NCBI RefSeq assembly: GCF_010093225.1
Contig: NZ_PDWM01000018.1
Location: forward strand, 1-58,375
Direction: 5' to 3'
DNA: 58,375 nucleotides
Source: Pseudoxanthomonas koreensis
GTDB taxonomy: Bacteria; Pseudomonadota; Gammaproteobacteria; Xanthomonadales; Xanthomonadaceae
In this document: in pieces, positions 1 through 58,375 of the stretch
Layout: each line of letters starts with the position of its first letter
Position numbering within the stretch: the first letter of the stretch is position 1
Translations under genes and position numbers: made by a program
The notes under the pieces: generated by a model
What the model was told of the DNA's origin: nothing
Database searches by the model: none
What the model saw: only the letters and a program-made list of their open reading frames with translations

Positions 1-1079
1 GAGCGTTTCGGCGGCGAGTTCAAGGCGTACGACGCGATCGACGCGGCGCCGGAAGAGAAGGCGCGCGGGATCACGATTTCGACCGCGCACGTGGAATACG
101 AGTCCCCGACGCGCCACTACGCGCACGTGGACTGCCCGGGCCACGCCGACTACGTGAAGAACATGATCACCGGTGCGGCGCAGATGGACGGTGCGATCCT
201 GGTGTGCTCGGCGGCCGACGGCCCGATGCCGCAGACCCGCGAGCACATCCTGCTGTCGCGCCAGGTCGGCGTCCGTACATCGTGGTGTTCCTGAACAAGG
301 CCGACATGGTGGACGACGCCGAGCTGCTGGAGCTGGTGGAGATGGAAGTCCGCGAGCTGCTGAGCAAGTACGACTTCCCGGGCGATGACACCCCGATCAT
401 CCACGGCTCGGCCCGCCTGGCGCTGGAAGGCGACCAGTCGGAGATCGGCGTGCCGGCGATCCTGAAGCTGGTGGACGCGCTGGATACGTTCATCCCGGAG
501 CCGCAGCGCGACGTGGACAAGCCGTTCCTGATGCCGGTGGAAGACGTGTTCTCGATCTCCGGCCGCGGCACCGTGGTGACCGGGCGCATCGAGCGCGGCA
601 TCATCAAGGTGGGCGACGAAATCGAGATCGTGGGCATCCGCCCGACGCAGAAGACCACGGTCACCGGCGTGGAGATGTTCCGCAAGCTGCTGGACCAGGG
701 CCAGGCGGGCGACAACGCGGGCCTGCTGCTGCGCGGCACCAAGCGTGACGACGTGGAGCGCGGCCAGGTGCTGGCCAAGCCCGGTTCGATCACCCCGCAC
801 ACCGAGTTCGAGGCCGAGGTGTACGTGCTGTCGAAGGACGAGGGTGGCCGTCATACCCCGTTCTTCAAGGGCTACCGTCCGCAGTTCTACTTCCGCACCA
901 CCGACATCACCGGCGCGGTTCAGCTGCCGGAAGGCGTGGAGATGGTGATGCCGGGCGACAACATCAAGATGGTGGTCACCCTGATCAACCCGGTGGCGAT
1001 GGACGAAGGCCTGCGCTTCGCGATCCGCGAAGGCGGCCGCACCGTCGGCGCCGGCGTCGTGGCCAAGATCATCAAGTAA
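1..1079 (+). pseudogene. tuf: Elongation factor Tu, 5'-truncated and frameshifted copy
   Basis: EF-Tu delivers aminoacyl-tRNA to the ribosome as a GTPase. Base 1 is codon 38 when aligned with the complete copy at 17266-18456, so the start and the first GTP-binding loop lie outside the window. Compared with that copy, one G is missing between 272 and 273 (GGCGTCCG here, GGCGTGCCG there). The upstream frame therefore stops at 294, while the rest of the protein, from [10 protein letters not shown] to the C-terminus, reads on in another frame to the stop at 1077-1079. The only other difference noticed is a synonymous C/G at 237. Identity ends just past the stop codon. A sequencing or assembly error near a contig end is the likeliest cause; a real pseudogene kept alike by gene conversion is possible. 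Confidence 0.9.
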
Positions 1080-1239
1080 TGGACCGGCCCGGGCAGGCGC
1101 GAGCCTGCCCGGCTGCGTCGGTCCGCGATCCCCGCCCAGGCGTGGATCCAGTGGCTCCCACTGCAGGACTGACAGGCAAAGGCGGTCCGGAACCCCGGTC
1201 CGCCTTCGCCGTCTAAGGGAGCTGAAGGTTTCAACACGT

Positions 1240-1315
<76 letters not shown>

Positions 1316-1401
1316 CTTACCGAATGCGGTCGTCGGACGGCCGTTCTGCAAGAGATCGAGAAGTCCGCGCACGGATGGCGGGCTCCTGCGAGGGACTCGC
1401 A

Positions 1402-1809
1402 TTGGCGAACAGCAAGATCAACCCGGCCCAGGCCGCTTCCGGCGGCGACATCGCCAAGTACGTCATCGCCGCCCTGCTGGCGATCGGTGGCCTGTTCGTC
1501 TGGTTCTGGTTCTCGGCGCCGGCGCGCGCCGCCCAGCTGGGCGAATGGGGTCCGCAGCTGCGTGGCCTGGCCGTGGTCGCCGGCCTGCTGGCCGCCACCG
1601 CGGTGTTCCTGGTTACGGCCAAGGGGCGCGACGTGCGCGAGTTCCTGTCCGAGTCGCGCTTCGAGCTGCGCAAGGTGGTCTGGCCGACCCGCCAGGAGAC
1701 CACGCGCATGGCCTGGGTGGTAATCATCGTCGTGGTCATCGTCAGCCTGACGCTGGCCGGCTTCGATTTCGTGGTGCAGAAGGCCATCCAGTGGTTCCTG
1801 GGCCGTTGA
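1402..1809 (+). CDS. secE: Preprotein translocase subunit SecE
   Basis: Small essential subunit of the SecYEG channel in the inner membrane; it clamps the two halves of SecY. The 135-aa product has three hydrophobic segments (about residues 19-37, 54-73 and 100-125) and the conserved cytoplasmic motif [12 protein letters not shown] just before the last one. The start chosen is TTG at 1402 (protein [10 protein letters not shown]), because GAGG at 1390-1393 is well spaced and the length fits the three-helix SecE type. The ATGs upstream at 1324 and 1375 would add a non-conserved tail, and the frame runs back into the tRNA. nusG follows 13 bp later. Confidence 0.93.
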
Positions 1810-1822
1810 GGAGAATGACGCA

Positions 1823-2380
1823 GTGAAGCGTTGGTACGTGGTTCATGCCTATTCCGGTTTCGAGAAGAGCGTCGCCCAGGCGCTGCGCGACCGCATCGTC
1901 CGCAACGGCATGGAAGACCGCTTCGGCGACGTCCTGGTGCCGACCGAGGAAGTGGTCGAGATGCGCGCCGGGCAGAAGCGCCGCTCCGAGCGCAAGTTCT
2001 TCCCGGGCTACGTGCTGGTCCAGATCGAGACCCACGACGAGGGCGGCATCCCGCGCATCGACAGCGAGAGCTGGCACCTGATCAAGGAGACCTCCAAGGT
2101 CATGGGCTTCATCGGCGGCACCGCCGACCGCCCGCTGCCGATCCGCGACGAAGAGGCCGACGCGATCCTGCAGCGCGTGCAGGAGGGCGTGGAGAAGCCC
2201 AAGCCCAAGGTCCTGTTCGAGCCCGGCCAGATGGTCCGGGTCACCGACGGCCCGTTCAACGACTTCAACGGCGTGGTCGAGGAAGTCAACTACGAGAAGA
2301 GCCGCCTGCGCGTGGCGGTGCTGATCTTCGGCCGCTCCACCCCGGTGGAGCTGGAATTCGGCCAGGTCGAGAAGGCCTGA
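1823..2380 (+). CDS. nusG: Transcription termination/antitermination factor NusG
   Basis: Binds the RNA polymerase clamp, raises processivity, links RNAP to the ribosome and helps Rho. The 185-aa protein begins with the NGN domain ([14 protein letters not shown]) and ends with a KOW domain ([14 protein letters not shown], about residues 135-182). It starts with GTG at 1823, with GAGGAGA at 1808-1814 overlapping the secE stop as ribosome binding site. The short secE-nusG gap indicates one transcript. Confidence 0.97.
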
Positions 2381-2431
2381 GGCCGGCCGCGGCGGGCGCC
2401 GGACGGCGCCGCCCACGGGCCTGTAAAAACC

Positions 2432-2440
2432 TGTTATAAT
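2432..2440 (+). promoter_or_regulatory. Extended -10 promoter of rplK
   Basis: TGTTATAAT is a perfect -10 hexamer (2435-2440) with the TGn extension. No good -35 lies 17 bp upstream, which is tolerable for an extended -10 promoter. Expected start is about 2447, giving a leader of roughly 155 nt before rplK. Confidence 0.75.
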
Positions 2441-2453
2441 ACGCGGCTCCCTG

Positions 2454-2600
2454 CCCGGGACAGCCGGGTATCCGCAATGGCCGCCGCACTGGCGGCCTTT
2501 GCCCGATCGGGGTTCGAGTTCAAGACGCGATGCCGGGACGCGTGATTTTCCCGGAACGATGGGGAGCCTGTGACCCAGGCGTCTGCACCCGGAGAGCATT
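2454..2600 (+). promoter_or_regulatory. Structured rplK leader with two hairpins; possible L1 operator
   Basis: The leader holds stem-loop CCCGG-GACAG-CCGGG (2454-2468) and then GGCCGCC-GCACT-GGCGGCC followed by TTT (2479-2500), which resembles a weak attenuator. In related bacteria ribosomal protein L1 binds the L11-L1 leader to repress translation. The stretch around 2555-2580 just upstream of rplK is where such a site would be expected, but I cannot fold it with certainty. Confidence 0.4.
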
Positions 2601-2603
2601 GAA

Positions 2604-3032
2604 ATGGCAAAGAAAGTAGTCGGTTACATCAAGCTGCAGGTGAAGGCCGGGCAGGCCAACCCCTCGCCGCCGGTCGGTCCGGCCCTGGGCCAGCGCGGCC
2701 TGAACATCATGGAGTTCTGCAAGGCGTTCAACGCGGCGACCTCCAAGCTCGAGCCGGGTCTGCCGACCCCGGTCATCATCACGGCCTACTCGGACCGTAC
2801 CTTCACCTTCGTCACCAAGAGCACCCCGGCCACCGTGCTGCTCAAGAAGGCCGCCGGCATCACCTCCGGCTCCAAGCGCCCGAACACCGAGAAGGTGGGC
2901 AAGGTCACCCGCAAGCAGCTCGAGGACATCGCCAAGGCGAAGGAGCCCGACCTGACAGCGGCGGACCTGGATGCGGCTGTGCGCACCATCGCGGGCTCGG
3001 CCCGTTCGATGGGCCTGACGGTGGAGGGCTGA
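2604..3032 (+). CDS. rplK: 50S ribosomal protein L11
   Basis: Forms the GTPase-associated centre on 23S rRNA with L10. The 142-aa protein has the usual full length: the N-terminal domain with the proline-rich switch [14 protein letters not shown] (about residues 21-34) and a C-terminal RNA-binding domain ending [12 protein letters not shown] at 2604 follows a GGAGAG ribosome site. The gene sits 4 bp before rplA, so the two are translationally close, as in most bacteria. Confidence 0.98.
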
Positions 3033-3036
3033 GGAC

Positions 3037-3735
3037 ATGGCACTGAACAAGCGACAGAAGGCGATCAAGGCTGCGGTCGAGCCGGGCAAGGCGTACTCCA
3101 TCGACGAGGCGCTGAAGATCATCAAGGGCTTCACCAAGGCCAAGTTCGTCGAGGCCGTGGACGTGTCCGTCCGCCTGGGCGTTGACGCGAAGAAGTCCGA
3201 CCAGCAGGTGCGCGGCTCGACCGTGCTGCCCGCGGGCACCGGCAAGACCGTGCGCGTGGCGGTGTTCGCCCCGGCCGGCGCCAAGGCCGACGAGGCCACC
3301 GCCGCCGGCGCCGAGGCCGTGGGCATGGACGACCTGGCCGAGAAGATGCTGGCCGGCGACCTGGACTACGACGTGGTCATCGCCACCCCGGACGCCATGC
3401 GCGTGGTCGGCAAGCTCGGCCAGGTGCTGGGCCCGCGCGGCCTGATGCCGAACCCGAAGGTCGGCACCGTGTCGCCGAACCCGGCCGAGGCGGTGAAGAA
3501 CGCCAAGTCGGGCCAGGTCCGCTACCGCACCGACAAGGCCGGCATCATCCACACCACGATCGGCAAGGCCGATTTCGGCGATGACGCGCTGAAGTCCAAC
3601 CTGCAGGCGCTGCTGCTGGACCTGATCAAGGCCAAGCCGGCGACCTCCAAGGGCCAGTACCTGCAGAAGATCTCGCTGAGCTCGACCATGGGCCCGGGCG
3701 TGACCGTCGACCAGGCCTCGCTGACCCTGAAGTAA
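3037..3735 (+). CDS. rplA: 50S ribosomal protein L1
   Basis: Builds the mobile L1 stalk at the E site and, in other bacteria, represses its own operon by binding the L11-L1 leader. The 232-aa protein is full length and carries the family motif [14 protein letters not shown] (about residues 130-143). It follows rplK after 4 bp. A GC-rich hairpin with a GCGA tetraloop lies just downstream (3749-3768). Confidence 0.98.
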
Positions 3736-3748
3736 TCGTTTCACCCGT

Positions 3749-4090
3749 CCTGGCGCGCGAGCGCCAGGCGGCATTTTGAGGGCAGTCGCCGGTTCATCCC
3801 GGCGACAGCCGTCAAAGACCGCAGGCGCGGTCGGCGCACATCGACGACGGGCACGGATGCTCGCATTGGCAGGGAATCGCCGTCGATGCAGCGGGATCGC
3901 TTAATCGAAGGTCCGCGAGGACCCGAAACCTGCGCAGATGGTGCCGCCTTCTGGAAGTTTTACCGGTAGACCGATCCATTCGGGACTCCGGATCAGAAAG
4001 GCCAGCACCGGGATGCCCGAGGCATCCCCGGCGCGCACGGAAGGGCGCCGCCCAGGACCGCAAGCGGCAGGAGCCGCGAGCGGAGTTACT
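3749..4090 (+). promoter_or_regulatory. Long structured rplJ leader (L10-type)
   Basis: The 368-bp rplA-rplJ gap contains two clean stem-loops: CCTGGCGC-GCGA-GCGCCAGG (3749-3768), and 8-bp stem GTCGCCGG with CCGGCGAC around loop TTCATC (3785-3806). In many bacteria the L10-(L12)4 complex binds a leader here and represses rplJL. A GGAGGAG ribosome site lies at about 4095. The gap suits that control, but the L10 site itself is inferred. I see no protein-coding gene in the gap. Confidence 0.5.
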
Positions 4091-4103
4091 ACGGAGGAGT
4101 GTT

Positions 4104-4634
4104 ATGGCTCTCAATCTGTCCCAGAAGAAGGAAGTCGTCGCCGAACTGGCCGACGTCGCCGCCAAGGCGCACTCCCTGATCGCCGCCGAATACGCAGGCA
4201 CCTCGGTCTCCCAGATGACCGCGATGCGCAAGAAGGCCCGCGAGAACGGCGTGTACTTGAAGGTTGTCAAGAACACGCTGGCCGCGCGCGCCATCGAAGG
4301 CACGGAGTTCGAGTGCACCAAGGATGCGCTCGTGGGTCCGCTGCTGTATGCGTTCTCGACCGAGGAGCCCGGCGCCGCCGGTCGCCTGATCAAGGAGTTC
4401 GCCAAGGGCAACGACAAGCTGCAGCCGAAGGTGGTCGCCGTCGGCGGCCAGCTGTACCCGGCCAGCCACGTCGAAGTCCTGGCCTCGCTGCCGACCCTCG
4501 ACCAGGCCCTGGCCATGCTGGCCCGCGTCCTGGCCGAACCGGCCACCATGTTCGCCCGCGCGGTCAAGGCCGTCGCCGAGCAGCAGGGTGGTGGCGAAGC
4601 CGCCCCGGCCGAAGAGGCTCCGGCGGAAGCCTGA
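4104..4634 (+). CDS. rplJ: 50S ribosomal protein L10
   Basis: Base of the ribosomal stalk; binds 23S rRNA through its N-terminal domain and carries L7/L12 dimers on its C-terminal helix. 176 aa, starting [19 protein letters not shown], typical length. The C-terminal tail is rich in Ala and Glu. rplL follows after 54 bp, in the order needed for co-regulated stalk production. Confidence 0.98.
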
Positions 4635-4688
4635 GTCGCGTCGACGATTTCCCTTTCCCTTTAGATAAACATCCAGAAGGTAATCACA

Positions 4689-5063
4689 ATGTCCCTTTCC
4701 AACGAGCAGATCGTCGAAGCCATCGCCGGCAAGACCCTGATGGAAGTGATGGAGCTGGTCAAGGCCATCGAAGAGAAGTTCGGCGTCTCCGCCGCCGCCC
4801 CGGTCGCCGTGGCCGCCGGCCCGGCCGCCGCCGCCGCCCCGGTCGAGGAGCAGACCGAGTTCACCGTCGTGCTGAAGGCCGCCGGCGAGAAGAAGGTCGA
4901 GGTCATCAAGGCCGTCCGCGCCATCACCGGCCTGGGCCTGAAGGAAGCCAAGGACCTGGTCGAAGGCGCCCCGAAGGACGTCAAGGAAGGCGTGTCGAAG
5001 GACGACGCCGCCAAGTTCAAGAAGGACCTGGAAGCCGCCGGCGCCACCGTCGAGCTCAAGTAA
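4689..5063 (+). CDS. rplL: 50S ribosomal protein L7/L12
   Basis: Multicopy stalk protein that recruits and activates translational GTPases. The 124-aa protein has an N-terminal dimerisation region ([20 protein letters not shown]), an Ala/Pro hinge at about residues 37-52, and the C-terminal factor-binding domain with [16 protein letters not shown]. It is the last gene before the rplL-rpoB attenuator-like hairpin. Confidence 0.98.
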
Positions 5064-5103
5064 GCGACACCTTGCATCGCCGGCATACTCGGTGATGCGC
5101 GAA

Positions 5104-5130
5104 GGCTGGGGGCGAAAGCCCCCGGCCTTT
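5104..5130 (+). terminator. Attenuator-like hairpin between rplL and rpoB
   Basis: A 10-bp stem (GGCTGGGGGC at 5104-5113 with GCCCCCGGCC at 5118-5127, one G-U pair) closed by a GAAA tetraloop and followed by TTT. In E. coli a partial terminator at the same place makes the r-protein genes more highly expressed than rpoBC; the same role is inferred here. About 200 bp of further leader precede rpoB. Confidence 0.7.
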
Positions 5131-5326
5131 GGTCGTTCCGGAGCCGCGGGCTCCAGGCGGCCGCAAGCAACAGGAAACCCAGTCTCACGCACATGCGGAG
5201 CTGGTAGTCGGAAGTAGCGGGATAGGGCGTGCTGGTGCCGGCAATACCAGCGACTACCGACTGACAGCTTCATGTTCCCCCCGGTCCGCGGACGCGCGGC
5301 CCGCACTGCCAAAGGTGGTACACCCA

Positions 5327-9481
<4,155 letters not shown>

Positions 9482-9572
9482 GGCGCGTGGCGGCCGCCCG
9501 CAACCCGGGCCAGGCCGCCGCGATCCCGCATCGAACCGCCAAACACGCCTTCACTCCTGACGGAGACATGAA

Positions 9573-13802
<4,230 letters not shown>

Positions 13803-13915
13803 GCAGTGCCTCCCGGGCCGCCAGGCCCGGGGCAGGGCGGGGAAGGATCCCCGCCGCGAGGTCCCCGGCCCGGCCCGTCCGGCTGCCGGGGGCTGAACCC
13901 ACGGAAGGGGCTCGG

Positions 13916-13945
13916 TTGACGCGATTTCCGCGCGGCCGCTATACT
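13916..13945 (+). promoter_or_regulatory. Sigma70-type promoter of the rpsL-rpsG-fusA-tuf operon
   Basis: TTGACG at 13916-13921 and TATACT at 13940-13945 with an 18-bp spacer. Predicted start is about 13952, immediately before the leader hairpin. This would let the str operon be driven independently of rpoBC. Confidence 0.8.
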
Positions 13946-13954
13946 CCCGCTTCT

Positions 13955-13986
13955 CGGCAGGCCGTCCTTCGGCCTGCCGTCGTTTT
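13955..13986 (+). terminator. Attenuator-like hairpin in the rpsL leader
   Basis: A perfect 10-bp stem (CGGCAGGCCG at 13955-13964 with CGGCCTGCCG at 13970-13979) around loop TCCTT, followed by TCGTTTT. It has intrinsic-terminator form but lies a few bases downstream of the predicted transcription start, so it is either an attenuator or a stabilising 5' stem. It could also end rpoBC read-through. Confidence 0.75.
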
Positions 13987-14040
13987 CATGTTCCTTCCGG
14001 CCCCCACCGATGCGGGGCCCCAAGCAGAAGAACCTTACCA

Positions 14041-14415
14041 ATGGCGACTATCAACCAGCTGGTCCGCAAGCCGCGGCAGGCGGAAACCTACAAGAGCGCC
14101 TCGCCGGCGCTGGAAAAGTGCCCGCAGCGCCGTGGCGTCTGCACGCGCGTGTACACCACCACCCCGAAGAAGCCGAACTCGGCCCTGCGCAAGGTCGCCA
14201 AGGTCCGCCTGACCAATGGCTACGAGGTCATTTCGTACATCGGCGGCGAAGGCCACAACCTGCAGGAGCACTCGGTTGTCCTGATCCGCGGTGGCCGCGT
14301 CAAGGACCTCCCGGGTGTCCGTTACCACACCGTCCGCGGCTCGCTTGACGCCGCCGGCGTGACCAAGCGTCGCCAGGGCCGTTCGAAGTACGGCGCCAAG
14401 CGCCCGAAGAGCTGA
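14041..14415 (+). CDS. rpsL: 30S ribosomal protein S12
   Basis: Decoding-centre protein that checks codon-anticodon pairing. 124 aa, full length. The streptomycin-site loops [12 protein letters not shown] and [13 protein letters not shown] carry the wild-type lysines, so no streptomycin-resistance change is visible. First gene of the str operon after its own promoter and leader hairpin; rpsG follows after 16 bp. Confidence 0.98.
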
Positions 14416-14431
14416 TTGAGGAAGTCACGAC

Positions 14432-14899
14432 ATGTCCCGTAAAGGTTCCACCCCCCAGCGCGCCGTCCTTCCCGATCCGAAGCACGGGAGCGAGACCATC
14501 GCCCGCTTCATCAACATGGTGATGAAGAGCGGCAAGAAGTCGATTGCCGAGAACATCGTGTACGACGCGATGGACGTCATCGGCCAGAAGAATCCCAACT
14601 CGATCGAAGTCGTGCAGAAGGCGCTCGACAACGTGTCGCCGTCCGTCGAGGTCAAGTCGCGTCGCGTCGGCGGTGCCACCTACCAGGTGCCGGTCGAAGT
14701 GCGTTCCTCGCGTCGCCTGGCCCTGTCCATGCGCTGGCTGATCGATTCGGCGCGCAAGCGCGGCGAGAACACCATGGCCCGCAAGCTGGCCGCCGAGCTG
14801 CTCGACGCCTCGGAAAACCGTGGCGGCGCGATCAAGAAGCGCGAAGAGACGCACCGCATGGCCGAGGCCAACAAGGCCTTCGCGCACTACCGCTGGTGA
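14432..14899 (+). CDS. rpsG: 30S ribosomal protein S7
   Basis: Primary 16S rRNA binder that organises the 30S head. 155 aa; starts [17 protein letters not shown] and ends with the helical tail [10 protein letters not shown]-type sequence (here [11 protein letters not shown]), the expected length. In E. coli S7 represses this operon. A strong hairpin lies 4 bp past its stop. Confidence 0.98.
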
Positions 14900-14903
14900 T
14901 TCC

Positions 14904-14927
14904 CGCGGGCCCGTGACCGGGCCCGCG
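14904..14927 (+). promoter_or_regulatory. Strong hairpin between rpsG and fusA
   Basis: Perfect 10-bp stem CGCGGGCCCG with CGGGCCCGCG around loop TGAC, without a T-run. It probably sets mRNA stability or partial termination between S7 and EF-G; no protein partner can be named. Confidence 0.55.
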
Positions 14928-15031
14928 CGACCAGCCCGGGCGGCGCGGCAGGCTCCGCGCCCCCCGTCGAACGGAAGCCGGCGCCGCGCGCCGCTCCGCC
15001 TCCAGAAGCCCCAAGCAAACGAGAGATTCCC

Positions 15032-17161
15032 GTGGCTCGCACCACTCCCATCGAGCGTTACCGCAACTTCGGCATCATGGCCCACATCGATGCCGGCAAG
15101 ACCACGACGTCCGAGCGCATCCTGTTCTACACCGGCAAGAGCCACAAGATCGGTGAAGTGCACGACGGCGCCGCGACCATGGACTGGATGGAGCAGGAGC
15201 AGGAGCGTGGCATCACGATCCAGTCCGCCGCCACGACCGCGTTCTGGAAGGGCATGGACAAGTCCCTGCCGGAGCATCGCTTCAACATCATCGACACCCC
15301 GGGGCACGTCGACTTCACCATCGAGGTCGAGCGTTCGCTGCGCGTGCTCGACGGCGCGGTGTTCGTGCTGTGCGCCGTGGGCGGCGTGCAGCCGCAGTCG
15401 GAAACCGTGTGGCGCCAGGCCAACAAGTACCACGTGCCGCGCATCGCGTTCGTCAACAAGATGGACCGCACCGGCGCCAACTTCTACAAGGTCCGCGACC
15501 AGCTGAAGTCGCGCCTGGGCGCGGTGCCGGTGCCGATGCAGGTGCCGATCGGCGCCGAGGACGGCTTCGAGGGCGTGGTCGACCTGCTGAAGATGAAGGC
15601 GATCCACTGGGATACCGCCTCGCAGGGCCTGTCCTTCGAGTACCGCGACATCCCGGCCGAGCTGCAGGCGAAGGCCGAGGAAGAGCGCGCGTTCATGGTC
15701 GAGTCCGCGGCCGAGGCCAACGAAGACCTGATGAACAAGTACCTCGAAGAGGGCGACCTCACCGAGGCGGAGGTCATCGGCGGCCTGCGCGCGCGCACGC
15801 TGAACACCGAGATCGTGCCGATGTTCTGCGGCACCGCGTTCAAGAACAAGGGCGTGCAGGCCATGCTCGACGGCGTGGTCAACCTGCTGCCGTCGCCGGT
15901 CGACGTGCCGGCGGTGAAGGGCGTGGACGTTGACGACGAGACCAGGGAGCTGACCCGCGAATCCAGCGACAAGGCCCCGTTCTCGGCGCTGGCGTTCAAG
16001 ATCATGACCGATCCGTTCGTGGGTTCGCTGACCTTCTTCCGCGTCTACTCCGGCACCCTCAACGCCGGCGACGCCGTGCTGAACTCGGTCAAGGGCAAGA
16101 AGGAGCGCATCGGCCGCCTGCTGCAGATGCATTCCAACAACCGCGACGAGATCAAGGAAGTGCTGGCCGGCGACATCGCCGCCGCGGTGGGCCTGAAGGA
16201 CGTCACCACCGGCGACACCCTGTGCGCGCAGGACGCGCCGATCATCCTGGAGCGCATGGCGTTCCCGGAGCCGGTGATCTCGATGGCGGTCGAGCCGAAG
16301 ACCAAGTCCGACCAGGAGAAGATGGGCAACGCCCTGAGCCGCCTGGCACAGGAAGACCCGTCGTTCCGCGTCAAGACCGACGAGGAGTCGGGCCAGACGA
16401 TCATCTCGGGCATGGGCGAGCTGCACCTGGACATCATCGTTGACCGCATGAAGCGCGAGTTCAACGTCGAGGCCAACGTCGGCAAGCCGCAGGTCGCGTA
16501 CCGCGAGACCATCCGCCTGAGCGACGTCAAGTCGGACTACAAGCACGCCAAGCAGTCGGGCGGCAAGGGCCAGTACGGCCACGTCGTGATCGAGCTGTCG
16601 CCGCTGACCCAGGAAGATCGCGAGAAGTACGCCGCCGACATCAAGGACGACTTCCTGTTCCTCAACGAGATCACCGGTGGCGTGATCCCAAAGGAATTCA
16701 TCCCGTCGGTCGAGAAGGGCATGCGCGAGACCATCACCAGCGGTCCGCTGGCCGGCTTCCCGGTCGTGGGCGTGAAGGTGAAGCTGGTGTTCGGCTCGTA
16801 CCACGACGTCGACTCCTCGGAAATGGCGTTCAAGCTGGCCGCCTCGATGGCGTTCAAGCAGGGCTTCGCCAAGGCCCGTCCGGTGCTGCTCGAGCCGATC
16901 ATGAAGGTCGAGATCGTCAGCCCGGAGGATTACCTGGGCGACGTGATGGGCGACGTGAGCCGCCGCCGCGGCGTGCTCCAGGGCCAGGACGACAGCCCGT
17001 CGGGCAAGATCATCAACGCGCAGATCCCGCTGGGCGAGATGTTCGGCTACGCGACCTCGCTGCGTTCGATGAGCCAGGGCCGCGCGACCTTCTCGATGGA
17101 GTTCGACCACTACGAGGAAGCGCCGAACAACATCGCCGAGACGGTGATCAAGAAGGCGTAA
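15032..17161 (+). CDS. fusA: Elongation factor G
   Basis: Translocation GTPase, 709 aa. Starts with GTG at 15032. The P-loop AHIDAGKTT is near residue 18, followed by [10 protein letters not shown] (switch I), DTPGHVDF and NKMD. Domains II-V follow, ending in the conserved region with [14 protein letters not shown] and FGYATSLRS. The order rpsL-rpsG-fusA-tuf is standard. Two small hairpins, 17170-17187 and 17205-17222, fill the gap to tuf. Confidence 0.98.
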
Positions 17162-17265
17162 GGCTTAGTGCGCCCGTCCATGGGCGCGGAAGCAGAATCA
17201 AGAAGCGGCCATCCGTGGCCGCACTTCCCAAAAGAAGCAGTTTCCCAAGTTAGAGAGACAGAGAC

Positions 17266-18456
17266 ATGGCCAAGGGTAAGTTCGAGCGCACCAAACCCCA
17301 CGTGAACGTGGGCACGATCGGTCACGTTGACCACGGCAAGACGACGCTGACGGCGGCGCTGACGAAGATCGGCGCGGAGCGTTTCGGCGGCGAGTTCAAG
17401 GCGTACGACGCGATCGACGCGGCGCCGGAAGAGAAGGCGCGCGGGATCACGATTTCGACCGCGCACGTGGAATACGAGTCCCCGACGCGCCACTACGCGC
17501 ACGTGGACTGCCCGGGCCACGCCGACTACGTGAAGAACATGATCACCGGTGCGGCGCAGATGGACGGTGCGATCCTGGTGTGCTCGGCGGCCGACGGCCC
17601 GATGCCGCAGACGCGCGAGCACATCCTGCTGTCGCGCCAGGTCGGCGTGCCGTACATCGTGGTGTTCCTGAACAAGGCCGACATGGTGGACGACGCCGAG
17701 CTGCTGGAGCTGGTGGAGATGGAAGTCCGCGAGCTGCTGAGCAAGTACGACTTCCCGGGCGATGACACCCCGATCATCCACGGCTCGGCCCGCCTGGCGC
17801 TGGAAGGCGACCAGTCGGAGATCGGCGTGCCGGCGATCCTGAAGCTGGTGGACGCGCTGGATACGTTCATCCCGGAGCCGCAGCGCGACGTGGACAAGCC
17901 GTTCCTGATGCCGGTGGAAGACGTGTTCTCGATCTCCGGCCGCGGCACCGTGGTGACCGGGCGCATCGAGCGCGGCATCATCAAGGTGGGCGACGAAATC
18001 GAGATCGTGGGCATCCGCCCGACGCAGAAGACCACGGTCACCGGCGTGGAGATGTTCCGCAAGCTGCTGGACCAGGGCCAGGCGGGCGACAACGCGGGCC
18101 TGCTGCTGCGCGGCACCAAGCGTGACGACGTGGAGCGCGGCCAGGTGCTGGCCAAGCCCGGTTCGATCACCCCGCACACCGAGTTCGAGGCCGAGGTGTA
18201 CGTGCTGTCGAAGGACGAGGGTGGCCGTCATACCCCGTTCTTCAAGGGCTACCGTCCGCAGTTCTACTTCCGCACCACCGACATCACCGGCGCGGTTCAG
18301 CTGCCGGAAGGCGTGGAGATGGTGATGCCGGGCGACAACATCAAGATGGTGGTCACCCTGATCAACCCGGTGGCGATGGACGAAGGCCTGCGCTTCGCGA
18401 TCCGCGAAGGCGGCCGCACCGTCGGCGCCGGCGTCGTGGCCAAGATCATCAAGTAA
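17266..18456 (+). CDS. tuf: Elongation factor Tu, complete copy
   Basis: GTPase that delivers aminoacyl-tRNA to the A site; 396 aa. P-loop GHVDHGKT occupies residues 19-26, DCPGH is near residue 81 and NKAD near 136. Domains 2 and 3 run to the C-terminal VVAKIIK. From codon 38 onward it is identical to the copy at 1-1079 except for one synonymous site and the one-base deletion there, the sign of gene conversion between paired tuf genes. Confidence 0.98.
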
Positions 18457-18503
18457 TTCAGTAACTTGGGTCGCCGCTCCCTGGGTGGGCGGCGATCCCC
18501 AAC

Positions 18504-18537
18504 GCGAAAAGAGGCACAGGACGTGCCTCGTGTTCGC
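18504..18537 (+). terminator. Hairpin downstream of tuf (weak or U-less terminator)
   Basis: An imperfect stem: GCGAA with TTCGC outside and GAGGCAC-AGGAC-GTGCCTC (18511-18529) inside, with no T-run. With the rpsJ promoter and leader it fills the 325-bp tuf-rpsJ gap, where no gene is seen. Confidence 0.45.
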
Positions 18538-18588
18538 CGGACAGGGAAGGGTCGCGTGACGCAACGCGCGTGGCAGCCTCACAGGCTG

Positions 18589-18617
18589 TTGACGTGCATG
18601 TTTACGCGTTCTATACT
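18589..18617 (+). promoter_or_regulatory. Sigma70 promoter of the S10 operon
   Basis: TTGACG (18589-18594), 17-bp spacer, TATACT (18612-18617). Start expected at about 18624, giving a leader near 158 nt before rpsJ. The hexamers are the same as in the rpsL promoter. Confidence 0.85.
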
Positions 18618-18626
18618 TTTCCGTCT

Positions 18627-18660
18627 GGGCAGACCGGCTTGCTGGTCTGCCCGCGCTTTT
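18627..18660 (+). terminator. Attenuator-like hairpin in the rpsJ leader
   Basis: 9-bp stem GGGCAGACC (18627-18635) with GGTCTGCCC (18644-18652), 8-nt loop, then GCGCTTTT. In E. coli L4 controls the S10 operon through an attenuator hairpin in the leader. This one is much nearer the start and of simpler form, so homology is not claimed. Confidence 0.7.
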
Positions 18661-18781
18661 GGGGGCCGGCAGCGCCGGCTCCCGCCCGCAGGCAACGCCT
18701 GGTGGGCGAACAGGAACCCTGAAACCGGGGCAGGCATCCCAGAGGCCGCGCCCGTCGCTCTTTTAACGAAGGAACTCCGTC

Positions 18782-19093
18782 ATGGCGGACCAAAAGATCC
18801 GGATTCGGCTCAAGGCGTTCGATCACCGTTTGATCGACCGTTCGGCCAGCGAGATCGTCGAAACGGCCAAGAGGACCGGCGCGCAGGTGCGTGGCCCGAT
18901 CCCGCTGCCGACCAAGATCGAGCGCTACACCATTCTCGTCTCCCCGCATGCCGACAAGGATGCGCGCGACCAGTACGAGACCCGCACGCACAAGCGCGTG
19001 CTCGACATCGTCGACCCCAACGACAAGACCGTGGACGCGCTGATGAAGCTCGAGCTCGCGGCTGGCGTCGACGTCCAGATCAAGCTCGCCTGA
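18782..19093 (+). CDS. rpsJ: 30S ribosomal protein S10 (NusE)
   Basis: Head protein of the 30S subunit that also acts as NusE, joining NusG and NusB in antitermination. 103 aa, full length, with [18 protein letters not shown] at the start and [12 protein letters not shown] in the middle. ATG follows a GAAGGAA ribosome site. First gene of the S10 cluster. Confidence 0.98.
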
Positions 19094-19104
19094 GGACTGC
19101 CGAC

Positions 19105-19755
19105 ATGACGAAGAAGTATTCGTTGGGTCTGGTCGGCCGCAAGGCCGGCATGAGCCGGGTCTTCACCGATGATGGCCGTTCCATCCCGGTGACCCTGATC
19201 GAGGCCACCCCGAACCGCATCACCCAGATCAAGACCGTCGAAGCCGACGGCTACAGCGCCGTCCAGGTGACGGCCGGCTCGCGCCGCGCCGCGCTGGTCA
19301 ACAAGCCGCTGGCCGGGCACTACGCCAAGGCCAAGGTCGAAGCCGGCCGTGGCCTGTGGGAGTTCCGCGTCGCCGACGACAAGCTCGGTGACTTCGCCGT
19401 TGGTGGCGAGATCAAGGCTGACATCTTCGAGGTCGGCCAGATCGTCGACGTCCAGGGCGTGACCAAGGGCAAGGGCTTCCAGGGCACGATCAAGCGCCAC
19501 AACTTCACCATGGGCGACGCCACCCACGGCAACTCGCTGTCGCATCGCTCGCCGGGTTCGATCGGCCAGCGGCAGACGCCGGGCCGCGTGTTCCCGGGCA
19601 AGAAGATGTCCGGCCACATGGGCGCCGAAACGCAGAGCGCGCAGAACCTGGAAGTGGTTCGCGTCGATGCCGAGCGCGGCCTGATCGCCGTCCGCGGCGC
19701 CGTCCCGGGTGCCCCGGGTGGCGACGTGGTCGTGCGCCCGGCGAGCAAGGCGTAA
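19105..19755 (+). CDS. rplC: 50S ribosomal protein L3
   Basis: Early assembly protein reaching toward the peptidyl-transferase centre. Start at ATG 19105 ([20 protein letters not shown]) gives 216 aa; the open frame extends far upstream but is not conserved there. The motif [19 protein letters not shown] includes the conserved Gln region that PrmB methylates in other bacteria. It lies 11 bp after rpsJ. Confidence 0.97.
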
Positions 19756-19766
19756 GGAGAATCACC

Positions 19767-20372
19767 ATGGAACTCACCATTACGGGTAGCGCCAACAAGC
19801 TGTCGGTTTCCGACGAAGTGTTCGGCCGCGATTTCAGCGAGGACCTGGTCCACCAGGTCGTCGTCGCCTACCGCAACGCTGGTCGCGCCGGCACCAAGGC
19901 GCAGAAGACCCGCGCCGAGGTCAACGGCACCACCAAGAAGTCGAAGAAGCAGAAGGGCGGCGGCGCGCGTCATGGCGCCCTGACGGCCCCGATCTTCGTC
20001 GGCGGCGGCGTGACCTTCGCGGCCAAGCCGCGCAGCTTCGCGCAGAAGGTCAACCGCAAGCAGTACCGCGCCGCGATGGCCGCGATCCTGTCGGAGCTCA
20101 ACCGCCAGGGTCGCCTGACGGTCGTCGAGTCGTTCGACATCGACGCGCCGAAGACCAGCGGCCTGGTGGAGAAGCTGGCCGGCCTGGACCTGGGCAAGCG
20201 TCCGCTGATCGTCACCGAGGACGCGTCCGAGAACCTGTTCCTGTCGGCCCGCAACCTGCCTTACGTGCAGGTCCGCGACGTGCAGGGCCTGGATCCGGTC
20301 GCCCTGGTCGCCGCCGATTCCGTGCTGATCACCGCCGATGCGGTCAAGAAGGTCGAGGAGTGGCTGGCATGA
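19767..20372 (+). CDS. rplD: 50S ribosomal protein L4
   Basis: Lines the nascent-peptide tunnel; in enterobacteria it represses the S10 operon. 201 aa. The tunnel loop ([19 protein letters not shown], about residues 52-71) is complete and macrolide-sensitive in form. Its stop overlaps the rplW start (ATGA at 20369-20372). Confidence 0.98.
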
Positions 20373-20668
20373 GCGCCAACGAGAAAGTTTTCAGCGTGCT
20401 GCTCGCGCCGCGCGTGTCCGAAAAGACCGCGCGCCTGCAGGAAGTCAGCAACCAGTACGTGTTCGAAGTTTCGAACGACGCCACCAAGGCCGAAGTGAAG
20501 GCCGCCGTGGAGCAGCTGTTCGACGTCAAGGTCGAGTCGGTCAACGTCGTCAACGTGAAGGGCAAGAACAAGTCCTTCCGCTTCCGTTCCGGTCGCCGTG
20601 GCGACTGGCGTAAGGCGTACGTGCGCCTGGCCGACGGCCAGAGCATCGACGTGTCCGCGAAGGCCTGA
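20369..20668 (+). CDS. rplW: 50S ribosomal protein L23
   Basis: Tunnel-exit protein that docks trigger factor and SRP. 99 aa from ATG 20369 ([19 protein letters not shown]), overlapping the rplD stop by four bases, which favours coupled translation. An ATG three codons upstream is less likely. Confidence 0.96.
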
Positions 20669-20678
20669 GGGTAAACCC

Positions 20679-21506
20679 ATGCCATTGATGAAATTCAAGC
20701 CCACCTCCGCCGGCCGCCGTTCCGCGGTCCGCGTGGTCACCCCCGACCTGCACAAGGGTGCCCCGCACGCCGCGCTGGTCGAGAAGCAGAGCAAGTCGGG
20801 TGGCCGCAACCACCACGGCCGCATCACCGTCCGCCACGTCGGCGGCGGCCACAAGCAGCACTACCGCCTGATCGACTTCAAGCGCAACAAGGAAGGCATC
20901 GTCGCGCGCGTCGAGCGGATCGAGTACGACCCGAATCGCACCGCGCACATCGCCCTGCTGTGCTACGTCGACGGCGAGCGCCGCTACATCATCGCGCCGA
21001 AGGGCCTGAAGGCCGGCGACCAGGTGATCGCCGGTTCCGATGCCCCGATCAAGGCCGGCAACACCCTGCCGCTGCGCAACATCCCGGTCGGCACCACGGT
21101 GCATTGCATCGAGCTGAAGCCGGGCAAGGGCGCGCAGATCGCGCGTGCCGCCGGCGCCGGCGTGCAGCTGGTCGCCCGCGAAGGCACCCATGCGCTGCTG
21201 CGCCTGCGTTCGGGCGAGATGCGCAAGGTCCCGGCCGAGTGCCGCGCGACCATCGGCGAAGTCGGCAACGACGAGCACAACCTGGAGAAGCTGGGCAAGG
21301 CCGGTGCCAAGCGCTGGCGCGGCGTCAAGCCGACCGTCCGCGGCGCGGCCATGAACCCGGTCGACCACCCGCACGGTGGCGGCGAGGCCAAGGCCGGCCA
21401 GGGCAACCCGCATCCGGTCACCCCGTGGGGCGTGCCGACCAAGGGTTACAAGACGCGCAAGAACAAGCGCACCCAGCAATTCATCGTCCGTGATCGTAGG
21501 GGCTAA
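20679..21506 (+). CDS. rplB: 50S ribosomal protein L2
   Basis: Core protein near the peptidyl-transferase centre. Start ATG 20679 ([19 protein letters not shown]), 275 aa. The C-terminal motif [15 protein letters not shown]-like sequence is present as [16 protein letters not shown] with the essential histidine. Follows rplW after 10 bp. Confidence 0.98.
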
Positions 21507-21512
21507 TCGACC

Positions 21513-21779
21513 ATGCCACGTTCCCTCAAGAAAGGCCCGTTCGTCGATCACCACCTCGTCAAGAAGGTGGAGGCCGCGGGCGGCAGCAAGCGCCCGATCA
21601 AGACCTGGTCGCGTCGTTCCATGATCCTGCCGGAAATGGTCGGATTCACCATCGCCGTGCACAACGGCAAGAACCATGTCCCGGTCCTCGTGAACGAGAA
21701 CATGGTCGGCCACAAGCTCGGCGAGTTCGCTGTCACCCGGACCTTCAAGGGTCACGGCGGCGACAAGAAGTCGAAGTAA
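21513..21779 (+). CDS. rpsS: 30S ribosomal protein S19
   Basis: Head protein that contacts S13 and the A-site tRNA. 88 aa, [19 protein letters not shown] to [11 protein letters not shown], normal length. Confidence 0.98.
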
Positions 21780-21789
21780 GGAGATGACC

Positions 21790-22125
21790 ATGGAAGCGAA
21801 AGCCATCCTGCGCACCGCGCGCATCTCCCCGCAGAAGGCCCGCCTGGTCGCCGACCAGGTGCGTGGCCTGCCGGCCGAACGCGCCGTCAACCTGCTGAAG
21901 TTCTCCGACAAGAAGGCCGCCGCCCTGATCAAGAAGGTCGTCGAGTCCGCCATCGCCAACGCCGAGAACAACCAGGGCGCCGACGTCGACGCGCTCAAGG
22001 TCAAGACCATCATGGTCGACGAGGGTCCGACGCTGAAGCGCTTCATGGCGCGTGCGAAGGGCCGCGGCACCCGCATCCTGAAGCGGACCAGCCACATCAC
22101 CGTCGTCGTCGGAGAGGGCAAGTAA
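21790..22125 (+). CDS. rplV: 50S ribosomal protein L22
   Basis: Tunnel-constriction protein with a beta-hairpin loop. Two in-frame ATGs occur, at 21784 and 21790. The AAGGAG site at 21778-21783 leaves six bases before the second but none before the first, so 21790 is chosen ([20 protein letters not shown], 111 aa). rpsC begins one base after its stop. Confidence 0.95.
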
Positions 22126-22126
22126 T

Positions 22127-22855
22127 ATGGGTCACAAAGTTCACCCCACCGGCATCCGTCTTGGCATCGCCAAGGACTGGAATTCGAAGTGGTACGCCGA
22201 CAAGGGCGAGTACGCCCAGTACCTGGCGGCCGACCTGAAGGTGCGCGAGATGCTGCGCAAGAAGCTGGCGCAGGCCGGGATCAGCAAGATCCTGATCGAG
22301 CGCCCGGCCAAGACCGCGCGCGTCACGATCCACACCGCCCGCCCGGGCGTGGTGATCGGCAAGCGCGGCGAGGACATCGAGAAGCTGCGCAAGGAAGTCA
22401 GCGCGCTGATGGGCGTCCCGGCGCACATCAACGTGACCGAGGTCCGCAAGCCGGAGCTCGACGCGCAGCTGGTCGCCGAGTCGATCGCGCAGCAGCTCGA
22501 GCGCCGCATCATGTTCCGCCGCGCGATGAAGCGCGCCGTCGGCAACGCGATGCGCCTCGGGGCCCTGGGCATCAAGGTCAACGTCGCCGGCCGCCTGAAC
22601 GGTGCCGAGATCGCCCGTTCGGAGTGGTACCGCGAAGGCCGCGTGCCGCTGCATACCCTGCGCGCGGACATCGATTACGGCTTCGCCGAGGCGCACACCA
22701 CCTACGGCGTGATCGGCATCAAGGTATGGGTCTACAAGGGCGAGATCTTCGACTTCGCCCAGGTCGGACAGGAGAAGCAGGAAGAAGCCAGCAGCCCGCG
22801 CGGCGAGCGCGGCGACCGCGAGCGTCCCTCCCGTCCCGCACGTGAAGCGAGGTAA
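22127..22855 (+). CDS. rpsC: 30S ribosomal protein S3
   Basis: mRNA-entry protein with helicase activity shared with S4 and S5. 242 aa. KH domain with [13 protein letters not shown] near residue 75. The final 20-25 residues are a charged Arg/Glu/Ser tail ([20 protein letters not shown]), longer than the core needs. Confidence 0.98.
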
Positions 22856-22860
22856 CGGCG

Positions 22861-23274
22861 ATGTTGCAACCCAAGCGAACCAAGTTCCGCAAGCAGTTCA
22901 AGGGCCGTAACGACGGCCTGAGCTGGAGCGCAAACGCCGTGTCCTTCGGCGAGTACGGCCTGAAGGCCACCGACCATGGCCGCCTGACCGCGCGCCAGAT
23001 CGAGGCGGCCCGCCGCACGATCAGCCGCTACGTCAAGCGCGGCGGCAAGATGTGGATCCGCGTGTTCCCGGACAAGCCGATCACCCAGAAGCCGATCGAA
23101 GTCCGCATGGGCTCGGGCAAGGGCAACGTCGAGTACTGGGTCGCCCAGATCCAGCCCGGCCGCATGATCTATGAAATCGAGGGTGTGCCGGAGGACCAGG
23201 CGCGCGAGGCGTTCCGCCTGGCGGCCGCCAAGCTCTCGGTCACCACCACCTTCGTGACCCGTACGGTGCGCTAA
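22861..23274 (+). CDS. rplP: 50S ribosomal protein L16
   Basis: Binds near the A-site tRNA elbow and is needed for late 50S assembly. 137 aa, [20 protein letters not shown] start. The stop TAA shares its last A with the rpmC start. Confidence 0.98.
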
Positions 23275-23462
23275 TGGCTACGATCAACGAACTCCGCGAA
23301 AAGTCGGCCGACGAGCTGAAGGCCCACCTGCTGGACCTGCGCAAGGAGCAGTTCTCCCTGCGCATGCAGCGGGCGACCGGCCAGCAGACGAAGACCCACG
23401 AAACCCGCCAGGTGCGCCGCGAGATCGCTCGCGTGAAGACCCTGCTCGGCGGCAACCAGTAA
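23274..23462 (+). CDS. rpmC: 50S ribosomal protein L29
   Basis: Small tunnel-exit protein next to L23. 62 aa ([20 protein letters not shown]). One-base overlap with rplP (TAATG). Confidence 0.97.
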
Positions 23463-23474
23463 GGGATCGCAGCG

Positions 23475-23741
23475 ATGAGCGACAACAACGAAAAGACGCT
23501 GCGCACGGTCGAAGGCCGCGTCGTCAGCAACAAGATGGACAAGACGGTCACCGTGCTCGTCGAGCGCCAGGTCAAGCATGCGCTGTACGGCAAGTACATC
23601 AAGCGCTCGACCAAGCTCCACGCCCACGATGCCGACAACAGCTGCAACGAGGGTGACGTGGTGCGCGTGACCGAGATCGCGCCGCTGTCCAAGACCAAGA
23701 ACTGGCGCGTGGTGGAAGTCATCACCCGCGCGGCTGAATAA
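23475..23741 (+). CDS. rpsQ: 30S ribosomal protein S17
   Basis: Primary 16S rRNA binder of the 30S body with an OB fold. 88 aa; the conserved [19 protein letters not shown] strand region and an intact C-terminus are present. Confidence 0.97.
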
Positions 23742-23753
23742 GAGGGCTGAGAC

Positions 23754-24122
23754 ATGATCCAGGTGCAAAGCTACCTCGAAGCCGCCGACAACTCCGGCGC
23801 CAAGGAAATGATGTGCATCAAGGTGCTGGGCGGCTCCAAGCGCCGCTACGCCGGCATCGGCGACATCATCAAGGTGACCGTCAAGGACGCGATCCCGCGC
23901 GGCAAGGTCAAGAAGGGCGAGATCTACGACGCCGTCGTGGTCCGTACCCGCAAGGGCGTCCGTCGTGCCGACGGTTCGCTTATCCGCTTCGATGGCAACG
24001 CCGCCGTCCTGCTGAACAACAAGCAGGAGCCGATCGGTACCCGTATCTTCGGACCGGTGACCCGTGAGCTGCGTTCCGAGAAGTTCATGAAGATCGTTTC
24101 GCTCGCGCCCGAAGTGCTCTGA
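23754..24122 (+). CDS. rplN: 50S ribosomal protein L14
   Basis: Interface protein contacting L19 and 16S rRNA; also the docking site of RsfS. 122 aa with [20 protein letters not shown] at the start and the conserved C-terminal APEVL. First gene of the spc cluster after rpsQ. Confidence 0.98.
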
Positions 24123-24137
24123 GCGGAGGAAGCAGAC

Positions 24138-24455
24138 ATGGCAAACCGTATCAAGAAGGGCGACCAGGTCGTCGTCACCACCGGCAAGGACAAGGGCAAG
24201 CAGGGCGAGGTTGTGCGCGTTGAGGGCGACCGCGTGGTCGTCTCCAACATCAACCTGGTCAAGCGCCACACCAAGCCGAACCCGCAGGCGGGCGTCGCCG
24301 GCGGCGTGGTCGAGCGCGAAGCCTCGATCCACATTTCCAACGTCATGCCGCTCAACCCCGCCACCGGCAAGGGCGAGCGCATCGGTTTCAAGGTCCTGGA
24401 GGATGGACGCAAACTGCGTGTGTTCCGCTCCAGTGGTGAGGCGCTCGACGCCTGA
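24138..24455 (+). CDS. rplX: 50S ribosomal protein L24
   Basis: Assembly initiator protein at the tunnel exit with a KOW motif ([19 protein letters not shown]). 105 aa, normal length. Confidence 0.98.
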
Positions 24456-24466
24456 GGAATGAAGCA

Positions 24467-25009
24467 ATGACCACGCGGCTCGAAAAGATCTACAAGGAAC
24501 AGGTTGTGCCGGCTCTCATGGAGAAGTTCGGCTACACCAATCCGATGGAAGTGCCCAGGCTCGTCAAGATCACGCTGAACATGGGCGTGGGCGAGGCTGC
24601 GGCCAACAAGAAGGTGCTGGAGAACGCACTCGCCGACATGGCCAAGATCGCCGGCCAGAAGCCGGTGACGACCAAGTCGCGCGTCTCGGTGGCGTCGTTC
24701 AAGATCCGCGACGGCTGGCCGATCGGCTGCAAGGTCACCCTGCGCCGGCACCAGATGTTCGAGTTCCTGGACCGCCTGATCAGCGTCTCGCTGCCGCGAG
24801 TGCGCGACTTCCGCGGCGTGTCCGGCCGTTCCTTCGACGGCCGCGGCAACTTCAACATGGGCGTCAAGGAGCAGATCATCTTCCCGGAGATCGATTTCGA
24901 CGCCGTCGACGCGGTGCGTGGCATGGATATCGCCATCACCACGACCGCCAAGACCGACGCCGAAGCGAAGGCGCTGCTCGAGGCGTTCAAGTTCCCGTTC
25001 CGCAACTAA
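24467..25009 (+). CDS. rplE: 50S ribosomal protein L5
   Basis: Central protuberance protein that binds 5S rRNA and the P-site tRNA. 180 aa; [21 protein letters not shown] and the closing [13 protein letters not shown] are typical. In E. coli S8 represses the spc operon by binding the rplE start region; I could not confirm such a fold here. Confidence 0.98.
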
Positions 25010-25020
25010 GGCTTAGAGAC

Positions 25021-25326
25021 ATGGCAAAGACCTCCATGGTCAACCGCGACGCGAAGCGGGAAAAGCTGGCCAAGAAGTACGCGGCCAAGCGCGACGCCCT
25101 GAAGAAGGTCGTCTCCTCGCAGACCGCGTCGTACGAAGAGAAGATCGAGGCCGCGACCAGGCTGGCCAAGCTGCCGCGCGACTCCTCGCCGAGCCGCCAG
25201 CGCAACCGCTGCGAGCTGTCCGGTCGCCCGCGCGGCGTGTACAGCAAGTTCGGCCTGGGCCGCAACAAGCTGCGCGAAGCCACCATGCGCGGCGACGTGC
25301 CGGGCCTGCGCAAGGCCAGCTGGTAA
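25021..25326 (+). CDS. rpsN: 30S ribosomal protein S14 (zinc-free form)
   Basis: 30S head protein. 101 aa, the long zinc-free type without the CxxC pairs. C-terminal [19 protein letters not shown] is diagnostic. Followed by a 188-bp gap containing a hairpin and a promoter before rpsH, which is unusual inside the spc cluster. Confidence 0.98.
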
Positions 25327-25373
25327 GAAGGGCGGGGTGGCCCCGGCCGCCCGTCCCCGCAAGACCGGACGGG

Positions 25374-25399
25374 ACCGGCCCACAAGGCCGGTTTCTTCT
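25374..25399 (+). terminator. Hairpin after rpsN with pyrimidine tail
   Basis: 7-bp stem ACCGGCC (25374-25380) with GGCCGGT (25386-25392), loop CACAA, tail TTCTTCT. A partial terminator ahead of the rpsH promoter would let the two halves of the spc cluster be set separately. Confidence 0.55.
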
Positions 25400-25407
25400 G
25401 CTATGAT
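25399..25407 (+). promoter_or_regulatory. Extended -10 promoter before rpsH
   Basis: TGCTATGAT: TATGAT (25402-25407) with the TGn extension, no clear -35. Expected start near 25414. Two near-identical small stem-loops follow: CCCGG-CTCCT-CCGGG (25419-25433) and CCCGG-CCTCCT-CCGGG (25447-25462). Confidence 0.6.
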
Positions 25408-25514
25408 TGCCCGCTTCCCCCGGCTCCTCCGGGCGGCGGTACAGGACCCGGCCTCCTCCGGGACACAATCCAGATTTCGCGAAAGCGGATATCGGTGCAC
25501 TCAAGGAACCATTC

Positions 25515-25913
25515 ATGAGCATGACTGATCCCATCGCCGACATGCTGGTCCGCATCAAGAATGCGGCCGCTGTGGGCAAGCAGACGGTGAAGCTGCCGTC
25601 CTCCAAGATCAAGGTCGCCATCGCCAACGTCCTCAAGGACGAGGGCTACATCGCCGACCTGCGCGTCGTCCAGGCCGAGAACAACAAGGCCGAACTCGAG
25701 ATCGTGCTGAAGTACTTCGAGGGCCGCCCGGTCATCGAGCAGCTCAAGCGCGCCTCGCGTTCGGGCCTGCGCCTGTACCGCGGCAAGAGCGAGCTGCCGA
25801 AGGTCCTTGGCGGCCTCGGCGTGGCCATCATCTCCACCTCGCAGGGCATCATGACCGATGCGCAGGCGCGTCGCGCCGGCGTTGGCGGCGAAGTCCTGTG
25901 CTACGTGGCCTAA
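25515..25913 (+). CDS. rpsH: 30S ribosomal protein S8
   Basis: Primary 16S rRNA binder and, in E. coli, the translational repressor of the spc operon. ATG 25515 gives 132 aa ([16 protein letters not shown]). C-terminal [19 protein letters not shown] is the family signature. A second ATG two codons in is possible. Confidence 0.97.
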
Positions 25914-25926
25914 GGAGTACGACGAC

Positions 25927-26454
25927 ATGTCCCGCGTAGCCAAGAAGCCGATCGCCCTGCCGAAGGGCGTCGAATTGAACATCCAGGACACCAGCGTCAG
26001 CGCCAAGGGTCCGAAGGGCACCCTGTCGCTTGCCAAGCCGGCCGGCGTGCAGATCGTGGTCGAGGACGGCAATGCCGTGCTGTCGGCCAACGATGCCTCG
26101 TTGGTGCCGCTGACCGGCACCGTCCGCGCGATCCTGGCCAACATGGTCAAGGGCGTTTCCGAGGGCTTCGAGCGCAAGCTCGAGCTGGTGGGCGTGGGCT
26201 ACCGCGCCGCGATGCAGGGCAAGGACCTGAGCCTGTCGCTCGGTTTCTCGCACCCGGTCGTGTACGCGGCGCCGGAAGGCATCACCATCAGCACCCCGAC
26301 CCAGACCGAAATCGTGGTCCAGGGCGCGGACAAGCAGCTGGTGGGCGAAGTCGCCGCCAAGATCCGCGCCTACCGCAAGCCGGAGCCGTACAAGGGCAAG
26401 GGCGTGAAGTATTCCGACGAAGTCATCATCCGCAAGGAAGCCAAGAAGGCGTAA
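25927..26454 (+). CDS. rplF: 50S ribosomal protein L6
   Basis: Near the factor-binding site. Start ATG 25927 ([18 protein letters not shown]), 175 aa. The C-terminal signature [19 protein letters not shown] is present. 13 bp after rpsH. Confidence 0.98.
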
Positions 26455-26552
26455 GCGTTCGCGGGGCCATCCGCGGGAGCCCGGTCCTCCATGGCCGGAT
26501 CTGCCGCTACGAAGGCCTGCACCATCCTTCAGCTTCCACGAGGTAAACACAC

Positions 26553-26909
26553 ATGAGCATCAAGAACGACGCCCGCCTGCGCCGCGCCAAGTCCACCCGG
26601 GCCCACATCCGCAAGCTCGGCGTGCCGCGCCTGTCGGTGCTGCGCACCGGCCAGCACCTGTACGCGCAGCTGTTCACCGCCGATGGCGCCACCGTGATCG
26701 CGGCTGCCAACACCCTGCAGGCCGACGTCAAGGACGGCCTGACGAGCGGCAAGAACACCGAAGCGGCCGCCAAGGTCGGCAAGCTGCTCGCCGAGCGCGC
26801 CAGGGCCGCGGGCATCGAGAAGGTCGCTTTCGACCGCTCGGGCTACCGCTTCCACGGCCGCATCAAGGCGCTGGCCGACGCCGCCCGCGAGGGTGGCCTG
26901 CAGTTCTGA
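26553..26909 (+). CDS. rplR: 50S ribosomal protein L18
   Basis: Binds 5S rRNA with L5. 118 aa; the C-terminal [24 protein letters not shown] motif is complete (described in part: [15 protein letters not shown]). Separated by 98 bp from rplF and by a structured 153-bp gap from rpsE. Confidence 0.98.
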
Positions 26910-27062
26910 TCCCCGGGGCCCGCTGCGGCGGGTCCGGCCTGCCGGCGCAGGGTGCGCCGGGCGCTGTCCTCCTTCTGCGGGGACATGACGTTGCACCGCG
27001 ACAGACCACAACCATAAGCGGCCGCGAGCCGTACATCCCATAACGAACACAGGAATACGGAA

Positions 27063-27605
27063 ATGGCAGAAGAGCGTCAGCAGCGCGGCCGCGATCGCGA
27101 TCGCAACCGCGAAGAGAAGGTCGACGACGGCATGATCGAGAAGCTGGTCGCGGTCAATCGCGTCAGCAAGACCGTCAAGGGCGGCCGCCAGTTCACCTTC
27201 ACCGCCCTGACCGTGGTCGGCGACGGCGACGGCAAGGTCGGTTTCGGCTACGGCAAGGCCCGCGAGGTCCCGGTGGCGATCCAGAAGTCGATGGAGTACG
27301 CGCGCAAGGGCATGCTCAACGTCGACCTGAACAACGGCACCCTGTGGCACCCGGTCAAGGCCGGCCACGGCGCGGCCCGCGTGTTCATGCAGCCGGCCTC
27401 TGAAGGTACCGGCGTGATCGCCGGCGGTGCCATGCGCGCCGTGCTCGAGGCGGTAGGCGTGAAGAACGTGCTGGCCAAGGCCGTCGGTTCGCGCAACCCG
27501 ATCAACCTGGTCCGCGCCACCCTGAAGGGCCTGGAGGCCATGCAGTCGCCGACGCAGATCGCGGCCAAGCGCGGCAAGAAGGCGGAGGAACTCCTCAATG
27601 GCTAA
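27063..27605 (+). CDS. rpsE: 30S ribosomal protein S5
   Basis: Fidelity protein at the mRNA entry tunnel. 180 aa with an Arg/Asp-rich extension at residues 3-20 ([17 protein letters not shown]). Conserved core [17 protein letters not shown]. Its end overlaps the rpmD start by 8 bases. Confidence 0.98.
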
Positions 27606-27789
27606 CGAGTCCAACAAGACCGTCAAGGTGCGCCTGGTGCGCGGCCTTCGCGGCACCCAGTCCCGCCACCGCCTGTCGGTGAAGGCCCTGGGCCTGAACA
27701 AGCTCAACGACGTGCGCGAGCTGAAGGACAGCCCGCAGGTTCGTGGCCTCATCAACCAGCTGCACTATCTGGTGCGGGTCGAGGACTAA
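27598..27789 (+). CDS. rpmD: 50S ribosomal protein L30
   Basis: Small 23S rRNA-binding protein. 63 aa; [20 protein letters not shown] then [14 protein letters not shown]. Overlaps rpsE by 8 bases, pointing to coupled translation. Confidence 0.97.
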
Positions 27790-27799
27790 GGAGAACACC

Positions 27800-28237
27800 A
27801 TGCGTCTCAACACTCTCAAGCCCGCAGAGGGCGCCCGCCAGGAGCGCACCCGCGTCGGTCGCGGCATCGGTTCGGGCCTGGGCAAGACCGCTGGCCGCGG
27901 CCACAAGGGTTCGTTCGCGCGTTCCGGCAAGGGCAAGATCAAGGCCGGCTTCGAAGGCGGCCAGACCCCGATGCAGCGCCGCCTGCCGAAGATCGGCTTC
28001 CGCTCGATGACCGCCAAGGACACCGCCGAGGTGCTGCTGTACAAGCTGGCCCTGGTCGAAGGCGACACCGTCGACTTCGCCGCGCTGAAGGCGGCCAAGC
28101 TGGTCCCGTCGACCGCCAAGCGCGCCAAGATCGTCAAGAAGGGCGAGCTGACCCGCAAGCTGGTCATCAAGGGCGTGCAGCTCACCGCCGGCGCCAAGGC
28201 CGCGGTGGAAGCCGCCGGCGGCAGCATCGAGGAGTAA
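27800..28237 (+). CDS. rplO: 50S ribosomal protein L15
   Basis: Late-assembly 50S protein. ATG 27800 with AAGGAG upstream gives 145 aa ([20 protein letters not shown]). Gly-rich N-terminal extension [18 protein letters not shown] is typical. secY follows after 7 bp. Confidence 0.98.
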
Positions 28238-28244
28238 GCAGCAC

Positions 28245-29603
28245 ATGGCGCAAGCTGGTATCGGCAATCTCGGCAGCGGCCTGGGCAAGTTCACCGAACT
28301 GCGCCAGCGCCTGCTGTTCGTGCTTGGCGCGTTGCTCGTCTACCGCATCGGCTGCTTCGTGCCGGTGCCGGGCGTCAACCCCGATGCCATGCTGTCGATG
28401 ATGCAGGCGCAGGGCGGTGGCATCGTGGACATGTTCAACATGTTCTCGGGTGGCGCCCTGCACCGGTTCAGCATCTTCGCGCTGAACGTGATGCCGTACA
28501 TCTCGGCGTCGATCGTGATGCAGCTGGCCGTGCACATCTTCCCGACGCTGAAGTCGCTGCAGAAGGAAGGCGAGTCCGGCCGTCGCAAGATCACCCAGTT
28601 CTCGCGCATCGGCGCGGTGCTGCTGGCGGTAGTGCAGGGCGGCAGCATCGCCATGGCGCTGCAGAACCAGGTCGCCCCGGGCGGCGTGCCGGTGGTCTAC
28701 ACCCCGGGCATGGGCTTCGTCCTCACCGCGGTCGTGTCGCTGACCGCCGGCACCATCTTCCTGATGTGGCTGGGCGAGCAGGTGACCGAGCGCGGCATCG
28801 GCAACGGCGTGTCGCTGATCATCTTCGCCGGCATCGTCGCCGGCCTGCCGTCGGCGATCATCCAGACGGTCGAGGCTTTCCGCAGCGGCAGCATGAACTT
28901 CCTGGCGCTGCTGCTGATCGTGGTGCTGGTGCTGGCCTTCACCTGGTTCGTGGTGTTCGTCGAGCGCGGCCAGCGCCGGATCACGGTCAACTACGCGCGC
29001 CGCCAGGGCGGTCGCAACGCGTACATGAACCAGACCTCGTTCCTGCCGCTCAAGCTCAACATGTCCGGCGTGATCCCGCCGATCTTCGCCTCCAGCATCC
29101 TGGCGTTCCCGGCCACGCTGAGCATGTGGTCCGGCCAGGCCACTTCGGCCACCTGGCTGCAGCGCTTCTCCAACGCGCTGGCCCCGGGCGAGCCGCTGCA
29201 CATGATCGTGTTCGCCGCGCTGATCACCGGCTTCGCGTTCTTCTACACCGCGCTGGTGTTCAACTCGCAGGAAACCGCGGACAACCTGAAGAAGTCCGGC
29301 GCGCTGATCCCGGGCATCCGCCCCGGCAAGGCCACTGCCGATTACATCGATGGCGTGCTGACCCGGCTGACCGCCGCGGGCGCGGCCTACCTGGTGATCG
29401 TGTGCCTGCTGCCGGAAGTGATGCGTACCCAGCTGCAGACTTCGTTCTACTTCGGCGGCACCTCGCTGCTGATCGTGGTGGTCGTGGTGATGGACTTCAT
29501 CGCCCAGATCCAGGCCCACCTGATGTCGCACCAGTACGAGAGCCTTCTCAAGAAGGCCAACCTCAAGGGCGGTTCCCGCGGCGGCGGTCTGGCCCGGGGC
29601 TGA
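28245..29603 (+). CDS. secY: Preprotein translocase subunit SecY
   Basis: Ten-helix pore of the Sec translocon in the inner membrane. 452 aa, [20 protein letters not shown] start, with the plug region and the conserved cytoplasmic loop region [19 protein letters not shown] (about residues 225-245). It pairs with SecE at 1402-1809. rpmJ, which often follows secY, is absent here. Confidence 0.98.
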
Positions 29604-29825
29604 CCCACGAATACCTCCGGCGGACCCATTCCGCCGAATCCGGCCCGCGGCCGGGTAGACCAAAATGGGCGGCCCGCGCGACGTCTCGCGCGCGGGTGAG
29701 ACGATGCGGTGCCGCGCTGGAGTAGCGCGGCCGGCCCGACCGGGCGACCGGGGAGGCCAGCAGAGTCCGGCGCCGGAGCATGGGCACACTCCCCATGCCG
29801 GGTCCAGGGCCTTCGGGCCGTGGGC

Positions 29826-29854
29826 TTCCATGTAATCCGGGACATTGATAGAAT
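29826..29854 (+). promoter_or_regulatory. Probable promoter of the alpha operon (rpsM)
   Basis: TTCCAT (29826-29831), 17-bp spacer, TAGAAT (29849-29854); start near 29861. Immediately downstream is a small stem-loop GTTCA-CTTT-TGAAC (29860-29873). The 327-bp secY-rpsM gap also holds stem CGGCGGA-CCCAT-TCCGCCG (29618-29636) and no gene. Confidence 0.55.
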
Positions 29855-29930
29855 TCGCAGTTCACTTTTGAACCATTCCTGTCGGGCGTGCCCTGGGCGC
29901 GTGCCGACCCCCAAGTTTGGAGATCGCGTC

Positions 29931-30287
29931 ATGGCGCGTATTGCAGGCGTCAACCTGCCGACCCAGAAGCACGTCTGGGTGGGCTTGCAGAGCATCTACG
30001 GCATCGGCCGTACCCGGTCGAAGAAGGTGTGCGAGGCCGCTGGCGTGGCTTCCTCCACCAAGATCCGCGACCTGTCCGAGCCGGAAGTCGAGCGCCTGCG
30101 CGCCGAGGTCGGCAAGTACATCGTCGAAGGCGACCTGCGTCGCGAAATCGGCATCGCCATCAAGCGTCTGATGGACCTGGGCTGCTACCGCGGCCTGCGC
30201 CATCGTCGCGGCCTGCCCCTGCGCGGCCAGCGCACCCGCACCAATGCCCGCACCCGCAAGGGTCCGCGCAAGGCGATCAGGAAGTAA
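29931..30287 (+). CDS. rpsM: 30S ribosomal protein S13
   Basis: Head protein that touches the P-site tRNA and bridges to the 50S. ATG 29931 ([18 protein letters not shown]), 118 aa, with the C-terminal basic tail [20 protein letters not shown]. Confidence 0.98.
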
Positions 30288-30293
30288 ACGACC

Positions 30294-30686
30294 ATGGCAA
30301 AGCCGGCAGCAGCCAAGACCAAGAAGAAGATCAAGCGCGTCGTCACCGACGGCATCGCGCATGTCCACGCTTCTTTCAACAACACCATCGTGACCATCAC
30401 CGACCGCCAGGGCAACGCGCTGTCGTGGGCGACTTCGGGCGGCGCGGGCTTCCGCGGTTCGCGCAAGTCCACCCCGTTCGCCGCCCAGGTGGCCGCCGAG
30501 AAGGCCGGCAAGGCCGCCCTCGACTATGGTGTGAAGTCGCTTGAAGTCCGCATCAAGGGCCCGGGCCCGGGCCGCGAGTCGGCCGTCCGCTCGCTCAACA
30601 ACGTGGGCTACAAGATCACCAACATCATCGACGTGACGCCAATCCCGCACAACGGGTGCCGTCCGCCGAAGAAGCGTCGCGTCTAA
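30294..30686 (+). CDS. rpsK: 30S ribosomal protein S11
   Basis: Platform protein near the mRNA exit. 130 aa; [20 protein letters not shown] and the C-terminal [15 protein letters not shown] with the conserved Asn-Gly that can isomerise. Confidence 0.98.
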
Positions 30687-30701
30687 GGGAGCGATAAGAC
30701 A

Positions 30702-31331
30702 ATGGCTCGTTACATCGGTCCCACCTGTAAGCTCGCGCGCCGCGAAGGCGCCGACCTGTCGCTCAAGAGCCCGGGCCGCGCGCTCGACTCCAAGTGCAAG
30801 CTGGAGCAGAAGCCCGGCCAGCACGGCGCCACCGCGCGCAAGGGCAAGCTGTCCGACTACGCCACCCAGCTGCGCGAGAAGCAGAAGGTCAAGCGTATCT
30901 ACGGCCTGCTGGAGCGCCAGTTCCGCAACTACTACAAGAAGGCCTCGACCAAGAAGGGCAACACCGGCGAGAACCTGCTGCAGCTGCTGGAAACCCGCCT
31001 GGACAACGTCGTCTATCGCATGGGTTTCGCGGTGACCCGCCCGTCGGCCCGCCAGTTGGTCAGCCACCGTGGCGTGCTGGTCAACGGCAAGCCGGTGAAC
31101 CTGCCCTCGTACCAGGTCAAGGCCGGCGACGCGATCGCCCTGTCCGAGAAGGCGCAGAAGCAGTTGCGCGTCCAGGAGGCCCTGACCGTCGCCGAGCAGC
31201 ACGACATCACCCCGTCGTGGGTCGAGGTCGACTCGAAGAAGTTCGCTGGCGTGTTCAAGGCCGTGCCCGACCGGGCCGACCTGCCGGCTGACATCAACGA
31301 AGCGCTGATCGTCGAGTTGTACTCGAAGTAA
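30702..31331 (+). CDS. rpsD: 30S ribosomal protein S4
   Basis: Primary binder of 16S rRNA, fidelity protein, and in E. coli the repressor of the alpha operon. 209 aa; [20 protein letters not shown] and the S4 domain with [17 protein letters not shown]. Full length. Confidence 0.98.
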
Positions 31332-31488
31332 CAGTGGCAGGCTGCCGCGCCCACCCGGGCGCGGCGCCGTATTCCACGCCCCGGCCGGAACGCGTTGCCC
31401 CGCCTTCCGGCCGTCCCCGGATGACGGGGCCACAAGCCAGAGCCGGCGGTTCCCCTGATCGTCGGCTCACTGCAGGAGAATCCGCAAC

Positions 31489-32487
31489 ATGACGGTTACC
31501 GCCAACCAGGTCCTGCGTCCCCGCGGACCGCAGATCGAACGCCTCACCGACAATCGCGCCAAGATCGTGATCGAACCGCTCGAGCGTGGCTACGGCCACA
31601 CCCTGGGCAACGCGCTGCGCCGCGTCCTGCTGTCCTCGATCCCCGGCTTCGCGATCACCGAGGTCGAGATCGACGGCGTGCTGCACGAGTACACCACGGT
31701 CGAAGGCCTGCAGGAGGACGTGCTGGAAGTCCTGCTGAACCTGAAGGACGTCGCCATCCGCATGCACAACGGCGACAGCTCCACCCTGACCCTGTCCAGG
31801 CAGGGCCCGGGCGTGGTCACCGCCGGCGACATCAAGACCGACCACAACGTCGAGATCCTCAACGTCGACCACGTGATCTGCCACCTGACCAAGGACACGG
31901 CGCTGAACATGCGCCTGAAGATCGAGCGCGGCTTCGGCTACCAGCCGGCCACCTCGCGCCGCCATCCGGACGAAGAGACCCGTGCGATCGGCCGCCTGGT
32001 GCTGGACGCCTCGTTCTCGCCGGTCCGCCGCGTCGCCTACGCGGTGGAAGCCGCGCGCGTCGAGCAGCGCACCGACCTGGACAAGCTGGTCCTGGACATC
32101 GAGACCAACGGCACGATCGACGCCGAGGAGGCCGTGCGCACCGCTGCCGACATCCTCAGCGACCAGCTGTCGGTGTTCGGCGATTTCACCCACCGCGATC
32201 GTGGCGCCGCCAAGGCGGCCCCGACCGGCGTGGATCCGGTGCTGCTGCGTCCGATCGACGACCTCGAGCTGACCGTGCGTTCGGCCAACTGCCTCAAGGC
32301 CGAGAGCATCTACTACATCGGCGACCTGATCCAGAAGACCGAGGTCGAGCTGCTCAAGACCCCGAACCTGGGCAAGAAGTCGCTCACCGAGATCAAGGAA
32401 GTCCTCGCCCAGCGCGGCCTGTCCCTCGGCATGAAGCTCGAGAACTGGCCGCCGGCCGGCGTTGCCGCCCACGGCATGCTTGGCTAA
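31489..32487 (+). CDS. rpoA: DNA-directed RNA polymerase subunit alpha
   Basis: Assembly platform of RNA polymerase; its C-terminal domain reads UP elements and contacts activators. 332 aa: N-terminal domain with [19 protein letters not shown] (about residue 30), a linker near 235-248, and CTD with [15 protein letters not shown] and [16 protein letters not shown]. Its 157-bp leader contains stem GCCGCGCCC-ACCC-GGGCGCGGC (31344-31365). Confidence 0.98.
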
Positions 32488-32502
32488 GAGAAGCGACACC
32501 GT

Positions 32503-32557
32503 TCCCGCATCCACCGCGATGCGGGAGCGTCAAAGCGCCGACGGGCCCTCAGGCCCG
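32503..32557 (+). promoter_or_regulatory. Two hairpins in the rpoA-rplQ gap
   Basis: TCCCGCATC-CACCGC-GATGCGGGA (32503-32526) and CGGGCC-CTCA-GGCCCG (32542-32557), neither with a T-run. They lie in the 188-bp gap and may tune rplQ output or mRNA stability relative to rpoA. Confidence 0.45.
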
Positions 32558-32675
32558 CGGCGACTCCCCGGCAAGGGAACGCCGGATCGGGCCAGCGCAG
32601 TCCAAAGCTCCAGCGCCAGGATGGCGACAGCGAACCACAACGATCCACCATTGAATCGATAAAGGACACACCGTC

Positions 32676-33047
32676 ATGCGCCACCAGAAAGCCGGCCGCA
32701 AGTTCAGCCGCACCAGTGCCCACCGCGAAGCGATGTTCAAGAACATGGCCGCCTCGCTGTTCAAGCACGAACTGATCAAGACCACCCTGCCCAAGGCCAA
32801 GGAACTGCGCCGCGTCGCCGAGCCGCTGATCACCCTGGGCAAGGTCGACAGCGTCGCCAACCGCCGCCTGGCCTTCGCGCGCCTGCGCGACAAGGAAGCG
32901 GTGGGCAACCTGTTCACCGTACTGGGCCCGCGCTACCAGGCCCGCCCGGGCGGCTACCTGCGCATCCTCAAGTGCGGTTTCCGCGCCGGCGACAACGCGC
33001 CGATGGCGTACGTCGAGCTGGTCGACCGCCCGCAGGCGGCCGAGTAA
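32676..33047 (+). CDS. rplQ: 50S ribosomal protein L17
   Basis: Tunnel-exit protein. 123 aa; [20 protein letters not shown] start and C-terminal [14 protein letters not shown]. Last gene of the alpha operon and of the ribosomal block. Confidence 0.98.
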
Positions 33048-33080
33048 GCCACGCCGGCCGCCCTGTGGCGGCAACGTGAA

Positions 33081-33111
33081 CGGAAACCCCGGCCCGCGCC
33101 GGGGTTTTCCG
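33081..33111. terminator. Intrinsic terminator closing the ribosomal block
   Basis: Stem CCCCGGC (33087-33093) with GCCGGGG (33098-33104) around CCGC, extended by AAA/TTT pairs on both sides and ending TTTTCCG. The A-run on the left makes it work in both directions. Confidence 0.9.
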
Positions 33112-33199
33112 TTTCAGGCGCCACCATCGCTACGCGCGGGGGCCGCGGATGCGGAATAATCGACCGCATCCTTCCACTGTCCCCGGGTCCGACCCGCCG

Positions 33200-33718
33200 A
33201 TGAATCCCTTCCGCTGGAGTTTCCGCGCGCAGTTCCTCGCCGGCTTCCTCGGCTGCGCCGCGCTGCTGTCCTACGCGATCTACACCCAGCTCTACCAGGG
33301 CCTGGAGCCGTGCCCGCTGTGCATCTTCCAGCGCATGGCCTATGCGGCGCTGGCAGTGGTGTTCCTGATTGGCGGCCTGCATGCGCCACGGGCCATGGGC
33401 GGGCGGCGCTTCTACGGTGGCCTGGTCGCGCTGGCCTCGCTGGTTGGCATCGGCATCGCCGGTCGCCACGTCTGGCTGCAGCTGCTGCCCAAGGGCACCG
33501 CGCCTTCGTGCGGGCCGCCTCTCTCGTTCCTGCAGGAGACGCTGGGCCCGATGGAACTTGTGCGCAAGGTGCTCACCGGCACCGGCGACTGCGGCACCGT
33601 CGACTGGACCCTGTTCGGCCTGAGCATGCCGGTGTGGAGCCTGATCGGCTTCGTGCTGCTGGCGGGCTGGGGCCTGTACGCCGCGTTCAGGCGGCGCAAG
33701 GGCCGCAACCGGCTCTGA
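33200..33718 (+). CDS. dsbB: Disulfide bond formation protein DsbB
   Basis: Inner-membrane protein that reoxidises periplasmic DsbA and passes electrons to quinone. 172 aa from ATG 33200 (MNPFRWSFRAQF). Four hydrophobic helices are visible. The two redox pairs are C38-C41 (EPCPLC) in the first periplasmic loop and C104/C131 in the second, exactly the DsbB plan. An upstream ATG would add a non-conserved proline-rich stretch. Confidence 0.95.
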   Translation: MNPFRWSFRAQFLAGFLGCAALLSYAIYTQLYQGLEPCPLCIFQRMAYAALAVVFLIGGLHAPRAMGGRRFYGGLVALASLVGIGIAGRHVWLQLLPKGTAPSCGPPLSFLQETLGPMELVRKVLTGTGDCGTVDWTLFGLSMPVWSLIGFVLLAGWGLYAAFRRRKGRNRL

Positions 33719-33756
33719 CCGGCAACGCATTCCGTTATCCCCCACACGAGTCCCCC

Positions 33757-35151
33757 ATGAGCACGCCCGAACGCACCCTGCATCCCGTCACGCTCGCCGA
33801 AGGCTGGTCGCCGGAAAGCTGGCGCGGCAAGCCGGCGTTGCAGTTGCCGCAGTACCCGGATGCCGGCGCCCTGGAGGCGGCCCTTGCCGAGCTGCGCCAG
33901 CTGCCGCCACTGGTGACCTCGTGGGAGATCTTCGCACTGAAGAAGCAGATCGCCGAGGCACAGGAAGGCAAGCGCTTCCTGCTTCAGGGCGGCGACTGCG
34001 CCGAGAACTTCGCCGACTGCGAGTCGGGCACCATTTCCAACCGGCTCAAGGTGCTGCTGCAGATGAGCCTGGTGCTGGTCCACGGCCTGCGCCTGCCGGT
34101 GGTTCGCGTGGGCCGCTTCGCCGGCCAGTACGCCAAGCCGCGCTCGGCCGACATGGAGACGCGCGGCGAGGTCAGCCTGCCCAGCTACCGCGGCGACGTG
34201 GTCAACGGGCCGGAGTTCACCGCCGCCGCGCGCGTGCCCGATCCGCGGCGCATGCTCACCGCGCACGCGCGTTCGGCGATGACCATGAACTTTGTCCGCG
34301 CGCTGATCGACGGCGGCTTCGCCGACCTGCACCACCCCGAGTACTGGAACCTGAGCTGGGTCGGCTGCTCGCCGCTGGCCGAGGACTACCAGGAGATGGT
34401 GAATTCGATCGGCGATGCGGTGCGCTTCATGGAGACGCTGGCCGGCGCGGAGGTCCACAACCTCAACCGGATCGACTTCTACACCTCGCACGAGGCGCTG
34501 CTGCTGCCGTACGAAGCCGCGCTGACCCGGCAGGTGCCCAGGCAGTGGGGCTGGTTCAACCTGTCCACGCACTATCCCTGGATCGGCATGCGCACCGCGG
34601 CGCTGGACGGGGCGCACGTGGAGTATTTCCGCGGCATCCGCAACCCGATCGCGATCAAGGTCGGACCGTCGGTGCAGCCGGACCAGCTGCTGCGCCTGAT
34701 GGATGCGCTCAACCCGGATGACGAGCCGGGCCGGCTGACTTTCATCCACCGCATGGGCGCGGGCCAGGTCGCCGAGAGGCTGCCGCCGCTGCTGGAGGCG
34801 GTGCGCCGCGACGGCCGCCGCGTGCTGTGGGTGTGCGACGCCATGCACGGCAATACCGAGAGCACCACCAACGGCTACAAGACCCGGCGCTTCGCCAACA
34901 TCCTGGCCGAGGTGGAGCAGTCGTTCGACCTGCACGCGGCCGCGGGCACGCGCCTGGGGGGCGTGCACCTGGAGCTGACCGGCGAGGACGTCACCGAATG
35001 CACCGGCGGCGCGCGCGAACTGACCGAGGCGGACCTGGAGCGGGCTTACCGTTCCAGCGTGGACCCGCGGCTGAACTACGAGCAGTCGCTGGAGATCGCG
35101 ATGGCGATCGTGCGCAAGCAGGGCCAGCGCAAGGGCGACGCGCGGGCCTGA
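33757..35151 (+). CDS. aroG: Class II 3-deoxy-7-phosphoheptulonate synthase (DAHP synthase)
   Basis: First step of the shikimate pathway: phosphoenolpyruvate plus erythrose 4-phosphate to DAHP. 464 aa of the plant/microbial type II family, recognised by FLLQGGDCAENFADC, RVGRFAGQYAKPRS and RLTFIHRMGAG. ATG at 33757 (MSTPERTLHPVT). Class II enzymes differ from the E. coli AroFGH type; the symbol is a convenience. A 7-bp hairpin (35159-35177) separates it from the convergent amidase gene. Confidence 0.95.
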   Translation: MSTPERTLHPVTLAEGWSPESWRGKPALQLPQYPDAGALEAALAELRQLPPLVTSWEIFALKKQIAEAQEGKRFLLQGGDCAENFADCESGTISNRLKVLLQMSLVLVHGLRLPVVRVGRFAGQYAKPRSADMETRGEVSLPSYRGDVVNGPEFTAAARVPDPRRMLTAHARSAMTMNFVRALIDGGFADLHHPEYWNLSWVGCSPLAEDYQEMVNSIGDAVRFMETLAGAEVHNLNRIDFYTSHEALLLPYEAALTRQVPRQWGWFNLSTHYPWIGMRTAALDGAHVEYFRGIRNPIAIKVGPSVQPDQLLRLMDALNPDDEPGRLTFIHRMGAGQVAERLPPLLEAVRRDGRRVLWVCDAMHGNTESTTNGYKTRRFANILAEVEQSFDLHAAAGTRLGGVHLELTGEDVTECTGGARELTEADLERAYRSSVDPRLNYEQSLEIAMAIVRKQGQRKGDARA

Positions 35152-35190
35152 GGCCGCGGGACGCCGCACGGGCGTCCGCCATGGCTGGCT

Positions 35191-36840
35191 TCAATGCGCC
35201 GCGTGCGCCGGCGCGCCTGCCGCCGCCGGCGACTCGACGCTGGCGCGGAACGTGGGCGGGCGGCGCGCGCGGGTGAGCTGCTCGTAGGCGTGGCCGATCC
35301 GCAGCAGCCGCGCCTCGCTCCAGGCCGGGCCGATGAACACCAGTCCGAGCGGCAACCCGTTGCTGTGGCCCATCGGCACGGTCAGCGCCGGATAGCCGGC
35401 GACCGCCGCGGCGCCGTAGCCGTCGCCGGGGAAGGTGTCGCCATGCGCGGGATCCAGCGGCCAGGCGACGCCGGTGGTGGGCGCCACCAGCACGTCCAGT
35501 TGTTGCGCCCGCAGCGCCGCATCGATGCCTTCGGGGCCGGCCAGCCGGCGCGCGCGCGTGCGCGCCGCGATGTACGCCGGCGAGGCCAGGCCCGGGCGCG
35601 TTGCGGCCTGTTCGAACAGTTCCTGGCCGAACAGCGGCATGACCCGGTTGGCGTGGCGCCGGTTCCAGTCGATCAGTTCGCCCAGGTTGCGCAGCGGCGC
35701 CTGGCGCCGGCCCAGGTAGCGCTCCAGCGATGGGCCGAACTCGGACAGCAGTACCTCGCGCTCGTCGGCGTCCCACTGGCCCTCGGTGGGGATCCGGGCC
35801 TGGACCACGATCGCGCCGGCCTCGCGCAGGGCCGCGACGGCGCGCGTGGTCGCCGCGGCCACTTCCGGCGAGATCGCCAGCTTGTCCTGCAGCAGGCCGA
35901 TGCGCACGCCACGCAGGCTGCTGTCGCGCAGGCGCGCGGCGTAGTCGAAGGTGGTGAGCGCGCTGTTGTCGGCGGTGGCCGGGTCGGCCGGGTCGCGGCC
36001 GGCGATGGCGGCCAGCAGCAGCGCGGCGTCCTCGACGGTGCGGGTCATCGGGCCGGCGGTGTCCTGGCTGCTGGAGATCGGCACGATGCCGTCGCGGCTG
36101 ACCAGGCCGACCGTCGGCTTGAGCCCGACCAGCCCGTTCACCGCCGCCGGGCAGAGAATGCTGCCATCGGTCTCGGTGCCGATGCCGACCGCGCCCAGGT
36201 TGGCCGCCACCGCCACCGCGGTGCCGGAACTGGAGCCGCAGGGCGACCGGTCCAGGGCGTAGGGGTTGCGGGTCTGGCCGCGCACCGAACTCCAGCCGGA
36301 GGTGGAACGGGTGGAGCGGAAGTTCGCCCATTCGCTCAGGTTGGTCTTGCCCAGGATCACCGCGCCGGCCTCGCGCAGCCGGCTCACCAGGAAGGCGTCG
36401 GTGCCCGGGCGGAAGTCGGCCAGGGCCAGCGAGCCGGCACTGGTGGCCATGGGCGCGGCGTCGATGTTGTCCTTGAGCAGGACCGGGATGCCGTGCAGCG
36501 GCCCGCGCACGCGGCCGGCGGCGCGCTCGGCATCCAGCGTGCTGGCCTCGCTGCGCGCGAGCGGGTTGAGTTCGATGATGGCGTTGAGCCGGGGCCCGTT
36601 GCGGTCCAGGGCGATGATCCGCGCCAGGTAGGCCTGGACCAGCGCATGGCTGCTGGTCTCGCCGCGCTCCATCGCCGCCTGCAGTTCCGCGATGTCGGCT
36701 TCGGCGTAGGGGAAGGCGGCTGCCGCGGCGGGCGCGACGGCTGCCTGCGCCGGCGGCGCCGGCACGGCAGGATCCTCGCGGCGGCAACCCGCTGCGCCTG
36801 TGCACAGCAGCGCGACCGCCAGCAGTGCGAGCAGACGCAT
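35191..36840 (-). CDS. Exported amidase of the amidase-signature family
   Basis: Ser-cisSer-Lys amidase, substrate unknown. 549 aa. Start chosen at 36840 ([19 protein letters not shown]) because it opens a signal peptide and follows a GGGAAG-like site; an earlier ATG lengthens the N-terminus by 19 residues. Cys19 could be a lipidation site, although AAGC is an imperfect lipobox. Catalytic residues are Lys123 (PVLLKDN), the cis-Ser in CGSSSG (203-205) and nucleophile Ser227 in GTETDGSI. A Pro/Ala-rich linker at 24-42 follows the signal. Secretion makes GatA-like tRNA amidation unlikely. Confidence 0.92.
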
Positions 36841-36920
36841 GCCTTGCTTCCCCACGGCGACGGGGCCGAGGCTACCGCCGGTGGCGGCGGTTGGCAAACC
36901 GCCGCGGGGAGGGATGGTGC

Positions 36921-38765
<1,845 letters not shown>

Positions 38766-38860
38766 GGATTCTGGGATCGGATCGCGTGGGATCGAAAAAG
38801 CGCACCCGGATACCCCCTTCGAAGGGGCAGGGCGCGAGGGGTGGACGGAAGGAAGCGCGC

Positions 38861-38867
38861 TATTATA
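38861..38867. promoter_or_regulatory. Overlapping -10 elements of typA and ppiB
   Basis: The minus strand reads a perfect TATAAT (38867-38862), about 97 bp before typA. The plus strand reads TATTAT (38861-38866), 42 bp before ppiB. No matching -35 is evident on either strand. Confidence 0.4.
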
Positions 38868-38907
38868 GCCGGTCAACCGCCCGGTCCGGGCACCTGGAGC
38901 TGAATAC

Positions 38908-39402
38908 ATGAGCCTGATCGCCACCTTCGACACCGCCCGCGGCCCGATCCGGGTCGAGCTGCTGCCCGAGAAGGCGCCGCTGACCGTGGCCAATTTCGTC
39001 AACCTGGCCAGGCGCGGCTTCTACGACGGCCTGAATTTCCACCGGGTGATCCCGGATTTCATGGTCCAGGGCGGCTGCCCGGAAGGTTCCGGCCGCGGTG
39101 GCCCGGGCTACCGCTTCGAGGACGAGACCGGCAATGGCGTGGCCCACGAGCGCGGCGTGCTGTCCATGGCCAACGCCGGCCCGAACACCAATGGCAGCCA
39201 GTTCTTCATCACCCACGTGGCTACCCCGTGGCTGGACGGGCGCCATACCGTGTTCGGCAAGGTGGTCGAGGGCCTGGACGTGGTCGATGCCGTCGCCCAG
39301 GGTGATGCGATCAACTCGGTGAAGATCGAGGGCGATGCCGAGGCGGTGCTGGCGGCCAAGGCCGACCGCGTCGCCGAGTGGAACCGCCACCTCAGCGCCT
39401 GA
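38908..39402 (+). CDS. ppiB: Cyclophilin-type peptidyl-prolyl cis-trans isomerase
   Basis: Cytoplasmic proline isomerase. 164 aa with no signal peptide, so the PpiB rather than the PpiA type. Active-site motifs [14 protein letters not shown] and [18 protein letters not shown] are intact. A 9-bp hairpin GGGCCGGCC-GTGC-GGCCGGCCC (39415-39436) lies just downstream, without a T-run. Confidence 0.95.
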
Positions 39403-39490
39403 TCCTCGCAGGCAGGGCCGGCCGTGCGGCCGGCCCGCGGCGCAGCGGACTGTTGCAGCCATGGGGGGCGCCGGTCGGCAAGGGGGCGGA

Positions 39491-39499
39491 TGGTAGAAT
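39491..39499 (+). promoter_or_regulatory. Extended -10 promoter of the glutaredoxin-like gene
   Basis: TGGTAGAAT: TAGAAT at 39494-39499 with TGn extension; start about 39506, leaving a 31-nt leader before the ATG at 39537. No clear -35. Confidence 0.5.
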
Positions 39500-39536
39500 C
39501 GCCGGCTCCCGACGACCGGCTCGCGACGACGGACCC

Positions 39537-39896
39537 ATGCGCATCCTCGGCTTCCTGATGATCCTCGGCCTGGCCGGCGGCCTGTTCGCCTGGTGGTCGA
39601 AGGCCCGCGTGCCGGAACTGCATCCCGACGACCCGCGCCTGGCCACCGGCGAGCAGGGCATCGTGATGCTCGCCGCGGAGTGGTGCGGCTACTGCAGGAA
39701 ACAGCAGGGCGATTTCGAGCGCGCCGGCGTGCGCTACCGCGTCCTCGACATCGACCAGGACGACGGCGATCGGGCGATGCGCGCACTGGGTACCCGTGGC
39801 GTACCGGTGACCGTGATCGGCCAGGCGGTGGTCCGCGGCTACGACACCGCCGCATTGGACCAAAGACTGGGTCCGCTGGGCTACGACGTCTATTAA
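39537..39896 (+). CDS. Membrane-anchored glutaredoxin-like protein
   Basis: Thioredoxin-fold protein of 119 aa. Residues 2-20 form one membrane helix ([18 protein letters not shown]). The redox site is C50-G-Y-C53 and the cis-proline is Pro90 in RGVPVTVIG. The soluble domain is likely periplasmic with the N-terminal anchor, but topology is not certain. It may reduce envelope disulfides, a counterpart to dsbB about 6 kb away. A hairpin GCCGGC-CCGC-GCCGGC (39910-39925) follows. Confidence 0.85.
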
Positions 39897-39975
39897 CCTG
39901 CGCGGCAGCGCCGGCCCGCGCCGGCCCCGCCACGCACCCCCGTTTCCGCAACACCCAACGAAGGACATCCCCACG

Positions 39976-40959
39976 ATGAAGACCCCCGTTCGAGTTGCCG
40001 TCACCGGCGCGGCCGGCCAGATCGGCTACGCCCTGCTGTTCCGCATCGCCTCCGGCGAGATGCTGGGCAAGGACCAGCCGGTGATCCTGCAGCTGCTGGA
40101 ACTGCCGCTGGACAAGGCCCAGGCCGCGCTGAAGGGCGTGATCATGGAGCTGGAGGACTGCGCGTTTCCGCTGCTGGCCGGCATCGTCGGCACCGACGAC
40201 CCGGAAGTGGCGTTCAAGGACGCCGACGTGGCCCTGCTGGTCGGCGCGCGTCCGCGCGGCCCGGGCATGGAGCGCAAGGATCTGCTGCTGGAGAACGCGA
40301 AGATCTTCACCGCCCAGGGCGCGGCGCTGAACAAGGTCGCCAGCCGCGACGTCAAGGTGCTGGTGGTCGGCAACCCGGCCAACACCAATGCCTACATCGC
40401 GATGAAGTCCGCGCCGGACCTCAAGCCCGAAAACTTCACCGCGATGCTGCGCCTGGACCACAACCGCGCGCTGAGCCAGCTGGCCAGCAAGGCCGGCGTG
40501 GCCGTGGGCGATATCGAGAAGCTGGTGGTGTGGGGCAACCACAGCCCGACCATGTACCCGGACTACCGTTTCGCCACCGCCGGCGGCGTGTCGCTGAAGG
40601 ACAAGATCGACGACGCCGACTGGAACGCCAACGAATTCATCCCGAAGGTGGGCAAGCGCGGCGCCGCGATCATCGAGGCGCGCGGCCTGTCCTCGGCCGC
40701 CTCGGCCGCCAATGCCGCCATCGACCACGTCCGCGACTGGGTGCTGGGCAGCAACGGCAAGTGGGTGACGATGGGCGTGCCGTCCGACGGTTCCTACGGC
40801 ATCCCCGAGGGCGTGATCTTCGGCGTGGCGGTGACCACCGAGAACGGCAAGTACACCCGGATCAAGGACCTGCCGGTCGACGCCTTCAGCCAGGCCGCGA
40901 TCGACAAGACTTTGGCCGAGCTGGAAGAAGAGCGCGCCGGCGTGGCGCACCTGCTCTGA
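39976..40959 (+). CDS. mdh: Malate dehydrogenase (NAD-dependent)
   Basis: Oxidises malate to oxaloacetate in the TCA cycle. 327 aa of the cytosolic-like MDH group. Dinucleotide loop [13 protein letters not shown] near residue 9, substrate arginines in [15 protein letters not shown], and the catalytic His in [12 protein letters not shown] (about residue 188). Oxaloacetate made here feeds citrate and methylcitrate synthases, which links it to the prp genes downstream. Confidence 0.97.
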
Positions 40960-40979
40960 TCCACGGCGGTATGCGATGC

Positions 40980-41012
40980 GAAAGGGGCGGCTTCGGCCGC
41001 CCCTTTCCGTTT
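40980..41012. terminator. Intrinsic terminator after mdh
   Basis: AAAGGGGCGGC-TTCG-GCCGCCCCTTT: a perfect 11-bp stem with a UUCG tetraloop, then CCGTTTG. The strongest terminator in the metabolic half; nearly symmetric, so able to act in both directions. Confidence 0.9.
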
Positions 41013-41116
41013 GCGGCATCGTCATGACCGATGGCACATGCGGCGATTCCGGCCCGGAAGCCGATGTTTTCCCGTGTTACGTTCGCCGCATCCTTCAACT
41101 GCGGTGGAGACGTGGC

Positions 41117-43609
41117 ATGCGCGTGAGTGGGCGGATCCTGGGAGTGTCGATGCTGGCTGGCAGCGCGTTCGCGCTGTCCGCGCAGGCGGCCGATGACGCG
41201 GGTTACCGCCAGCCGCCCGAGCCGCTGCTGGGCGTGCTGCGCGCACCACTCAACCCCTCGCCTTCGATCGACCCGACCGGCACCACCGCGCTGCTGGTGC
41301 GGCAATCGCTGTACCCGCCGGTCGAACGCGTCGCCGAGCCCTACCTGAAACTGGCCGGCGTGCGCGTGGAGCCGCGCAACCACAGCCGCCACGACCGCGC
41401 CAACGGCTACGGCATCCGCACCTGCCTGGACGGCTTCAGCCTGCTCGACCTGGCCAGCGGCCGCGAAACAGGGGTGGCGCTGCCAGCCGGCGCCTGTCCG
41501 GGCCTGCCGACATGGTCGCCGGACGGGCGCGGCTTCGCCTTCGACAACACCACCGATGCCGGGGTGGAACTGTGGGTCGGCGACGCCCGCGACGGCCGCG
41601 TGCGCCGGATCGAGGGCGTGCAGCTCAACACGCTCCTGGGCAGCGACGTGCAATGGCTGGGCGCCAGGCACGAGTTGCTGGTCAAGCTGGTCCCGGCCGA
41701 CCTCGGCCCGATGCCGCAGAAGGCCGCGGTGCCGCCCGGCCCGGAGATGAAGGAAGCCATCGGCGGCAAGGGCGAGAGCAGCACCTACGAGGCGCGCGAC
41801 ACGCTCTCCAGCCCGGAGGACGAGGCGCTGTTCGACCATTTCGCCACTGCGCAACTGGCCACGGTCGACGTGGCCTCGGGCAAGGTCGCCAGGGTCGGCC
41901 CGCCGGCGGTGTACGCCAGCGTCGCCGTCGCGCCCGACGGCCGCCACGTGCGCGTGCAGAAGCTCAAGCGCCCGTATTCCTACGTGACCACCTACAACCG
42001 CTTCGCCCACGACATGCTGGTGCTCGACCTGGCCGACGGCAGCAGCCGCGTGCTTGCCAGCCTGCCGGTGGCCGATCGGGTGCCGGTGCGCGGCGTGCCG
42101 ACCGGCCCGCGCAGCTACGGCTGGCGCGCCAACCAGCCGGCCACCCTGGTCTGGGCCGAGGCACTGGACGGCGGCGACTGGAAGACCGAGGTGCCGGCGC
42201 GCGACCGCCTGCTGACCCTGGCCGCGCCGTTTACCGGCAAGCCGAAGGAGTTCGCGCGCACGAAGCAGCGCTACGCCGGCCTGGCCTGGTTCGAGCGCGG
42301 CGGCGCCGCGCTGCTCAACGAATACGACGCCAACCGCAACTGGCGCACCACCACCCTGGTCGATGCCGACAAGGCCGGCGACAAGGGCCGCGTGCTGTGG
42401 GACCTGTCCACCGACGAGCTGTACGCCGATCCGGGTTCGCCGCGGTTCCACACCCTGGCCAACGGCGCGGCGGTGCTGCTGCAGCGGGATGGTGCGCTGT
42501 TCCTCTCCGGCGCCGGCGCCTCGCCGCAGGGCAATCGCCCGTTCCTCGACCGCTACGACCTGGCCAGCGGCACAAGCACGCGCCTGTTCCGCAGCGCACC
42601 GGATGCGCTGGAGTCGTTCGTCGACTTCGCTGGCGGCGATACCGCCCGGCTGCTGACCTGGCACCAGTCGCCGTCCGATCCGCCGAACCTGTTCCTGCGC
42701 ACGCTGGGCCAGGCGCAGGCCGATGCCGCCGCCGGCGAGGCCGCCTACGCCTCCACCCCGGTCACGGTGACCCGTTTCCCCGACCCGGCGCCGCTGGTGC
42801 GCGGGGTGAAGAAGCGCCTGGTGACCTACAAGCGCAAGGACGGCGTGGACCTGTCGTTCACCCTGTACACGCCGCCCGGCTACCAGGAAGGCACGCGCAT
42901 CCCCGCGATCCTGTACGCCTATCCGGCCGACTACGCCGACCCGTCCAAGGCCGGGCAGGTGAGCGGTTCGGAGCAGACCTTCACCCGCCTCACCGGCTAC
43001 CGGCTGATGCTGCTGGCCGGCTACGCGATCATCGACAACGCCTCGTTCCCGATCGTCGGCGATCCGAAGACCGCCTACGACACCTACCTGGAGCAGCTGG
43101 TCGCCGACGCGCAGGCGGCGGTGGACAAGGCGGTGGAGCTGGGCGTGGTCGACCGCGACCGGATCGGCGTCACCGGCCACAGCCACGGCGCGCTGATGAC
43201 CGCCAACCTGCTGGCCCATACCGACCTGTTCCGCGCCGGCGTGGCCTCCAGCGGCGGCTACAACAAGACCCTGACCCCGTTCGGCTTCCAGAACGAACGC
43301 CGCTCGTTCTGGGACGCGCGCGAGGTGTACGACCAGGCCTCCGCCTTCTTCCACGCCGACAGGATCAACGAGCCGCTGCTGATCGTGCACGGCAGCGACG
43401 ACGCCAACCCCGGCACCGAGCCGACCCAGTCGCCGCGCCTGTTCCAGGCGATCCGCGGCAACGGCGGCACCACCCGGCTGGTGATGCTGCCGTTCGAGCC
43501 GCACTGGTACGCCGCGCAGGAGTCCAACGAGCATTTCGTCGCCGAGATGCTGGCCTGGTTCGACCGTTACGTGAAGGAAGCGCCGGCGCAGCAGCCCGCT
43601 GCCCGCTGA
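41117..43609 (+). CDS. Exported prolyl-oligopeptidase-family (S9) peptidase
   Basis: Serine peptidase of 830 aa. Signal peptide 1-25 (cut after SAQA, before ADD), so periplasmic or secreted. The N-terminal two thirds should be a beta-propeller, the C-terminal third an alpha/beta hydrolase with Ser689 in GHSHG, Asp761/762 in GSDDANPG and His796 in EPHWY. Such DPP- or acylaminoacyl-type enzymes are numerous in Xanthomonadaceae and trim peptides from protein-rich food. Hairpin CGTGGTCC with GGACCACG (43618-43639) follows. Confidence 0.93.
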   Translation: MRVSGRILGVSMLAGSAFALSAQAADDAGYRQPPEPLLGVLRAPLNPSPSIDPTGTTALLVRQSLYPPVERVAEPYLKLAGVRVEPRNHSRHDRANGYGIRTCLDGFSLLDLASGRETGVALPAGACPGLPTWSPDGRGFAFDNTTDAGVELWVGDARDGRVRRIEGVQLNTLLGSDVQWLGARHELLVKLVPADLGPMPQKAAVPPGPEMKEAIGGKGESSTYEARDTLSSPEDEALFDHFATAQLATVDVASGKVARVGPPAVYASVAVAPDGRHVRVQKLKRPYSYVTTYNRFAHDMLVLDLADGSSRVLASLPVADRVPVRGVPTGPRSYGWRANQPATLVWAEALDGGDWKTEVPARDRLLTLAAPFTGKPKEFARTKQRYAGLAWFERGGAALLNEYDANRNWRTTTLVDADKAGDKGRVLWDLSTDELYADPGSPRFHTLANGAAVLLQRDGALFLSGAGASPQGNRPFLDRYDLASGTSTRLFRSAPDALESFVDFAGGDTARLLTWHQSPSDPPNLFLRTLGQAQADAAAGEAAYASTPVTVTRFPDPAPLVRGVKKRLVTYKRKDGVDLSFTLYTPPGYQEGTRIPAILYAYPADYADPSKAGQVSGSEQTFTRLTGYRLMLLAGYAIIDNASFPIVGDPKTAYDTYLEQLVADAQAAVDKAVELGVVDRDRIGVTGHSHGALMTANLLAHTDLFRAGVASSGGYNKTLTPFGFQNERRSFWDAREVYDQASAFFHADRINEPLLIVHGSDDANPGTEPTQSPRLFQAIRGNGGTTRLVMLPFEPHWYAAQESNEHFVAEMLAWFDRYVKEAPAQQPAAR

Positions 43610-43773
43610 GCCATCGCCGTGGTCCCGGCGCGGACCACGACGCCTTCCGCCGCGCCCGCATTGACGAGCCCGATCAACCTTTCGGGCGTGGGAATGCCGC
43701 TGGATCCGGTGTTTTCCCGGTCCGGCGGGCGGATTTTCGACCAAGGTCTTAACGCGGCCCGCCCGGCCCGGGT

Positions 43774-43799
43774 CTAGCCTTCAGGCTAGCTACCGGGAG
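43774..43799 (+). promoter_or_regulatory. Stem-loop next to the prpE ribosome site
   Basis: CTAGCC-TTCA-GGCTAG (43774-43789) ends a few bases before the ribosome site GGGAGGG. It could modulate prpE translation; no ligand or protein is suggested by the sequence. Confidence 0.35.
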
Positions 43800-43807
43800 G
43801 GCAGGCG

Positions 43808-45700
43808 ATGCGTTACGAAGACTTCCACCGGCGTTCGATCGAGGAGCCGGAAGCGTTCTGGGCCGAGGCCGCGCAGGCCATCGACTGGCACACCCCGCCG
43901 CAGCGCATCCTCGACTACGACAATCCGCCGTTCCGGCGCTGGTTCGTCGGCGGCACCACCAACCTGTGCCACAACGCGGTCGACCGCCACCTGGCCGAGC
44001 GTGGCGACCAGCTCGCCCTGGTCGGCTGGTCCAGCGAGACTGGCAGCGTGTGCGAGCTGACCTTCCGCCAGCTGCACCGCGAGGTGAACACCTTCGCCGC
44101 CGCGCTGCAGTCGCTGGGCGTGGACACCGGCGACCGGGTGGTGGTGTACATGCCGCACACCGTGGACGCGGCCATCGCCATGCTCGCCTGCGCGCGCATC
44201 GGCGCGGTGCACTCGGTGGTGTTCGGTGGCTTCGCCTCGCACAACCTGGCGCTGCGCATCGACGATGCGAAGCCGAAGGTGCTGGTCTGTGCCGACGCCG
44301 GCATGCGCGGCGGCAAGGTGATCCCGTTCAAGCCGATGGTGGACGAGGCGCTGGCGCTGTCGGCGCATCCGCCGGTGCACGTGCTGGTGGTCAACCGCGG
44401 CCTAGCGGGCGAGTTGCCGATGCAGCAGGGCCGCGACCTGGAGTACGGCCCGCTGCGCCAGGCCCATGCCGACGCCGAAGTGCCCGTGGCATGGCTGGAA
44501 GCCAACGCGCCCAGCTACATCCTCTACACCTCCGGCACCACCGGCAAGCCCAAGGGCGTGCAGCGCGACGTCGGCGGCTACGCGGTGGCACTGGCGCTGT
44601 CGATGTGGTCGATCTACGACATCCGCGCCGGCCAGGTGATGTTCTCCACCTCCGACATCGGCTGGGTGGTGGGCCATTCCTACAACGTGTATGGCCCGCT
44701 GATCGCCGGCGCCACCTCGATCCTCTACGAAGGCCTGCCGACGTCGCCCGACCCGGGCATCTGGTGGAAGATCTGCGAGCGCTACGGCGTGCGCACCATG
44801 TTCTCCTCGCCCACCGCGGTGCGCGTGCTGAAGAAGCAGGACCCGGAATGGCTGCGCCGGCACGACCTGTCGAAGCTGCAATACCTGTTCCTGGCCGGCG
44901 AACCGCTGGACGAGCCGACCGCCGACTGGATCGCCGGCGCGCTCGGCAAGACCGTGATCGACAACTACTGGCAGACCGAGACCGGCTGGCCGGTGCTGAC
45001 CCTGATGCCCGGGGTCGAGATGAAGCCGGTGAAGCTCGGCTCGCCGGGCCTGCCCGCACCGGGCTACCGCCTGCGCGTGATCGACGAGAACACCGGGCGC
45101 GACTGCGGCCCCGGCGAGAAGGGCGTGCTGGCGATCCAGCCGCCGCTGCCGCCGGGCTGCCTGACCACGGTGTGGGGCAACGACGAGCGCTTCATCGCCA
45201 GCTACTTCAGCCATTTCAAGGAGCTGCTGTACAGCTCGCTGGACTGGGCGATCCGCGACGAGGACGGCTACGCCTTCATCCTCGGCCGCACCGACGACGT
45301 GATCAACGTGGCCGGCCACCGCCTGGGCACGCGCGAGATCGAGGAATCGGTATCCAGCCATCCGGCCGTGGCCGAGGCGGCGGTGATCGGCGTGCACGAC
45401 GAACTGAAGGGGCAGGTGCCGGTGGTGTTCGCCACGCTCAAGCGCAGCGACGGCGATGCGGCCGAGTCCGCCGCGCAGATGATGCGCACCGTGACCGAGC
45501 AGCTCGGCGCGGTGGCGCGGCCGTCACGGGTGTACGTGGTCAACGCGCTGCCGAAGACGCGTTCGGGCAAGCTGCTGCGGCGTTCGCTGCAGGCGCTGGC
45601 CGAGCAGCGCGACCCGGGCGACCTGTCCACGCTGGACGATCCCAACGCGCTGGAGGAAGTGAAGCGCGCGCTGGAGCGGGGCGCGGACGCGGGCGGCTGA
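43808..45700 (+). CDS. prpE: Propionate-CoA ligase
   Basis: Activates propionate to propionyl-CoA by way of propionyl-AMP, feeding the methylcitrate cycle. 630 aa, ANL superfamily. ATP-binding P-loop YILYTSGTTGKPKGVQRD (about residues 237-254), NYWQTETGWP, and the acylation lysine K588 in KTRSGKLLRR. The run KGVQRDVGGYAVAL is the PrpE rather than the Acs version. prpB and prpC lie 4 kb downstream on the same strand, separated by a cassette-like insertion, a peptidase gene and a regulator. Confidence 0.93.
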   Translation: MRYEDFHRRSIEEPEAFWAEAAQAIDWHTPPQRILDYDNPPFRRWFVGGTTNLCHNAVDRHLAERGDQLALVGWSSETGSVCELTFRQLHREVNTFAAALQSLGVDTGDRVVVYMPHTVDAAIAMLACARIGAVHSVVFGGFASHNLALRIDDAKPKVLVCADAGMRGGKVIPFKPMVDEALALSAHPPVHVLVVNRGLAGELPMQQGRDLEYGPLRQAHADAEVPVAWLEANAPSYILYTSGTTGKPKGVQRDVGGYAVALALSMWSIYDIRAGQVMFSTSDIGWVVGHSYNVYGPLIAGATSILYEGLPTSPDPGIWWKICERYGVRTMFSSPTAVRVLKKQDPEWLRRHDLSKLQYLFLAGEPLDEPTADWIAGALGKTVIDNYWQTETGWPVLTLMPGVEMKPVKLGSPGLPAPGYRLRVIDENTGRDCGPGEKGVLAIQPPLPPGCLTTVWGNDERFIASYFSHFKELLYSSLDWAIRDEDGYAFILGRTDDVINVAGHRLGTREIEESVSSHPAVAEAAVIGVHDELKGQVPVVFATLKRSDGDAAESAAQMMRTVTEQLGAVARPSRVYVVNALPKTRSGKLLRRSLQALAEQRDPGDLSTLDDPNALEEVKRALERGADAGG

Positions 45701-45814
45701 GCGGGCCGGTGCAGAAGGACTTGGCAAGCCAGCAGGGGCCGGTGAAAAAACGGGTGATCCCATCGGGCGCGCACACCCGGATGCCTGTTGCCCTTCCGTA
45801 GCCGGTGCTGAGAG

Positions 45815-45857
45815 ATATCGGGGGCTGCAGACCGTCATAAAACATATCGGGGTCTGC
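45815..45857 (+). repeat. Two 14-bp direct repeats, 29 bp apart
   Basis: ATATCGGGGGCTGC at 45815 and ATATCGGGGTCTGC at 45844, one mismatch. Only two copies occur, so this is not a CRISPR. They lie in the gene-free part (45701-46024) of the accessory patch. Confidence 0.6.
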
Positions 45858-45871
45858 TCGCCGTCTTTCCC

Positions 45872-45926
45872 GGTTGCCAGCCAAGGTGTGGTCTTGGCTG
45901 CATCGGGGCAACCTCCTGATCGGAGG
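45872..45926. other. Nested inverted repeats, unknown element
   Basis: Outer arms GGTTGCC (45872-45878) and GGCAACC (45907-45913), inner arms AGCCAAG (45879-45885) and CTTGGCT (45893-45899) around GTGTGGT, with seven unpaired bases on one side. A second hairpin CCTCC-TGATC-GGAGG (45912-45926) overlaps the end. Could be a small RNA, a terminator pair or a worn mobile-element end. Confidence 0.5.
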
Positions 45927-45958
45927 GCGAATCTTTCAATTGACGCCTCTCACGGACC

Positions 45959-46011
45959 GCCCCAAACTCGGTGCTACACCCCCGCTGGGGGTCTACTGGT
46001 AGTTGGGGGGC
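45959..46011 (+). mobile_element. Candidate attC-like recombination site upstream of the small membrane protein
   Basis: About 53 nt with the plan of an integron attC: CCCCAAAC at the left and GTTGGGG (46002-46008) at the right can pair with one bulged A. Between them is an imperfect stem, GCTACACCCCC against GGGGGTCTACT with two C-C mismatches and a three-base tip. The right core departs from GTTRRRY in its last base. ATG of the next gene follows 16 bases after the core. Confidence 0.4.
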
Positions 46012-46024
46012 AAGAGGGGACACG

Positions 46025-46285
46025 ATGACGAGTTCAAACGTATCTCGGACTGAGACTTGGCGTGAGGTCCGGGAAAGAAAAATTAGGGGTTGGTTTGCCC
46101 TAATTTTTCTTGTTTCACTCCTGGCAAGCTTGGCCTGTAAGATCGTTCTGCCACGTCTTCTGGCTGGGCCCGACGATTTCTCTTACAACCCACCGTGGGT
46201 CGGCCTCATGTCATTGGCCTTCGGGCTTGTTGCGATATGCACAGTCCCGCTGGCTTGGCGTTGGGTTTATCGCCGTGGTCGCTAG
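46025..46285 (+). CDS. Small two-helix membrane protein, unknown
   Basis: 86 aa, not recognised. The N-terminus is charged (TETWREVRERKIRG). Helix 1 spans about residues 23-43 (WFALIFLVSLLASLACKIVL), helix 2 about 58-80 (VGLMSLAFGLVAICTVPLAW), and the tail RRGR is basic, so both ends are probably cytoplasmic. ATG 46025 has GAGGGG upstream. Its DNA is clearly more AT-rich than its neighbours and it is flanked by attC-like sites, so it looks like an acquired cassette gene. Confidence 0.65.
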   Translation: MTSSNVSRTETWREVRERKIRGWFALIFLVSLLASLACKIVLPRLLAGPDDFSYNPPWVGLMSLAFGLVAICTVPLAWRWVYRRGR

Positions 46286-46308
46286 GCCGGCATGGCTGGT
46301 GGCGTTGT

Positions 46309-46365
46309 GCCCTAGCCAGTCATTCAAGCCGACGCCGCTTTGCCGCGCGGCTTAATTCAGGGCTC
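46309..46365 (+). mobile_element. attC-like site (60-bp element type), worn core
   Basis: 57 nt closely resembling the attC of aadA-type cassettes as I remember it: CATTCAAGCCGACGCCGC, then a TTT tip, then GCGCGGCTTAATTCAGG. Arms AAGCCG and CGGCTT pair with a bulged A on one side, the asymmetry integrases use. Outer GCCCT (46309-46313) pairs with AGGGC (46359-46363). The right core GTTRRRY is lost where the DUF4259 start codon begins; the left core keeps CCCTAGC. Confidence 0.65.
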
Positions 46366-46836
46366 ATGAAAGCATTCATCGCTATCCTCGTCCTTCTTCT
46401 CTCATTCCCCGCGCAGGCGGGCACTTGGGGTGTTGGACAGTTCGACAACGACGAGGCTCTGGATCGTTCGTCCGATTGGGCTGAGGCTGAATCGACGTTG
46501 GTTGTTCAGCGCGCACTTGAGGCAATTAAAGGGTCGACGTACATCGAAGCACCCGAGGCTATGACCGCACTCGTTGCAGCAGAGGTAGTAGCGGCCGCGG
46601 CTGGCTATCCCAGCCCCGACCTGCCAGACGATCTGAACTCCTGGATTGCCCGCCAATCAGCGCTAGAACTCATCGCACTCATCCCCTCCGCAAAATCCGC
46701 AATCTCAAGAATCGTATCGCCGGAGGGTTCCGAACTGTATGAGTTGTGGGCTGACGCAGATCTTTCGGAGTGGCTTGTCGCGGTAGCTGAGCTGTCAGAT
46801 CGTCTGGCGGCGGCACCATCAAGCATAGAGCGGTGA
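46366..46836 (+). CDS. Exported DUF4259-family protein
   Basis: 156 aa. Residues 1-18 (MKAFIAILVLLLSFPAQA) are a clean signal peptide, and the mature part starts at once with GTWGVGQFDNDEALD, the hallmark of DUF4259, a family of unknown function normally found as cytoplasmic proteins starting MGTWG. The remainder is helical and acidic. The ATG directly abuts the attC-like site, as in cassette genes. AT-richer than the surroundings. Whether it is an immunity or stress protein cannot be said. Confidence 0.75.
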   Translation: MKAFIAILVLLLSFPAQAGTWGVGQFDNDEALDRSSDWAEAESTLVVQRALEAIKGSTYIEAPEAMTALVAAEVVAAAAGYPSPDLPDDLNSWIARQSALELIALIPSAKSAISRIVSPEGSELYELWADADLSEWLVAVAELSDRLAAAPSSIER

Positions 46837-46983
46837 ATTAGCACTCGAAGTGCAACAGCCCGCCTATCTCTTCAAGTTGTTCGATGGGTTCTTGTGGTCA
46901 TAGCGTTTTCTCGGCCGCCACTGGGTGTCTACGGAACCCTGGCCGGGCCAGCGCTGGGCACCGACGCGGTAAGCTGACCCGGC

Positions 46984-48342
46984 TCAGCGGTCGGCGTCGG
47001 GCACCGGTCGCGCGGGATCCAGGTCGTAGCGCAACGTCCACACTTGGTCGCGGCCTTCCGGGTCGCGGGCGAGGTGGAAACAGGCGGCGGCGTTGATCGC
47101 GATCCGGCAAGGCGCATCCGACGCTGCGCCGGTATCGGGAGCCGGCACGATGAACAGCCCGCTGGCATCGATGGTCCTGCGCGCGGGCGTGTCGGCCAGG
47201 TCGCCGATGTCGCGGATGCTGCCGCCTTGCCAGGCCAGCGGCTCGCGGAAGTTCACCAGCAGGTCGGCGCGCGCGGGTGGTTGCCCGGGGATCGCCAGCG
47301 TGCCGCCGATGATGCGCAGGTCGGCCCAGGTATCGCCGTTCTCCGGCAGGTCGCGATAGAGCGCGTGCGCGACGCCGGCGTGGCCGCCGCCGGCGATGCC
47401 GTCCAGCGCCGCCAGCAGGCCAAGGAAATACAGCTTGCGCAGTGCCTGCTTCTGCGGATCGCCTTCGATGCCGCCGGCTTCGATCAGGACCGTGCTGGTG
47501 CCCCACTGTGCGGTCAGGTCGCCGAACGCGCGCGGGTTGAAGGTCTCGTCCCAGCGCGCGATGTGGCCGGCGATGTGCGGCTCCAGGGCGATGCGGATCG
47601 TGGCGGCCACCTCGATCGCGCGGGCGCGGGCCGCGTCGACGCGGTTGGCGGCGTCGGCGGGCGGGGCGAGCAGGGCGATGGCGGTGCCGCGCCCTGAGTC
47701 GCCGACGCGGTGGCCGGGGTCCTGGTCGTGCAGGTTGAATCCGTACGCCGGGCGCACGCGGTCGTGCAGCGTCTTCAGCGCGCGCGCCTCGGGCGTGGCC
47801 AGCAGGCGTGCGTCGCGGTTGATGTCGATGCCTTGCGCGTTGCGCCGCTGGAAGCGCGCGGCGCCATCCGGATTGAGCATCGGCAGGACGTGCAGCGTGG
47901 TGTTCGCGCGCAGCCGCGCCGCCACGGGATGGTCCGGGTGCTGGCCAAGGAAGGCGAACAGGTCGGCCAGCGCCATCGTGCCGGTGCTCTCGTCGCCGTG
48001 CATCTGCGACCACAGCAGCACGCGGGTCTTGCCCGTGCCCCAGCGCAGGTGCCGGAGCGGGCGGCCCTCGACGCTGCGGCCGATGTCTTCGCTGCGGAAG
48101 CCGGCATCGCGGCCGAGCAAGGGCGTGGCGACCCGCCACCACTGGTCCGGGTCGAAGTCGCGCCGGTCCAGGCCGGGCACGCGCAGCCCGGGGTACAGCG
48201 CGTCGACCCCTGCCATCCATGCCGGGGGCGGCGGAACCGGCGTGGAGGCGGGGGCGGGCGCGCCCGCCGGTTCCTGCGCGAACGCGGGCGCGGCGCATGC
48301 GGCAAGCGCCAGGAGCAGGGCGGGCGCGGAGGGCTTGGCCAT
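46984..48342 (-). CDS. Exported M14-family zinc carboxypeptidase
   Basis: 452 aa from ATG 48342 (MAKPSAPALLLALAACAAP); the open frame upstream is not homologous. Signal peptide to about residue 22, then a Pro-rich spacer (27-40). Zinc ligands are His115 and Glu118 in SQMHGDEST and His205 in GFNLHDQD; the catalytic Glu is 288 in LIEAGG. All M14 essentials are present, so it should be an active periplasmic or secreted peptidase. It lies 89 bp after the HTH-citrate synthase gene on the same strand, but a shared role is not apparent. Confidence 0.9.
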   Translation of the reverse strand: MAKPSAPALLLALAACAAPAFAQEPAGAPAPASTPVPPPPAWMAGVDALYPGLRVPGLDRRDFDPDQWWRVATPLLGRDAGFRSEDIGRSVEGRPLRHLRWGTGKTRVLLWSQMHGDESTGTMALADLFAFLGQHPDHPVAARLRANTTLHVLPMLNPDGAARFQRRNAQGIDINRDARLLATPEARALKTLHDRVRPAYGFNLHDQDPGHRVGDSGRGTAIALLAPPADAANRVDAARARAIEVAATIRIALEPHIAGHIARWDETFNPRAFGDLTAQWGTSTVLIEAGGIEGDPQKQALRKLYFLGLLAALDGIAGGGHAGVAHALYRDLPENGDTWADLRIIGGTLAIPGQPPARADLLVNFREPLAWQGGSIRDIGDLADTPARRTIDASGLFIVPAPDTGAASDAPCRIAINAAACFHLARDPEGRDQVWTLRYDLDPARPVPDADR

Positions 48343-48431
48343 GGTCGTGCCAGGGCGGTTCGGGTGCAGGGCAGCGGGGTTCCCGCGCGCCGCGAAGTCA
48401 AAACGGCGGGGCGGGCGGGGCGCCTTTCCGG

Positions 48432-49658
48432 TCAATCGTGGGCGACGTCGGCGTCGGCCTCCGGCTGCAGTCCGGTGTAGCTCGCGCGCGGCCGGATCAC
48501 CTGCCCCGGCGCCTGCTGTTCCAGCGCGTGCGCCAGCCAGCCGGCCAGCCGCCCCGCCGCGAACATCGACAGCGCCGGCGCAGCCGGCAGTCCATGCGCG
48601 AAGCAGATCGCGGCCAGGGTGAAGTCCACGTTCGGGCGCCGCCCGCTGGCGGCTTCGGCGGCGGCGATCACCGCTTCGAGCGTGCGCAACGTGTCGGCGT
48701 CGACCGGGTTGGCGCGCAGCATCGCCAGCAGGGTGGCCGCGCGCGGGTCGCCGTCGGGGTACAGCGCATGGCCGAAACCCGGCAGGTCTTCGCCGCGTTG
48801 CCAGCGCTTGGCGATGAAGCTTTCGATGTCGGCCGATTCGCGCGCGCTTTCCACCAGGGCGTAGGCGCGGGCGGTGGCGCCGCCGTGGCGCGGACCCGAC
48901 AGCGCGGCCAGGCCGGCGCAGACGGTGGCGTGCAGGTGCGCGCCGGTGGAGGCGACCACGCGTGCGGCGAATGCGGACACGTTGAGTTCGTGGTCGGCGC
49001 ACAGCACCAGCGCGGCGCGGACCAGCTCGGCGAAGGCCGCATCGCCGGGGCGCCAGGCCTCGCCGAGCAGGCGGTGGACCGGGCCGGCCGGGCGCCGGGC
49101 GACCAGCAGGGCGGCGTTCTGGCGCAGCAGGGTGGCGGCCACCGCGCGGCGGGTCGGCTGGTCGGCCTGGAATGAATGCGGCACGTGCAGGGCCAGCAGC
49201 GGGATCGCGGCCATCGACCGGCTCAGCGGCGGCAGCCCGGCGTCGGTGGCCAGCGCGGCGATGTGCGCCGGCCAGTCGCCGGGCGGGTCGGCGAACGGAT
49301 TCTGGCTGCCGCAGTCCCACAGCAGGCGGGCGATGTCTTCCAGGGTGGCGCCGGCTTCGGCGGCGGCCACGGCCGGGCGGCCGCGGTAGTAGGGGCCGTC
49401 CGGGCGGATCAGCGAAATCCGGGTTTCCAGCACCGGCAGGCCGCGGTCCAGGCTCTGCGCCGCGCCGCGCGCGGGGCCGCGGCCCAGGCGCTTGCGCTGG
49501 GCCAGCCGCTCCACGTCCTGGCGCCGGTAGACGCGGCTGCGATGGTCCGCGCCGGGGCGCGATTCGAGCAGGCCGCGGCTGACGTAGGCATACAGCGTGG
49601 CGGCGCTGATGCCGAGGATCCGGCAGGCTTCGGTGGCGGGAATGAGGTCGCGGTCCAT
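48432..49658 (-). CDS. MerR-type HTH / citrate synthase fusion protein
   Basis: 408 aa. Residues 5-55 are a MerR-like winged HTH (ATEACRILGISAATLYAYV, wing HRSRVYRRQDVERL). Residues about 75-398 are a complete citrate-synthase fold. The catalytic triad is kept: His223 (ADHELN), His258 (GPRHGG) and Asp345 (NVDFT), as are Arg370 (GRLAGW) and the RPR of VIRPRASYTG. GHALY replaces the usual GHR/GHP at 296-300. Divergent from prpB, with a palindrome between them. I infer a regulator of propionate genes that binds oxaloacetate, acyl-CoA or methylcitrate, perhaps still an enzyme. A plain second citrate synthase is the alternative. Confidence 0.88.
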   Translation of the reverse strand: MDRDLIPATEACRILGISAATLYAYVSRGLLESRPGADHRSRVYRRQDVERLAQRKRLGRGPARGAAQSLDRGLPVLETRISLIRPDGPYYRGRPAVAAAEAGATLEDIARLLWDCGSQNPFADPPGDWPAHIAALATDAGLPPLSRSMAAIPLLALHVPHSFQADQPTRRAVAATLLRQNAALLVARRPAGPVHRLLGEAWRPGDAAFAELVRAALVLCADHELNVSAFAARVVASTGAHLHATVCAGLAALSGPRHGGATARAYALVESARESADIESFIAKRWQRGEDLPGFGHALYPDGDPRAATLLAMLRANPVDADTLRTLEAVIAAAEAASGRRPNVDFTLAAICFAHGLPAAPALSMFAAGRLAGWLAHALEQQAPGQVIRPRASYTGLQPEADADVAHD

Positions 49659-49663
49659 CGGGA

Positions 49664-49694
49664 AATATTGATCGATACGATCAAGATTGATCAA
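49664..49694 (-). promoter_or_regulatory. Promoter-operator of the HTH-citrate synthase gene; probable prpBC control site
   Basis: On the minus strand TTGATC (-35, plus coordinates 49689-49694) and AATATT (-10, 49664-49669) are 19 bp apart. The spacer region contains the palindrome TTGATC-GTATC-GATCAA (49668-49684), which overlaps the -10 edge. A second, 8-bp palindrome TTGATCAA lies at 49687-49694. Long spacers filled by an inverted repeat are the MerR hallmark. The expected start falls at the ATG itself (leaderless). Only a weak plus-strand promoter for prpB can be seen. Confidence 0.6.
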
Positions 49695-49754
49695 CTGATG
49701 GCAGGGTGACACATTGCCGGTGCCGCGTGCACCCTGCGCACCGAGGAACCGTCC

Positions 49755-50642
49755 ATGTCCAGCCCCCTGTCCGCCGGCGCGAAGTTCCGCGCCGCCCTGG
49801 CCGCCGAATCGCCGCTGCAGGTGATCGGCGCGATCAACGCCAACCACGCGCTGCTGGCGCAGCGTGCCGGCTACCGCGCGATCTACCTGTCCGGTGGCGG
49901 CGTGGCCGCCGGTTCGCTGGGCCTGCCGGACCTGGGCATCAACACGCTGGACGACGTGCTGGTCGACACCCGCCGCATCACCGACGTGTGCGACCTGCCG
50001 CTGCTGGTCGACATCGACACCGGCTTCGGCCCGAGTGCGTTCAACATCGAGCGCACGGTCAAGTCGCTGATCAAGGCCGGTGCGGCCGCCTGCCACATCG
50101 AGGACCAGGTCGGCGCCAAGCGCTGCGGCCATCGCCCGGGCAAGGAGATCGTGAGCGCCGGCGAGATGGCCGACCGGGTCAAGGCCGCGGCCGATGCGAA
50201 GACCGACGCGTCGTTCTTCCTGATCGCGCGCACCGACGCGATCCAGGTCGACGGCGTGGATGCGGCGATCGAGCGCGCCATCGCCTGCGTGGAGGCCGGC
50301 GCCGACGGCATCTTCGCCGAGGCCGCCTACGACCTGCCCACCTACAAGCGCTTCGTCGACGCGGTGAAGGTGCCGGTGCTGGCCAACATCACCGAGTTCG
50401 GCAAGACCCCGCTGTTCACCCGCGACGAACTGGCCTCGGTGGGCGTGGCGATCCAGCTGTTCCCGCTGTCGGCGTTCCGCGCCGCCAACAGGGCGGCGGA
50501 GAACGTCTACCAGGCGATCCGCCGCGACGGCCACCAGAAGTCCGTGGTGGACGCGATGCAGACGCGCGAGGAGCTGTACGACCGCATCGGCTACCACGCC
50601 TTCGAGCAGAAGCTCGACGGGCTGTTCGCCGCGAAGAAGTGA
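49755..50642 (+). CDS. prpB: Methylisocitrate lyase
   Basis: Splits 2-methylisocitrate into pyruvate and succinate, the last step of the methylcitrate cycle. 295 aa, isocitrate-lyase superfamily. The catalytic loop [12 protein letters not shown] (about residues 120-131), [16 protein letters not shown] and DIDTGFG are typical. GAGGA precedes the ATG. First gene of a prpB-prpC pair facing away from the HTH-citrate synthase gene. Confidence 0.96.
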
Positions 50643-50650
50643 CGTTTCGC

Positions 50651-50670
50651 CCTTCTCCCGCGGGAGAAGG
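50651..50670. repeat. 20-bp perfect palindrome between prpB and prpC
   Basis: CCTTCTCCCGCGGGAGAAGG, fully self-complementary, eight bases past the prpB stop. It resembles short REP-like palindromes common between genes in Xanthomonadaceae; a related imperfect copy is at 56394-56415. Confidence 0.8.
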
Positions 50671-50694
50671 TGGCCCAATACAGGGAGAATCCCG

Positions 50695-51849
50695 ATGAGC
50701 GACACCACCACCACCCCCTTCAAGCCGAAGAAGTCCGTCGCCCTGTCCGGCACCGCCGCCGGCAATACCGCGCTGTGCACGGTCGGCCGCAGCGGCAACG
50801 ACCTGCACTACCGCGGCTACGACATCCTCGACCTGGCCACGAGCTCCGAGTTCGAGGAGATCGCCTACCTGCTGGTCCACGGCAAGCTGCCCAACACCGC
50901 CGAACTGGCCGGCTACAAGGCCAAGCTGAAGTCGCTGCGCGGGATCCCGGCCGCGGTGAAGGCCGCGCTGGAAGAACTGCCGCCGTCGGCGCACCCGATG
51001 GACGTGATGCGCACCGGCGTGTCGGTGCTCGGCTGCGTGTCGCCGGAGAAGGACGACCACAACCATCCCGGCGCGCGCGACATCGCCGACAAGCTGATGG
51101 CCTGCCTCGGTTCGATGCTGCTGTACTGGTACCACTGGTCGCACAACGGCCGCGCGATCGACGTGGAAACCGACGACGACTCGATCGGCGGCCACTTCCT
51201 GCACCTGCTGCACGGCGAGCCGCCGCGCGAATCGTGGGTGCGGGCGATGCACACCTCGCTGATCCTCTACGCCGAGCACGAGTTCAACGCGTCCACGTTC
51301 ACCGCGCGCGTCATCGCCGGCACCGGCAGCGACATGCACAGCTGCATCACCGGTGCGATCGGCGCGCTGCGCGGGCCCAAGCACGGCGGCGCCAACGAGG
51401 TCGCCTTCGAGGTGCAGAAGCGCTACGACAGCCCGGACGACGCCGAAGCCGACATCAAGGCCCGGGTCGAGCGCAAGGAAGTGGTGATCGGTTTCGGCCA
51501 CCCGGTGTATACCGTGGGCGACCCGCGCAACCAGGTGATCAAACAGGTGGCGAAGGACCTGTCGGCCGAGCAGTCGAGCATGAAGATGTACGACATCGCC
51601 GAGCGGCTGGAGACGGTGATGTGGGACATCAAGAAGATGTTCCCCAACCTGGACTGGTTCAGCGCGGTCAGCTACCACATGATGGGCGTGCCCACCGCGA
51701 TGTTCACCCCGCTTTTCGTGATCGCGCGCACATCCGGGTGGAGCGCCCATGTGATCGAGCAGCGGATCGATGGCAAGATCATCCGGCCCAGCGCCAACTA
51801 CACCGGGCCTGAGGACCAGAAGTTCGTGCCGAGGGATCGGCGGGGGTGA
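50695..51849 (+). CDS. prpC: 2-methylcitrate synthase
   Basis: Condenses propionyl-CoA with oxaloacetate. 384 aa. The citrate-synthase signature GPKHGGANE, catalytic His in [23 protein letters not shown] and [10 protein letters not shown] are present. The short-type length and the prpB neighbour make it PrpC rather than GltA. acnD/prpF or prpD, usual next genes, do not follow. Confidence 0.95.
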
Positions 51850-51879
51850 CATCGATGACGCGGATGCTCGGGGGGAGCG

Positions 51880-52524
51880 ATGCGCGAGGGGATCTATCGC
51901 AAGACGGATGCGGGTCGGGACGAGATCCGTGACCGCAGCCGGCGCCTGCCGCCGGCATTGAGGACCGTGCTGTTGATGGTGGACGGCCAGCGCACGCTGG
52001 CCGACCTGCGCCAGGTGGCCGGCGGCATGCGCGCGCCGGACGACGCACTGGAGCGCCTGCTGGCGGAAGGGCTGATCGAGCCGACCACCGACAGCTTCGA
52101 CGTGGAAGGCCTGATGCGGGCCGCATCAGGCAGCGCCGCCGCCGCGGCCATGGCCAGGCCGGCAGTGGCGGTGGCACCGCCGGTGCCGCTGCCTGCACCA
52201 CCCGAGCCCACCACCGCATCCGCGGCAGGACCGGCGTCCCAGGCCCAGATCGCCGACGAAGCCATCGCCGTGCTGGACGTCGCGCCGGACGCGACCACGC
52301 CCGCCCTTGATCCCGACCACTACGTGCGCCTGTACGGCCGCATGACCGAGGCGGTGCGTACCCACCTGGGCCTGCGCGGCTATTTCCTGCAGCTGAAGAT
52401 CGAGCGCTGCACTGACGCAGCCGGCCTGCAGGCCGTGCTCCCGGAGCTGCGCCAGGCCCTGGCCAAGAGCAAGGGCGCCAGCTTCGCCAGCGACTGGGAG
52501 CGGGCGCTGGTAGAGCCGGCCTGA
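51880..52524 (+). CDS. Unknown protein with winged-helix-like N-terminus
   Basis: 214 aa, not recognised beyond a vague Xanthomonadaceae feel. Residues 1-75 look like a winged helix (RTVLLMVDGQRTLADLRQVA, then ALERLLAEGLIEPT). Residues 76-130 are an Ala/Pro-rich linker. Residues 135-214 form a helical C-terminal domain (DPDHYVRLYGRMTEAVRTHL). No signal or membrane helix. It starts 30 bp after prpC, so it may share its transcript. A 15-bp GC-rich hairpin follows at once. Confidence 0.8.
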   Translation: MREGIYRKTDAGRDEIRDRSRRLPPALRTVLLMVDGQRTLADLRQVAGGMRAPDDALERLLAEGLIEPTTDSFDVEGLMRAASGSAAAAAMARPAVAVAPPVPLPAPPEPTTASAAGPASQAQIADEAIAVLDVAPDATTPALDPDHYVRLYGRMTEAVRTHLGLRGYFLQLKIERCTDAAGLQAVLPELRQALAKSKGASFASDWERALVEPA

Positions 52525-52525
52525 G

Positions 52526-52563
52526 CCTGCCGGCGGCGGCGGGGGAGAGCCGCCGCCGGCAGG
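52526..52563. terminator. Long GC hairpin between convergent genes
   Basis: Perfect 15-bp stem CCTGCCGGCGGCGGC (52526-52540) with its complement (52549-52563), 8-nt loop GGGGGAGA, no T-run. It sits two bases past the stop of the plus-strand gene and about 50 bp from the end of the gst gene. Confidence 0.55.
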
Positions 52564-52613
52564 CGAGGGTCGCGCCGGTGAAGTCGCGCCGGCACGGCCA
52601 GTGCCGCTGGCGA

Positions 52614-53225
52614 TCAGGCCAGGCCTTCGGCCTTGAGCGCGCGCTGCACGCCGGCGTCGGCCTGCATGCGTGCGACGAACGCGGCCAGCGCTTCCAGCCC
52701 GGACAGGTCGATGCCGGTGCGGCCGGCCCAGAGCAGGGTCACGAACAGGTAGGGGTCGGCGAAGCTGCGGAAACCGGCCAGCCATTCGCGGCCCTGCAAC
52801 TGGCGGTCCGCCGCCTCGAACAGGCTGCGCACGCGCTTGCGTGCGCTGGCCTTGACCGCCTCGTGCTGGGCCGGGTCGTCGATGTAGTTGCCAGGACCGA
52901 ACAGCGGCTTGAACGCCGGGTGCAGGTCCGAATTGACGAAGGCCAGCCAGCGCCCGGCCTCGGCGCGCTGGCGCGGGCTGCCGTCACCGGCCAGTTCGGC
53001 CTTGGGGAAGCGGTCGGCGATGTAGCCGACGATGGCCGCGTTCTGGGTCAGGACGAAGTCGCCGTCGACCAGCACCGGCACAGCACCCGTGGGGTTGAGC
53101 GCGCGGAACACGTCCGACTTCATGGCGTCGGCGTCGACCACCTGTGCCTCGAACGGCTGGCCGGTCCAGCACAGGTCGATGTGGACCGCGGTCGAGCAGG
53201 CGCCGGGCTTGGTGTAGAGCTTCAT
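52614..53225 (-). CDS. Beta-class glutathione S-transferase
   Basis: 203 aa from ATG 53225 (MKLYTKPGACSTAVHIDL). Cys10 in PGACS marks the bacterial beta class, in which it forms a mixed disulfide with glutathione. The cis-proline motif GAVPVLVD and TQNAAIVGYIADRFP complete the thioredoxin-like domain; the helical C-domain follows. Likely role is detoxification or thiol exchange in the cytoplasm. Confidence 0.94.
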   Translation of the reverse strand: MKLYTKPGACSTAVHIDLCWTGQPFEAQVVDADAMKSDVFRALNPTGAVPVLVDGDFVLTQNAAIVGYIADRFPKAELAGDGSPRQRAEAGRWLAFVNSDLHPAFKPLFGPGNYIDDPAQHEAVKASARKRVRSLFEAADRQLQGREWLAGFRSFADPYLFVTLLWAGRTGIDLSGLEALAAFVARMQADAGVQRALKAEGLA

Positions 53226-53343
53226 GCAGCGATCCTCGCGATGGAAAGAGACAGGCCCGCGATTATGCGCGGGCCTGTCGTCCAGCATGCGTGGTGGTGC
53301 CGCAACGGAGCGTCGCGGCAGCCCGGCTTGCGCCGCCGTCGCG

Positions 53344-53799
53344 TCAGCCCCGTGGCCGTAGCCGCTGCACCCGGTAGAAGGTGTGGTCGCCGATGGTGGC
53401 CACCTGGTAGGCGTTGCTCCAGCTCGGGCTGGCGATGGCGTGGGCGGCGAAGTGGCTGGCGCCGGGCACGATCTCGCGGCGCTGGCCGACCGGCAGTGCC
53501 CAGTTGCGCTCGGCGCGCAGGGCCACGTCGATCGAACGGTCCCAGGCCTGCATGTTGGCCAGCCGGGTGTTGGGCGAGACGATCGTCGGCGCGAACTGCT
53601 TGCGCGCGGTGACCACGTCGCACATCGAGTCGCCCCACAGGCCACTGTCGCGGCGGCGCAGGGCCACCTCGGCGACGGCTTCCTGGCCGCGCACGCTCTG
53701 GTCGCGGGCTTCCAGGTACACGGTAGTGCTCAGGCACAGCGAGTCGGCGGCCGGCTGCGGCAGGAGCTGCGACAGCCAGAGGATCCATGCCAGTTTCAT
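53344..53799 (-). CDS. Small cell-wall hydrolase (SleB-like)
   Basis: 151 aa from ATG 53799, preceded by AAGGAGA. N-terminal hydrophobic segment (MKLAWILWLSQLLPQPAADS) suggests export. The Hydrolase_2 motif is clear: CLSTTVYLEARDQSVRGQEA with the candidate catalytic Glu30, then SMCDVVTARKQFAPT. Related proteins cleave peptidoglycan as lytic transglycosylases. Non-sporulating relatives use such enzymes in wall turnover. Confidence 0.85.
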   Translation of the reverse strand: MKLAWILWLSQLLPQPAADSLCLSTTVYLEARDQSVRGQEAVAEVALRRRDSGLWGDSMCDVVTARKQFAPTIVSPNTRLANMQAWDRSIDVALRAERNWALPVGQRREIVPGASHFAAHAIASPSWSNAYQVATIGDHTFYRVQRLRPRG

Positions 53800-54117
53800 C
53801 AGTTTCTCCTTGCTCCGTCTGCGCGTGGCCACGCCTCGTCCCGGAAGGGGGCGGGCACGGCGCCGCGGGGCGTCATGGGGAGGCGGCCGAAGGTCCACGG
53901 GCCGCCCGGGTTGCCGGCGAATCTGGAGGGCCGGCGCAACCTGCCGGAAGAGCGGCGGGTCGGGAAAGTGGCGGCACGATAGGGGCCGGTTTCCCAACCG
54001 AAACTGAACGCGTCCGCTTGACAGGCGGGGCTGGCACGGGGTGTGAAATCGTGACTCCTGGCAAACTTCCCTGCGTATTCAGCTACTTGGCCCGATCCGA
54101 TCCGCCGCGACGGATTT

Positions 54118-54255
54118 CTGTAGGAGCCCACTTCAGGGGGCGACCCGACGCCGCCGGACATGCAACCGCGTTGAACGCTCCCCTTCCGGAGCCCACGCGT
54201 CGAACGTGGCATCTCCAGACGGGATCGGGTCGCCCCCTGAAGTGGGCTCCTACAG
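54118..54255. repeat. Pair of 31-bp inverted GTAG-type repeats
   Basis: Arms 54118-54148 and 54225-54255 are exact reverse complements over 31 bp, separated by 76 bp. Each unit begins CTGTAGGAGCCCACTTC. GTAG-headed REP units, often in facing pairs, are known from Stenotrophomonas and relatives and are moved by RAYT transposases. They occupy the 478-bp gap between the wall hydrolase start and the fadH end; the rest of that gap shows no gene. Confidence 0.85.
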
Positions 54256-54277
54256 GAGGAGCGAACGGCGGCAGGGG

Positions 54278-57458
<3,181 letters not shown>

Positions 57459-57589
57459 GCGCGGGTTCCGGAGGCAAGGTGCGGTCCAATGAGTATGCCG
57501 TGCGGTCGGACCGGATGGCCCCCGGCCTGCAGTGCACGAAAGCGCTTGCGGGCCGGCCGGGAATGCGCAAAAGTGAGACGGGATCGACT

Positions 57590-57631
57590 GTCTTCACATG
57601 TTATGGTACTGTTAACGCCGTCTTCACCTGT
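57590..57631 (+). promoter_or_regulatory. Two 12-bp direct repeats upstream of the ompA-like gene
   Basis: GTCTTCACATGT (57590-57601) and GTCTTCACCTGT (57620-57631), one mismatch, exactly 30 bp apart, about three helical turns. GTTAAC (57611-57616) lies between them. They are in the 309-bp gap between divergent genes and are candidate activator sites; no certain -10/-35 was found. Confidence 0.45.
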
Positions 57632-57767
57632 CTCCGCCTAGGCTTTCGCGGGACGACGTGCAGAACGGCCGTCAGGGATGTCCGCCGGGAGAGTGTCAGT
57701 GGGCGTCTGCAATTACCTGAGGCAATACGGTTTCTTCACCCCCCGAATCAGCAAGGAGCAAGATGAG

Positions 57768-58375
57768 ATGAACAAGAAACTTCTGGCCGCTGCGCTGCTT
57801 GGCGGCCTCGCCATGGCGCAGGCTGCTTCCGCACAGGAGTTTGACGACCGCTGGTACCTCACCGGTTCGGCGGGCTTCAACTTCCAGGACAGCGACCGCG
57901 GCACCAACGATGCCCCGTTCCTGGGCTTGGGCGTGGGCAAGTTCATCAGCCCGAACTGGGCGGTCGATGGCGAGCTCAACTACCAGAACCCCAACCTCAG
58001 CGACAACCAGAACCTGAACTGGAGCCAGTACGGCGTGTCGCTGGACTTCCGCCGCTTCTGGCTGGCTGAAGCCCGCGAGTACAACCCGTACCTGCTGTTC
58101 GGTGTCGGCTACCAGCGCGCCGAGGAAGAGTTCGATGCGTTCCCGAACCCGGATTCCCCGGGCCAGCGCGAGAACGGCAACCTGGCCGCCAAGGTCGGCG
58201 TCGGCCTGCAGACCACTTTCGACAGCCGCGTCGCCGTGCGTGCCGAAGTGGCCTACCGCGCCGATTTCGACGATCGCAGCGTCAACGCCCCGAACGAAGA
58301 CTGGTTCGGCGACGTGCTGGCCTCGGTCGGCCTGGTGATCCCGCTGGGTCCGCCGCCGGTTGCCCCGGCTCCGCC
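57768..58375 (+). CDS. OmpA-family outer-membrane protein, 3'-truncated
   Basis: 202 codons are present, then the window ends. Signal peptide 1-22 (MNKKLLAAALLGGLAMAQAA then SA, cut before QEF). Residues 23-190 form a beta-barrel domain with alternating strands (WYLTGSAGFNFQDSD, LGLGVGKFISPNWAVDGELN). The last residues PLGPPPVAPAP are the proline-rich linker that normally leads to a peptidoglycan-binding OmpA domain, which is outside the window. AAGGAG at 57753-57758 precedes the ATG. Confidence 0.88.
   Translation, partial: MNKKLLAAALLGGLAMAQAASAQEFDDRWYLTGSAGFNFQDSDRGTNDAPFLGLGVGKFISPNWAVDGELNYQNPNLSDNQNLNWSQYGVSLDFRRFWLAEAREYNPYLLFGVGYQRAEEEFDAFPNPDSPGQRENGNLAAKVGVGLQTTFDSRVAVRAEVAYRADFDDRSVNAPNEDWFGDVLASVGLVIPLGPPPVAPAP

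Follow-up and report, generated by a model that had tools for sequence, protein, structure and literature searches.

The HTH-citrate synthase gene and its prp neighbors

The window, by which we mean the whole 58,375-nucleotide stretch of DNA that was analyzed, carries a gene whose product joins an HTH DNA-binding domain to a citrate synthase domain (HTH-CS), and this gene is located head-to-head with the prpB-prpC pair (Table 1). The acnD gene is found on another contig (C37) of the same genome. Both prpB and prpC pass the equivalog cut-offs of their NCBIfam models, in agreement with the initial annotation, which had placed the fusion gene divergently from genes for methylisocitrate lyase and methylcitrate synthase. 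After prpC, positions 51880-52524 (forward strand) hold a 214-aa ORF that retrieved no Pfam or NCBIfam match.

Table 1. Features at and around the HTH-CS gene, with positions in the window
Feature	Position	Strand	Basis or remark
prpE, propionate-CoA ligase (close to prpBC but not next to it)	43808-45700	+	TIGR02316, 1152 bits (cut-off 827)
HTH-citrate synthase fusion (HTH-CS)	48432-49658	-	ATG start, 408 aa
Citrate synthase domain, residues 72-391	48486-49445	-	Pfam
HTH_17/MerR_1-like DNA-binding domain, residues 9-56	49491-49634	-	Pfam
Inverted repeat TTGAT-N7-ATCAA, putative HTH-CS dimer site	49668-49684	.	9 bp from HTH-CS start codon
Full conserved operator, 27 bp, TTGATN6GATCAAGATTGATCAA	49668-49694	+	Conservation
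Predicted prpB -35 (TTGATC), 2 bp after inverted repeat	49687-49692	+	Inferred from conservation and spacing
Predicted extended -10 (TGa-CACATT), 17-bp spacer	49707-49715	+	Conservation
prpB, 2-methylisocitrate lyase	49755-50642	+	PRK11320, 520 bits (cut-off 353)
prpC, 2-methylcitrate synthase	50695-51849	+	PRK12351, 722 bits (cut-off 550)

The fusion of a MerR-like HTH to a citrate synthase fold, likewise proposed earlier, was borne out by Pfam searches, in which HTH_17 (residues 9-56, 1.4e-8), MerR_1 (residues 9-58, 8.7e-7), and Citrate_synt (residues 72-391, 2.7e-63) all matched above cut-off; PrpR_N was not among the Pfam matches of the protein. The N-terminal domain is assigned to the MerR-type HTHs by MerR_1 (29.4 bits, cut-off 21.6), and the PF00376 MerR model gave 22.8, below its cut-off of 28.2. 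The Citrate_synt domain and the catalytic triad place the protein in the citrate synthase superfamily, and PRK12351 scores it at only 127 bits (cut-off 550), so that it is not assigned as a PrpC equivalog. A structure predicted with 31 aligned sequences as input (mean pLDDT 86.6) retrieved CitA, the M. tuberculosis methylcitrate synthase, and PrpC as the first-ranking Foldseek matches, with TM values of 0.62-0.69 by query length among the 50 matches listed.

To the best 80 of 229 matches from a genome-contig scan we added 12 from an order-wide HTH-CS search (limited to E up to 1e-60, the window's own excluded), giving 92 near loci; the loci L001-L003, which are the window itself and other citrate synthase genes, are excluded from all homologue counts. 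The prpB gene is located divergently beside HTH-CS in 91 of these 92 other near loci. Like the other counts given here, this one is inflated by related sequences: several loci stem from one species or from sister species, and the 93 sequences comprise 90 distinct proteins. The matched starts of the two genes are 89-228 bp apart. In the sole exception, L093 (genome G012), HTH-CS faces acnD-prpF, both above cut-off, and therefore this locus too faces methylcitrate genes. Chance adjacency of HTH-CS and prpB is ruled out by the 91/92 linkage. In four loci (L023, L086, L094, and L095), PrpB is 64-65% identical to that of the window and HTH-CS 57-73% identical; given the low PrpB identity, a different prpB lineage seems to occupy the same place beside the same regulator.

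The conserved operator, the predicted promoter, and PrpR

Between HTH-CS and prpB, the sequence of the operator (49668-49694) is TTGATCGATACGATCAAGATTGATCAA. The inverted repeat within it, TTGAT-N7-ATCAA, is exact in 90 of the 92 near loci and has one mismatch in the other two, against 0.0 of 92 expected when the letters of these near upstream regions are shuffled. It is also found exactly upstream of HTH-CS in 27 of 29 distant loci and in 15 members of a test set of 19 loci kept aside, the exact repeat being missing in 6 of these 48 far and held-out members. The held-out misses (L180, L181, L182, and L184) include all three members that lack the catalytic triad, which are discussed below. Across the 241,670 bp of the 48 loci the repeat occurs 42 times, and these occurrences are the 42 upstream sites; in 40 of the 42 it is followed by two bases and then TTGA. 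Among prpB loci, the operator core ATCAAGATTGAT is present in 9/9 with HTH-CS and in 0/21 without it.

Within the 3.05-Mb genome the 15-bp core occurs once at up to 2 mismatches, and the bare repeat also occurs at two other places (C5 and C77). The genome-wide search did not find the core at the acnD contig (C37). Given the single occurrence of the core, with the bare repeat at those two further places, we reject a wider regulon in this genome.

The operator could in principle belong to another, unlinked regulator that shares these targets. The link between HTH-CS and the motif is drawn from sequence comparison, and conservation of the -35 alone could account for part of the motif, but we consider this explanation very unlikely given the absence of the core from all 21 prpB loci without HTH-CS, the confinement of all 42 repeats to upstream sites, and the presence of the repeat with HTH-CS beside different targets. 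As the repeat is kept while the targets differ, HTH-CS is the shared factor. Similarly, HTH-CS could be a plain further citrate synthase isozyme whose HTH is vestigial or serves protein contacts, and its plasmid relatives are indeed mostly annotated as "citrate synthase family protein" (among 30 of 282 records listed). This we regard as extremely unlikely, as HTH residues T21, Y23, and R28 are invariant in 59/59 family members and the operator matches across distant loci; we reject a vestigial HTH on these same two grounds.

Of 77 distinct near windows (70 bp), 75 have the predicted extended -10 at the same distance. For the far loci, the best spacer is likewise 17 bp, moderately so (A2 and T6 in 18/40, against at most 6 at other spacers), and the 2-bp gap between the repeat and the predicted -35 is fixed in 40 of the 48 far and held-out loci. 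A site just upstream of the -35 is the usual place of an activator that touches sigma, whereas in MerR promoters the operator lies inside a long spacer of 19-20 bp. The HTH-CS repeat does not have the MerR arrangement, as it is located upstream of the predicted -35 and the predicted spacer is 17 bp. The position of the repeat just upstream of a normally spaced -35 suggests activation, unlike in the MerR family. A variant of the model presented below, in which HTH-CS is a repressor released by 2-methylcitrate, is possible, though we hold it to be the less probable form. In the near family the operator runs on across the predicted -35 as TTGATCAA, which would suit such a repressor, and the GntR-type PrpR of P. 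aeruginosa offers a precedent (PMC9765439). Against repression stand the fixed 2-bp distance of the repeat upstream of an optimally spaced promoter in those 40 loci and the downstream ATCAA, which is missing in many far operators.

The initial annotation noted that no PrpR gene is in the window, and this can be extended to the whole genome (99.95% complete), which has no match to PrpR_N (PF06506). Control of the window's prpBC by sigma54-PrpR is ruled out on this basis. In 151 genomes of the order, prpB was found in 136, HTH-CS in 13 (E up to 1e-60), and PrpR_N in 11; G031 is the only genome with both HTH-CS and a PrpR_N protein, and the two are unlinked there. In the 25 sampled genomes of the window's family, 8 have HTH-CS, 10 have PrpR, none has both, and 7 have neither (Fisher 0.006 for the exclusion, with phylogeny ignored). 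Both kinds are found within genus g2, with HTH-CS in one genome and PrpR in eight. All 10 PrpR genes of the family hold the same divergent place beside prpB. PrpR, of the sigma54/Fis type, shares this place and this pathway with HTH-CS but is unrelated to it, as HTH-CS is without PrpR_N and a predicted sigma70-like promoter is conserved at HTH-CS loci.

The 7 family genomes that have prpB and neither regulator at the thresholds used indicate that prpBC can run without both. Reading 30 prpB loci gave 9 with HTH-CS, 10 with a divergent PrpR-type ORF (the 10 family genomes with PrpR), and 11 with neither; by signature strings, the upstream ORF in these 11 is malate-dehydrogenase-like in 5 and acyl-CoA-synthetase-like in 4, and 2 are unassigned. 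In L153, L154, L158, L161, and L163, which lack HTH-CS, an ORF judged by eye to be malate-dehydrogenase-like immediately precedes prpB in the same orientation.

The proposal that HTH-CS regulates prpBC thus draws support from the linkage, the conserved operator, and the finding that sister genomes have PrpR at this position. Judged from these comparisons, HTH-CS very probably controls prpBC, and it probably regulates itself too.

Distant relatives and the active site

In a phylogenetic tree, the fusion proteins form one clade apart from 24 compared enzymes, on a branch with 100/100 support; the window's protein falls in this clade and has the TTGAT-N7-ATCAA operator, and it is accordingly counted as a member of the HTH-CS family. 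When a sample of 398 genomes from the phylum was searched with a 19-sequence profile (E up to 1e-40), 48 of them gave matches. With two exceptions, these matches start at profile position 1-7, which corresponds to the HTH; the frames of both exceptions carry an HTH as well, and one of the two is an extra copy within its genome. A class-wide sample gave matches in 5 of 369 genomes, one of the five in the citrate synthase part only. The distribution of HTH-CS is wide but patchy.

In 22 of the 29 distant loci, HTH-CS has a stand-alone citrate synthase as its divergent neighbor. This neighbor is a type III CoA transferase, with the same operator, in L107, L109, L110, and L134, a 2-hydroxyacid dehydrogenase in L127, a gene annotated as DUF2332 in L133, and a cation-efflux gene (by eye) in L122. 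In 12 of the 19 held-out loci, a citrate synthase-like ORF is on the other strand. The linkage to prp genes, a part of the original proposal, holds within the window's order (91/92 in the near loci) and not outside it, where the partner is mostly citrate synthase; prp linkage is special to this order. Since the far homologues, though usually unlinked to prp, mostly stand beside citrate synthase with the same operator, the reading of HTH-CS as a regulator is strengthened rather than refuted.

Aligned with the window's PrpC (His230/His269/Asp320), the catalytic triad of HTH-CS is His258/His297/Asp345. The PrpC residues can be equated with the P. aeruginosa PrpC triad, published as His222/His261/Asp312 (PMC9765439), because all three differ by 8. 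His223, His258, and Asp345, listed in the initial annotation as kept, are indeed all found in the protein, yet they do not make up the catalytic triad, as His223 is a ligand-binding histidine. It aligns with PrpC His195, and we take it to be the counterpart of the oxaloacetate-binding pig His238; Arg306, Arg370, and Arg389 are likewise assumed to be the substrate-carboxylate arginines equivalent to pig Arg329, Arg401, and Arg421'. Pig His238 is named as an active-site residue of citrate synthase in PMC4524684.

Across 59 family members (an alignment of 40 sequences of set A2 and the 19 held-out ones, covering only part of the near loci), H223, R306, and R389 are kept in 59/59 and R370 in 58/59. 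The triad counts are 56 for H258, 55 for H297 (including a stray His of L181, whose GFGH motif is gone), and 56 for D345. Triad conservation is complete among the near sequences (93/93, the window's HTH-CS included) and incomplete in the wider family, where 3/59 members (L180, L181, and L184) have lost the triad entirely and His297 alone is replaced in L117 and L122; the ligand residues are kept in all five. R214 is specific to the HTH-CS family. The segment at 185-195 measures 10-22 residues in the family, mostly 11-12, against 24-29 in the 24 compared enzymes. We presume that this segment is near the CoA site, and its shortening makes that site, as predicted from sequence, uncertain.

In the tree, L184 and L122 group together (95/93) within a clade to which L180 and L181 do not belong, which suggests that the triad was lost twice, on long branches and with joins flagged by the tree program as possibly false. 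L122 and L184, which are related, are both without the operator, have one and all triad residues changed, respectively, and both face a cation-efflux gene. In L184 that gene was identified by Pfam, and it gives no pointer to citrate. L180 and L181 face MipA-CitMHS, a citrate-transporter operon. In L188, a longer stretch of L180's genome, CitMHS scores 502 bits (cut-off 260). Positions 3263-11737 of L188 encode on one strand MipA, CitMHS, a 2-hydroxyacid dehydrogenase, an AtuA-like protein, LeuC-type and small-subunit aconitase proteins, and MmgE/PrpD, and this gene content suggests an operon for breaking down a substituted citrate.

The initial annotation regarded HTH-CS as a trigger-enzyme switch. 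A true trigger enzyme would be an active (methyl)citrate synthase that is DNA-bound in one catalytic state and reports its own flux. The intact triad of the near sequences and of most of the wider family fits this idea, but the loss of the triad in 3/59 members and of His297 alone in two others with ligand residues kept, the shortened segment 185-195, and the dedicated PrpC next door make it unlikely. In the form proposed, the idea is not upheld, as catalysis seems dispensable for regulation in the HTH-CS family. Sensing by the citrate synthase domain, another part of that proposal, fares better as to ligand binding, since the oxaloacetate/citrate residues are conserved even in triad-less members, and less so as to which ligand is bound. 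Citrate-type acids are common to the partners prpBC, acnD-prpF, citrate synthase, and the citrate carrier; the link is less clear for the CoA-transferase and dehydrogenase partners. From the ligand residues kept without the triad, together with these citrate-type partners, we infer that the cleft serves to receive citrate-class ligands, which in this organism would be 2-methylcitrate, or oxaloacetate plus propionyl-CoA. We would like to note that, as the triad-less members are without the operator, the best examples of ligand sensing do not carry TTGAT-N7-ATCAA.

A regulatory model and related systems

We consider it likely that HTH-CS acts locally on prpBC as a one-component regulator, with a citrate synthase cleft that is a citrate-class receptor and without need for catalysis. 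The citrate synthase fold would hold the dimer together, as in the enzymes, placing two HTHs on the inverted repeat, and the active-site cleft would bind 2-methylcitrate, or oxaloacetate with propionyl-CoA. An open-to-closed movement would then change the spacing of the HTHs or the contact with RNA polymerase and so switch prpB transcription. With the fixed 2-bp gap to the -35, activation would take place next to sigma rather than by MerR-style untwisting of the DNA. Ligand-driven domain closure is described for citrate synthase and PrpC in PMC9765439 and PMC4524684. Quite unlikely, in our estimation, is a mixed reading in which triad-intact members are coincidence detectors that make the inducer in place and triad-less members are their descendants and pure citrate receptors; if it were true, transcription would follow the reaction of oxaloacetate and propionyl-CoA and not the pool.

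The preferred model, with HTH-CS as a citrate-class receptor, can be compared to several known systems. GltA, PrpC, and M. tuberculosis CitA have the fold, triad, and ligand residues in common with HTH-CS but are without its N-terminal HTH, shortened segment 185-195, R214, and separate branch. With the MerR family, HTH-CS shares an N-terminal MerR_1/HTH_17-like HTH and an inverted-repeat operator. In MerR proteins the HTH is followed by a long antiparallel dimerization helix. The HTH-CS model has no long helix at this place, its sole helix after the HTH being residues 60-71 at a pLDDT of about 40, so that any difference on this point is tentative; the predicted promoter differs as described above. 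MocR/GabR-type regulators, in which an HTH is fused to an aminotransferase fold, resemble HTH-CS in using a whole metabolic enzyme fold as the receptor of a one-component regulator, although the folds are unrelated.

Among the matches listed in a search of titles and abstracts of open-licence literature, no description of an HTH-citrate synthase regulator was found. Suvorova et al. 2012 (J Bacteriol 194:3234) are said to have treated the regulation of propionate catabolism in proteobacteria and to have proposed new regulators, among them "PrpQ". We suppose that PrpQ could be HTH-CS, in which case some of what is predicted here for the order may have been published before.

If the model is true, a central metabolic enzyme fold has been recruited as a transcription-factor sensor in many Proteobacteria, and in some genomes of one family HTH-CS stands in for PrpR. 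Proteins annotated only as "citrate synthase family protein" would gain a function, and HTH-CS would offer a candidate sensor of (methyl)citrate or oxaloacetate for use in biosensors. The members with an intact triad, with one His lost, and with all residues lost would form a natural series for studying the passage from enzyme to receptor.

A further observation concerns the stand-alone synthases beside distant HTH-CS genes. All 22 of them (L108, L111-L121, L123-L126, L128-L132, and L135) carry Glu instead of the catalytic Asp, and the four that were scanned score above the NCBIfam PRK12350 cut-off. By this residue, their reaction may differ from that of ordinary citrate synthase. In the alignment, M. 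tuberculosis CitA likewise has Glu at the catalytic Asp position.
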